Source: Cochliopodium minus (lineage: Eukaryota; Discosea; Himatismenida; Cochliopodiidae). From it: a DNA stretch of 61,037 nt. The notes under the pieces are model-generated. The model made no database searches. It saw only the letters and a list, made by a program, of their open reading frames with translations, and was not told the DNA's origin. Positions 1-61,037 of the stretch are shown here, one piece after another (the first letter of the stretch is position 1; each line of letters starts with the position of its first letter). A program made the translations under genes and the position numbers. The DNA lies in the NCBI GenBank assembly GCA_024220525.1, contig JAMYWO010000204.1:2979-64015 (forward strand). The letters are read 5' to 3'.

Positions 1-221
1 GATTTTAAAGAGTAATTAAGAAAGAATATTGATATTCTCTTTAATTTTTGTAATTACCCAGTTCTTTGGGGATCCAAATTAAGATCCAATTCTTCAAGAG
101 CTAGGGGAGACAAATTGATACCAAATTTGTTGATTTTCTTGATTATATTTTGAACAGGCACCACACCCTTCTCTTCTTTATCAAAAACATTCCATAATTC
201 AATCAACTGTTCTCTCTGCAT
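1..221 (-). CDS. EF-hand protein, 5' part (runs off window)
   Basis: This is the N-terminal exon of a gene whose remainder lies left of the window. I place the start at the ATG at 221 (MQREQLIELW), because the reading frame further upstream has no ATG. The exon reads about 54 residues and ends at about 58-60 in a GT donor (ACTG|GGTAATT). The segment has the calmodulin/centrin layout: helix, loop with FDKEEKGVVPVQNI matching a degenerate calcium loop, helix, then the start of a second hand (LDLNLDPQRTG). The first loop has acidic or polar residues at positions 1 and 3 but lacks the usual glycine spacing and the final Glu, so calcium binding at this hand is doubtful. It is a calcium-sensor-like protein of unknown partner. 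The family assignment is fairly safe, while a specific identity (calmodulin, centrin, myosin light chain) cannot be chosen. Confidence 0.7.
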
Positions 222-521
222 TTGATTTTTCTTCAATTTTTTTTTTTATTTTTAAAATTGGTGTTCTTTTAAATGAATGATTCACTGATTTCGAACAAAG
301 TTTTTTAAAATTTTCAATTCTATTTCTAAAAGGAATCAATTTCCATTTAATTTCTTCTCCACATTTTATAAATTTCTAAAACAATACATTTTTGGAAATT
401 TAGAAAAAATTTTTTCCTGTTTCAAAGTATATTAGTTTGCTTTGTAAAGGTTGATTGATTACTGAACATTCTTTTTCTTTTAGTATTCAATTCAAATATT
501 CTTACCAAAAAATAAAAAAAA

Positions 522-2474
522 ATGAAAAACTTAAACAACATAACAAAACTATTAAATAGCAAACAATTAAAGACTACTGGAATATCAGGTGCATTTTTGT
601 TATTTTCTGGATTTATTGGTTATAGCATGTACAATTCTGTCTTCAATGGTATTATCAACATTTTATTCATTCATTAGCTTTATAAACCTATTATGAACAT
701 ATTATTAGTTGATGCAGGTCATAGGGCTTTGGTATTCAATAGATTTGTTGGAATTAAAGAAGAAGTGTATGGAGAAGGAACCCATTTGCTCATTCCATTG
801 TTAGAATGGCCTATCATCTACAATGTAAGAATTAAACCAAGAGATATCAATTCTCTCACTGGATCCAAAGGTAAAAAAAATTTTTATTGAAATTAATAAA
901 ACCTCCATTATCTTTTGATGGGAATTTCATATAGATGATAGAAATATATACCAATAATCTTGTTATTCTTATCTTATATTATTAAATAAGATGGCTATTT
1001 TGGCTTATTCCTTGGAATATGATAAAAATATTACTGCAGAAAGCAAAAATGATTAAAATAAATTTATAAAATTAAAATATTCATGTTTATTTGATGATTC
1101 CATCAAATAAACATGAATATAAAAATCTTAGAATATAGTGGAAAACATATAAAACACCATAATCATTTAAAATATGAGTAAGCATAAAGAAAAATAAATC
1201 CATGAAAATATCTATAGAACCTCAACTGATATTCATCTTTAAAATTAAAAGAAAACTCATTTTTTTTTTAAGATCTTCAAATGGTTAACCTCACACTCCG
1301 TGTCTTGTCCAAGCCAGACATCAAAGAGTTGGCAGGCTTGTACAGAAGATTGGGAATGGACTACGACGATAGAGTATTGCCATCCATCTGTAACGAAGTC
1401 TCCAAGAGTGTGGTAGCACAATTCAATGGTCATTTTTATTAAATTTTTATTTATTTATTATTTCCATTTTATTTTTTATTTTTTTTTATTATTTTTCATT
1501 TTTATTTTTTTTATTATTTTTAAAATATTTTATTTTTTAATCTATTTTTTATTTTGTTATTTTTTAATTTTTTTCATTCATTTTTTTTAATTTTTTATTT
1601 TTTATTCAATTTTTAAATTTTTTTTTATTTTTTAGCTTCCCAACTCCTTACCCAAAGAGAACACGTGAGTAACTTAATCAAGAGAAAATTGATCGAAAGA
1701 GCAAGAGATTTTCACATTGTATTGGACGACGTGGCTATTGTAAAAAAAAAACAAAAAATTATTTTTTAATTTTCTTAACTTTATCTAAATAAATTTTCAT
1801 TTAATTTAAAACTTTCTTTTATTTCCCAAAAAATAGACCCATTTGAATTTTGGTACAGAATATACCAATGCTGTTGAAGCCAAACAAGTTGGTAAATAAA
1901 AATAATTTATTTATAAAAAAAGGAAATATTTTTTTATTTATTTTCTAAATCTATTTATTATTATAATTTTTTGGTTAAATTACAAATTTATTTTTTCTTC
2001 AAAAAAAAAAAAAAATAGCTCAACAAGAGGCAGAAAGAGCAAAATTTATTGTCGAAAAGGCAATCCAAGACAAAATGCAAAGTAAAACAATAAAAAATAA
2101 AAATATTTATTAAACCAAAATTAATCAATCAAAAATAAAATAAATAGTTATCATCAAAGCAGAAGGAGGTAAAAACATTTTAATTATTTATTTGTTAATT
2201 TTTTTCTTAATTTTTTATTTTATTTTAAGAATCTCAATCTGCCAAAATTATCAGTGATGTAATTAAAGATCAACCTGACTTTTTGGAATTAAGAAGAATT
2301 GAAGCAGCCAGACACATCTCCGAAGTTCTCTCCAAGTCCAACAATCTCATTTACTTGAATTCTGATAACTTGTTGTTTAATTTGATTGGCACCTCCACCA
2401 ACACATCTCTCAATAATGAAAAAGTTTCTTATTTCGGAAAACTTTACACTCCTATTTATGAGGAGGACATTTAA
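522..2474 (+). CDS. PHB2: Prohibitin-2 (mitochondrial inner-membrane PHB complex)
   Basis: Eight exons: 522-648, 709-870, 1273-1428, 1636-1739, 1837-1891, 2019-2081, 2148-2168, 2230-2474. They join in phase to 933 nt, giving 310 residues, the usual length of PHB2. An N-terminal hydrophobic anchor (about residues 22-40) is followed by the SPFH/PHB domain ([29 protein letters not shown]) and the C-terminal coiled-coil ([16 protein letters not shown]). The LQMVN and RVLSKP signatures and the ending [14 protein letters not shown] fit PHB2 rather than PHB1. Known role: PHB1 and PHB2 form ring complexes in the inner membrane that act as chaperones or scaffolds. Exon 7 is only 21 nt. Intron 2 (402 nt) is by far the longest and holds a perfect hairpin; intron 3 is a T/AT tract. 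PHB1 is not in the window. Confidence 0.96.
1077..1120. repeat. Perfect 20-bp inverted repeat in prohibitin intron 2
   Basis: Positions 1077-1096 are exactly complementary to 1101-1120, with a 4-nt loop (ATTC). The hairpin sits in the middle of the 402-nt intron 871-1272, while the other introns of the gene are about 55-210 nt. It could be a foldback element, a structured intron element or a small-RNA precursor. I see no target duplication around it, so transposition is not supported. Confidence 0.85.
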
Positions 2475-2671
2475 AAAAATTTTTGAATAAGGATGGTATT
2501 AAAAGTTAATATTTTTATTTTAAAACTTTTGGATCTTTCAAAAACAAATCAAAAAGTGAAAGAATTTTCCAAAAAAAAGAATTATGAGTATTTTTAACCC
2601 TTGAAATTAAGTTATTTCTTTAAACTTCATCACCTCCCTTTTTGAAATAATAATTCTTTAATCCTAAAATT

Positions 2672-3864
2672 TTAATTAATTCTCTTTATGAGATCAATGG
2701 TATGTTCATAAATGAAATCCTTTGCTTCTTCATGTAAATCTGTTTTTTTAGTAGGTTCTCCGTGTTCTCCTCTCACATGAAAGCCTCCCTTCAAATCTTC
2801 GTTGAAAATAGGTTCACACATAAACTCAGCACAATCATGGATCGATTTTGCAAGCAATTTTTGGAGAACTCTTATTGGTCCTTTCAAATAAAATGGCATT
2901 TCACTTCCCCAATTTGTATCCACAAAACCTAATAAAAGGAATTAATTTGGATTTTATTTTAAAATCAAATAACTTATTTTATATCAAAATTTTTAAAGAT
3001 TAAAAATCTTACCAGGATTACTGTGAACAAAGTTTATTTTTGGATTCAACTCACTGAATTTATCCAAACATACATCATTGTAGAAACCTGCTGAATTTGC
3101 TGCGTTTTTGAGGGAATAGTTGTTTTTGAGATCAGTATCTTTTTTGTAGTCAATATATGAAGAGTGAATACCTCCACTTAGAATAGATATCACAGTTGCT
3201 TTTTCAGACTTTTCCAGTAATGGAAGGAGTTGATTTGTGAAAGCCATTCTCGAATAATAATGAAGTGAAAGTTTGGTATCTATTCCTTCTATTGTTTCTT
3301 TTCTTCCTTCAGTAGATGCTTATGGAAGATAAAATTTGTTTAATTCAAAAAATAAAATCGTGAAATTTCCTTTTTTTTCAAGTTTTGGAAATATTTAATT
3401 TTTAACTCACCCAAACATTGTGTAAAGATAAGGATATCAAGTGAATTATACTTTTGAGAAAACTCTTGTGAAAATTCTTTCACATTTTTGATCAAGGATG
3501 CATCAAATTTCTGGAATTCATAATTTCCCTTTCCCACATTCTTCATTTCCTCAACCACTTGTTTCCCATTCTCTTCATTCCTTCCCAATATCAATACATT
3601 TGCATTTGCTTTTGCCAATCTAATCGCCATTCCTTTTCCTATTCCATTTGTGCCTCCCACAACTATTGCCTGTTTATTATTCAAATGAATATTGTCATAT
3701 TTCTTCTTTAAATCTCCTTTTTTCATTTATTTTGGATGCTTAAAAATTTTTTTAATTTTTTTTTATTTTTTTTTAATTTTACTAGCATCTTTGGAATTGT
3801 ATTTGATTGCAGCATATCCAATCACCAATGAAGCCACAGGTATTGCAAATAAATACTTTTTCAT
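2672..3864 (-). CDS. Short-chain dehydrogenase/reductase, tandem copy A
   Basis: Four exons (3783-3864, 3411-3716, 3013-3318, 2672-2928) join in phase to 951 nt, 316 residues. The start is MKKYLFAIPVASLVIGYAA, a single hydrophobic N-terminal anchor; the tempting ATG at 3726 lies inside intron 1. The Rossmann dinucleotide motif is GGTNGIGKG (about residues 48-56), followed by a typical acidic/basic segment (LILGRNEENG). The catalytic Ser is probably in SILSGG. In the place of the usual YxxxK there is a Tyr (GFYNDVC) with Cys at +4, so the canonical Lys is absent. Fungal and protist SDRs of unknown substrate also have the HYYSRM and DxKF features. Two further copies lie directly upstream on the same strand (4159-5355 and 5471-6681). 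It is likely membrane-bound (ER or mitochondrial outer face is inference). Substrate unknown. Confidence 0.88.
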
Positions 3865-3903
3865 TTTTTTATTTTTATATTTTCGACAAAAAATAACATT
3901 TCC

Positions 3904-3944
3904 TTTGAGGAAGTTTTCGAATGATTAAAAAAATCATCCTCAAA
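3904..3944. promoter_or_regulatory. Conserved inverted-repeat element upstream of SDR copy A
   Basis: TTTGAGGA (3904-3911) pairs exactly with TCCTCAAA (3937-3944), with an inner ATGATT/AATCAT pair. The element lies about 40 nt upstream of the start codon of copy A. A near-identical element lies at 5398-5439, in the same place relative to copy B. Conservation in otherwise diverged upstream DNA suggests a promoter or operator-like site, though recent duplication alone could also explain it. Confidence 0.45.
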
Positions 3945-4158
3945 AAGACAAAATTGAAATTCATAGTTGGACATTCATGTTTTTTGAAATGAAAATTGAT
4001 CAAAGTTTTGAAATAATGAAAAATTTAGAAATTCTTTGTTTTATACAAATGATTCAAAAATTTGATCAGAAGAGAATCCGAATTTAAAATGTTTAGTGAC
4101 TTCAAAAACATAAATATTACATATTAAATTTCTGAACATTTATTAATTTCAAAAAGTT

Positions 4159-5355
4159 TTAATTAATTCTCTTTATGAGATCAATTGTATGTTCATAAAT
4201 GAAATCCTTTGCTTCTTCATGCAAATCTGTTTTTTTAGCAATCCCCGCATGTTCAGTTCTCAAATGAAGACCCCCCTTCAAATCCTCATTGAAAATGGGT
4301 TCACACATAAACTCGGCACAATCATGGATAGACTTGCCCAAAAACTTTTGAAGTACTCTAATTGGTATTTTCAAATAAGCAGGCATATCACTACCCCAAT
4401 TAGAACTTACGAATCCTTTTTTAAAAAATTTGAAAGAATTAAAATTAAAGATCAAATAATTAAGAAAAATTTTAAACATCATTTACCAGGAGCACTATGA
4501 ACAAAGTTTATTTTTGGATTCAACTCACTGAATTTATCCAAACAAACATCGTTATAAAAACATCCTGCATCGGCTGCTTTCTTTACAGTGTAATCCATTT
4601 TGAGTTCAGTATCTTTTCTATAGTCTTTGTAAGCAGGATGAATGCCGGCTGTAAGAATGGAAATGACTGTTGCTTTTTCGGAATTGTTCAATAAAGGAAG
4701 GAGTTGATTTGTGAAAGCCATCCTTGAATAATAATGAAGTGAAAGTTTGGTATCTATTCCTTCTATTGTTTCTTTTCTTCCGTTCATTGTTGCTTTAAAA
4801 TTGAATAGAAAATTAAAAATTAAAAAAAATGATTTCAAATTGTGGAGTCTTCAATATTTCAAGAAATAAGAAAATATAAATTTTATATAAATTTTATCTC
4901 ACCCAAACATTGTGTAAAGATAAGGATATCAAGAGAATCATGTTTCTTTGAGAAATTATAAGAAAATTCTTTCACATTTTTGATCAAGGATGCATCAAAT
5001 TTCTGGAATTCATACTTCCCCTTTCCCACATTCTTCATCTCCTCGACCACTTTCCTCCCACTTTCCTCATCTCTTCCCAAAATCAATACATTCGCATTTG
5101 CCTTTGCCAATCTGATTGCCATTCCTTTTCCTATTCCATTTGTACCTCCCACAACCAATGCTTGTTTATTTTTCAATTGAAAATTCTGATATTTGTTCTT
5201 CAAATGTGCTAATTTCATTTTGTTTTTGAAAAAGTTTTGATTTTTTTTTTTATTTAATATTTTTTTTTACCTAATTTTGTTGATTCATTATATTTCCAAT
5301 ATCCTATCAATGATGATGCTATTAGAAACAATAAAAGCAAAATGTAGGTTGTCAT
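4159..5355 (-). CDS. Short-chain dehydrogenase/reductase, tandem copy B
   Basis: Exons 5271-5355, 4903-5208, 4487-4792 and 4159-4415 join to 954 nt, 317 residues. The N-terminal anchor (MTTYILLLLFLIASSLIGYW) differs from copies A and C, but exons 2-4 have exactly the same lengths (306, 306, 257 nt) and phases. Rossmann motif GGTNGIGKG, SILTAG serine region and a Tyr with Cys at +4 (FYNDVC) are as in the sister copies. Exon 3 begins ATMNGRKE in place of ASTEGRKE. Copy B is the most diverged of the three in anchor, introns and exon 4. Function: probable NAD(P)-dependent oxidoreductase of unknown substrate on a membrane. Confidence 0.87.
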
Positions 5356-5397
5356 TTTTTTTTTAATATATTTTTCTCTGCAAAATAATTTATAATT

Positions 5398-5439
5398 TTT
5401 GAGGATGTTTTCGAATGATTAGAAAAAATCATCCTCAAA
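5398..5439. promoter_or_regulatory. Conserved inverted-repeat element upstream of SDR copy B
   Basis: TTTGAGGATG (5398-5407) pairs perfectly with CATCCTCAAA (5430-5439); the intervening TTTTCGAATGATT block is shared with the element at 3904-3944. It lies about 43 nt upstream of the copy B start codon. No clear third copy is seen upstream of copy C. Confidence 0.45.
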
Positions 5440-5470
5440 GCAAATTAAATAATATTTAGTTAAAAAAAGT

Positions 5471-6681
5471 TTAATTAATTCTCTTAATGAGATCAATGGT
5501 ATGTTCATAAATGAAATCCTTTGCTTCTTCATGTAAATCTGTTTTTTTGGTAGGTTCTCCGTGTTCATTTCTCACGTGAAAGCCTCCCTTCAAATCTTTG
5601 TTGAAAATAGGTTCACACATAAACTCAGCACAATCATGGATCGACTTTCCCAAAAATTTTTGAAGAAATCTAATAGGTACTTTCAAATATCCAGGCATAT
5701 CACTGCCCCAATTAGAAGCCACAAAACCTAATAAAAGGAATTAATTTAATTCAATTTGGAATAGATTTTAAAAATTTTTTGAATCAAATTTTTTATGATG
5801 AGCATTCATATTTAAACATTACCAGGTGCACTGTGAACAAAGTTTATTTTTGGATTCAACTCACTGAATTTATCCAAACAAACATCATTGTAGAAACCTG
5901 CTGTATTTGCTGCGTTAATGAGAGAATAGTTGTTTTTGAGACAAGTATCTTTTTTGTAGTCTTTGTATGCAGGATGAACACCTCCACTTAGAATAGAAAT
6001 TACCGTTGCTTTTTCAGAATTGTTCAATAAAAGAAGGAGTTGATTTGTGAAAGCCATTCTCGAATAATAATGAAGTGAAAGTTTGGTATCTATTCCTTCT
6101 ATTGTTTCTTTTCTTCCTTCAGTAGATGCTTATGGAAGATAAAATTTGTTTAATTCAAAAAATAAAATCGTGAAATTTCCTTTTTTTTCAAGTTTTGGAA
6201 ATATTTAATTTTTAACTCACCCAAACATTGTGTAAAGATAAGGATATCAAGTGAATTATACTTTTGAGAAAACTCTTGTGAAAATTCTTTCACATTTTTG
6301 ATCAAGGATGCATCAAATTTCTGGAATTCATAATTTCCCTTTCCCACATTCTTCATTTCCTCAACCACTTGTTTCCCATTCTCTTCATTCCTTCCCAATA
6401 TCAATACATTTGCATTTGCTTTCGCCAATCTAATCGCCATTCCTTTTCCTATTCCATTTGTACCTCCCACAACTATTGCCTGTTTATTGTTCAATTGAAA
6501 ATTCTGATATTTGTTCTTCAAATGTGCTAATTTTAATTTCATTTTATTTTCAATAAAAGTTCAAGAGTGATTCTTTTTTCTTTTTTTTATTTATTTTACT
6601 TGCATCTTTGGAATTGTATTTGATTGCAGCATATCCAATCACCAATGAAGCCACAGGTATTGCAAATAAATACTTTTTCAT
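5471..6681 (-). CDS. Short-chain dehydrogenase/reductase, tandem copy C
   Basis: Exons 6600-6681, 6221-6526, 5823-6128 and 5471-5727 join to 951 nt, 316 residues. The anchor exon is almost identical to copy A (MKKYLFAIPVASLVIG). Intron 1 must run to the AG at 6527-6528, giving KDATHLKNKYQNFQ; this removes an in-frame-looking ATG at 6542. The first 40-50 nt of exon 2 match copy B, whereas the rest of exon 2 plus the whole of intron 2 match copy A, so this gene is a mosaic. Rossmann motif GGTNGIGKG is intact; Tyr with Cys at +4 as in the other copies. Same inferred role as its neighbours. Confidence 0.88.
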
Positions 6682-7120
6682 TTTTTATTTTATATTAATT
6701 TGAGAACATCTTCAATTCATTTTAAATTAATTCCGATCTTTTCTTTTTGATTCCTAAGACATTTTTTTAAAAGAACTTTTCAACACATAATAAGCTCAAT
6801 CACCAAACACTTCATTAGTATTTTAAAATAAGAATAATTTAACTTTTTAAAAAACACTTAATAATTTTTATTCTTTTTGAAACCCCAACAAAATATGAAT
6901 TTCTCAAACAACTTTCCTGAAAACAGATAAATAAGTAAATAAAAATCTTTTTTTTGGAAGAATTTAAAAAATCTATTTCTTTAAAATAATTCCCTTCAAA
7001 AAATGAAATTCACTTCAAACAAGAAACAGATAAAATGTTTTTGAAATGATATTCCAAACTTCTTCGTTCGGAACTTTTTATGTTTAAAATTTATTGAAAA
7101 TAAAAAAAAATTGAAGAAAA
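6682..7120. other. Divergent intergenic region
   Basis: About 440 nt of AT-rich DNA between the divergent starts of SDR copy C and the LYR gene. It must hold both promoters. I see no RNA gene, repeat or open frame that I would defend. Confidence 0.6.
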
Positions 7121-7605
7121 ATGAACAATAAAAAAACAGTATTAAAATTGTATAGAGATATATTGAGATCTTCCAAAAAAATGCCATCTCCAGAAAGAAT
7201 ATCATGGGTCAAACATGTTGCAAGGAGGGATTTCAGAGAAGTAATATTCATGTGGCAACAATAAAATTTATAATTGAAAACTAATATTCTAGAAATAGTC
7301 CAAAAATCTCAAAGATCAAACAGAAATAGAATTCAAAATCAAATTGGCGGGTAATTCAAACCCAAATATAAAAAAAAAATTTTTTATATAGTAAATATTA
7401 ATTGTTGGTTAAAAATAAGAAACTCAATTGGAAACCCTTTTAATTCAAGCAAGTAAAAAATAATATCGATCAGTCAATTAATTAAATTAATGTAATTAAA
7501 CAATGAATAGATCATTTGACAAATTTATTCTATCCAAAACCAGAGATCAAAGAGATTAAAGAAGAAAAAGAAGAAACAACAAATTTTGAAGAATTTGAAA
7601 AGTGA
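7121..7605 (+). CDS. LYR-motif protein (mitochondrial assembly factor)
   Basis: Four small exons (7121-7240, 7299-7350, 7420-7452, 7511-7605) join in phase to 300 nt, 99 residues, the usual size of a LYRM protein. The LYR triad is at residues 10-12 (LKLYRDILRSSKKMP), followed by the conserved basic stretch and the second phenylalanine motif (ARRDFRE). Known role of the family: with acyl-ACP, LYRM proteins assist Fe-S cluster biogenesis or assembly of respiratory complexes in the matrix. Which member this is cannot be told. The C-terminus is acidic and repetitive (KEIKEEKEE). The gene is easily missed because its longest exon is 40 codons; the second intron acceptor was chosen because the first AG leads at once to a stop. 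Confidence 0.85.
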
Positions 7606-7715
7606 AATGAAAAATGGAAAAAAAAAAAGATAAAATAAAAAATATTTATTAAATAATTTGTAAACAAAAAAAATAAAATAAAATTGTTTTGTGTTGTCTT
7701 GTTTGTTTTTTTTTT

Positions 7716-10700
7716 TTAAAAAACACCCATTCCAATGTTTTCTCTGAAAGTGAGCAAAACAAACTTTCCTTTTCTCTCATCAAAACCAAAAATAAAGAGA
7801 CCCTTAGCATGAACAGTAGGAGAGCTGCCAAAAGCACCCTTAGTAGCACCCTCAACGAAACCAAAAGTCTTCTCAACAGTGAGGCCAGATTGTTTCTTTT
7901 TCTCCTCCTCCTCCTTCTCCTTCTTGAGCTTCTCCTCTCCTTCAAGTCTGAGCTTTTCTTTTTCAATTTCATCTTGTTGTTGTTGTTGTTCTTGTTGAGT
8001 ACCTTCAATAGAAGCTTTCTTCTCCTTCTCTTCTTTCTCTTTCTCTAGCTTCTCTTTCTTTTCTCTCTCTTCTTTCTCTTTCTTCTTCTTTGCCTCCTTC
8101 TTCATTTGCTCGACAGTTTGACCAGTTCTGACATCGATGACACCAACAGCAGTACGAATGTAATCGACTTGAACGATGATGATCTTTTGTCCATACTCTG
8201 GATCATCCCTTGCATCTATGATTTCTGCAAAAGCAGGTTGTTGGATGATTTGAGGCTTGACACCTTCTGCCTTCATGAAAGTGTTGAGTTGACTTTGCGC
8301 GTTTTCGAGATAATCTCCGCTGAAATAAGTCTTGAGTTTGTCCATCTCAAAGTTGTACCACATGGCGATAAAGTTGGGAAAGAAGGTTTTGTAGACGGAA
8401 TCAGAGAACTTCTCGAAAGTAAAGCCAGGATCGTGGAAGAAGATCATTTGGAACATCTTATCGAGATTACGCTTTTTCTCTTTGGAAGCCTTTCTCTTTT
8501 CTCTTTGTTGATCAATGACACGAAATGTGCTCGATGCTAATTGTAATAAAGGATTGTCACTGTTATCTGCTTTCTCCCTCAATTTTTTCATTCCAATTCC
8601 CAATTCATTCAAGTGAGTTTTCTCAGACAAGACACCAAAAAAAGTATCTTCGTCTTTTTTTTTGTTGAGGTTGTTATCATCAGAAATGACCACTTGTCCA
8701 GACATAGGATGATCAGAAGGAAGAGGAGCAATGTCGTCGCTATATCTCAAATCGTTGAAAATGAGATCCATGTCCAATCTCTTCATTCTAACTTCTTTAG
8801 GTGTATCGTTGGGGATGACATAAGGAGTCAAGATCTTCAAAAAGTCGATTCCCTCCAACTCTCTCTTCTTTCTCAATTGTTCCTCCTTTAACTTTTCAAG
8901 CTTGTCCTTCTCTTGCAATTCTTTTTCTTCTTGTATCTTCAAAATCTCAGATTCATCTTCTACTCCTGTCAATATTTTTAAGCGCATGATCTCTCTTTCT
9001 TTTTCCACTCTTTTGGTCAAGGATTCCTCGAGAGATTTCTTGACAACTCCATCCATAGAAGAAAAGAGAAAGCTTCCAAATGAATCGATGGAATAATCGT
9101 TGTTGATCTTGTCCATGATTTTCTCGAGAGATTCTCTCTTCAAAGCCTTCAAATCAGTCTGCCATTCTTCAGGAGACGAAGCAACAAGATTTTCAAATTC
9201 ATAATCATTCAACTGATTGATCATGTGATGAGTTTGTCTCACTCTCTTTGTGAAATAGAACAATGGAGCAGAGTCGATGTATTGATTGAGCAAGCCAGGA
9301 TCCATTTCTGCTTCTTCCAACAAACTCTCTTGGAGGGTTAATTGCTCGTTAAGAAAAGAGATGACAGATTGTTTCTCATAAGGCGTCAATTCGTCATCTC
9401 CAGTAGAAAGAGAGACGCTTTGAGATTGGTTGAGGTAGAGTCTCTTTCTTTGGTTGATGATCTCCAATTTAGATCCCAATGCATGTTTAGCAAAAACTTC
9501 ACTTTCCGTGGTGCTCTTTGAGATCACGTTTTTTTGTTTCATTGGCAAGGTCTTTCTACCACTCAACCCCAAGATTTGTTGTTCAAAAGATCTGAGATTC
9601 TCAGTAGTTTCATCGATGATTTGAACAAGATCTTCCTCCTTTCTTATCTCCTCTTTGTGTTCCTGTTCGTGCAAGTCTCTTGAAAACTTTAGAATCTTTT
9701 TCATGTTGAAGAGGATTCCCATTTCTCTCTTGATCTCTTGGTATTTCAAGTAAGAATGCTCTACATTGGTGTCAACAGAAATAGAAGACATCTCTTGGTG
9801 CAAATTTTCAAACTTTTTTTCAACAAGCACTTGAGCAAGATCCAAGAATTCCTGGGAAAGGTTTTCTTCCTCTTTGTTCAACTTTTCTTCCAACAATGCA
9901 ACTTTTTCTTTCTTCTTGTTTGCCTTCTCTAACATTTTGGTGACAGGCATCATCAAATCATCTTTTCTTTGCTCCATGTAATTTTCAAAGTAAGAATCAT
10001 GAAGTTTGTGCCATCTGGTAGACCAAGGATCCTCAAAATTCAAGATAAAGTCTTTGTAATCAGGATGTGCATCAATTTTACTCCACTTTGCAGTAAACTT
10101 TTCATATCTCTTTGTGTACTGATCATCATCTATTTTAAGTTTAGGTTTGAAGATATTATCAGTTTCTCTCAACAATTGAAATTCTTCAGTAGACAAGGTT
10201 GGATACATCCTTTTGAAAATTTCCTCATCTTGCATCATGTCAGTGATAAGAGCCTTGAATTTAGAGTAATAAGGGTCTTCCCAGTCGATTGCAGGCCAAC
10301 TGTTACCAATACGCAAAACGTGAAAGTTGAAAGGACGAATTCTAGAATGTTTAGGTTGGTGAAACTTTTCAGGCAACCCGAAAAACTTTGGAATGTAAGG
10401 AGGAAAGTAAGTTCTCTTATAAAACCCAGGATAATTGTAGCAATGCTTGAACGCTTCCTTTCTGAGCTGTTTGATATCTGTGGGCACTTTGTGTCCTTTT
10501 TCAATGCAATAATCCTTGTACCTCTTGATGAAGACTTCCATGATGTTCAATCTCTCCATCATATTAACATAGTCAGGATGGGTCATTCTGTACTCGTACA
10601 AGTAGTTGTCCAAATCGGTAGCATCTTTGATAGGAGGAGCTGGATTATGCAAACCACTGTACTTACTCTTAGTCAAAAGGTGACCCACCTTGATGATTGG

Positions 10701-12781
10701 TTTTAATCCTTCCCTGGTGAACTCTAATGCGTGTTGCTTTTTAAAAACAAATTAAAGTTGGATTCATAAAATAAGAAAAGTGAAAAGGATACCTGTCTTG
10801 CAAGTTGTTCTTCCTTTGAAACATAGACCAAGAGAGACATTTGAGCACTTCTTTGGTAATAAGTCCTTGACATAAGATGGTCCATGATTTCGGGGTATTG
10901 CAAAGGCAAAAGATAATCTTCGATATCAATCACATATTTTTCAGAAACATAAGTACCTTCAGCTTCTCTCACCTTTTTATCTTCCTCTTCTTCAATTTCT
11001 TTCGAATAACGGCGGTAAGTATTATTATCAATGGTGACGATAGGTCCAGTTTGTCTTTTGAATTCTACAAAACAATCTCTTACTTTTTGCATGTCTACTT
11101 TTGGGTACATCTCTTCAAATTTTTCGAAATTAGGTTGTCCATTATTGTATTCCATGTAGTATTCTACGTCATCAATTTTGAGTTTTTCTGTGTAATCTCC
11201 CAAGAAATCACGTTCCTCACCATTATCTTCAGTAGCATCAGAGATGGTGTATGAACTATTTTCGTCATTTATCACTTTTCTTGAAGAAGTGTTTAGAGTT
11301 TCAGTATCCGTTGCACCTTCTTGATTTAATTTTTCTTCTTGTTTCTGCTTTTCTTCTTGTTTACCTTGGTTCACCATATTTAAAATATCGTTCTGTTTCT
11401 CTTGCCTTTCTTTCATGGCCTTTTCTTCTTCAGTTGGCTCCTCCACCTTGACTACTTTCAAAAAAGAAGCGGGTCTGTAAAAAGCAGTATCATCTATCTC
11501 ATCCAAAGATTCTACCCATTCAGTGAATTGCTCTCTCAATATTCTTGAATCCCTCACGATATTTTTGTGAAATTCCATATCAGTTTCAACATACCCAAAA
11601 GGATTATAAGGTCCCCAGTTGTGGCTAACATCACCATCCTCATAAAGGAAAACCTAAATATATATATTTAATTAATTATGTTTGAAAGAAATAGGCAAAA
11701 GAATTTGTTTGGGATATCAAATAATCAATCAATATCTTGTGGAATTAATTATTAAAAATTATTTTTACAGATTTTTCGTGCTTGGTCTCTTTGACTTCTT
11801 CAATTTTGAAATCATAAGTTTTTCCTTCATTACTCTCCTCAGCTAAGACATCAAGATCCATATAATCTTTCTCGCCCTTGTAATCAAAAGGATTATCCCT
11901 GAGATAGCCAAGATATCTGGTCTCACCAGAATAGACAATCAATCCAACCTCGTTATGCTCAGTCAAAAACATTCTCCTTTTGATATGCTCCCAATTTTTA
12001 AGAGTATTTCTGACAGAATCTTGATCCTTTCCTTCTTCCTTCATAACAAATTTTCTGAGCATCTTTTCTTCCATCCATAGGGCGAAATTCTCAATTTTAT
12101 CTGCTACTCTCAAGTAGTAGAATAATAACAATGGTGCTCCTACAAGCTCAGTGGTTGGGATATATTGGGATTGTTTATATCTTCTCCTGAATACATCCGA
12201 ATATTTATCAAGCACATCATCTTTCTGCATTTGCGCCAAATCATCTTCATAACTCTTGATTGGTTTTCTGATGAAATTTGCTGCTTCTTTGATTGATAGT
12301 CTCATTCTGAATGAATGAATTGAGAAGTTGTCCATAAAGAAAGTATAACCACTATATTTTCCAATGAACTTTGATATTTTGGTGGAATGTCTTGGTATCT
12401 CTTCTATCCATTCTCTTGCTTGATTTAATCTCTTAGGTATACTGTATCTATTCATAAATTTATCTCTGCTCTCTTTGAAATTATCAATCTTTTCTTTCAA
12501 TTCTGGATCTTTATTCACATTTTCTTTCAATTGATATTTGAATGTATCCCAAAAAGCAAAGTTTCTATGAATGATATGATTTTTTACTAATGGAGAGTTT
12601 ATCTTGTTAATATTCTCCTTTTTCTATTTAATTATGTAGATATATATTAAAAGGAGGATGATCAAAGGAATGAGACAAAAATTAAATATTTTTTGAGATA
12701 TTTTGGAGAATATGAACTTACCAAATTATTATCCAATAATTTCTTATGAATATTAGCATTGTTTTTGAATATTTTTTGCAT
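7716..12781 (-). CDS. Very large protein with C-terminal Tim44-like domain
   Basis: Exons 12722-12781, 11769-12623, 10793-11653 and 7716-10736 (60, 855, 861, 3021 nt) are all phase 0 and give 1598 residues. The start MQKIFKNNANIHKK is basic and lacks acids, as in a mitochondrial presequence (inference). Residues about 1-1000 are unrecognised, rich in Tyr, Trp and charged residues (e.g. PYNPFGY, YNYPGFYKRTYFPPY). Long coiled coils follow (about 850-930 and 1180-1240). Residues about 1360-1470 look like the Tim44/mL45 fold (MIFFHDPGFTFEKF, FFPNFIAMWYNFEMDKLKTY, VDYIRTAVGVIDVRTG). A K/E-rich stretch with a Q run (about 1468-1540) then splits that domain from its last strands (KGLFIFGFDERKGKF). 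Possible roles are mitoribosome (mL45-like), import motor or a lineage-specific complex; the domain call is moderate, the function open. Confidence 0.72.
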
Positions 12782-13072
12782 TTTTCAACAACAGTACAAG
12801 AATTGAATAATCTCTCCAAAACAATTTTTTTTTTTATTTTATTTCGCAGTTTTTTTATATATCATATAAAAAGATAGGAAGAATATAATCAAAGTAAGAT
12901 AAGATGTGGAAATGATGGATAAGGGGAGTTGATATATTCATATGAAAGAAATATAAAGTTGAAAAATTTGGATTACTTTTTTAAAATTTTTTTTTTTTTT
13001 GTTTGTATATTCCCAAAATACAATGTGATTCTGTGTTGATATGTTTGATATATGTATATATTATTTGATTCT

Positions 13073-13781
13073 TCAAAATTCAGTATCATCCGTTCCAGAA
13101 AGATAAACATATTGTTCGTGTTCTTCTTCATCTTCCCTTCTGAAAAGCAAGCATAAAGCAAATACACAAGCAGCACCAATAATAGATACAAAAAGCAAAA
13201 TACATACGAGTGCAAAGAAGAAATCTTTTTGTGCACCACACGCAAAGGTATGATAGAATCTGTTTTTATCTGCACAATTGGATCTTGCCAATGACCACAA
13301 TATGATTTGGATCATTGATTCAAAAAAGATGATTATCAATATTATCAATACACATATCACCAATACTCTTAATTTTCTTCCTTTATATAATACCACCAAC
13401 ATTAAAATTCCAATCACTATGAAGAATATTCCACTAACAACTCCAATTCCAATTTGTGCGCCATCATTAGTATATCCTAATGAGACAAATGTCAATATGG
13501 AAAGGCACTAAAATTATTGTTTTTTTTTTGAAAAATGCGAAATAAATTTAATTTAAGAAATGGAAAATGAAAGAAATATATCATTGTTTTCTTTGTATAT
13601 CTTCTTTTTATTATGATTATTTGAACATTTCATTGTAAATTTATATTTAAGAAGATTATTATTTTCCAAAACAAAGAAAATTTTGAGGTTTTTAAGAAAA
13701 TTTTTTTATTTTTACAAAGAAGATGATTGCAACTATAATGATTGCAATTTCCCATACTCTATGCATCTTGGATTTCTGCAT
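13073..13781 (-). CDS. Small four-pass membrane protein
   Basis: The main exon, 13073-13506, encodes about 140 residues with three strongly hydrophobic segments (IGIGVVSGIFFIVIGILMLV, VLVICVLIILIIIFF, FFFALVCILLFVSIIGA). Two cysteines (SNCADK, TFACGA) sit in the loop between helices 3 and 4, and the cytosolic tail is acidic (REDEEEHEQY). No ATG is found at its 5' end. An upstream exon at 13716-13781 (MQKSKMHRVWEIAIIIVAIIFF) supplies a start and the first helix, with a good donor and acceptor, but canonical splicing leaves the frame one nucleotide short. Either the exon is wrong, a base is missing, or the junction is unusual. The tetraspan topology with a Cys-containing last loop recalls tetraspanin/claudin-like proteins, but no family motif is convincing. 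Confidence 0.65.
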
Positions 13782-14534
13782 TTTTTCAAATTCTTTTTTT
13801 TTCAATTAGAATTTTTTTTAAATTTTTTTAAATATTTTATTATAAAGTATTAACTTTATACGTTATGAATTCACAAAATTTAAATTTAATTCAAGATCTT
13901 ATGTCAAAAATCCAACCCCATCCATTTGAGCATAGATGATTTAATATTTATAAATTTAATTTTTTAAATTTCCTTATGTTTTCAAAAGAAATATATAAAA
14001 AAAATTGTTATCTTTGTTATTGAATTGTTTTCACAAACAGATTGTGAAGATCTTTTGAATATTCCAATCGATTTCAAGTTTTATAATGTTCTAAATGTTG
14101 ATAATGGAATGGATTTGAAAAATTTCAATAAAAAATACTTTATCCAAAATGATGATAATTTCACATTAATCTTTACCATCATAAATATCAAGAATCATTC
14201 AATTTTTTTTTTATATTATTTTTGGGATTCAGAATCACTTTCTAATTCTTTTATTTTGAAAGATTGATTTTGATCTTACCAACTTTTTGTTGTATTTTGA
14301 AAATAGTGAAAAAAAAAACTTTTTTGTTGTCCTCACATAAAAATATTTACACTAACAAAAATTTATATATAAAAAAAAAATAGTTCAAAAAAGAGGTACA
14401 TTTAAAGCAAAATATTAACATAAAATTCAAAAAAATTGAGGAATATAACATTAATAAAGAATAAACAGAAAAATATCTAAAAATATACAAATTATTAATG
14501 TAAAATATCTAAATATCTCAAAAATATGTAGTAA
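13782..14534. other. Intergenic region with an unexplained open stretch
   Basis: About 750 nt between the divergent membrane-protein and PSMB2 genes. On the + strand, 14040-14267 keeps an open frame of about 75 codons (DCEDLLNIPIDFKFYN...) with a possible acceptor before it, but has no plausible ATG or upstream exon. It may be a gene remnant or a terminal exon. The rest is A/T-rich and shows nothing. Confidence 0.4.
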
Positions 14535-15116
14535 ATGGATAGTATTATTGGATTTGTTGGAAAAGATTATGTATTAATAGCAGCAGATACCATGCAAACA
14601 AGATCTATAGTGGTGATGAAAAATAATTTGGATAAAGTATTGGTATTGGATGAATACAAGTTGTTATCATGTGTAGATTTGTCAGCAGGAGATAGAGATC
14701 ATTTCAGCGATTATATACAAAGGAATTTGCATTTCTACGAATTGAAAAACGACAAGAAATTATCAACCAATGCAACAGCAAACTACACAAGAAGAGAATT
14801 GGCAAATGCACTGAGAAGCAGAAATCCATATAATGTCAATATTTTATTGGGAGGAGTAGATAAAGGTATCCCATCCTTGTATTACATTGATTATCTCGCA
14901 TCATCTAACAAACTTAATTTCGGAGCACATGGCTACTGTTCTTACTTTGTATTGTCGATCTTTGATAAATATTGGAAGAGCGATATGTCCTTGGAGGAGG
15001 GAAAGCAATTGCTCAAGAGAATCATCGAGGAGATCCACAAACGCTTCTCCTTCAATCAGGCTAATTTCACTGTCAAAATTGTTGATAAGGATGGTGCCAG
15101 AGAAATTAAACTCTGA
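14535..15116 (+). CDS. PSMB2: 20S proteasome subunit beta type-2 (beta4)
   Basis: An intronless gene of 193 residues starting MDSIIGFVGKDYVLIAADT. This is the direct, propeptide-free start typical of the non-catalytic beta4/PSMB2 subunit: the catalytic Thr1 is absent, and the first strand with the AADT element is present. Other family marks are NLHFYELKN, YTRRELANALRSRNPYNVN (split here by positions near residues 84-102) and LLGGVDKGIPSLYYIDY. Known role: a structural member of the inner beta ring of the 20S core in cytosol and nucleus. The length matches the family. It is one of the few genes here without introns. Confidence 0.97.
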   Translation: MDSIIGFVGKDYVLIAADTMQTRSIVVMKNNLDKVLVLDEYKLLSCVDLSAGDRDHFSDYIQRNLHFYELKNDKKLSTNATANYTRRELANALRSRNPYNVNILLGGVDKGIPSLYYIDYLASSNKLNFGAHGYCSYFVLSIFDKYWKSDMSLEEGKQLLKRIIEEIHKRFSFNQANFTVKIVDKDGAREIKL

Positions 15117-15282
15117 AGAAAACAAAAAAAAAAAATTTGATTTTAAATTAAATAGGATTCAAATACAATATCATATCTTTTATTTTATTTTCTCAAATTG
15201 ATCGAAAAAAATTGATAATTCCATTTACGTTAAATTTTTTCCAATTTTTTAATAGTTTTTAAAAATGGTTCGAGTATCTTTT

Positions 15283-16817
15283 TCAATCATCCTTGATACC
15301 CAAGCGTTTTTTATAAACTGCCATGTTGCTATAAAGATTTCTTTTGTCTGCTGCGGGGGAAACAACATCTTGTAGACGGCAATATTCGAGACCTTCTTCG
15401 AATTTGTTTAAATGAAAACTACAAATCTTTAAAGGTTGATAGAAAAAATAAAACTATGAAAAATGGAAAATAAAAGAAAATTACACATAATTCTGACAAA
15501 GGCCCTTCAGCAACATCGTAATTCCCAATCATGTAATAATTTTCAATTTTGGGGTTCTCATCCATTATTTTTTTAGCATAAAAATAACATTTTTCAAATT
15601 TTTTGTGGTTTCTCATATATAAACTGAGGTGATACAAAGGTTCTAAATGCTTTGAAGGCAATCTATACGCACTCAAATACATATTTTCCACCGCTTCTGC
15701 AGAATAATTCATGCTGCCCATTATTCTTCCTGAGAACAATCTTTTTTTATACAATAAACTCTCATCCAAGTTTGTTTCATCTAAGATAAACCATTGATAA
15801 AATTTTTTTAATTTTTAAATATTTTTTACCGATTTTTTGAAATAAACTGAGTGCTTCTTTTTGTTTGTTGAGATTATGGTGATAGAATTTTCCAAGATAA
15901 AAACGATTGACATCTCTTTGGTTGGAACCAAATTCATGATTTTCTTTTTGGAGAAGATGGATTACTCTCTTGACATCATTAAGGAGTATTTTCCCATTTT
16001 TCAACAATTTGTTTTTATATTTTTTTGTTTTAGAAACGATCTTGTTGTTCACCCTTTTAAAAAGATGATAAGAAAACTAATTAGAAAATTTATTAGAAAA
16101 TGAATCAGATTACCATTTCCAATCCTTGTAGTTGGGAATTAGAGTTACGTAATCGTCAAGTTTTTCTTTAAAAATAATTTCTTCAATAAAATAAGATTGT
16201 GGGAATGAATAGTAATTGTTGGTGTTGAGGTTTCCCCACTCAAAACCCTTTTCATACTTAAACTCATGATTACTATGAAGTAACAGTGTGAACACATTTT
16301 CTTCGATAGGATAGAAAGCTTTCATTTCATTTAAACACAAGTTTCTTACTTCATTTGTATCAGTAGAATTGATCACTTTGATATGAAATTTTTTATAATT
16401 TATTATTGCCCATCTGGTTGCTATTTTTGCACTACTCCGATAAATGATGAAATGAATTTTTAAAAATTTATTTGAATAAAATTGAACAAAATTGATCTCA
16501 AAATGAAATAATATTTTTTTTAAGAGTATAATCAAAAAGACATTTAAAAAAATATTAAGAGAAGATGGTATTTTTTCTTTATACCTGTAATCACTTGATC
16601 CCATATCACATATTACTGCTTCATCAACATAATCAACCACACTATTTAATGTTCTCCACAGATATTCAGAATCATTTTTTGTGACCATATTGAGAACAAT
16701 TTTGTATTTATTTGTATTTGGAGATGAATCCATAATTAAGATGTAAAACAAAACAAAAAATATGCAAAATATTGTTAGAATCTTTTTGTTCTTTTGATAT
16801 ATCCTTTTAATGAACAT
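15283..16817 (-). CDS. Membrane-anchored glycosyltransferase (GT2-like) with TPR-type tail
   Basis: Five exons (16585-16817, 16114-16431, 15830-16053, 15485-15780, 15283-15426) join in phase to 1215 nt, 404 residues. The last intron ends at the AG at 15427-15428; a nearer AG breaks the frame. A short basic N-terminus and one transmembrane segment (ILTIFCIFFVLFYIL, about residues 14-30) make a type II Golgi-style topology. The GT-A start LNMVTKNDSEYLWRTLNSV and the DMGSSD element (about residues 70-76) match the small GT2 family of TPR-containing transferases known from protists and giant viruses. The C-terminal half (YLGKFYHHNLNKQKEALSLF, LNKFEEGLEYC, RNLYSNMAVYKKRL) has TPR-like helical repeats. 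Acceptor and donor sugar are unknown. The 5' part of intron 1 stays open by chance. Confidence 0.78.
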
Positions 16818-17214
16818 TTTTTTTTTTTTTTGAAAGAATGATTTAATCCAGAGTGAGCATTCACAACTCCCATTTTTAATAACACAAGATCATCATTTGA
16901 TGTTTTGAGGATCATTTGAACATCTTTTTTCACTTTTTTTTCGGACAAGCTTCCATTTCTTTAAAATCAAATTTTTCCTTCATTTTTTCAAGCCAAGTTG
17001 TTAGCCTCAAATTTTTTGAGTGTTTTTTTGTTCAAAAGATATTATTTTATGAGCACAAATATGATGCCTTTAAAATATTCATTTTTCATCAAAATTAAAA
17101 TCAGGGATTCATTTTTGACTATCAAATCGCAAAAGATCTCTTTTAAAAATACAATCAAATAAATATCATTAGGCCCTTTTCAAAAAAAATAAAAAAAATT
17201 AGTTTCAAACAACA
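16818..17214. other. Divergent intergenic region
   Basis: About 400 nt between the glycosyltransferase and eIF1 start codons; presumably both promoters. It is AT-rich with several poly-T runs, and I see no further gene. Confidence 0.55.
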
Positions 17215-17657
17215 ATGAATATAGAAAATCTTAAAAAATTTGGTAATATATACTCTCATTTCTCCTTTTATAAAATATAGCTCCAAATCAGTACCAATAT
17301 AGAAAAAATTCTCAAATATTTATCAATTTTTTTTTTTATTGTGCGAATGAAGATCCATTTAGTGATCAACAAACACAATCCATAACCAATAAGACAGAAG
17401 ATAAAATACATATAAGAGTACAACAACGTAATGGTAGAAAAAATATCACAACCGTGCAAGGATTGGCTTCTGATTTGAATCTCAAGAAGATCTTGCGTTA
17501 TTGGAGAAAGGAATTCAATTGCAACGGTACCATCATCAAAGATCCAGAAAGTGGTAAAGTTATCCAGATGTCTGGTGACCAAAGAAAGAATGTCAACAAT
17601 TTTTTGATTGAAGAAAAGATATGTGATAGAGAACAAATCAAATCACATGGTTTTTAA
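17215..17657 (+). CDS. EIF1: Translation initiation factor eIF1 (SUI1)
   Basis: Exons 17215-17242 and 17353-17657 join to 333 nt, 110 residues, the normal eIF1 size. The spliced start MNIENLKKFDPFSD aligns with the family N-terminus; this requires the AG at 17351-17352 as acceptor. Core motifs: IRVQQRNGRKNITTVQGLA, FNCNGTII, VIQMSGDQRKNV and the terminal HGF. Known role: binds the 40S subunit near the P site, promotes scanning and enforces AUG selection in the cytosol. It is divergent to the glycosyltransferase gene. Confidence 0.97.
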
Positions 17658-17945
17658 AAAGAAGGAAGATAAAATTAAATTATTTTGTTCAAATACATCA
17701 AAATATATATTTTATAATCAATTATCAAATATAATTCAACATTCATCCTTTATCCTTTTAAAATTTCATGGGGGATATATTATATATTAATTCATTTCAA
17801 AAAAAAAATATTGAATGTTCTTATGTACATCTATTTACTTGTATCATCTTGTTAATAAAATAGTCCTCACCGAAAATTTTTTCTCACAATTAAATTTTTA
17901 ACATAAAATATAAAAAAATTAAAAAAAAATTTGAATCAAAACAAG

Positions 17946-19491
17946 ATGATGAAAAACTCTTTTCTTTCATTCAAAAAGATAAAAATAAATAAATCCATTT
18001 TGTTGAACAAGAAATTGTTCAACAGTATCAGATCATACAGCTATCTTCTCATCTCTAATAAAAGAATAAATCAACAAAAATTGAAATCAAAGGGGATGAA
18101 TGATATAAAGAGGAGTTATAGCATTGAATCAGAACTAAATAATGAAAATAATAATAATGTTATGAAAGAGATGAAAATTAAAGAAATTTCTTTGGAAACT
18201 GACAAAGAGGAGATTTTAATAGAAAAAAGAAAAATAGAGATCAACTTCAAGAAGATAGGAGATTTGGCAATGATCAAAAAAGATTTAACAATCACAAAAG
18301 ATGAGGTAGAAGAAAAACTTTCTATTTTCGGATACACCGATCTCTACTTTGCGAAATCGATCGAAGGAGCCACTGATCTCATTAACGCCTCCACTAACTT
18401 GGTTTCTGGAGCTTTGGGACTGGGAACAAATATTATATCTAGGTCCATTGAGACTGTAAACAATGAAGTAGTTGAAAAAAGGTAAAAAAAAAATTAAATT
18501 TTAAAAGTTTTTGTTTTTTTTAATTTTTTTTTTAATTTTGTTTTTCTTTACTTTTTTATTTTTATTTTCATTTTTGATTTGTTTTTTTTTTCCCTTATTT
18601 TTATTTTTATTTTTTTATTTTGTTCTATTAAAAGGTTTTAGTTTTAAATTTTTTTCATTTTCACTTAAATTTAAATTTTTACTATTTTAAAATTTTTTGT
18701 TTACCTTTTTATTTTTTTTATTAATTTATAATTTTTTTATTTATGTTTTTTCCCTTATCATTAAGAATGCCCAGTGTTTTAAATATTCCAGTGCATGATT
18801 CGTTGAAAGATACTACAAAGGAAGTGCGAAACTTGACAGAAAAGGCGAATAGTTCATTTGGTGTTGTTAACCAAATAGGAGGAGAGTAAAAAATTTAAAT
18901 TTTAAATAAAAAATTTTTAAAAACAAAAAAAATAAACAGGTTAGGAAAGTTGATAGGAAACACTTCTTCGTTAATGTTGGATGTAAAAAAAAATTAAATT
19001 TCGAAATTTTAAATAAATTTATTTTTTATTTAAAAGAAAGTGGTTAAACCAGATCCTGTTCCCAAAAATAGTTCAAAGACATTCAGTGCTCTTAAAAATT
19101 TTAGTAGCACTATTTCTAGCAATACCATCAGGTTGTTGGGCGATATTGACAACAGTGCTACTGAGATTACCAACGAAATTGAGAAATTGGGTGTAAATAC
19201 AACAAAAAAACTTTTGGGAGAAGAAATGGGTGAAATTTCAAAAGATTTTTTTCACTCTACCAGAGTAAAATAATTTTATTTAGTAATTTTTTAATTTTTT
19301 TCATCTTTTTCGAATTTTTTTTTCTTGAATAGAATGTTTTGGATGGAGTTAAAACTGTGAAAGGTTTTAATTCTCACAGAGTTGTCAAAGATGGTCTCAT
19401 TTCAACCGCAAAAGGAGCTTCTAAAGAATTTGTAAAAACGAGAAAAGATAAAACCATCGAGGTTAGCGGAAATATTGTAGAAAAAATTTGA
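17946..19491 (+). CDS. Unrecognised protein, possible mitochondrial presequence
   Basis: Five exons (17946-18481, 18766-18885, 18940-18982, 19037-19264, 19333-19491) join in phase to 1086 nt, 361 residues. The N-terminus (MMKNSFLSFKKIKINKSILL) is long, basic and serine-rich without early acids, which suggests mitochondrial import. After a charged region comes a Gly/Ala/Ser/Thr-rich helical part (ATDLINASTNLVSGALGLG, SSTISSNTIRLLGDID, GASKEFVKTRK) with heptad-like Leu/Val spacing and many NT/ST pairs, resembling LEA- or apolipoprotein-like amphipathic helices. I do not recognise a family. Intron 1 (284 nt) is a T-rich tract. The gene ends 73 nt from the convergent NTE gene. Confidence 0.7.
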
Positions 19492-19563
19492 AAAAAAATA
19501 AAAATAAAAAATTGTTCATACAAGATAACTTTATTTTTTTTTTTCCAACAAGAATTTTTTTTT

Positions 19564-22500
19564 TTAAAATAAAGAAGTTAATTTTCTTGCAATAAATACA
19601 AAAAAATCTCCCACAGAGTTTTTTATTCTTTGCAAAAGATTGTATCTTCTCGTTACTATCACCAACAAAATCAAGAAAAGAACCAAACTGATGCCCTTCC
19701 ATCTGTTCTCGTCTTTCATGAAGGTAGGGTTTTCAAAGAGGGAAGGAGGGTATTCTCTTTGGTTGGAAATGAGCTTCCACAAATGTGGTTTTTTGTTTTT
19801 AAGTTTTTCTAAGCTATTGACAGCAGAAGAATAACCAATGTTAAAAAGTTCTACAAAAAAATAAAATCATATTAAAAAAAATAATTAAATTGAAAATAAT
19901 TAAATTGATAAAAAATAAAATAAAAAATAAAATTAAAAATAAAAAAAATAAAAATAAAAATAAAAAATTAAATTAAAATTAAAAAAAAATTTAAATAAAT
20001 TATATTAAAATATTAAATATATTTTTTTTTTTTTACGTTGTTGTTTGAAAGGATGAAAGTCCAAGTTGCCAAAGTTACCAGTGTCAGGACAAATGTTGAT
20101 GTCCACCATGTTCTTTCTCTTGTCTCTTTTCTGTGCCTCTGTAAGAAAAGTGAGTTGGAAAAAAAAGTTGTAAAGGGTGATGTATTCCACATCCTTTCTC
20201 GCTACCTATTAAAAAAAAAGGATTAAAAAATTAATTAAAAAAAAAATTAAAAATAATTAAAAAAAATTAAAAAAAAAATTAATGAAAAATAAATAAAGAT
20301 ATTTAAAAATAAAAAATATTAACTTTGTCAATCAGAATTTTGAACCCACTAATTTCATCTGTGTAGTTCATTTTATCAAAAGTGAATTTAGATCCTACAT
20401 CAACACTAAAAGAGAAAATAATATTTTAATAAATTTCATTTTTTAAATGATATATTTTATTTTTTATTTTTTATTTTTTATATTTTTTATTTTTATTTTT
20501 ATTTTTTTATTTTATTCTATTTTTTTATTACACATTTTATTTTTTATTTTTGCATATTTTTTATTATTATTTTTACTTATTTTTTATTTTTATTATTTTT
20601 TATTATTTATTTTTTATTATTTATTTTTTATATTACACCTTTTATTTTTTATTTTATATTGCATATTTTTTATTTTTTATTTTTGCATATTTTTTATTAT
20701 TATTTTTACTTATTTTTTATTTTATATTTTTTATTTTTTATTTTTATTTTTACTTATTTTTTATTTTTTATGTTTTTTTTTTATTATTATTTTTTTGTTC
20801 ATTTTTTGTTTATTATTTTATTTTTTTTATTCCACTTTTTTTTATTTTTTTTTACCCAATCAAAATATTGGCACCCATATTGTGCATGACATCAGTGGGA
20901 ACATTATTGATGAAAGAACCATCCACCAACAAACCGTATTTAGTGACGACAGGAGGTACAATGAGGGGTACGGAGGAACTTGCTCTGTTCGCAAACCAAA
21001 GGTCTCCTGACTCGTGAACCGTTTGCTTGAAGTTTGTGAGATTGGTTGACACTGAGAAAAATGGTAGCCACAAATCTTTTTTTTTCAAAACAAATAATTT
21101 TTTTAAATTTTTATTTCATAAATTTTTGATTTTTAAAATATTTTAATATTTTTCAATTTTTTGATTTTTTTGAATTTTTTTTTGATTTTTGATTTTTTTG
21201 ATTTTTTTAAATTTTTTTGATTTAAAATTTGTTTCATATAATTTTTTTCAACATTTTTGAATATTTTTATTTTTATTTCGAAGATATTTTATTATTTTCA
21301 TTTTTTTATTTTTATTTTCTTTTTTCATTTTATTTTCATTTTATTTTTGATTTTTAATCATTATTTTTATTTTTTTCATTATTTTTTTGGTTATCACCTT
21401 CTATTTGTTTGTCTTCGAAGATGGAGAGGTTTCTTCTTGAAAACTTTTCCGCTCAAGATGCTGAGAAAAAGGAAAAGTGATATCCCAGCACATCAAAAAG
21501 CGGTTTTGTAATACAATCTGCTTATTATCTCTGTCATTTTCTTTAATGATAAATCCATTGCTAAAAAAATTGTTGATTCAGTATTTATTTGTTTGTTTTT
21601 GTTTTTTTTTATTTTTTTATTTTTTTATTTTTTTATTTTTATTATTATTTTTTTTTTATTTTTATTTTTATTTTTACCTAAAAAAGAACCAATTTGTCCT
21701 TTATTGAAGATCCACCAATATAATCGATTTTGTTTCATACATGCTTTAATCATACCACTTTTTTATTAAAAAAATCAATTTTAATGAAAAAAAAATAAAT
21801 AAATACAAAAATATTTTTACAATGAGCAACCCTAAAATTTTAAGAAAAAATTATTTTTATTTTATTTTTGATTTATTTTTTTTTTTTTTTTTTTCTTATT
21901 TTTATTTTTTTATTTTATTTGATTTTTTTTTTTGTTACTCCTTTGCAAACCACCTCCCAAAACAAGACCAACAGAACATCCTCCAATAATTCTACAAAAT
22001 GACACAATAAAATTTCGTTGTAAAAAAAAAAAATAAAAAGAATATTTTTTACCTTGCCAATCTTTGGTAATCTTTTGTTCTTCTCAATTCTAAAACAAAA
22101 ATGAAAAAATAAAAATAAAAATAAAAATAAAAATAAAATTAAATAATCCAAATTACTTGAATATTAAAAATTGAAATAAATGTTAATCTAAAGATTTAAA
22201 AATTTTAAAAAATAAAAATAATAGTAAAAATAAACTATTTTAGATAATTCAAAACTATTAATTGAAATTACTTGAAAATTGGAAGGAAAACATATTTATC
22301 CATCAAATATAAATAATTGAAATTACTTTTAAATTAAAAATACCAAAAATAATAAAAATAAAAGTAAAATAATGAACAAAAATTTAAAGTCAAAAAAATA
22401 ATTAAATAAAAATGAATTTTAAAAATGTAAAAATCAAGTATTTAAAACTGCATTAAAAAAATAAATAAAGTATTTAACATTGCATTAAAAAAATTTTTTT

Positions 22501-25500
22501 TAAATTTTTTTTTTTTTTACTTATGTGATGGTGATTAGCAGTGTTTATTTTTCTGTTTTCCATCCAAGAAGAAGTGCCAGTGATGGTGTTCTTGCTGTGG
22601 ATGAGAACGAGATGTTTGCTGGCGAGGTACTTCTGGGTGTAGATCTCCAGCTCTTTCTCCAATGTGAGTTTGGGATCTTTGTCAAACTCTGCCACGATGA
22701 AAATCGAATCTACTTGTTTCAAAATCCATTTAGTCCAAACACTTGCTGGATCTTTTTGAAAAATAAATTAAAAATTAAAAATTAATTTAAAAATAAAAAA
22801 ATAGATATTAAAATAAAAAATAAAAAAATTTGAAAAAAAATAAAAAATAATAAGAATAAAAAAAATAAATCCAAAAATTAATTTAATTAAAATAAGAATT
22901 AAAAAAAATAGTTTGGAAATAAAATTTATTTTAAAACAAATTTAAATAAATCAATAAATTTAAAATAAAATTTGGAATAAATTGATAAATGTATAATTTT
23001 TTTTTTTTTTACTTGGGTCTGCAATGCAAACAACAAAGTCATAGTTTTCTTCTTGGGAGTGGATGTAATACCAAATTTTTCTGGTTCCAATCAAGTCTTC
23101 TGTTTTAGTGACTTTTGGAAATCTGTCCTCCTAAAAAAATAATAAAAAATGAAAAAAAATCAAAAAATAAAAATTTAAAATAAATAATTGAAAAATAAAT
23201 TATATTTAAAAAATAAATTATATTTAAAAATTAAAATAATATTTAAAAAATAAAATTATTCAAAAAAATAAAAATTATTCAAAAAATTAAAATTAAAATT
23301 AAATACAATGGTTTTAGATCTGATGACTCGAGTGGAACCAATTTGACCTAATTCATCAACCAACCTGTTAGAAAATTCACGAATGAGATCGTCTCCGAGG
23401 AGAGGGTCATGGTGAGCAGGCATGATGCAAATCATCTTCATTTTGTTGTTTTTCTTGTGGATTCCCTTCTCGTTCTCCCTTTCTCTGTTTTGGATGGTTT
23501 TGACGATGTCATAGATCACGTCTGGTCTGTTTGAGATCGCATTGTCAAATCCTTCATTGGAGAAAACCACAAGTTCGCAATCTCTGACTACTCTAGCAAG
23601 ATTGCTGTGTGGTCTATCTGTCAACATACCTAAAAAAAGAGAATTGTCAGGTTTTGTTTTTATTATTGTATTTTAATGTTTTTTTTTTAAATTTAAATTT
23701 TCAATTATTTTCATTTTTCTAATTTTAATTTATTGTTGGTTTATTCTGCTTGTTTAATTTAATATTTTGAATAATCATTTTAATTCATTTTTTTTCTAAT
23801 AAATTATTTTAATTAAAAATTAATTTATATTTTATATTTGGTTTCAAAAAATTTCTTTAATCAATCTCAATAACAAAGTTGTATTATTATTTGAAAAAAA
23901 GTAGCAAATTTCATTATAACAAGATTTTAAAGTTAAATTTTTAAAAACTTTTTTTTTTTAAAATTTTTTTTACTTATTTCTCCTATGATCTCTCCAGATT
24001 TAGAAATATCAGTCATTGAAATAAGCTGGTTTTCGAGATCGGTAGAATAATACTCCAAACGAATTCTCCCATTCACCAAAAGGAAGAGGGAAGTGCTCTT
24101 CTCGCCAGGACGAAACAAAACCTCTCCATGTCTGACCACCTTGTACTCGTAAGCAATATCAATGGAATTCAAAATCTTCATTCCCTCAAACAAAATGGGT
24201 TTAACCAAATTGATGAGAACAGAATGTTTAGCGGAGAGTTTTTTTAAAGAGATCTTTGAAATTTGGACCAATTCACAAGCAGTCTTCGTTATCAAGTCTG
24301 TTGTTCTGTCTTGTGTAGTCAACACATCCATTTCACCTAATATTTTCACTCCTTCAACGAAAGATCTTCCATTAGAGTTTTCCTCACTGAGTTCTCCTTT
24401 TAACAAGAGCCACAAGTGTTTGGATTCATCCCCTCTTCTGAAAATGTATTCTCCTGCATCCACTTTGACCTTTTTGAAGTATTTGAGATCTCCTTCTTCT
24501 ATTTCTGGCCCAAACACTTTTTTGAGGATTTCTATGAGATCTTTCTTGACGTGGTATCTCTCCTTTTCTTTTTCTCTTTCCGACCCCTTCTCTGTTTCTT
24601 TGCTAATGAGAAAAGGAGCTGCCTTCATAAACTTTTCAATTCTGTTTACTGAAAAAAAAAATAATTTTTTTTTAAAAATCAATTAAAATATTGTTTTGTA
24701 AAATAGATTTGATTTTATTTTGTTTATTTTTTTTTAAACAAAATAAAACATTCGTTTTTATTTTTTATCTTTTTTATTAAACAATTAATTTTTTTTTTGT
24801 TTACCTTGTGTCAAAGTAGTAGAAGTCAAGTTCCACAAAAGATCAGGTTCTTTTTTCAAAAGCTCCGAGAAGCAGTCAAGAGGAATCTTTACCATAGTAG
24901 TATTATCAGATATTTTCATTGACAACAAAGCTTTGTTGGTTCCCAATATCATCTCAGAGATCCCATAAGTTTGCCCAGAAAACAATTGGATGACACATTG
25001 AATTTTTTTGTCTTTTGTTTCTCTGTACAGTTGTGCTTTTCCATGATATACAATCCATATGTCTGTTATCACTTGTTCTTGTTGGAAAACTATTTCTCCC
25101 CTTTTGTATTTCACGTAGGAGATTTTCTTTCTTGTTTCCAAATATGAATTTCTCGAATTTTCATCATTATTCGTTCCAAAGATTCTGCTCATCAGAAAAT
25201 CTTTGTTCTATGATTTTTTTGATTCAAATGAAATAAAACAAAATTTAGATTTATTTCATTTAAACTTATATACTGGATTGATTATATAACATATTTCGAT
25301 GGTGTTTGAAAAATTTAATATATTAACGTTATTTTTTATTACCTGATAATCTCTCAATGTTTTTAGTATGATCATGAATTTCTGTTTATCTATTCTGTTT
25401 TCATCTCCGCCTTTGTTATTAATTGAATTGCAACAAGTATCAAAATAAAAGGTTTTTTTGGATTAAGGCGAAATAAAAAAAAATAAATTAATTTGGAAAC

Positions 25501-25794
25501 ATTATGGGTACCTAATGATTCGATGTGAAAATTTATGAATGCTTCAAATTCTCCAGGTTCCCATTCATCTTCAGAGGATCCTTCCAATTTCTGGATATAT
25601 TTGATCATCTCTTCTTTGAGGATATAATCGTTTCCATTCTTCTCCAATTTGTCATAGAAATCCTCATATTCTTTGTATTCGATCTCTGATAGACTCCCTA
25701 CCGAATCTGTCCTTTTCAAGCTCAAAAATTGAGAAGATGATATCTTTTTGAGCCTTGATTGTAAGTCATCTTGTTTTTCTTCATCGTACCACAT
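19564..25794 (-). CDS. Neuropathy target esterase-like phospholipase (PNPLA6/7 family), catalytic exons disrupted
   Basis: About 16 exons, total near 1067 codons. E1-E8 (25512-25794, 25343-25410, 24805-25207, 23974-24648, 23307-23629, 23013-23130, 22521-22751, 22053-22089) and E13-E16 (20856-21075, 20324-20405, 20037-20205, 19564-19850) join cleanly. Order: two EF-hand-like segments (exons 1-2), three cyclic-nucleotide-binding-like domains (exons 3-4: GEIVFQQEQ, GEYIFRRGDE, GEVLFRPGEK), the NTE linker (SNRPDVIYDIVKTI, LVLIHSK), then the patatin domain. The last includes the glycine loop (GLVLGGG), WLPFFSVSTNLT, the catalytic Asp in LLVDGSFINNVP and a C-terminal transmembrane tail (GISLVLFLILLVIV). 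Known role: hydrolysis of lysophosphatidylcholine/phosphatidylcholine at the ER. Exons between 21398 and 21991, which should carry the GxSxG elbow, cannot be read in one frame. Both flanks are intact, so local sequence error is my first explanation; pseudogenisation is second. Confidence 0.85.
20447..20850. repeat. Low-complexity TTTTTA/ATTTTT tract in NTE intron
   Basis: About 400 nt composed almost only of T with scattered A (TTTTTATTTT units, ATTATT interruptions). It forms the bulk of the intron between exons at 20324-20405 and 20856-21075. Similar tracts occur at 21560-21675 and 21840-21930. Long open frames on the + strand here encode only Phe/Ile/Tyr/Leu and are artefacts. Confidence 0.85.
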
Positions 25795-26215
25795 TTACTA
25801 TTTTTGCTAACAAAAATATCCTTTTTTTTTTTTATTTTCAGAAAATATATTTTTGGTGAAAAAACAAACTTAATAAATATTCAATCTGTTTGTTTCATTT
25901 CCATGTTCCAAAACAAAGAAGTTTTAACAATTCAATAAAATATCCTTTTTTTAATAGTAATGATTTTACTAATCAAAATAATCTCTCTTCTGATTCAAAG
26001 ATGAATTTATTCTTTTCTTTTGAAAAGTTTGGGTAGAAGTTTTACAAAAGTTAAACATTTTGATTTTTGCCTGACAAAACTAAATCAATCTAAAACTTCA
26101 ATTTTTTTGTTCTTGATTTCGTTTGTTTATTTTTGACTTGATTTCCGAGATTATTAAAAAATTGTGGGATTTGTCATTTCCCAAAAGTAAATTTAAAATA
26201 AAAAAATAAAAAAAA
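25795..26215. other. Divergent intergenic region
   Basis: About 420 nt between the NTE and sterol-oxidase starts; AT-rich, nothing recognisable beyond presumed promoters. Confidence 0.55.
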
Positions 26216-27670
26216 ATGTTCAATTTTCTTTATCAGTTATTCGGTCATTATTATCCTATATTGAGAGAAAGATTTGATGAAAAGACTATATTCATATTGG
26301 GAAGTATATTGGTGTATTTTGTTTTCTTCATTCTCTACAATGTGTAAAAATATTTTAATTTTAGCTGAAATTAAAATTTTATTTTGCATATTTCCTTTCA
26401 AATTTTCTCATCTAAAGGTATTTCTTCATCTTGTACAACATACCATACATAGTAGATAAATATAAAATTCAAAAGGGGAAATGGCCAGATGAGAAATTGA
26501 TCAAGAAGACCCTAATCACAGAGGTGATAACCTTCATAGTGGGACAACCATTGCTATATCATCTCATCTATAAATATTACAACGTATATTCCAATTCAAC
26601 AGAAGTATTTCCTTCATTCATAGAATCAGTATACTATCTCTTCATATGGTACCCCTATCTCTTCTTTCAATAAATTCATTTTTGCTTTTTTTAAAATAGG
26701 TTCGCTCTGCTCGAAACTTGGTTTTATTTCACTCACAGACTTCTTCATAATGAAAGGATATACAAGTACATACATAAGATCCATCACCAATATTATGTCA
26801 CAGTGGGTAAAATAAAAAGTTTTCTTTTTGTTTATTAGATTTAAATAAAAAAATAAAAAATAAAATAATTTTTTTAAAGGGTCAGAACAAAAATTTTTTT
26901 TTTTTGAATTAAAAAATTTGATTCATTTTTCACAGAATTTCGGCAGAGTAATTCTAGTTTAAAAAAAAAATTTTTTTTTTTTATTTTTCCTTTTTTAAAA
27001 TTATAAACAAAGGCATGCTCATTTTGTAGAGGAAGTAGGAGTGAATTTGGTTTCAACAATGTAAGTTTATTTTTTTTTTTTGTTGTTTTAATTTTTGGTT
27101 TATTTTTTATAAAGGTTAGGACCTGTTTTGTTTCCCAACCATCTTATGTTAGTTTGGATTTATTTAGCAATAAGATATGTTGAAACAGTAGAAGGTAAAA
27201 TAAAAAAATAAAAATTTTATCTACTAATTAAATCATTTTAATTAAACAGCTCATTCTGGTTTACAATTACCTTGGAGTATTTTTGGACTTATGGGTTATT
27301 TTCATGGAGGTGCAAGGAGACATGGTAAAATAAAAATTTTACTCAAAAAACAAAAAAAAATTAATTTAATCAAATAAAAAAAAAAATTAATTTAATCAAA
27401 TAAAAAAAAAGATTATCACCACAGTCATCCTAGTCAAGGGTAAATATTTTTATATTATTTAGTCAATAATTTTGAAATAAAAAATTTTGAAAGAAATTAT
27501 GGAGCATTTTTCTTTTGGGATTGGGTAAAAAAAAATATTTTTTTTTACTATTTAAACAAACTCACCAAAATTTACAAAAAATTTTTAATCAATAAAAAAC
27601 AAAGTTATTGGGTACAGACAAGCCTTATCAAAAACACTTGTTAGAAATAAATGAGAAAAAAACCAAATAA
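26216..27670 (+). CDS. Fatty acid hydroxylase/C4-methylsterol oxidase family, membrane di-iron enzyme
   Basis: Exon 1 is 26216-26343 and exon 2 starts at 26418; at least seven more exons follow, ending KKTK at 27670. The three histidine boxes of the family are present: HRLLH, HKIHH and [21 protein letters not shown] is the usual C-terminal mark. Hydrophobic helices lie in exon 1 ([13 protein letters not shown]) and around [13 protein letters not shown]. Known role: ER di-iron oxygenases using cytochrome b5 and O2, in sterol C4-demethylation, sphinganine hydroxylation or related reactions. The exact substrate is unclear; SMO/C4-methylsterol oxidase is the best guess from the box spacing. A 12-nt exon at 26936-26952 region (ISAE) is required by alignment, but canonical splicing leaves it one base out of phase. 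The gene is convergent with the LRR gene (40 nt apart). Confidence 0.85.
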
Positions 27671-27710
27671 ATGATTTAAATTAATATTTTAATTCAATAT
27701 TTTTTTTTTA

Positions 27711-29033
27711 TCATAATAATCTGAAGATTATGTTAATCAAAAGTCTCCTTGGAACTCCACTAAAAAAATTTCCCTTTCTCCTTCTCATGAGAAGCAATAA
27801 AAACTTGACATCATAGATTTTTTTGTTGTAAACAGTCCTTTCAAAAAATTTTGTCCTGAGATCATGAGGTTTTTCTCTGTACAAATTATATTCAAAAAAT
27901 CTTAAAGAAGAATTAGAACCTAATGCACTCAAAATGGTGTCTATTCCTTTATAAGTTAAATGGTTAGTTTGTAAATTGAGATAGTGTAAGGAATAATTCT
28001 TTTTTAAATATTTCGCAAAGAGTTCCCCTGCAGTGACATCCAGTCTGCAATCTGCAAAGCTCAGTTTTGTTATGTTTTCGTTTTTGGAAATGGTTTTCAG
28101 AAAAATTTTAAGTTTTTCATTTCCAATGAAATTTCCATCATAATGAAAAGCGGAAATAGTATTATTTTTCGTGAACATTTCTATTAATGAATTTACTACA
28201 TATTCTCCTATCAATAAATTTTAGATTAAACAGTAAAAAAAAAAATTTTTATATAATTTTATTTTATTTTAATTTATACCAAAATTGTTGCTTAAATCGA
28301 GGTGGGTAACACTTTTATTAATTTGAAGGGAACCCAAGAGATTATTTGCACCTTCATAACTTAACAAACAATCTTCCAAACAAAGTTTCTTTATTGAACT
28401 CGTTTGTCTAAGTAAAGAAGAGAGTTCTTCTAGATTGTCTTTTTCCAAAGTGTTAGACCCAAAACACAAAGATTCGAGAGTAGTATTGTTCTTGATATAA
28501 GAAAGAAAATTCAAACTTTCAATCTCGTTTTTAGAAAGATCAATTTCTTTCAAAACGTTATTTTTTTCAATGGAAGCAAACAAATGGTCAGCTCCTTCCT
28601 TTGTTATCAAATTAAATCTCAAATCTAAAGATTCTAAAGATTTATTCTTCTCAATGTATAATGCTATTTGCTTAGATGAATTATCATCAAGCTCATTTTC
28701 ATAAAGATGCAAATGTTTCAGTGTTTTTATTTCTATCAATGATTCTGCGAATTTTTTGATTCCTTTGTTGAGATAAATATTGTTGGATAGAACCAATTTT
28801 GTCAGCTTGAAATTAAGATTTAGATATTTGGAGATCAATCCTATTTTATCTCCACTATCTTCCAAATATAGCTCGTAATTATCCTTTATCTATTTTTAAT
28901 TTGAAAAAAGTTAAATTCAATTAGAGATTCTTTGATTCAATACCTCATTCATGAGAAACAAATCATCTGATTAATAAGGTATTTTTATTCAATGGATATT
29001 ATTCTATAAATTACCTTCTTCTTGATCTTTCAT
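27711..29033 (-). CDS. Leucine-rich repeat protein (RNI-like)
   Basis: Exons 29015-29033, 28944-28966, 28280-28889 and 27711-28207 join to 1149 nt, 382 residues. The two first exons are tiny (19 and 23 nt) and supply the start MKDQEEDDLFLMNE. The body is at least nine LRRs of the ribonuclease-inhibitor type, about 28 residues each, with the LxxLxLxxN pattern (LTKLVLSNN, LKHLHLYENEL, LESLDLRFNLI, VTHLDLSNN, LHYLNLQTNHL). No F-box, CARD, nucleotide-binding or membrane segment is seen. The C-terminus turns basic (LLLMRRRKGN). Likely a protein-binding scaffold in cytosol; partner unknown. Confidence 0.85.
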
Positions 29034-29345
29034 TTTTTTTTATTTTAAATTTTTAATCAGTGAGAATCTCCAAAAAATGTAATGAAGTCAAATAAATACT
29101 TTAATTCCCAATTAAAACCCAAGTTTAATTTACAAAAGTATTCCGATGTAATATTTTTTCTTTTTTTCTTTCTCTTTTATTTCAAAACTAAAAATGTTTT
29201 TTGAATTAAGTCTTCCAATAATAGAACACATTTTAAATATTTAAAGGATCTCTTCAATTAAATTAATCTTTAATATTAATTAAAAACTTAAGTTGGTTTT
29301 TAAATTCGCAAAAGAATTTTATGTTAAGAAAATTATAAAAAAAAA
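29034..29345. other. Divergent intergenic region
   Basis: About 310 nt between the LRR gene and the coiled-coil membrane protein; AT-rich, no feature recognised. Confidence 0.5.
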
Positions 29346-29927
29346 ATGAAAAAAGGAATCCAAACAAAACTTAAAAAAATCAATAATTTAGTTTTTAAAA
29401 GAAATTGTACAACAGAAAAACAACAGAAAGGATTTCTTACCAAATTCAATACGTTTTTATCTTCTTCTCTTGTGATTATTGGAGCTCCATTATGTTATCT
29501 CACTTATCAAAGTATGAGCGAAAAAATCATTAGTTTGGAAAAAAAATTGAATGAAAACCTTATCAGTATCATCAGTGAGAAAGAGGACTCAATGGATAGT
29601 GATAGTAACTACAAATTATTTCTTAAAGAGATGGAACAAAATGAAAGATTGTACAAAGGAAAGTTTGATACATTTGAAAATATAAATAAAAAAACATTAA
29701 ACCTATTCTCTTCATTTAACGAAAGATTGACGAAAATCGAGAATAAAGAGAAAAAGAGAAAAAAAGCATTAAATAACAATTCAAACAATGTTTTAAATAG
29801 GAACTCAAATTCTTCTTCTGCAGATCCTTATTTTGTGAATCTAAACCCAAATTTGGCTCCTGCTCAAAGTCCTGAAAATAATTTTAAACAAGCAAATACA
29901 TTTTCAAATTCTCCTTCTGCAAATTAA
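29346..29927 (+). CDS. Unrecognised single-pass membrane/coiled-coil protein
   Basis: An intronless frame of 193 residues. A basic N-terminus (MKKGIQTKLKKINNLVFKRN) is followed by one transmembrane segment (SSSLVIIGAPLCYLTYQ, about residues 39-56). A coiled-coil region (KIISLEKKLNENL, FNERLTKIENKEKKRKK) and an Asn/Ser/Pro-rich low-complexity tail complete it. The layout (basic leader, one helix, coiled coil) would fit a mitochondrial inner-membrane protein, but this is inference. No family recognised. Confidence 0.6.
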   Translation: MKKGIQTKLKKINNLVFKRNCTTEKQQKGFLTKFNTFLSSSLVIIGAPLCYLTYQSMSEKIISLEKKLNENLISIISEKEDSMDSDSNYKLFLKEMEQNERLYKGKFDTFENINKKTLNLFSSFNERLTKIENKEKKRKKALNNNSNNVLNRNSNSSSADPYFVNLNPNLAPAQSPENNFKQANTFSNSPSAN

Positions 29928-30168
29928 TTTTAAAAGGTCTAATAGGAATTGAATTAAAATTTTTTTAATAAAATTAATGATTAAGTAAAAATTAAAACTA
30001 CAACTAAAGATCATTTTTATTGAGAATTAAAAAATGTTTTACTCAAAACTAGGAATATTTATGAATATTTGAAGCTACTTATCAGAGCAACTATGACCAT
30101 ACTTTTCAATTTTGAGACTAAACAGAAGTTTTTTTCTGACAATTTAAAATATAAAAAAAAAAAAAAAA

Positions 30169-31209
30169 ATGATATCGAAAAGTTTTTTGAAGAAGATCCT
30201 CCACAAAAATAAACCCATCAAATTCCTTAATCCAAAAAGCATGAACAAAATTATGATGAAGTTTATGATCATCCCAAAAATACATCAACAAAAAAAATAT
30301 TTCTCCTCCCAACAAATAATCAAAGAGGATAAAGATTCAACGATAAAGATGGATACCCCAAAGAAAGAATCAAAAAATGAATTGATAGCTATAGATGATG
30401 ATGATGATGAATTGAGCGAAGTCTTCCAAGAAAGGATGTCAGAGAAGATCTATAAGGCGAAGGAGTACATGTTGAAGGGGGATGTGCTTGGATTGGATAG
30501 ATATATCAAGGAGACTGCTGAGCTGAGAGATAAGGGCACCAATGTGCTTCATTTGGCTGCGATGGCAGGTGATGCCAATATGATCAAGAAAGCAATCACT
30601 GAACATAAATTCAATCGTAAATAACTATTCCTTTTTTTTTGTGATCAATACTTGAATTGATCTAACTAGATAAACCCTCTAATTTTGATCAAATATAATT
30701 TTATTTATTTTTCACTGAAAAAAAATAAATTGAAAAAAAAATCTAAAAAGATGGATATGAACAGAGAGTTTACAAATACATTTATAAACAATTCAAAAAA
30801 AAAAATAATACATTTCACTAATTTTAATTATTTTTAAAAATGTATTAAAAAAGATGAAACGATTCTTTTTAATCTTACTTAAAAGGTTGTTTAAAATATT
30901 GTTTAAAATGTCATTAAAATTTGTATTTCAATTGTTATTATAAGTGTTTTTTTAAAGTTGAATTCTTTTTAAAATATAATTAAAATCATTGTTTAAAATT
31001 TTATTTAAAATATATTTAAAGTATTATTTAAAATTATTTTAAAGTTGAATTCTTTTTGATATTATTCAATAAACTTTTTTCTTTTTCAATTCCAGCGAAT
31101 GAGAGCGATTACGATGGCACAAAGCCATTACATTGGTCAGCATTTCACGGGAACGTGGTCTCAGGTAGGGCCCTCCTAAGCTTAGGTGCCAATCCAAATT
31201 TGACAGGTT
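30169..31209 (+). CDS. Ankyrin-repeat protein, 3' part lost in an assembly gap
   Basis: Exon 1 (30169 to about 30617) begins MISKSFLKKILHKNK with a long basic leader, then an acidic stretch (IDDDDDELSEVF) and the first ankyrin repeat (GTNVLHLAAMAGDANMIKKA). After a 480-nt AT-rich intron, exon 2 (about 31096-31206) continues in phase: a second repeat with DGTKPLHWSAFHGNVVSG and ALLSLGANPNLT. The intron that follows runs straight into a heptanucleotide tract and an N at 31289, and no further ankyrin exon appears before the convergent RhoGEF gene ends at 31373. The gene is therefore incomplete in the assembly. Function unknown beyond a protein-binding repeat. Confidence 0.72.
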
Positions 31210-31217
31210 TGATAAAT

Positions 31218-31289
31218 AAAAAAATAAAAAATAAAAAATAAAAAATAAAAAATAAAAAATAAAAAATAAAAAATAAAAAATAAAAAATN
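31218..31289. repeat. (AAAAAAT)n microsatellite ending in an assembly gap
   Basis: About ten near-perfect copies of a 7-bp unit (TAAAAAA) ending at the single N at 31289. The N is the only ambiguous base in the window and probably marks a collapsed gap of unknown size. Repeat length here cannot be trusted. Confidence 0.9.
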
Positions 31290-31372
31290 TGATCCAAAGT
31301 AGCCTGTTTCAATTTGTATTATTTTTATAACGTGTATTATCACTAACAAAACATTATTAATCTTTATTTGGT

Positions 31373-34231
31373 TTATTTCTCAATTAAAAGAGATTTCCTG
31401 TTGGAATGATGAATGATTTTGATATTAAAGATATTGAAGAAATGAAATAAATTCTTCCTACTGAGCTCCTCAGAAATTTCAATGGAAACAACTTTTCTCT
31501 GTTTTATGGTGTAATTCTTTCCAACCATAACGAAATTAGGATCATTTTCAAAGTAAGATGCACCATAACTAGAACTTAAAGGGTTCATCACTTTTTGAAT
31601 TAAATAATTGATGGTTATTGATTTATAATGGTTATTCTCTTCTACATTGGATATTCCACTTAGAGGGATAATCTTTTTTACTAAATTCTTTTTAGATTTG
31701 TCATAAACTATTATCATGTCGTTGAATAACAAGAATTGGACAATATTTTGTGTATTTATCATCAAAACATTATCTATTTCATACATTAATTTTCTTGAAG
31801 GAGCTGTTATTAAAATAATTAAAAGAAATAAATGAATAAAAATAAACAAAAGTTTTACCAATAACATCCAAAAACATTTGAACATCCTCCCAATCTAAAG
31901 TTTTTTGAAGTTCTACCAATTTGTTTGAAGTTTCGTTCTCCCTTTTTGCTTCATTCAATTCTTCTACTATTTCGCTTGTAAAATAGTAAGCTTTTTGTAA
32001 ATCTTGGAATATCACATTGTCACTCTCACAATTTTTAGCTATCTCTTTGAGAAAAAGTGGATACTTGCATATTCTTTGAAATGGTTTGATAATAAAGCTA
32101 GATAAATCCAATTTTCTTGACAATGGATCATTTTTACATCTAAAAAGAATAATAAAGAGAAATAAATGGATAGAATAAATATTTTACTCTTTGTGATACT
32201 TGTAAAATTCTTTGTCCTTTTCTAAAAGATCTTTTACAATTCTATCCATCTTTGAAAGAGACACACAATGTTTGGTGAACATTTTCAAATAAAAACCATA
32301 CTTATTGAAAATTATAGCGATATTGTTTTCTTTCTCGTCAACTATCTGATCCGTTTTCTCCTCTCTATCTTCTTCCTTCGGCAAACTATCTTTACTTTCT
32401 TCCAAATCCAATTTGCTCATTTCTTCAAATAAATGCTTTGGGATGGATTTCAATTTTACCATTGAATCACAATATTCATAAAGTGTCCCTATTTATTTAT
32501 AATTTTATTCTTTCAAATTATTGAAAAGAAATTTTGTTTACGAAGTTGATTATGGTGCTTGTTTTCAGAGTTTAGGAGATTCTTGAGACCATTGAAATAA
32601 ACAGACTCGAAAATACCAATATCTTCATAAAATTCATTTTCTGTTTTGATCATTTCTTTTATAATTTTGTTTCTCTTGTTTTTATTTATTAGTTTATCTT
32701 CTTGCGAAAAATAAGTAATTTGATTAATGAAACTATTGTGTGGCTTTGACATAGTAAGAGGAACAATATTCAAGATGAAACTTTTTCGAAATAAAATTTT
32801 ATAAAAATAATAAAAAATAAAAAATTACCCTTGTGGATATACCAATTCTTCAATTTTTTGTTTGGATTGTGTCAAGTCTCTCGGGAGGGGTTCTTCAAAA
32901 AAAGAAATTTCATATTGAGGAATGATCTTCAATTTTTTTCTTAACTTTTTTAGCTTCTCTGTAAAACTATTATCATCTAAATAAGGTTCTACAATTCTTT
33001 GTATTTCGCAGAAACTTTGTTTGTGTATTTCTTCTTTGACCTCCTTTGCTTTCCCTACAACTGTTATCACTCTGTACACTATTTCCGATAGAATAGATGT
33101 GAATTCCTTGTCTTCTCCTTCATCTGGAAATGGAATTATAACAGGATCCATGCTAACATTGGTTGAATTATCTATAATTCCATATTTATTTTTAAAATAA
33201 AATACAATAATAAACCAAAAAGAAAATAAATTAAATTATTTTTACTTTCACTGTTTAGAGATATACTTTCTTGTGATTCTAAAACACCTCCATTATTCTC
33301 CTCTTTACTATCAACAGAAATGATTCTCTGTCTAGGAGTCTTCTTCCTGAAAAGTCGACTCACCTTTAGCGTTTTGGCCATCAATTTGGGTGATTTTTTA
33401 GGCTCACTTTTGATACGAAGGCTCTGTGTCTTTTTCTTCTTGTTATTTTTATGACTCTCGATTTTGTTCTCATTGAAAATTTCCACTCCCAAACTACATC
33501 GTTGACTCAATCTTATATTGACATTTTCTTTCTCCTTTTCAGTATCACTTTTTGTTTTCATCACTTGCTTGTTCTCCTCCAAAATAATCTCATTTTTTAA
33601 TTCTTTGGCTGATTTAAAAAAAAAGATCATTAAATGGAATTAATCTCAAACAATTAAACTGATAGATAAAATAAAAAAAAAAATACTTGTTACCTTGATT
33701 ATCCATATTCTCCACTTTGGTTGCTTTTTTGCTTCCTCTTTGTGATTTTCTTCCATCTGTATTTCTCCTTAATGATCTTGATTTTCTCTTGTTTATTTTT
33801 TTATTTGATGATTCTTGTTTTTTTTCATCTTCAATATCTTCCTTTTTTGATTTGGATGGATTTGAATGTGGAATATCTATCACATCTATAATCTCATATT
33901 CATTATCACTCAAATTATATATGCCTTCATCATCTCCTTCTCCTAAATTTGAATTGATTTTCTCCATAAAGTGTGATTTATGGTTATATTTTTGAGAATG
34001 ATGGGATTGAGTATTTTTGTATTGCTCTTTATCTAAAGAAAAATACATTTCATCTTCATCTATATAATCATCTTCATCTCTCAGTGATTTATAATGTTGA
34101 TTCAATGCTAATTGGATCCTTAATTTCTCTATCACTTCATCTCTCTCTTCCAAATTCTGAATTTCTTGCTTTAATTCTTCTTCCTTTCTTTTTATCAGCT
34201 CTATTATCTCAATATTATTCAATCCATCCAT
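31373..34231 (-). CDS. Rho guanine-nucleotide exchange factor (DH-PH)
   Basis: The start is the ATG at 34231 (MDGLNNIEIIELIKRKEE); upstream frame has no ATG. The N-terminal third is a coiled coil then acidic and basic low-complexity sequence (SRSLRRNTDGRKSQRG). Further exons lie around 33248-33610, 32828-33165, 32528-32773, 32190-32480, 31860-32140 and 31373-31800. The DH domain starts near 32690 (IIKEMIKTENEFYED) and includes the hallmark third conserved region (DLSSFIIKPFQRICKYPLFL, about 32040-32115). A PH domain follows (VQFLLFNDMIIVYDK, KKIIPLSGISNVEE). Known role: catalyses GDP/GTP exchange on Rho-family GTPases in actin control. Target and localisation are not evident. It converges on the ankyrin gene. 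Confidence 0.88.
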
Positions 34232-34407
34232 CTTGACAAATTTGTGATCTATCAATTTTTTTATTTTTGTCAAATTCAAAAAATTTTAAAGCCATGTTTT
34301 GAAAAGAAAAAATTGTTTCTTTACATCAATCTTTATCTAATTCCCATTGATTGAATAAACAATTTATTCTTGCATTTTGTTTCAATCTAATAAAAAATTA
34401 AAAAAAA

Positions 34408-37400
34408 ATGGATGAAAGAGAGATTCTATTGGAGGACAATATTAGATTAGAAGAGAAAGAAAATGAAAATTTCAATCGATCATTTTGGAAGGAGAGTAAA
34501 GATAGAATTGAATATCTCACTAGCAGCTCGCATCTCAATAATAATGCGACAAATTGTGCAATATTGATTGAAAAATATAAATTAAAGCAAGATAATTTAG
34601 TATTGGAGAATATTCCCAAGATAGCATCCAATGAATCCATCATCAATGTTTACAATCAATTATCATCTTTGAAATTTCTCAAAGAGAAGAAAATGAGCCT
34701 CATTCCCAAGGATGCTAATGGATGGAAGGAAATTCAAGAGGCAAATTTAAATCAGATACCTCCATATAAAAAGATTTTCTTCACATTGTATTCATTTTCG
34801 CCATATGTAAAAAAATTGGAGATAGAGGTAAATTAAATCATCATTTATAATCAATACATATCCAAAATATAAATAATCAACCAAATAAAAATACTTTATA
34901 ATATCATTATAGGATCAAACATTAATAGATCCAGTTGATTTGAATAAATATTTTGTGAAATTAGAAAAAGCATTGAAAGACATGCCTTGGATGTTGTTGC
35001 TAAATCTTAATGATATTGAAAATTATCTTAGATCTAAGAAATACAAATTGCCAGAGGAGATATATGAATGGGCATCAGAAATGATTACCAAATATCTCAT
35101 TGAATATTCCCAAAATTTCAATTTCCCCAAACTGGAAGATATCTATGACAAGAATCAAGAAAAATTGAAAAAATTGGAGTACAAGGTAATGATATTTACT
35201 CTTGAATAATAGATAAAATCATTTTATAAAAAACATAATTTAAAGAACATGCCTAAACAACTTCCAGGGATATGTAGCGAGTTATATGAAATTGCAGCTC
35301 AAGCAAGAGTGTATTTGGGACTTCTTCAATGCGGAGGAGTTTTTCAGTCGCCTGTATATAAATCTAAAACAAAGTCTTTTCAAAACGATGAGTTAGAAGG
35401 ATCTCAAGAGTTTGCCAAAATAGGTGAAAAAGAAATTCCATTTTTGGAGAAATATATTTTTCTCGCAGATAAGATTGACAGTTATGTACATGCTTTGGAC
35501 ATGGTATCTATAATCGCTGACCCAACCAAATCTTTGACATTAATCATAGGGGAGTTTGGAAATCTTCATATCGAAGAAAGGAACCTAATCAAGTCTGAAA
35601 GAAAGTTACCCAATTCTTATTCTAGAGTTGTTAGTTTGTTTGGTAATTCTCAATGTGGAAAAAGTTTTCTTTTGGCCCATCTGATGGAAGAGAAAGAGAA
35701 TCCAAATCATTGTAAAAAAAATTTTATTTTTTAACAAAAATTAAATTTTATAAATTTTTAGTCTCTGATGGAATTGATACTAAAACATTGAATGTACATC
35801 TGTTTGATTCCAAAATGAACTTGAAACATTTCAAAGGAAGAATAAACTATTCCACCAGACTCATTAGGTTTTTGGATACAGAAGGTCTCAATCCTAAAAA
35901 GGAAATGACAAACAAATTTTTTTCAAACAGATCCCAATCCAAAGAAAGGCTAGAGAAAATAAAGCAGCTCCCAAGTGTTTTGAGTGTATTGAGTGATGTT
36001 GTAATCTATGTGGCTGATGGGAACATTTTTGATAACAAGTTTCTTTACCAAGGTCTTTTAGAATTTGTGAATGGTTGCCAAAAGAATGTTGAAACTATTT
36101 TTTGTACATCTCTGATCATCATTCAAAATGGATTGGATCTGGAAGATACCATTCAACCAATAGAAGTCACAACCAAAAGATTTTTGAATGAACTTGACAA
36201 GAATAAGGAAGTTTCGAAGAATTATCTAAATGTTGTTTGTGCAAATTTCCCAAGAGTAGATACAAATGTGAAGAAATTTGATCTTTTTCTTGAAAGAATG
36301 GAGGAGTTAAAAATAAAGTTGGAACTATTTCTTGAAGAATCATCAGAGTTCAAAAAAAATCATGACTTAATGGCAACAAGAAAATCTTGGTAAAATATTT
36401 TACATTTTAAATAATTCAATATTCAAATTTTCATTATTATAAAGGGGTATTGTGTTGAGAAAGATTATATCAACCCATTCAGAAAACCAACAACTCCAAA
36501 TTGGAAATTTCTTGTCACATAACTTTGTTCCGGAAAGTAACAACGTTATGATTGCGTACTACTACTTCAACACTCTATTCACAGAAGTCAAATCAAAGAA
36601 AAAGAGCAATTTGGAGCATTTCAAAAGATCTAGATTGGCAGGCATCAAAATGTTGGCAATTTTACATACGAAAGAGAAAATAGAGTTGGAAAAGAGGGAA
36701 ATTTCAAAGATCCATTCGAGATACACCGAAGAAATTATCCAACTTATACAAGAAATGTGCAGACTCATGCCTTGTTCAAGCAGAAAACCTAGTGTTCAAA
36801 GATTGGATCCTGTTTATTGCAATCAGACTTGGAGTTCACACAACAAGGGACACAGAGCAACATATATCTCATCTGGTATTTTCAAACAAGAGAAGGAGGC
36901 AAATTGGGAAGGAAATTTCGAAGGGGGAGAAGATTCTTTTTTGCATCCAAAAATGGAGAGGAGTACTCTCAAGGTTCCTCACTTGGATAAGCTCAATTAT
37001 GATAACATGGTCAACCAAGCAAATGAAAGATTTATAAGCATAACGAATAATGATGGGAAAAAGGAGAAGAACTACAATTGGTTCAGACATGTCATCAGTA
37101 TTCACCAAAACATTAACGATTGGGAAACATCAGAGCTGGTAGAACTTGTTTTGGATAACGAAATTTGTTTTATTTGCCAAACCAATCAAATCAACAATAG
37201 AATTGCTCCTTGTGGACACATTGTATGTGATACCTGCCTAAATCTCCAACTTTCTATCGAGATGGTTTGTCCTCTTTGCAAGACACCCACCAGCTCCTCC
37301 AAGATCATCTCTTTCCAAATTGTATCAAGTGATCCTAATGTACTTTCTCATCAATATCTCAAGAAACTCAAATCTAATCTCGAATTGGAAAAGAAAAGAC

Positions 37401-40400
37401 CCATCAACAAAATTGTCATTTCTGTTGTTGGAAATTTCAATGAAGATTTCTGCAAATTTCTTCGACAAAAACTTCAAACGAGGCTTGATTATTACACTGA
37501 TGGTTTCCACATCAAAGCCAACCTTGGTTTGTTCCTATTTTGTTTACTTACAAAGAATGGATCAAGTTTTAGATGTAGCAGAACTTCCAATCCAATTGAT
37601 CGTTCCATAATCTACGAATTCTGCGATTATCTTGTTGTTCATTACAATTCAAACGAACCCATCGAAAACTTTGCCATAAGTGCTTATATCAGCTCTGATC
37701 TCATCATTTGGCTTGGAAAAAAACAAAAATGGGAAGCAGTCATACCAACATCATGCAAACAGCAATTCGAAGTTCAAAGTAATATTAATTCTTCATAAAT
37801 TCTTCAAATATTTCATAAATTCATTCATTCATTTTTAGATATGGAAGTTATTGTACCAAAGATAACTGAAGAATTGATCTTACAAGGAGATGTAGGACTT
37901 GAATTTTACAAGAGAGAATTGGAAGCATGGCTGATCAGCACTTTTAGAAATAACTTGAAGGATATTCTCTTCAACTTGAATACCAAGAGACCTCAGCCTG
38001 AAAACCCAAGATTCTTCAGCAATCATTACGTAATAGATAATATGTTGAAAGTTTCTCTTGTGAGCGCATCTCAATTTGAAAGAGAAATAAAAATATTCCA
38101 TCCCAATGTTTGTTACTCTCAAAATAAGAAGATATTCGTCTATACTCCCTCCATCCATAAATTGATCACCTTCTTTGAATTTTTCTATGCAAAAACAAGG
38201 AAGGAAACTTATTCTTACCAACTCATTTGGAGACCCATCTTTATTAGAACTCTCAACATAATGGCTTTGGAGTTCAAAGAAAACGAGAACATCATCAACT
38301 ATTACCACAAAATTTTTGAGGAAGATCTTCTCCCTACTTTTGATAAATGGAACCAAGAATGGCAGCATTACACTTTAAATAACGAAAGTTACAAAAAGAT
38401 GTCATCTTCTTACTATTCTCAACAATTCAAAAATGAATGGATTAAAAAAATTAGCCAAGATTCTGCGCTGAAAGACCTTTCTGTAGAGAATCTTTTTGAA
38501 AAAGAATGGTTTGTGAGTTTGGCTTACTTGGAAAACAATGAACAACTCAGGGATTCCTACAGCACTCTCATCTATAGTGAAATCATGAAACAATTCAATG
38601 CATGTAACTGTTGTGCAAGTCCTTTTGTCATTACTTACGAATGTGGACACAAGTTTTGTAAAAAGTGCGAAGATGACAAGGAAATTCTCGACAAGTTGGG
38701 AATAAAAGTTCCTAACACCCATTATCAAGTAAACTATTTTCGTTGTATGATCTGTAACCAAATACAGCTCAATTCCATCAAAAACTATCTCAATTATCAT
38801 GTGAACAGAGAGAAAATCAACCTTTCTGTTGTTGCTCAATCTAACAACGAACTTGTTGTAAATGAAAGTGAAGAACAAAAGTTGATAAACAAGATGAGAA
38901 AGCTTTACAAGCTGTTCAGAGATGACAGAGTCAGTTTCACAAAAAAGATCATCCCCTTCAAAGAAATACAACTTGATAGAGATACATTTGGGATCAATCA
39001 TGTCATCTTCACTAAATTTCAAAATCCAAAAAGAAAAGAGAAGGATAAGAACAATTTTGCTGCTGTAAAGTTTTACAATATCAAGCAGGGGGACAAGGAG
39101 TTTATGGATTGGTTCAAGGAGACTCTGGGAATCAATTCTATTTTGGAAGTGACAGAAGTTTTGGGAGTTCACTTTGCAAATGAATCACTTTTCAAATCTC
39201 AAAAAACATTTGATGAAATCAAGTTTGATATTCCAAAGAAAGAGAATTCTATGAAGCACTCATCTTCCTTAAAACTTTCCAAAGAAACAAATCTCATTTT
39301 TATCAACGCAGGAAAGAACGAAGAAGATCTAATCACAATAGAAATGCTTCCTAACAGTGTCTGGACAAATATTCTCCATTACCTAAACGACAAAGAAATA
39401 AACAACCTATCTAAAACATGCAAAGAAATAAGGTGGTTGGTTTCTAGAAATGGAGACAACAACTTTTGTTGGAAAATGAGGATTCACATGAAACACTTTA
39501 TTGTATTACCCAAATACAAAAATTCTCTCACTTCTTTGTTATGGAACAGAAACAGCAAGCTAAAGTATTACCAGATTATCAAATACATGCTCCAAATTGC
39601 CAATCTCAACTTACAACTACACAATATAGGAATCTCTAGCTACAATATTCTACCAGACAATATATTCATCAATGAACATGACAATGCAAAGTTGAATATC
39701 TTTTGTTACAAACGTGCTTACAAACCTTTTTCTCCTTTTCTTTATAGACATAACGGAAAACATTATTTCGATCCCAAAATAAACATCAAAAACTTTGGAC
39801 ATCTTCTTCATCTCGTTTTCAACAGATTTTTCATTCCAACAGGGGAGCGTTTTGAGAAATGGATGAATTTCAACCAAAACAATACACATGTATCTGATAT
39901 CCTTCCTTCTTCTATCAAAAACCTCATTTTGCAATGCACTGCTGTCACTTGCGATTTTCAACATATAGTTTCTCATCTCTCCTTTCTCACCGTAGATTAT
40001 GACTTCAAAATCTCCACAGAAGTTCTAAGATTTCACAACAACCCTCTCTCCTCCGAATGGCAAAGTTCAGAATGGTACTCTCTCTGGCAAAGTTACTCCA
40101 ACATAAACTCCCAAGACATCTTAATTGCAAAATCCAAAGAAGATCTCAAAAAGTATCTCCCTATCTTCTTCAACGATATCCTCATCGTAAAGATTGTAGA
40201 TTATTTCAAAGATTGGATGCAGAATCTCGCCAATTTTGAACTGATGGAAAACATTCTCTTTTTTCTCAACCTCCTCACCACTTTCATCGTCCAGAAATAC
40301 TCCCTCAAAAAATCCTACAAGCTCAAAGACTTTGTCAGAAAAAATGTGGAGACTTTTCTGTTCGACATCAACTTTGGTAAAGCTCTTTTCACCATTGTAC

Positions 40401-41396
40401 AGCAGAATCAAAAGTACAACGATCTTGTACTCAATGAGAAACTTAATTCTCTAAGAAATGTTGTTGGAAATCCCACATCAGATTCTCAATCCATATATCT
40501 TAATCCAAAATGCAAAAAATTCAAGGTTAAAATCCAAATTTTTAATTTTCTAAATTTATTATTTTTTTATTTAGGATATTCTATTTGACCAAAATTTTTT
40601 ATCTCCTCTGTCCATCTTGCAACAATTTTGTGATGAATTCGTTCCCTACAAAAAAGCAATGCTCCTTGAAAAACTCTATGGACAGTTGGAAAAAGTACTT
40701 GGAGAATCCAAGCTAATCGTAAAAAAAAACTATTAGAAATGATTTTTTGAATTATCTCTTTTTTTTTTATTTTTAAATACATTTTTAGAAAGGTGATTTT
40801 GGATCAGATGTTACTAATCCAGTCTTCCAATTTTGGTGTGTTATGAGCAAATGTGAAAATCTCTTCTCACACATCTACTATACAAAAAAGTTTTTTGGAT
40901 GTTGGAAAGATCAGAACAAATTTTCATCTTCTGTTTTGAAATGTGAGGGACTTTTGACCAAATTCAAAGTGATCCTCAAAACTTTGAGTAGTTCTTACGA
41001 CAGCTCAGTTATTGACGAAAAAGGAACTTTGGATCCTTTGGAGTACAGGTTTTATGAGTCATTGGAAGAGTTATGCCCAAATATACAAGGTATTGTTGAA
41101 CTTTTTTTTGATTTTAATTCATTTCTTATTTTGTTAAAAAAGGTTTGCAAGGAAGAGATAAACGTATTTGTTCTCACATTGTCAGTTTGGCTTGTTTTTA
41201 CTCAAATAAAGGAGAGAAGGTACTTGTTAAATGTGATTGCCTCGATCATTGGGAACATACTGACTCAATCACCTCTCTTTTTGAAAAGTTTGGAATCATT
41301 ATTGAAAAATTGAAAGATAATTACTATGTTTCAAGAAAAACAAACTATCCTATCTCTTATTTCTTAATTTTGTTTGGTGATTTGTTAAAAAATTAA
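34408..41396 (+). CDS. Giant fusion: P-loop GTPase-like, RING, second RING-like, pseudokinase split by an F-box
   Basis: Nine exons (34408-34827, 34913-35185, 35246-35711, 35762-36389, 36445-37778, 37839-40525, 40575-40718, 40789-41089, 41143-41396) join in phase to 6507 nt, 2168 residues. Residues 364-371 are a P-loop (GNSQCGKS); 425-428 is DTEG, the switch signature of GBP/atlastin/RHD3-type GTPases. Residues 838-875 are a canonical C3HC4 RING (CFIC, APCGH, CDTC, CPLC). Residues about 1296-1346 are a second zinc finger with CNCC, ECGHKFCKKC and CMIC. About 1412-1486 resembles a kinase N-lobe with a VAIK-type lysine (FAAVKFY, K1451). About 1542-1589 is an F-box (LPNSVWTNILHYLNDKEI). About 1601-1740 resumes a kinase C-lobe whose HRD and DFG are replaced (GISSYNILPDNI, LNIFCYK). 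Residues beyond 1740 are unrecognised. Probably a large ubiquitin-ligase-type protein controlled by a nucleotide switch (inference). Confidence 0.82.
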
Positions 41397-41448
41397 AATT
41401 TTAAGTTTTTTCAAAATTTTTTTTTTATTAATTTCCTCGATAAAAATT

Positions 41449-42914
41449 TTAAATTGTTTGAACAAAAAATACTTTTGATTCAACAACATTTTCTCTGTTT
41501 TGCTTTGTTTGATACCTTATCCTAAAAACAACATTTTTCTCAGGAACAAAATCAACAAAGATTTCTTTTGAAGAAAAATCTTCATAAATCGCTCCAATAT
41601 AGTTTTGATTAATAAATTTTCCATCTGCATTCTCCCACTCTGTTTTCTCTGGGAGCAATCTAAAGTCTATCCAACTCTTATGAGTATATCTAAGTTAATT
41701 TTGGATTAAAAACTTTAAACTTTTATTTCTTTTTTATTACCCATAATAAACACCCAAAAACTTTGAATTTTCAAGGTATTCTCCATTTTTTGTGTCGAGA
41801 CAGTTTATTGAAAAGAAATCAAATTCGTTGGTCTTACAAATAATAGGGAGTCTCACTTTTTCATTTGAAGATCTCTTTTTAGTTTTACTTGATAGAAATA
41901 TTATTAAAGATCAAAAGAGTGAAAGATCTTACTAACCTTTCCTCATTTTCAGAAAGTTTTGATTTCAAAATTTCAATTTCTTTTAGAAGGATTTCTTGAT
42001 TTTTTTGAAGATCTTTAATCATTTTTTTCATTTCTTCTTTTTCTAGATTTTCTTTCTCCTTCAAATCGTCCAACAACCTTAGTAATCTATTCTTATATCC
42101 TCCTATTAATTTTCTTTAAATACCAATAAACAAGAATTAAATAAAATATCTAAATTTTTTTACTTTGTGTTTTCTACTCTGTCCATTGATTGGTGAGTTA
42201 TGATCGTTTCTAAATCAATTTTATATCTTTCCATTTCTGACAATCTATTTTAATTAATTTAAAGGAATTAAGTTTAACTTTTTTTTTTTGAAATTTATTT
42301 TTACTTTTCTTTGTTTTGATTTTGATTGATATTTGAATTAATTTCTGAAAATGATTTTGATTTGTGTCTCTTCATCATTACCCATAAAAAGTTATATATC
42401 TTATTTATATCTTCACTGATAAAATCCTCAACATTGATGAAAGATGTATCATATTCATTCTCTCCAAGAAAATTGATAGCATTTTCAATATTCTCTCTTT
42501 TTTCTTGTAAATTATCCTTTTGAAATTTAAAAATCGGAAAAGATTAAAATAGAATGTATTGTATTTGATGAAAGTTCTGATTCTCACATTTAAAGATATC
42601 AATTGAAGTATATAATTAATATAAATAATTTAGAGTTCAAAACATGTGGATAAATTTAAATATATTTTGACAAAAATTAAAAAATAAAATTAAATACAGT
42701 TCATATGCCGCAAAAAAAATGAATTATTTACAGGTTTACAAATGATCTTTTGATTAAATTTGGAAACTTCAATATTTTTAGCTAATAACAAAAGAATAAC
42801 ACCATCATTCAAATCCTTTGGAACATCAATAATAAGCTTATCTTCATCTCTAAGAACCCAATTCAACCATCTGAGAATAACATGTTTATAATTAATTAAT
42901 TCCTCTTCTTTCAT
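41449..42914 (-). CDS. CH-domain coiled-coil protein
   Basis: Exon 1 (42732-42914) starts MKEEELINYKHVILRWLNWV. Exon 2 (42305-42516) follows in phase, then short coiled-coil exons and C-terminal exons to 41449. The two first exons make one calponin-homology domain: WLNWVL, DVPKDLNDGVILLLLAKN, then ENIENAINFLGE, FINVEDFI and IYNFLWVMMKRH (the usual final LW..). The middle is a coiled coil (KENLEKEEMKKMIKDLQKN). The last about 110 residues (GVYYG, WIDFRLLPEKTEW, FVDFVPEKNVVFRIRY) look beta-rich and unassigned. A single CH domain plus coiled coil points to a cytoskeletal linker (actin or microtubule), but which filament cannot be told. Convergent with the giant gene (52 nt apart). Confidence 0.78.
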
Positions 42915-43074
42915 TTTATTTTATTTTTTAAAAACAAAATATTGATTTTTGAGATTGAGTAAATCAATTTTCATTAAATTTCAGGTTTATAATTACAATT
43001 GGATTAAAGAAATTTTTTAATTGATCTTCAATTTGAGGAAAGAAATTATAAATAAAAAAAATTGAAAGAGAAAA

Positions 43075-44217
43075 ATGAATTTTGAAAAATTACCAAATAA
43101 CTTGATATCTTTCCTTGGAGAATTCATAGATTTGAAGGATATCTCTTCACTCTCATTGACATGCAAGAAATTAAATGGGATAATAAATAAGGACATGATC
43201 TATCTTCATTATTGCAAGAATACCTATTCTATTGAAAAATTGCCAACTGAATATACGACATGGAGAGAATATATCAAAGATTCATTGAATGTGAAGTGGG
43301 AGATACATGATATGGAAAATAATGATTTCATTTTGTCAGATGATAAGAGGAGAATCTACTCTCAAGCCTGGAAATGTGCATTGACAGGTATATTCTTCAA
43401 AGAAGGAAAACATTTCATCTGTATCAAAATACATGACTGTAAATTAGGTAATTAAAATAATTCTTTTGAACATTATACTCAAATATAAAAATTAAAAAAA
43501 TTCTTTTTGGATAGAGATGTTCAAAATTTTACAACAGTTTAAATTTTGTTAGCAATTAATTTATATCCGCTAACAAAGTTGTAAATTTTGGACATGTCTA
43601 CTTTTTGGATATTATTATCTTCAAAAGAAAATATTTTAATTCACATTTTAAATAAAAAATGGACAATAGGATTTCTTGGAATTGGAATGAAAGATACTCC
43701 TTTAGATTCACCTTGTTTTGGTGAAAAATGTTTGGCTTATTCTTCTTCGTACCGAGATTACAGGTTATCTCTTATAAAAAATTTTGAAATACATTGCTAA
43801 ATTATTTGTTAAACAGGGACATGGACAATAAAAACATCCAAATGTACCACAAAAAAACAGATAACAATGAAATTTTGTGGAATACTGGAGATATAGTGGG
43901 AATGTATTTAGGTACCAATTTATTAAATTAAAATAAACTTTCGTTCCCTTAATAAATATTTAAAAGATCTTGATAAAGGAACCCTGACCTATTACATTAA
44001 CGGAAAAATTTCTCCTGAAGGAATTGCGTTCCAAAACCTTCCAAAAGAAAATTTTCATTTTTACTTTAGTGGAGCCAATGGAGATGACTATGAGATTGTT
44101 CTTTCTTCTCTTTATATCAGAAATGAAACTGATTTTTTTTCAAACATTGAAAACTTTTTTGCAAGAGCAGAAAAAAATGTTGGTAAAAGTTTATTGGACA
44201 AAGATAAATTCAAATAA
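43075..44217 (+). CDS. F-box and SPRY (B30.2-like) protein
   Basis: Exons 43075-43447, 43628-43763, 43817-43911 and 43967-44217 join to 855 nt, 284 residues. The F-box is at the N-terminus (LPNNLISFLGEFIDLKDISS, LTCKKLN). The SPRY domain follows: WTIGFLGIGM, KCLAYSS, GDIVGMYLDLDKGTLTYYIN (the hallmark strand pair, split across exons 3 and 4), FHFYFSGANGDD. Known logic: the F-box binds Skp1 in an SCF ligase and SPRY recruits the substrate. Intron 1 contains the small inverted-repeat element at 43514-43600. A minor C-terminal coil (FFARAEKNVG) ends the protein. Confidence 0.9.
43503..43611. mobile_element. MITE-like inverted-repeat element, copy 1, with 11-bp target duplication
   Basis: The element is 43514-43600 (87 bp). 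Its ends are imperfect inverted repeats of about 21 bp: GATGTTCAAAATTTTACAAC on the left against the complement of GTTGTAAATTTTGGACATGT on the right. An inner GTTAGC/GCTAAC pair adds a second stem. It is flanked by the identical 11-mer CTTTTTGGATA at 43503-43513 and 43601-43611. It lies wholly inside intron 1 of the F-box-SPRY gene. A relative lies at 53843-53941. No transposase is in the window, so it is non-autonomous; the 11-bp duplication fits Mutator-like transposition. Confidence 0.82.
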
Positions 44218-44244
44218 AAATAGAATTAAAAAAATAATTTTTTG

Positions 44245-47200
44245 TTAGTTTAATTCGAGAATTTCAACAGTAATTTCTTTTTTTTCTTTTTTAATCCTCT
44301 GTTCATCTTCAAATTTAACACCAAAAGTAATTTTTCTTTTCTTTTTTTTGGTCTTCTTTTTATCTTCAATATATTGTAGAGAAAATTCTCCTTTGTGATT
44401 TTCTTTTGAGTGGATCAAAACAGCCATTTCATCCTCAAAATTCAAAGTGATTTGTTTGGAAGTGCAAATTCCACAAATCCAAGAAAGTGTTGGGTGAGAA
44501 TCAACTACTCACAAAAATATAAATAGAAAAATTCTTGAATAAATTAATTACCCAAATGATTTTTGATTCCAATTGTATCAGAAAATACATCACATTCCAA
44601 GTTTCTACAATAAAAAAGATCATCGTTTTTTCCATACAAAAAATCGACTTTGTTTATCAACTGATGTATTTTTGCAAGAGATAAGTTTTCTTGTTTATCC
44701 AAACCGCTTTTGACATCAACATCACTCTTATCGTCGTCCAGTTCTCCTGTTACTTTCGTATCAACTTCTTTTTTGTCTTCTTTCTCATTTAGTTGATCTT
44801 GAATCGATTCAATTGAATCTTTTGCAACAAGAATTTCTACATTTACTTGTCTCTTTTGTCCCAATCTCAAAGATCTTATTTTGTGAATTTAAGTAATTAA
44901 TTTATTAAATTTTTTGAGAAAAATAACCTTGAAATGGCTTGTTTTTCAATTGACAATTCCAAATTTGGTTCCATAAAAAAAATTCTTGAAGCAGAGATTA
45001 TATTTCTTTAAAAAAGATGAAAAAAAGATTAAAATCAAATTTTATTTTTACAATCCAACTCCCGCCATTGAACTTTATAAAATTTAATAAAAAAAGCTGT
45101 TTCAAAATAAATTTTAAAAAAATAAATACGTTTTGACCAGAAAGATTCTAAATCGGTTGGATGTCTCAAAAGTTTTCACATTTGAAATTCTTTTTTCAAC
45201 CGCAATACCAGTATCTTTAAAAATATTAAAAAAATGAAAAACTTGATTTATTAAAACAAAAATTCATTACGATATTCAAGAAATTTGAGGTTATGAAAAT
45301 ACAAGAAATGTCTTAAACTTCCCAGTGTCTCATTTGAATTGGAAAATAGTATAACTTTCTCTTCTGTATTTTTTATAATGTCACTAAGCCGTTTTCCCAA
45401 ATAATGAAATTTTCCGCTGTTCAAAAATGAAATGTCTTTCCATCTTGAAAACAAAAAAATAATCAAACAAAAAAATTAAAAAATAATTGAAAATATTTAC
45501 AAATCATTTTCAGTTATGTCAGGACTGTTATTCAACAAATCAATACAAAACCTTAGTTTTTTTATTTCATGATTGTTTAAATTCAAATGGTTGTTCCCCT
45601 TGTCATATTCCACAAAATATTCATTTAAAATTTGAATTTGGCTTGTCTTTTCTTCTAATAAAAGATATGGAGAGAAAATGGTAGAATTCTTCAAGTTTTT
45701 GAGGGCACGTTGAGCATACTTTCTGTTCCTTTTATCTAAAATATAGTCATACCCTTCTCTTTGAGAAAGAATAATGTTTGAGATTATTTGAGAAGCCACT
45801 ATATTGTATCTAAATATTTCCGAATTTCTCATTTCAATAAACACTTTTTTTATTATTGGAACTCCCATCACTACATCAATGTCCGACTTTTAAAAATTAT
45901 TAAATATAACAATATTGAAAAATAGCAAAATAAAAATTGTATTACATGTTTGTGTTTGATAACTATTTTGGACAAAACTTTTCTAATTTGAAAATATATC
46001 AAAGTTTTACTGTTAAAAAAAAAAATTTACTTTAACTCATTCTCCGCTTCAGGACAATCTTTTTTGACAATTGGATTTTGAATAGTTTTAGAAAAGTATT
46101 TTTTGTCGGAGAAAGGTTTATATTTCTTAAAAAAAAAATTATTTTAAAAAGAAAGAAATTATGTATGTTACCAAGAATGAGATTAAACCATATAATGTTT
46201 TTAGTGAGTCTAACAAAGATGAATTAATATTTGTAGGCGTTCCACTCACTACCCATCTGTTATTAGATTTGATCGAATTGAGTCTATTTATTATTTTAAG
46301 AAATAATTTAAATGATTTAAAAAAAAAATTATTCAATTTTTTACGAATAACTTGCAGAAGACAAAACATTTCCCAAGATTTTTCCTTTAAAAAATTTTTA
46401 TAAAGATTAAAATTTTAACTTTATTGTTTAACAAAGAAACCTTCATCTACTATTAATCTGACAAATTTTATTCTGGTCAATGGGTTGGATGGTGGTGTTT
46501 TATTTCCCTCTTGGCCAAACCTCACAAAATTAGGAACTATCAGTTTTTCTCGAATTTTGCTAAATCTTGAATGAGATGTCAAAATTATCTTTGGAATAAT
46601 AAATAAATTTTATAAAATGATTTAAATAATCAAAAAGAAAAATTACATCATATTTACAAAGCAAACTAGCATCAGGCAAGTTTCCTTTAAAATTATCAAT
46701 GTAAACCTCCCTATTTAAATGAATTTAACTGATTTTTTGTATTTAAATTTTTTTTTTACAAAGAATTGTCATTCAAGTGTTTGTAGATTTCACTCTGCCA
46801 TTGGTGAATAAGATTTTGGGGTACAACAATGAGAGTAGTGTGAGACAAATAAATTTTTGTTTGCTCCAGTTGGCTTTTTCGATGAGATTTGGTCTTTTTT
46901 TGATGGAAAAAAAATGAACAAATGTTATCCAACTCTACATAAACTTCTTTAGGAATCACTGCCTTATATTTTTTGTAATTCACTGAATTTTTTTTAATAC
47001 AGGTCATGGCAAGATATTTCAATGTAGGAACTTTTTCTTTCAAATTGTTTTTCAACACCAATTCTTTCCCTTCTTTCTTTGTTTCCACTTTGTTTCTTTT
47101 CTCTGTGAACACCTCTCCCTTTTTGTGACTACTAGTATTTCCAATTCCAAGAGAAATTAAACTCAAACAGATCAAGGTTTTTCCCAATCCCTATTTTAAT

Positions 47201-47665
47201 TATTTTTAATTATTCTAATTTACTTATTTGTTTAAATTTTACCATTTTCTCACATAACAATCCTAAACATTGATGATTATATGTTCAATCATTGGTATTT
47301 ATTCAATCAACTTACCTCCTTTTGAGTTATTTCCTATTTTATGTTTCAAAAATATTTTTTTCTCAAGAAGATAAATTATAATTACCATCTTCTAATGATT
47401 TCATGAGATTTAAAGATGATTTTTGATAATCATAGAGAGTGCCTTTGATATATTAGGTATGTATAATTTTTTTTTTTTTAATATACTCACATCCTTCGCG
47501 TAGATTTTTGGGAGATTCAAAATCAAAATTTTCTTTTATATTTTTGGGAGATTCTATCTCATCAAACAATTTCTCTATGGTAATTGTATTTTTGATAAAA
47601 ACATTCTTGATGGGTGCAACTTTTTTCTTGATGTCTTTGATAGTTTTTTTGGGCTTTTTCAACAT
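44245..47665 (-). CDS. SNF2-family ATPase (Rad5/F-box-helicase-like group)
   Basis: Many short exons (at least twelve) from the ATG at 47665 (MLKKPKKTIKDIKKKVAP) to 44245; exon 1 ends at 47491. Helicase motifs in order: Q-type (TLYDYQKSSLNLM), Walker A (CEKMGLGKTLICLSLI, spliced over three exons at 47175-47300), Ia (TLIVVPQNLIHQWQSEI), the DExx box as LIVDEGK, III (NRWVVSGTP), V (KVILFSNSNETL) and VI (RLGQKRQV). The DEG(H)-ILG context resembles the Rad5/SHPRH-like or plant F-box-helicase group, but the usual His after DEG appears to be Lys. A large basic insert follows motif I, and a Lys-rich acidic tail ends the protein. Likely a chromatin or DNA-repair translocase in the nucleus. No RING was found. 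Confidence 0.8.
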
Positions 47666-47857
47666 TTTTTTTTATTATTTTAATATAATTTGTATTAAAT
47701 AAAAATTTTCTCAAATTTGGAATTTTTCAAATATTAGAATAACCCACAACAGTTTGTATTGGATCAGATAAGAAATGAAAAGAAATGTGTTTTTTTTTTA
47801 CTTAAATAAATTTTAAACTTTATTTATCTTTTCTTTTTATAATTGATTCAAAAACAC

Positions 47858-49893
<2,036 letters not shown>

Positions 49894-50142
49894 TTTAATT
49901 TGATATATTTGAACAAATCTATTTTTTTTATATTTTTTGGAAAAAGAAAAATCAAAATTAACATCAAAGTGAACAAGATTGAAGGATACTATTTAGAAAT
50001 TAATCAAGAAATAGATAACCTTTTTGAAGGGAATATTTTAAATAAATTCCTCTTATATAAAAAAAATAAAAACCAAACAAGTTACAATAAGAAAAAGATA
50101 TGAGATGATTGAAAGAAATCAGAAAACTTCTTTAATAAAATT

Positions 50143-51587
50143 TCAATTCTTCTTTTTTTCGGGAATTTCCTCAAAAAAATTAAAGTCCCAAAGATGTTTT
50201 TCGATTTCTTCAAGAGTATCAAGATTAGCTAGCTCAGGTCGAAAATGAATAGCGCTCTTCAAAGCAGGGCTCTCATTCATTAGAGTATAACACATGGCAA
50301 TATAAGAGAAACGCTCAGGGGGAGGTAAATTAGAAGGGATATGAGCATCAATCATCGATTTGTTGTAATAATAAAGAAAGATCCTCAATAAAATCTTATC
50401 GCATCTCAAAGTAGATAGAAAAATGGCGACGAAATCATACATGGGATCACCTATCCTCGAATCCCCGAAATCAATGATGGAAGAGGGGATATAATTGATC
50501 TCTGAGAACTTGTTGATGCCATACAGTTTGATCTGATTGCTATTATCCTTGACATACTTATCTCTTTCCAACAACAAAACATTTTCATCACTTAAATCAG
50601 CATGAAGGAAACCTAATTTTCTTTCACCTTCATCCACATTGAGTTTTTTCAAAAGATCATCTTTTTCAGGAAGATATTTGTAAAATTGTTCCCGAAATTT
50701 CTTTGGCAATCCACAATATTTTCTGTTCTTTTTGAGAGCTTTTGTATGATGATTTTCTATAAACTCTTTCCATGCCTTTTTGTCTGTACTCCCTATTTTT
50801 GATTCTTTGCTTAGATGTTGGGTTGTGTCCAACGAGTGGATCTTTGCCACATGATATCCCAAAAATCCAGCTAAAAGCAAAAAGTTAATAAATAAATAAA
50901 AAAGAAAACATTAAATTAAAATTTGAATTAATCACAATAACAATTGAATGTATATGATTTAATGAATTTTTTTGCGAGAATCATTCTGGAATGGAATATA
51001 AATTTTTGATTTTTTTTTTTTTTGATTTACCTAAATTCATCATATCATAACCATTCACTTTTTCCATTAGATTAGGAAGACTCTTGCCTTCTCTAAAAGA
51101 TTCCACCAAATAGGGAAATTCCCAATTCTTCCAAGTCTTCTTCTCATCATCTTTCTTATTCGTGAATAATTTGCCATATGAATAGAGTTTGGGAGAAATA
51201 TCCTTCAAAGCAGAACATTTACCGACAACTTGATACATTTCAACCTCTTTAAGATAATTTCCTTGCAATCTCCAACTTTCCAAAGCAAATATCTTCACAA
51301 TAAATGCTTTTTCTTTTTTATTGATCTTCAATACCTTTTTCATAATCCAAATTTTATTTAAGAATTTGTCTGTTAACTGAATTTTAAATTTTTTTTGATG
51401 ATTTTACCACGCATGTTCCATTTTTCATCAATGTTATATTCTTCTTTTTGATTTTCTCAGAGATGATATTGTCTTTTTTGAAGATATATTTGATGGCTTT
51501 GTGCCAATATGACAATTCATGCTTTTTATGATCAAATTCTTTATCACTTTTAATATTAAATCTTTTCAACTTTTTATTTTCTTTCAT
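50143..51587 (-). CDS. APH/choline-kinase-fold phosphotransferase-like protein
   Basis: Exons 51408-51587, 51031-51334 and 50143-50870 join to 1212 nt, 403 residues. Intron 1 must end at the AG at 51335-51336; the nearer AG brings a stop. The N-lobe lysine strand is KAFIVKIF; the catalytic loop is GFLHADLSDENVLLL with the Brenner motif HxDLxxxN, and the metal-binding IIDFGDSRIGDPMYD corresponds to DFG. These are the marks of the aminoglycoside-phosphotransferase superfamily, which phosphorylates small alcohols or sugars. All key residues are present, so it should be active. The substrate is unknown; no choline/ethanolamine-specific motif is visible. Confidence 0.8.
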
Positions 51588-51705
51588 TATTCAAACCAAT
51601 TTTTTTTTATTTAAATTTTAACTGGGATTCTGTTTATTTTTATGATAATAAAAATTTTTTTGAATTCATATTAAATATTATAATTAAAATGATCCTAATT
51701 TTCTT

Positions 51706-54068
51706 TTAAATCCAAATGTCGAGAACGTACCTGTTCTTTTCTTTCATAGCAGATATTTTCTTTTGAGCTTCTTCACTGGTCAACTTGTTTCCATCCTGAA
51801 GGACAAACTCAAAAGATTTGGTGACACTTTTGACCATACCATTTGCTTCACCACAAACATAGATGTAAGAATGTTCATTATCAATAAAAGAGTTAAAGAA
51901 TTGAGAGTTCTCTCGAATGACTTTGTCAACGTATCTCTTTTCTCCACTGACATAGTTTTCTCTGCTGAAAGAAGTAAAAAGATGAGTCAAAATACCTTCT
52001 TTAACATATCCTTCTATTTCCTCACGATAAAGAAAATCTTTTTTGCTATCTCTGCATCCAAACACCAAAGCACATTTTGGAATCAAAAAGTTGGGGTTTT
52101 TCTTTTTGAGTCCACTGAAATGTCTTAAGAATCCTCTGAATGGAGACAATCCTGTACCTGCTGCGACAAATACAAGGTTGTAACTTGTTTGGTTTTCATC
52201 AGCAAGAACGCAATCAGGTAATGTGAAGTAGTTGCTCTTGTTGAGAATGAGAGGAACAACATCTGTTGAAATAGTACTTTCTGAAGAACTATTTATAGGG
52301 CTACATATTTCATTATAGTCTTTTTTCTCAAATTTTTGAGTTAACCAATTTGTGCACAAACCTTAATTTGAAAAATTAAATATTTAAAAAATAATTTTGT
52401 TTTAATTAAAAATTTTACCTTTGAATTTTTTTGAAGGGAAAAATTGAGTTTTTTCAACATCGCTTTCAAAACAAGAATAAGCAAAATGTAACTCCTTGTC
52501 AAAAAGAGGAGAAGAAGCAAAAGAATAATTTCTCAAAGGGTTCTTTGGAAGAACAGAAAGTAAATGTTCAACTTTAGGGATGCAGTTATCATATTTCTCA
52601 AGCAATTCCAAAAGGGAAGGATAGCTGGAAATAAATTCGTCATATTCTTTTTTCTTCTTGATGGAAACAACCTCTCTCAATTCTCTTTTTTGGTTGTCAT
52701 CCTTTGCATAATCTGCCAACACTCTCAACAAACCTTTTTGAGGAGCACTTCTGATGCTGACCACCCAAGTGAAAATATATTCAAGTGTGGTTGGTTCGCT
52801 TGAAGCATACTTCAAATAAGAAGGCACCAATTCTTTTGAATAGAAGAAATTTATTTAAAATTATTTTTTTTTTTTATTTTGATAAATTACCTTTGTGTTC
52901 TTCGATTGGCTCCAACAAAATCTTTTTATGAGGATCAACATTTAGAATTTTCAAAATTTTCCCGACTTCTTGTTTATCATTAGGACAATGGATTGAAAAA
53001 TTGTATCCAGGCTTATAATCAAACGAATTTTCAACCTCCAACTCCATATGAATAACTTGTTTGATAGCATCTAAAGTAGTGAGTCTTTGTGAATTTTTTA
53101 TTTTTGCAAGAATGATCTCATTGTGATTATTTTTTTCTCCATTATTTGGTGTAATGGATCCTGTTTGATCTGTTATTGTGAAAACACATGGCGGAACTTT
53201 TGAGGTTGGTGTGGAGGATGCTTTAATGTTCCACTTTGGTTTTTTTGTATCCTCTGTCTTTGAGTTTTTCTCAAAAAAAATTTGTGCTTCTGTGAAAAAT
53301 TTCTTTTTCCATGGTTCAATAAAATCCTCCAATCTGAAATCAATTTTTTATAATTTATAATTATAAAATAAAAAATGAAAAAAAATTTTCTACCCCATCG
53401 CATCATCTGCTTCACATCTATCCATTATTTTTACGGATCCTGCTTCTTGCATCTTTTCATCAAAATTTCTTGGGTTTCCCATGAACTTTGTGAAATTGCT
53501 ATCTCCCAATCCCAACAATGCATACGATGAGCCTTTCAATTCTTGGTTGTTGCAATTCGAAAGATGTTTAAAGAATGAGATTGCATTCTCCGGTGGTTCA
53601 CCATCACCTAAATGAAAGAATTATTTTAATTTCTTATATTTGATTGGCGAAAAATCAAATATTCAATGTTGAAATGATAAGAGATGGATCAATTAATTTG
53701 TTTATGTTCATAATTTATCTCGAATCTATATTCATCCTTTCAATTATAATTTACCTGTTGAGGAAACTATTATCAAATTCAATCCAGATGTAAAATCAAC
53801 CTATTAATCAAATTGTATTGATAAAATTAATGTATTTTCTTGAAAAATATATTGGAGTTCAAAACTTTGCAACATTTCAAAATTTATAAATTAATATCCA
53901 CAAACAAAGTTGTAAATTTTGGACATGTCTAAAAATATATTTTACCTTTTGGAATTCATCCATGCTATGGCAAGTATATTTGTATCCCTTTTGACCAGAT
54001 TCCAATACGAAATTCTTTGCTATTCCTTCAGCAGTGCCCATTTGAGATCCATAAAGTATATTAATCAT
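51706..54068 (-). CDS. MTRR: Diflavin reductase, methionine-synthase-reductase type
   Basis: Six exons (53946-54068, 53755-53800, 53394-53607, 52891-53333, 52419-52832, 51706-52361) join to 1896 nt, 631 residues. The N-terminal flavodoxin domain holds the FMN loops LYGSQMGTAEGIA, SSTGDGEPPENA and LGLGDSNFTKF; the FNFDE/EADDAMGLEDFIEPW end matches MTRR better than cytochrome P450 reductase. The FAD domain has RNYSFASSP. The NADPH half has AAGTGLSPFRGFL, FGCRDSKKDFLY, YVCGEANGM and an aromatic end (LDIWI). Known role: reductive reactivation of cob(II)alamin methionine synthase. P450 reductase or NR1 is the alternative. Intron 1 carries the second MITE-like element. Confidence 0.85.
53843..53941. 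mobile_element. MITE-like inverted-repeat element, copy 2, with 11-bp target duplication
   Basis: The element is 53854-53930 (77 bp), flanked by the exact 11-mer AAAAATATATT at 53843-53853 and 53931-53941. The right end (AACAAAGTTGTAAATTTTGG plus ACATGTCT) is identical to copy 1 over at least 28 bp. The left end (GGAGTTCAAAACTTTGCAAC) is the diverged inverted repeat. It is 10 bp shorter than copy 1 in the middle. It sits in intron 1 of the diflavin reductase gene, close to the donor site. Confidence 0.82.
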
Positions 54069-54323
54069 TTTTATTGTTTTAATTCTATTTTTTGAAGTGA
54101 ATCCAATTTCTTTTTTTTTTTATTTTATTTATTCAAAACTTTTTTGGAGTTTGAAAACCAAAATAGACATTTGCTAAACATTACAAATTAAGTTCTCTTT
54201 TGTTAAAAACATCAAGTTGGAGTCATGGGATTTCAAATGAAATTTGATTCAAATTCAATTATAATAAAAAAAAAAAATTGAAAGGAAGTTTTTTGTTAAG
54301 AGGAAATTTTCCTAAATAAAAAA

Positions 54324-55505
54324 ATGGAATTACCAAATGTGATATGGTGCTACTTGTTCAGATATCTAGAGATATCTTCTCTTAAACAAGTGATGTTAGT
54401 AAATATCAAAAATATACTAAAAACTCATAAAAGTTTTATCACAACAAAGAATGAAATTTATTTTATCCAACCAATAATATTTTTGGAATTCTCTTTATGA
54501 AAATTTCTAATCTCGATATTTTTTCTTTAATAGGTATCAAAAAATTGGAACAGACAAGCCAAAAAAACAGTGAACACAATTTGGATTGTACCAACAATAT
54601 TAAAGCTGACACAAATAGGAAAAATCTTTGCAAACATCAAAACGTTGGTAATGAACGACTGTTATAAACTAGTTGTTGATTCCCAATTTGCTTCTGCATT
54701 AAAATCTATGGAAAATTTGGAAGAACTAAAATTCGAAATCGCTGATCTCACAAACCGTCTTTCTTTTTTTCCCAAAACTTTGCGTAATAATTGATCTTAA
54801 ATTTTTTTTAAAAAAAATTTTTTAAAAAAACATCCTCTACAGTTCGTTTACATTTCGAAAATTGTGATTTTGGAAAAGATATCAGCTTAATCCCTCGTTT
54901 GTTTCCCAATTTGGAAGAATTAAGGTACTGTTTAATTTCTCAACATTTTTCTTTTTTAAAAATTTTGTAAAAAATAAAGCCTAAGAGGAAGCAGGAGCAA
55001 AGAAAAAACTGAAGTTAAATTACTTTTTTTTTATCATTAATTTTAAAATTAACTTTGATAAAATTAGTATGAGAACTCGAAATTTGATCTTTCTATGGTT
55101 GCATCAATGAACAAACTAAAAGCACTATCAATTTCTGGTTTATCAATCATTTCAAATGACAGTAATTTCCAAAGAAATGTAAACATGAAACAACTCAATC
55201 TTTCTCACTGTGATATCAATCAAAACACCTTTAACTTTGTTGTTTCATTATCTAATTTGGAATCATTATCTCTTTATGGTGGCAAGGTAAATGACTTTGA
55301 TTTGATCAGTTTTGTTTCTCTCTCAAACCTGGTTTATTTAAACATTGGTAATCATTTTAATTTATTTCAAATTTATTTTAAATACATTTTTTTTTTTTTT
55401 CAAAAAGCTTACTGTACTCCATTGAACAACATAATATCACAAAATATCAATGACTTTAAAAAGCTCAAATACTTAAACTGTTACCCTCATCAAATTGAAG
55501 AGTAA
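54324..55505 (+). CDS. F-box and leucine-rich repeat protein
   Basis: Exons 54324-54398, 54534-54783, 54843-54924, 54980-55013, 55068-55347 and 55408-55505 join in phase to 819 nt, 272 residues. The F-box is at the very N-terminus, split by intron 1: MELPNVIWCYLFRYLE, ISSLKQVMLV, SKNWNRQA. LRRs follow with IKTLVMNDCYKL, LEELKFE, MKQLNLSHCDIN, LESLSLYGGKV and LVYLNI. The terminus is HQIEE. Probable SCF substrate receptor. It is the third F-box gene within 21 kb, after those at 34408 and 43075. Confidence 0.82.
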
Positions 55506-55702
55506 AACTATTTTTTTTTTGGATTCATTTTTTGGGAATTTAATTATATTGTTTTTTGATCTAGTTTAATGATTTATCAAACCAATTTTGATACCCTTTC
55601 CAAAAGAATGATAATTTATTGAAATAAATAAACTTTTTTCAAAAAAAAAAAAAAATTATTTTAATTACAAATATAAAAACGATAAGAGTTAATTTAATAC
55701 TA

Positions 55703-57007
55703 TCAAAAAGTTTCGAGCTCATCTTCTGAAACTTCTTCTTCTGAATATTCCTCCTTTCTTTTGAAAACAAGCTCGTTACTAAGTGACAACTTCTGTTTCT
55801 GTTGTTCCTCAGTAAAAGATGAAACAGAAAGAGATCCAAAACTTTGAATTAAAAATTAAATTTAAATTTAAATAAACAAAATTTTATTTTTTACCTGAAC
55901 GTACGTGTTAATTTCCTTTGAGGACTAAATACAAAATCATCCATAGGATCATCTTGACGCACGTATATTTTCTTGATAGGCTTTTTGTTTTCTACAAGAA
56001 ACTGTTGACAACGAAGGAACTGATGAGTGAACAACATCACGCTGAGATTTACTAGAAATTGCTTGAACCAGATCTTGTTTTTACATTGGCAGCTTATGTG
56101 AAGCATTCTTTTTCAAATTTTAATTTATTTAAATTAATAAAAAAAATTTGTATTATTCTTTACCTTTCTTTCTTTTTGTTGAAACCAATTGAGATGATGC
56201 ATTTTTTCTTCATCATTTGATCGTATACATCAAACATGTCGCCTAGAAATTTCATAATGAAGAAATTGTTTTTGCAGAGAAGTTCCAACATGTCCACTAT
56301 CTTTTCTCTTTCCACAGTGCTTGATACATACGCTATAAATAAAAAAAATATGTTTAATTACTTTAAGGGATCAATTATATATCGATTATGTTCATATGTA
56401 ACTATTATTTTGAATGAAATATATTTTTATTTTTTAAATTTTTTGATTGGAATTGATTTATAATATGCTTTTTGAGAAATATAATAGAGATTGATAGAAA
56501 ATAATTTGTTTTTTTTTTTTTACCTATATAAAAATTTCTATTTGCGAAATGAAAGGTGTCAGCAAGTATTTCTTCATTAAAATATAAAATATCCTTCACT
56601 TCCAGAGGGATATCGATCTCCCTAATCTTCTCTGTTTGCCCAAGCAAACAATTATTTTCACATAGGAACTGGGAAAATTCAATCATCATAGATTGGAAAT
56701 AATTGGAGAAGCTCCCATCCTGATTCTTGAAGTTTGCCATCAACATCTTTTGCTGTTTAACGTTATAACCGAATTTTATGGTGCATTGTCTCTCACTTTG
56801 GATTTGGATGGAATAAATAGTATTGTGAGTTGGATATGATACTTTAAATCCCTTTGGTATTGCAAATCTGGTGAATAAATCTTTAAGATATTTCGTTGAA
56901 CAATCTCTTCTGATTATCGCTATAAATACTCCAGAAGGTTCGAAATTAGTTGTTTTCTTGATGTAATCAAGGTTTTTATTGTAAAAAAGATTTGATATAA
57001 ATTCCAT
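55703..57007 (-). CDS. Unrecognised conserved-looking cytosolic protein
   Basis: Exons 56524-57007, 56164-56332, 55895-56107 and 55703-55841 join to 1005 nt, 334 residues. The start is MEFISNLFYNKNLDYIKKTT. No membrane segment, signal or repeat is seen. Clean phases over four exons, a mixed amino-acid composition (e.g. YPTHNTIYSIQIQSERQCTI, LCKNNFFIMKFLGDMFDVYD) and a Ser/Glu-rich acidic tail (EEYSEEEVSEDELETF) argue that it is a real gene. Two Cys-X-Cys pairs near exon 3 (SCQCKNK) are noted. I do not recognise the family. Confidence 0.65.
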
Positions 57008-57470
57008 TGTGATGTTCTTTTGAGAATGTGAAAGTTTAAATTTTTTTATATTTTAAATATATTTATTTGTCAATCCAGCTTCCATCTCAGAAAAATTAAA
57101 AAAATATTGTCGTTTTAATTTTAAAGATATCTTTGGGTATTGTATCGATATCCCATCGATAAAATGATTCACATGAAAGTAGTAAATTAATATTTTCTAA
57201 AGAAATATATTTCATTTATAACTTAAGGAAACAAAATTTAAAAATAATAAAGATGTTCCAATGTTGAAGGATTTCTCTCAAGAATTCAATAAATAAAGAA
57301 AAAGATATAAAAAAATTCATCAAATTGAATGGGAATTGGGAAAAGCTTTGCAAATTATTAGTAAATTTTTTTTATTTTAACATATTTACGATAAAAAAAT
57401 TTAAAAACCAAATTTCTATCCAATTTTCATCATTATATCTCCACTTTTATTAATTATTTTTTTGAAACAA

Positions 57471-58041
57471 ATGAACTCATTTTTTGTGGAAAAAAAAAAA
57501 GAAGCTGAAAGATGAGTTGCTTATAATTGACAAAGAGTTTCCAATTTGTACCTTATCCAAAAAAGTTAAAGATTCAATGATTAAAAAAGCAATGAAAAGA
57601 AAGTCAGTTACTTCGACACACAAAATTAAAGTTTTCAATCCCAAGAACGCTCCAATCCCTGTGATCTCAATAACCAAGAAATAAATGGTTTGTTGTGTTT
57701 TTATTTAATAAATTAAAGATTTTGTTTCAAATTAGAAGAGATTGATGGTTACTTAAAAAAAAAGTTTGTTTTTTTCTTATTTTTCTTGTTAAGAGGTGCT
57801 TGTTCTTGTTGAAGATATATTTTTTGAGAATCATCCAAAAATGAGTGACAAACAGAAAAAATTAATCAAAATAACATTAAATAACATTGGAAAAGTTGAT
57901 TCTGATGATAAACAAGCTCCTTCTGATGGTTTAAACCTCTTTCAAAATGCATTGTTTAATATTCAAGTAATAAAAAAACAGAGAAAGAGAAGCCACAATC
58001 TATTAGAATACTTAAAACGAACAAACTTAAATTTAACATAA
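57471..58041 (+). CDS. Small basic protein gene, structure uncertain
   Basis: Two open segments: 57484-57684 (LKDELLIIDKEFPICTLSKK, KIKVFNPKNAPIPVIS) and 57796-58041 (LVEDIFFENHPKMSDKQKK, ending TNLNLT). The only upstream ATG (57471, MNSFFVE) is one base out of frame with the first segment across an 11-A run, and no convincing intron joins the two segments. Either the A run is mis-sized or these are separate fragments. Rich in Lys; no family recognised. Confidence 0.4.
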
Positions 58042-58361
58042 AGTTTATTTTTTTAAATTTCATCTTCTCCATTTTCTCAATACAAGTCATTCTGTATTCC
58101 GTGATTAAAGAGAAATACTTTGTAAAGAAGATATCTTGCATTTATTCAATAAATCTAATTAATAAATGAGGAAATGAAACAAAGCCAAACATATTGTTTC
58201 AAAAAAAGAACATTACTTTTATTTATTTGCTTCAATATAAAAAATTATAGTTATAAAGATATAGCTTGTTTATTGTTGAAAAATCATCCAATTTTGAAAG
58301 TATTCTAATACAAAATCTAATTCAAAATATCCAAATAAAAAATAAATAAAAATTGAAAAGA
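58042..58361. other. Intergenic region
   Basis: About 320 nt between the small basic gene and prefoldin-2; A/T-rich, no gene or repeat recognised. Confidence 0.5.
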
Positions 58362-59061
58362 ATGGAAGATGAATTAGAGAAAAATAAGATTATTGGTGAA
58401 TATGAGCAAATGCAAAGAGGGATTAAATTGATATCTGAAAAAATTGCAGAATTAAATGTGGATCTAAGAGAACATGAGTAAAAATATCAAGAATCCCCTT
58501 TTAAATATTTTATTATTTATAACCCTATTAAAAGATTGGTGATCAATTCTATCAAAGATCTTGATCCAAAAAGAAAATGTTTCAGAAAAATTGGAGGAAT
58601 TTTAGTGGAAAGAACAATCGGTGAAGTATTGCCTGCAGTACAAAAAAATTTGGATGGAGTAATCAATTTAATTATTACCCTTTTATAATCTAAATTTATA
58701 CATCATATACACTCAATAAATTATTTTTCGATCTTTTGTTCAAAATTATCCAAAAAATAGAATATATATATATTACTTTATTTATCTATTATATTCAAAT
58801 GAATGGATGAAATAAAGTATGATAATCATATTCCTCAACATGTTATTTTAGAAAACTAATCCAATTAAATTAAATTAAAAACACCAAATTTCTTCAAAGA
58901 TTCAAGATGTAATAGAACAATTGAAAAAACAATTACATCAAAAACAAGAAGAATCACAAGAATTCCAACAAAAATTTCAAATAAGAGTAGAAAACTCAAA
59001 TGAAGAAAGTAAAGAGAACAAAGAAGAAGAAAAGAAAGAAAACACTGGTGTTTTAATTTAA
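58362..59061 (+). CDS. PFDN2: Prefoldin subunit 2
   Basis: Exon 1 is 58362-58478, exon 2 begins at about 58535 (LVINSIKDLDPKRKC), exon 3 begins near 58903 (IQDVIEQLKKQLHQK) and ends at the TAA at 59061. The family core is plain: EYEQMQRGI, EHELVINSIKDLD, FRKIGGILVERTIGEVLPAV, then the second coiled-coil arm. Known role: a beta-type subunit of the hexameric prefoldin chaperone that delivers actin and tubulin to CCT. Exon 1 has a seven-A run at 58438-58444 where the alignment needs six (ISEKIAELNVDLREHE), so the frame breaks in a conserved essential gene; sequence error is likely. The C-terminus is Glu/Lys-rich and longer than usual. Confidence 0.88.
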
Positions 59062-59146
59062 ATCAAGAACCAAATTAAATTATTTAATTAAATAACAAAA
59101 AAAGAAAAGAAAAAATGGATCAAAATAAAATTTGTTTATTTATAAT

Positions 59147-60962
59147 TTAAAGTAATCCACGATCTTTGAAGACTTGGTACATAGTAGTTCCAAGACGAGC
59201 AGGGGATTCGGAGATAGTTACACCAGCATCTTTCAAAGCATTAATTTTGGAAGGAGCATCACCAGTACCTCCAGAAATGATAGCACCAGCATGACCCATA
59301 CGTCTTCCTAAAATATTTTTTAAAAAAAAAGTTCATTTAGTTAAAAAAAAAAAAAATATTTTAATTATTTTATTTTAATAATAAATAAAATTAAAAAAAT
59401 AAAATTTTTTTACCTGGTGGAGCAGTGATACCAGCAATAAACCCAACAACAGGTTTCTTAGAAGATCCAGTGTTGTGAGTCTTCAAAAATTCAGCAGCCT
59501 CCTCTTCAGCTTGACCACCGATCTCACCGATCATGATGATACCTTCAGTTTGAGGATCTTGGAGGAACATTTTCAAAACATCAACAAAGTTAGTTCCATT
59601 AAAAGGATCTCCTCCAATACCGACACAGGTGGATTGTCCCAAACCTACGCTGGTGGTTTGTGCGACTGCTTCGTAGGTCAAGGTACCACTTCTTGAGACG
59701 ACTCCGATTCTTCCAGGGAAGTGGATGTGTCCAGGCATGATTCCAATTTTGCATTCTCCTGGTTTGATAATTCCTATCATCAAAAAGTTGATTCAAAGTT
59801 AATTTGAGGTATTTGATTAAAGGATATGATTATTTATAAATTAGGTTAATAAGGTTTTATATTTCTGGTATAAAACATAATAGGACATAATCTAATAATA
59901 GGTATGATTATTAAATATAATCGATAATTCAAAAGTGTATTTTAAGGATATACTCAAATAGGTTATCTCTGATAATTTTTTCAAATAGAAAGATAGTAAT
60001 GAATTAAAATAAGTTTTATTTGATATATGAAGTATAATTTTTGAAAAAAAGAAAAGAGTATTTTACCAGGACAGTTTGGTCCAATCAATCTTGATTTGGT
60101 TTGTCTGTTTAATCTATATTTGACTCTAACCATATCTTGTTGAGGAATACCTTCAGTGATACAGACAATCAATGGGATTTCTGCTTCCATTGCTTCCTCA
60201 ATAGCGCTTGCAGCAAATGGAGGAGGGACATAAATAACGGTAGCCTCTGCACCAGTAGCATCACGAGCCTAAAATTTAAAAGGATTTTGTTAAATGTCTA
60301 ATGATAAACGAATAATGAGCAAATCCCAAATTGTTTTAAGAAATCATCCAAAAAAAGTTGATAATATTGATTAATAATCTTTTGAGAAAGATTTTATGAG
60401 AATTAAGATTGGTTTTTTCAAATATATAAATGTTTTTTATAACGTTGTGAAATAAATGATCAATTCAACTAAAATTAAAAAAAATTATAAAATATATCTT
60501 CAAAATAATATTTTTTTATAAATTTATAAAAAATATTATTTTATAATGTGGGATTAATTATTGTTTTTCTCTTTTGGGTAAATTATAGGTATTTTTACCT
60601 CTCTACAATTTGAAAAAACTGGAAGACCAATATGAGTAAATCCTTTTGGCTTTCCAACAGAAACACCTCCAACCATTTTGGTACCATATTCAATAGCTTG
60701 TGTGGTATGGAATGTACCCTAGGATTATAAAGTGAAATAAGTATCGTTTAATTATAAAAGGAGAATAAAAGGAGAAAAATTTTTTTCATACTTGCTTTCC
60801 GGTCATTCCTTGGCAAATTACTCTTGTGCTGCTATCAATCATTACATAGGGTTGTTGTTTAGAGTAAAATTTTTTGTTGACTTCAAAGAAGCTATTTTTG
60901 GAGATTTTGAAGGATCCAAAATTTAATTTGGTTTTGTTAAGTTTCAAATTTTTGATCTTCAT
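59147..60962 (-). CDS. SUCLG1: Succinyl-CoA ligase alpha subunit, mitochondrial
   Basis: Five exons (60792-60962, 60599-60718, 60067-60268, 59414-59773, 59147-59307) join to 1014 nt, 337 residues. The leader [18 protein letters not shown] is a mitochondrial presequence; the mature part starts near [19 protein letters not shown]. CoA-binding domain: [27 protein letters not shown]. Ligase domain: [36 protein letters not shown], and the phosphohistidine His290 in [13 protein letters not shown]. Known role: with the beta subunit converts succinyl-CoA to succinate with ATP or GTP formation in the TCA cycle. All catalytic elements are intact. Confidence 0.97.
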
Positions 60963-61037
60963 TTGCTGCTTATATCAATTTTTTTTATAATTTATTTTTA
61001 TTATGAGTCCAAAATTGATTGGTATATCAAAATGAAT

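Follow-up and report, generated by a model that had tools for sequence, protein, structure and literature searches.

The window analysed here is a stretch of 61,037 nucleotides from Cochliopodium minus, an AT-rich single-celled eukaryote. It contains a predicted nine-exon gene (Table 1) whose spliced frame encodes 2168 residues and has one stop, at its end. All of the introns begin with GT and end with AG, are 49-85 nt long and have a G+C content of 6-17%, compared with 29-36% for the exons; an alternative in-frame acceptor of intron 8 would give a protein of 2165 residues. Neither Rfam (at gathering scores) nor a tRNA scan returned a match in the window, and no repeats were found, either of at least 30 bases at 34000-42000 or by comparison of the protein with itself.

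Table 1. Features of the predicted gene, in coordinates of the window.
Feature	Residues	Position	Strand	Basis or remark
Predicted gene		34408..41396	+	9 exons, 2168 aa, splicing in frame
Exons		34408-34827, 34913-35185, 35246-35711, 35762-36389, 36445-37778, 37839-40525, 40575-40718, 40789-41089, 41143-41396	+	
Intron 2, or intergenic gap		35186..35245	+	In-frame ATG at 35249
GTPase-like domain	346-596	35588..36389, across intron 35712-35761	+	Pfam MMR_HSR1 below cut-off; hhalign 66.8%
G1 / P-loop GNSQCGKS	364-371	35642..35665	+	Motif
G3 DTEG	425-428	35875..35886	+	Motif
G4-like NGLD	509-512	36127..36138	+	Motif; RD in canonical GBP of the C. minus genome
RING1, C3HC4	837-874	37166..37279	+	Pfam zf-C3HC4_3 above cut-off
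Intron 5, or intergenic gap		37779..37838	+	In-frame ATG at 37841
RING2 (RING-like), C3HC4 spacing	1296-1346	38603..38755	+	Consensus; 25-residue loop ahead of last C-x2-C
AAVK, 'conserved Lys' of the earlier note	1448-1451	39059..39070	+	Kinase N-lobe unsupported by profile
F-box	1542-1572	39341..39433	+	Pfam PF00646 above cut-off
Pseudokinase C-lobe	1593-1742	39494..39943	+	hhalign 89.5% vs own-genome kinases
VPS9-like stretch	1951-2022	40617..40902, across intron 40719-40788	+	Weak Pfam match near C-terminus

An earlier note on this DNA had concluded from the in-phase closure of the nine exons that they form one gene. The closure holds, but the conclusion is too strong, because introns 2 and 5 both have a length divisible by three (60 nt), the upstream frame terminates within each of them, and an in-frame ATG lies just past each acceptor, even though Met accounts for only 1.7% of the protein. 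It might therefore be that two or three tandem genes have been wrongly joined across introns 2 and 5. The first would encode a small protein (34408 to a stop codon at 35209), the next a GTPase-RING protein that begins at the ATG at 35249 (or 34408) and ends with a stop codon at 37798, and the last a RING-like/F-box/pseudokinase/VPS9-like protein from the ATG at 37841 to 41396. The bases upstream of the ATG at 35249 are A-rich, like those upstream of the ATG at 34408, as such an arrangement would have it; however, the leader of the ATG at 37841 is T-rich (53% T, 27% A; other ATGs there vary widely), and the intergenic gaps would be merely ~40 nt. Moreover, the donor and acceptor patterns, which were picked after the introns had been seen, recur in 319 of 200000 composition-matched shuffles for intron 5 and in 4012 of 200000 for intron 2. 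The splice signals favour a single gene over two or three, and we consider a tandem arrangement quite unlikely.

Among the segments for which the earlier note had proposed HMM searches, RING1 and the F-box scored over their Pfam cut-offs, and the GTPase, second RING and kinase segments scored below theirs. RING1, described as a canonical C3HC4 finger, is confirmed as such by its match to zf-C3HC4_3 (35.7 bits, E = 7.7e-9, cut-off 27) and by its zinc-ligand spacing. The second finger has the extended loop and ligand spacing attributed to it, but its best RING model yields 16.7 bits against a cut-off of 25.2; all RING models fall below cut-off here, as does a non-RING model, RNA_pol_N, at 17.2 bits. 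Both fingers match a RING consensus that was found in none of 5000 shuffles. As the spacing of the second finger fits and no model cut-off is passed, we therefore term it RING-like. The F-box, also proposed previously, matches PF00646 at 21.7 bits, or 24.3 bits in a shorter query (cut-off 20.5), and reaches at best 23.3 bits against a cut-off of 24.3 for the F-box-like model PF12937. The RING, the second RING-like finger and the F-box are thus placed by sequence on one predicted chain.

Upstream of the RINGs, the predicted chain carries a divergent GTPase. Its best Pfam match is to MMR_HSR1 (E = 0.0055 and E = 0.0011), at no more than 19.5 bits against a cut-off of 21.9. Compared by hhalign with a profile built from three dynamin-family GTPases of the same genome, it gave 66.8% and a score of 37.0, whereas 150 shuffles gave at best 2.5% and scores of at most 21.5; the alignment to this three-sequence profile spans G1-G3 only, and comparison with the three GTPases one by one gave just 17.5, 3.5 and 1.6%. 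A P-loop occurs in 97 of 5000 shuffles of the protein, and G1, G3 and G4 in order occur in two of 5000, with spacings chosen after the protein had been seen. The ordered motifs and the profile support together point to a P-loop GTPase in the wider sense, with Pfam still below its cut-off. In a PDB sequence search the best match of this segment was the Rab Sec4 (E = 0.071), over the P-loop part. A second GTPase downstream of RING1 was ruled out (profile probability 0.1%).

The mark of the GBP/atlastin/RHD3 family is an RD motif at G4. The earlier note had likened the GTPase to this family on its P-loop and DTEG switch, both of which are present, but RD was not found at G4, which reads IIIQNGLDLED here versus LVRDF in the canonical GBP of the same genome; nor did a GBP or RHD3 row appear in Pfam at E values up to 10, at which HMMER filters remove most weak matches. 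The gene is absent from the five matches of a GBP search of its own genome (exons read singly), and a search of that genome with the GTPase segment returned only the segment itself. These results bear on the earlier proposal of a self-contained, nucleotide-gated ubiquitin ligase in innate defence, which goes beyond what the sequence supports. GBP-type GTPases do act in defence, and RING, F-box and GTPase modules do lie on one predicted chain; however, NGLD in place of RD puts the GTPase outside the GBP clade, a Pfam scan recognised no defence gene among 17 ORFs of the window, and the GTPase and E3 activities of RNF112 (ZNF179/neurolastin) are reported to be unrelated in the passages available of PMC12012479. 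We regard such a defence ligase as very improbable.

Behind the F-box sits a kinase-derived C-lobe that lacks catalytic residues. In its native region the C-lobe reached 89.5% by hhalign against a profile of kinases from the same genome, and a kinase construct without the F-box scored 41.5, its 200 shuffles reaching no more than 23.0. Pfam Pkinase gave 12-16 bits against a cut-off of 31.7: with the F-box and linker removed, the weak match extends through AAVK (15.5 bits, E = 0.011), compared with 12.4 bits for the C-lobe alone, and the 15.2 bits of the kinase construct were equalled by one of 1962 scored shuffles. The best PDB match to the kinase/F-box segment was Chk1 (E = 0.18), over the catalytic-loop part. 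In the alignment, SYN stands at the place of HRD and IFC at that of DFG, so that the catalytic motifs of an active kinase are lost, as had been noted before. Of the two kinase lobes proposed, the C-lobe is upheld and the N-lobe is not: with its VAIK lysine it has a profile probability of 0.2%, and 73 of 150 shuffles did equally well, so that the profile does not support the conserved-looking Lys as an N-lobe residue. Insertion of the F-box into a kinase hinge was ruled out, as beta-5 follows the F-box in the profile alignment (HFIVLPKYKNSL), with no N-lobe detected ahead of it. Another kinase/F-box gene (L009) is present in the same genome.

Near the C-terminus there is a VPS9-like match that was absent from the earlier note (E = 0.0019 and E = 4.9e-5; 24.1 bits at best against a cut-off of 27). 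Two own-genome VPS9 tests disagree, one being for and hhalign against. By hhalign the match reaches 2.4%, a value equalled by one of 200 shuffles. On the own-genome VPS9 model the whole protein obtains 4.9 bits, less than the best shuffle of the tail (6.2 bits). Within this weak match, D1991 and P1995 retain a D-x3-P spacing that fits Asp313 and Pro317 of Rabex-5; no catalytic Tyr is found at the expected place. A PDB sequence search with the C-terminal segment gave no match.

Alternatively, the protein could be in essence an RNF112-like RING ligase bearing a GTPase similar to the dynamin family; its F-box, kinase lobe and VPS9-like tail would then be structural or decayed, without recruiting Skp1 or Rab5. 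The F-box lies just 1-4 bits over its cut-off, catalytic residues are missing from the kinase lobe, the VPS9 match is under cut-off and lacks the expected Tyr, and RNF112, as described in part of PMC12012479, is an example of a RING paired with a GTPase of this kind. Against this, the F-box reaches 28.1 bits in a genome search, and docking by a pseudokinase lobe or an F-box requires no catalysis; G+C by codon position does not decide whether the three parts have decayed. We consider this reading rather unlikely.

A whole-protein search of the C. minus genome returned eight matches, all of them the gene itself, and thus no paralogue. Viral and prokaryotic contigs searched with exon 6 only gave no confirmed relative, and of two pieces searched against NCBIfam one gave a single ABC-type P-loop row that fell far short of its cut-off and the other none. 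A candidate second RING-F-box gene (C526) was ruled out by eye, its RING frame ending and a new ATG following; at C228 the same strand carries an F-box exon and, downstream of it, a RING exon. The domain combination was not described among the matches listed from the open-licence literature (titles and abstract starts).

RING and F-box normally sit on separate proteins of the SCF complex. Their combination here with a GTPase, proposed in the earlier note, is supported by Pfam, motifs and the own-genome profile. If the joined gene model is true, a single chain brings RING and F-box together with a GTPase and a dead kinase lobe, and coupling of the modules becomes testable within one protein. 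We give about an even chance to this being a multidomain, lineage-specific ubiquitin ligase of the RING type in a eukaryotic microbe, with no paralogue detected. In such a ligase the RINGs would recruit E2~ubiquitin, and the F-box would bind Skp1, either joining a cullin complex or being regulated by it. Substrates may dock on the dead kinase lobe and the interdomain stretches, the GTPase may drive nucleotide-dependent assembly or membrane targeting, and a genuine VPS9-like tail would bind a GTPase of the Rab5 class and so locate the protein on endosomes or phagosomes. The ligase activity might be controlled by GTP, but this is not our default, because the nearest analogue, RNF112, leaves the two activities uncoupled. 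In the furthest-reaching version, one polypeptide would combine a GTPase switch with two RINGs that recruit E2, an F-box that recruits Skp1 beside a pseudokinase lobe, and a tail resembling a Rab5 GEF. It would be a self-assembling machine for ubiquitin and traffic, bound to endosomes or phagosomes, for which no counterpart has been described; we think this unlikely.

Each module can be compared with known systems. The GTPase shares with GBP/atlastin/RHD3 proteins the P-loop and DTEG switch, and its G1-G3 part matches the profile of own-genome dynamin-family GTPases; it differs from them in having NGLD for RD and no GBP/RHD3 Pfam row at E values up to 10. Rabex-5, a Rab5 GEF of the VPS9 type, also carries a ubiquitin-related zinc finger. 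Like it, the C. minus protein has a VPS9-like stretch, near its C-terminus, and keeps the spacing of Asp313 and Pro317, which together with Tyr354 have assigned roles in the VPS9 domain of Rabex-5 (PMC4379102, in part); unlike it, the tail scores under the Pfam cut-off, Lys or Phe appears by reading to stand where Tyr354 would be, and no A20-type finger is among the Pfam results.

Dictyostelium MEKK-alpha is, in the passages available of PMC5666861, a MEK kinase with an F-box and WD40 repeats, and resembles the C. minus protein, and likewise L009, in having kinase and F-box modules on one chain. The C. minus protein differs in having a C-lobe only, without HRD or DFG and placed after the F-box, in its additional RINGs and GTPase, and in giving no Pfam WD40 match. 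RNF112, like the C. minus protein, carries a dynamin-superfamily GTPase and a C3HC4 RING on one chain; its E3 activity has been reported, and efficient self-ubiquitination needs both parts in one chain (PMC12012479, in part). Its RING is N-terminal, whereas in the C. minus protein the GTPase, with NGLD at G4, precedes two RINGs, and the passages on RNF112 in that source mention no F-box, kinase lobe or VPS9 domain. The combination of domains is unusual, and portions of it are seen in RNF112 and MEKK-alpha; as it stands, the predicted protein is a lineage-specific assembly of domains, every one of them with a precedent.

The domain order GTPase-RING-RING-F-box-pseudokinase C-lobe is present in a single predicted reading frame, on a contig (C204) of a genome assembled in 598 contigs (44.65 Mb). 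The window has a G+C content of 19-38% and short, AT-rich introns, which together with its proteasome-subunit and dihydrolipoamide-dehydrogenase-like genes indicate a eukaryotic source; within the gene, introns are 49-85 nt long (G+C 6-17%, versus 29-36% in exons). Nine exons joined via GT..AG yield 2168 residues with a stop only at the end, and a second in-frame acceptor in intron 8 would give 2165 instead. The earlier note took the phase of the exons as sufficient for one gene; the in-frame splicing stands, but an alternative of two or three genes had been overlooked. This alternative is possible because in introns 2 and 5, both of 60 nt, the upstream frame meets a stop and an in-frame ATG follows directly past the acceptor (35249 and 37841, respectively), while at the remaining six junctions the next exon begins without ATG. 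Two observations speak against it: the intergenic gaps would then measure only ~40 nt, and the donor and acceptor of intron 5 recur in only 319 of 200000 composition-matched shuffles (62 of 200000 under a stricter poly-T pattern) and those of intron 2 in 4012 of 200000, counts that are indicative, as the patterns were picked with both introns already known. The ATG leaders provide weak and mixed evidence, because the sequence before 37841 is rich in T (53%), the sequences before 35249 and 34408 are both rich in A, and the leaders of other ATGs vary in composition. We consider it very probable that the locus is one gene.

Features of the window, of the predicted protein and of other loci in the same genome
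Feature	Position	Strand
Open frames of 1011, 309 and 292 aa	window 7716-12623	minus
Proteasome-subunit gene	window 14535-15113	
Studied gene	window 34408-41396	plus
Exon 6	window 37839-40525	plus
Exon 8	window 40789-41089	plus
Dihydrolipoamide-dehydrogenase-like gene (named from Pfam match)	window 47858-48391	
GTPase-like domain	aa 346-596	
RING1	aa 837-874	
RING2	aa 1296-1346	
AAVK	aa 1448-1451	
F-box	aa 1542-1572	
Kinase C-lobe	aa 1593-1742	
VPS9-like match	aa 1951-2022	
Kinase-F-box frame (1008 aa)	L009:2924-5947 (C158)	
URGCP/VLIG-like GTPase locus	L017 (C167:86471-89758)	minus
F-box and RING exons	L045 (C228:1500-8500)	minus

The long minus-strand frames lie in the window's highest-G+C stretch, and Pfam matched none of them with an E-value of 0.001 or lower; they are predicted to represent one or more genes.

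The GTPase-like domain carries, in order, G1 GNSQCGKS, G3 DTEG and a G4-like NGLD. This ordered pattern arose in 2 of 5000 shuffles, with spacing windows fixed when the protein sequence was already known, and the P-loop alone in 97 of 5000. The best Pfam GTPase match, MMR_HSR1, is below cut-off. A GTPase family search of the genome returned five matches, on C215, C239, C167 and C191; a profile of the first three (C191, under cut-off, was omitted) matched the studied protein at 66.8% with a score of 37.0 (maximum of 150 shuffles, 21.5), the alignment spanning G1-G3 only. Compared one by one, the three GTPases gave 17.5, 3.5 and 1.6%. Thus, a GBP/atlastin/RHD3-style reading holds for the P-loop, the DTEG and a dynamin-family profile match over G1-G3, but not for a GBP-type G4: the canonical GBP of this genome has LVRDF there and, as this is absent, the studied protein is not a GBP, judged by its G4 mark. 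Elsewhere in the genome, L017 belongs to an open frame of 1581 aa, in which a URGCP/VLIG-like GTPase (below cut-off in Pfam: URGCP_GTPase, E 1.5e-9) precedes Cys/His-rich repeats discerned by eye.

RING1 exceeds its Pfam cut-off (35.7 bits, E 7.7e-9), bearing out the canonical C3HC4 RING proposed earlier. RING2 has complete C3HC4 spacing but is below every RING model cut-off, one non-RING model scoring slightly higher. The RING consensus occurred in 0 of 5000 shuffles of the 2168-aa protein. The F-box was likewise upheld, narrowly passing PF00646 (21.7 bits versus a cut-off of 20.5; 28.1 bits in the genome-wide search) and not reaching the cut-off of PF12937. F-box genes are numerous in the genome, with at least 150 matches (150 scored of 481 first-look candidates). 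At L045, a RING exon is preceded by an F-box exon on the same strand, within about 600 bp, and the two perhaps encode a small F-box-RING protein.

Behind the F-box, the native region aligned as a kinase C-lobe to a profile of 16 same-genome kinases, chosen from 158 matches, at 89.5%, and a construct without the F-box at 80.3% (maximum of its 200 shuffles, 3.4%). In HMMER, a model of the same kinases scored the native region at 17.6 bits and the construct at 15.2; of 2000 construct shuffles, 1962 were scored, one of them attaining 15.2 bits and none 17.6. Across 248 ORFs of the window, the exon-6 frame ranked first (14.8; runner-up 10.9). HRD and DFG are indeed missing, replaced by SYN and IFC. 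The C-lobe thus stands, but the proposed N-lobe with a conserved-looking Lys is not supported: the AAVK stretch before the F-box matched as an N-lobe at 0.2%, with 73 of 150 shuffles equal or better. The one result favouring a putative N-lobe is a weak Pfam kinase match that extends through AAVK when F-box and linker are removed (15.5 bits, E 0.011); the C-lobe alone gave 12.4 bits, and no match was found with the linker kept; swapping the lobes cost about 4 bits (17.7 to 13.6).

The tail matched Pfam VPS9 at E 0.0019 within a 1128-aa piece, 3.3e-4 with the C-terminal 369 aa as query, and 4.9e-5 with a 105-aa piece trimmed after the match was known; at best 24.1 bits, the cut-off of 27 was not reached. 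An HMM of five same-genome VPS9 stretches, from at least 10 matches, ranked exon 8 first among the 248 ORFs (8.7 bits; runner-up 5.1) and gave the tail 8.0 bits, equalled by none of 1730 scored shuffles (2000 made); the full protein scored 4.9, below the best shuffle (6.2). By hhalign the match was 2.4%, and 1 of 200 shuffles was equally good. In our own placement, D1991 and P1995 reproduce the D-x3-P spacing of Rabex-5 Asp313/Pro317; no Tyr is seen at the expected later position of its catalytic Tyr (residue roles from excerpts of PMC4379102). A C-terminal VPS9 domain is a lead with about an even chance of being right.

In such a protein, the RINGs would recruit an E2 and the F-box Skp1, the dead kinase lobe might dock partners, the GTPase could govern how the protein assembles or where on membranes it sits, and the tail might contact a Rab. 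Gating by nucleotide and a role in innate defence, as put forward in the earlier note, are hypothetical.

A whole-protein search of its own genome (E up to 1; nine of nine first-look candidates scored) returned eight matches, all on C204 and all of them the gene itself, and none of the titles and abstract starts listed for open-licence papers describes this domain order. Large one-off domain fusions are frequent in protist genomes. At L009, kinase and F-box family matches both fall within one open frame, with a PB1-like part at the N-terminus and WD40 repeats at the C-terminus, by eye; this locus resembles Dictyostelium MEKK-alpha, as described in part of PMC5666861. For the pairing of a RING with a dynamin-family GTPase, RNF112 provides a precedent (excerpts of PMC12012479).
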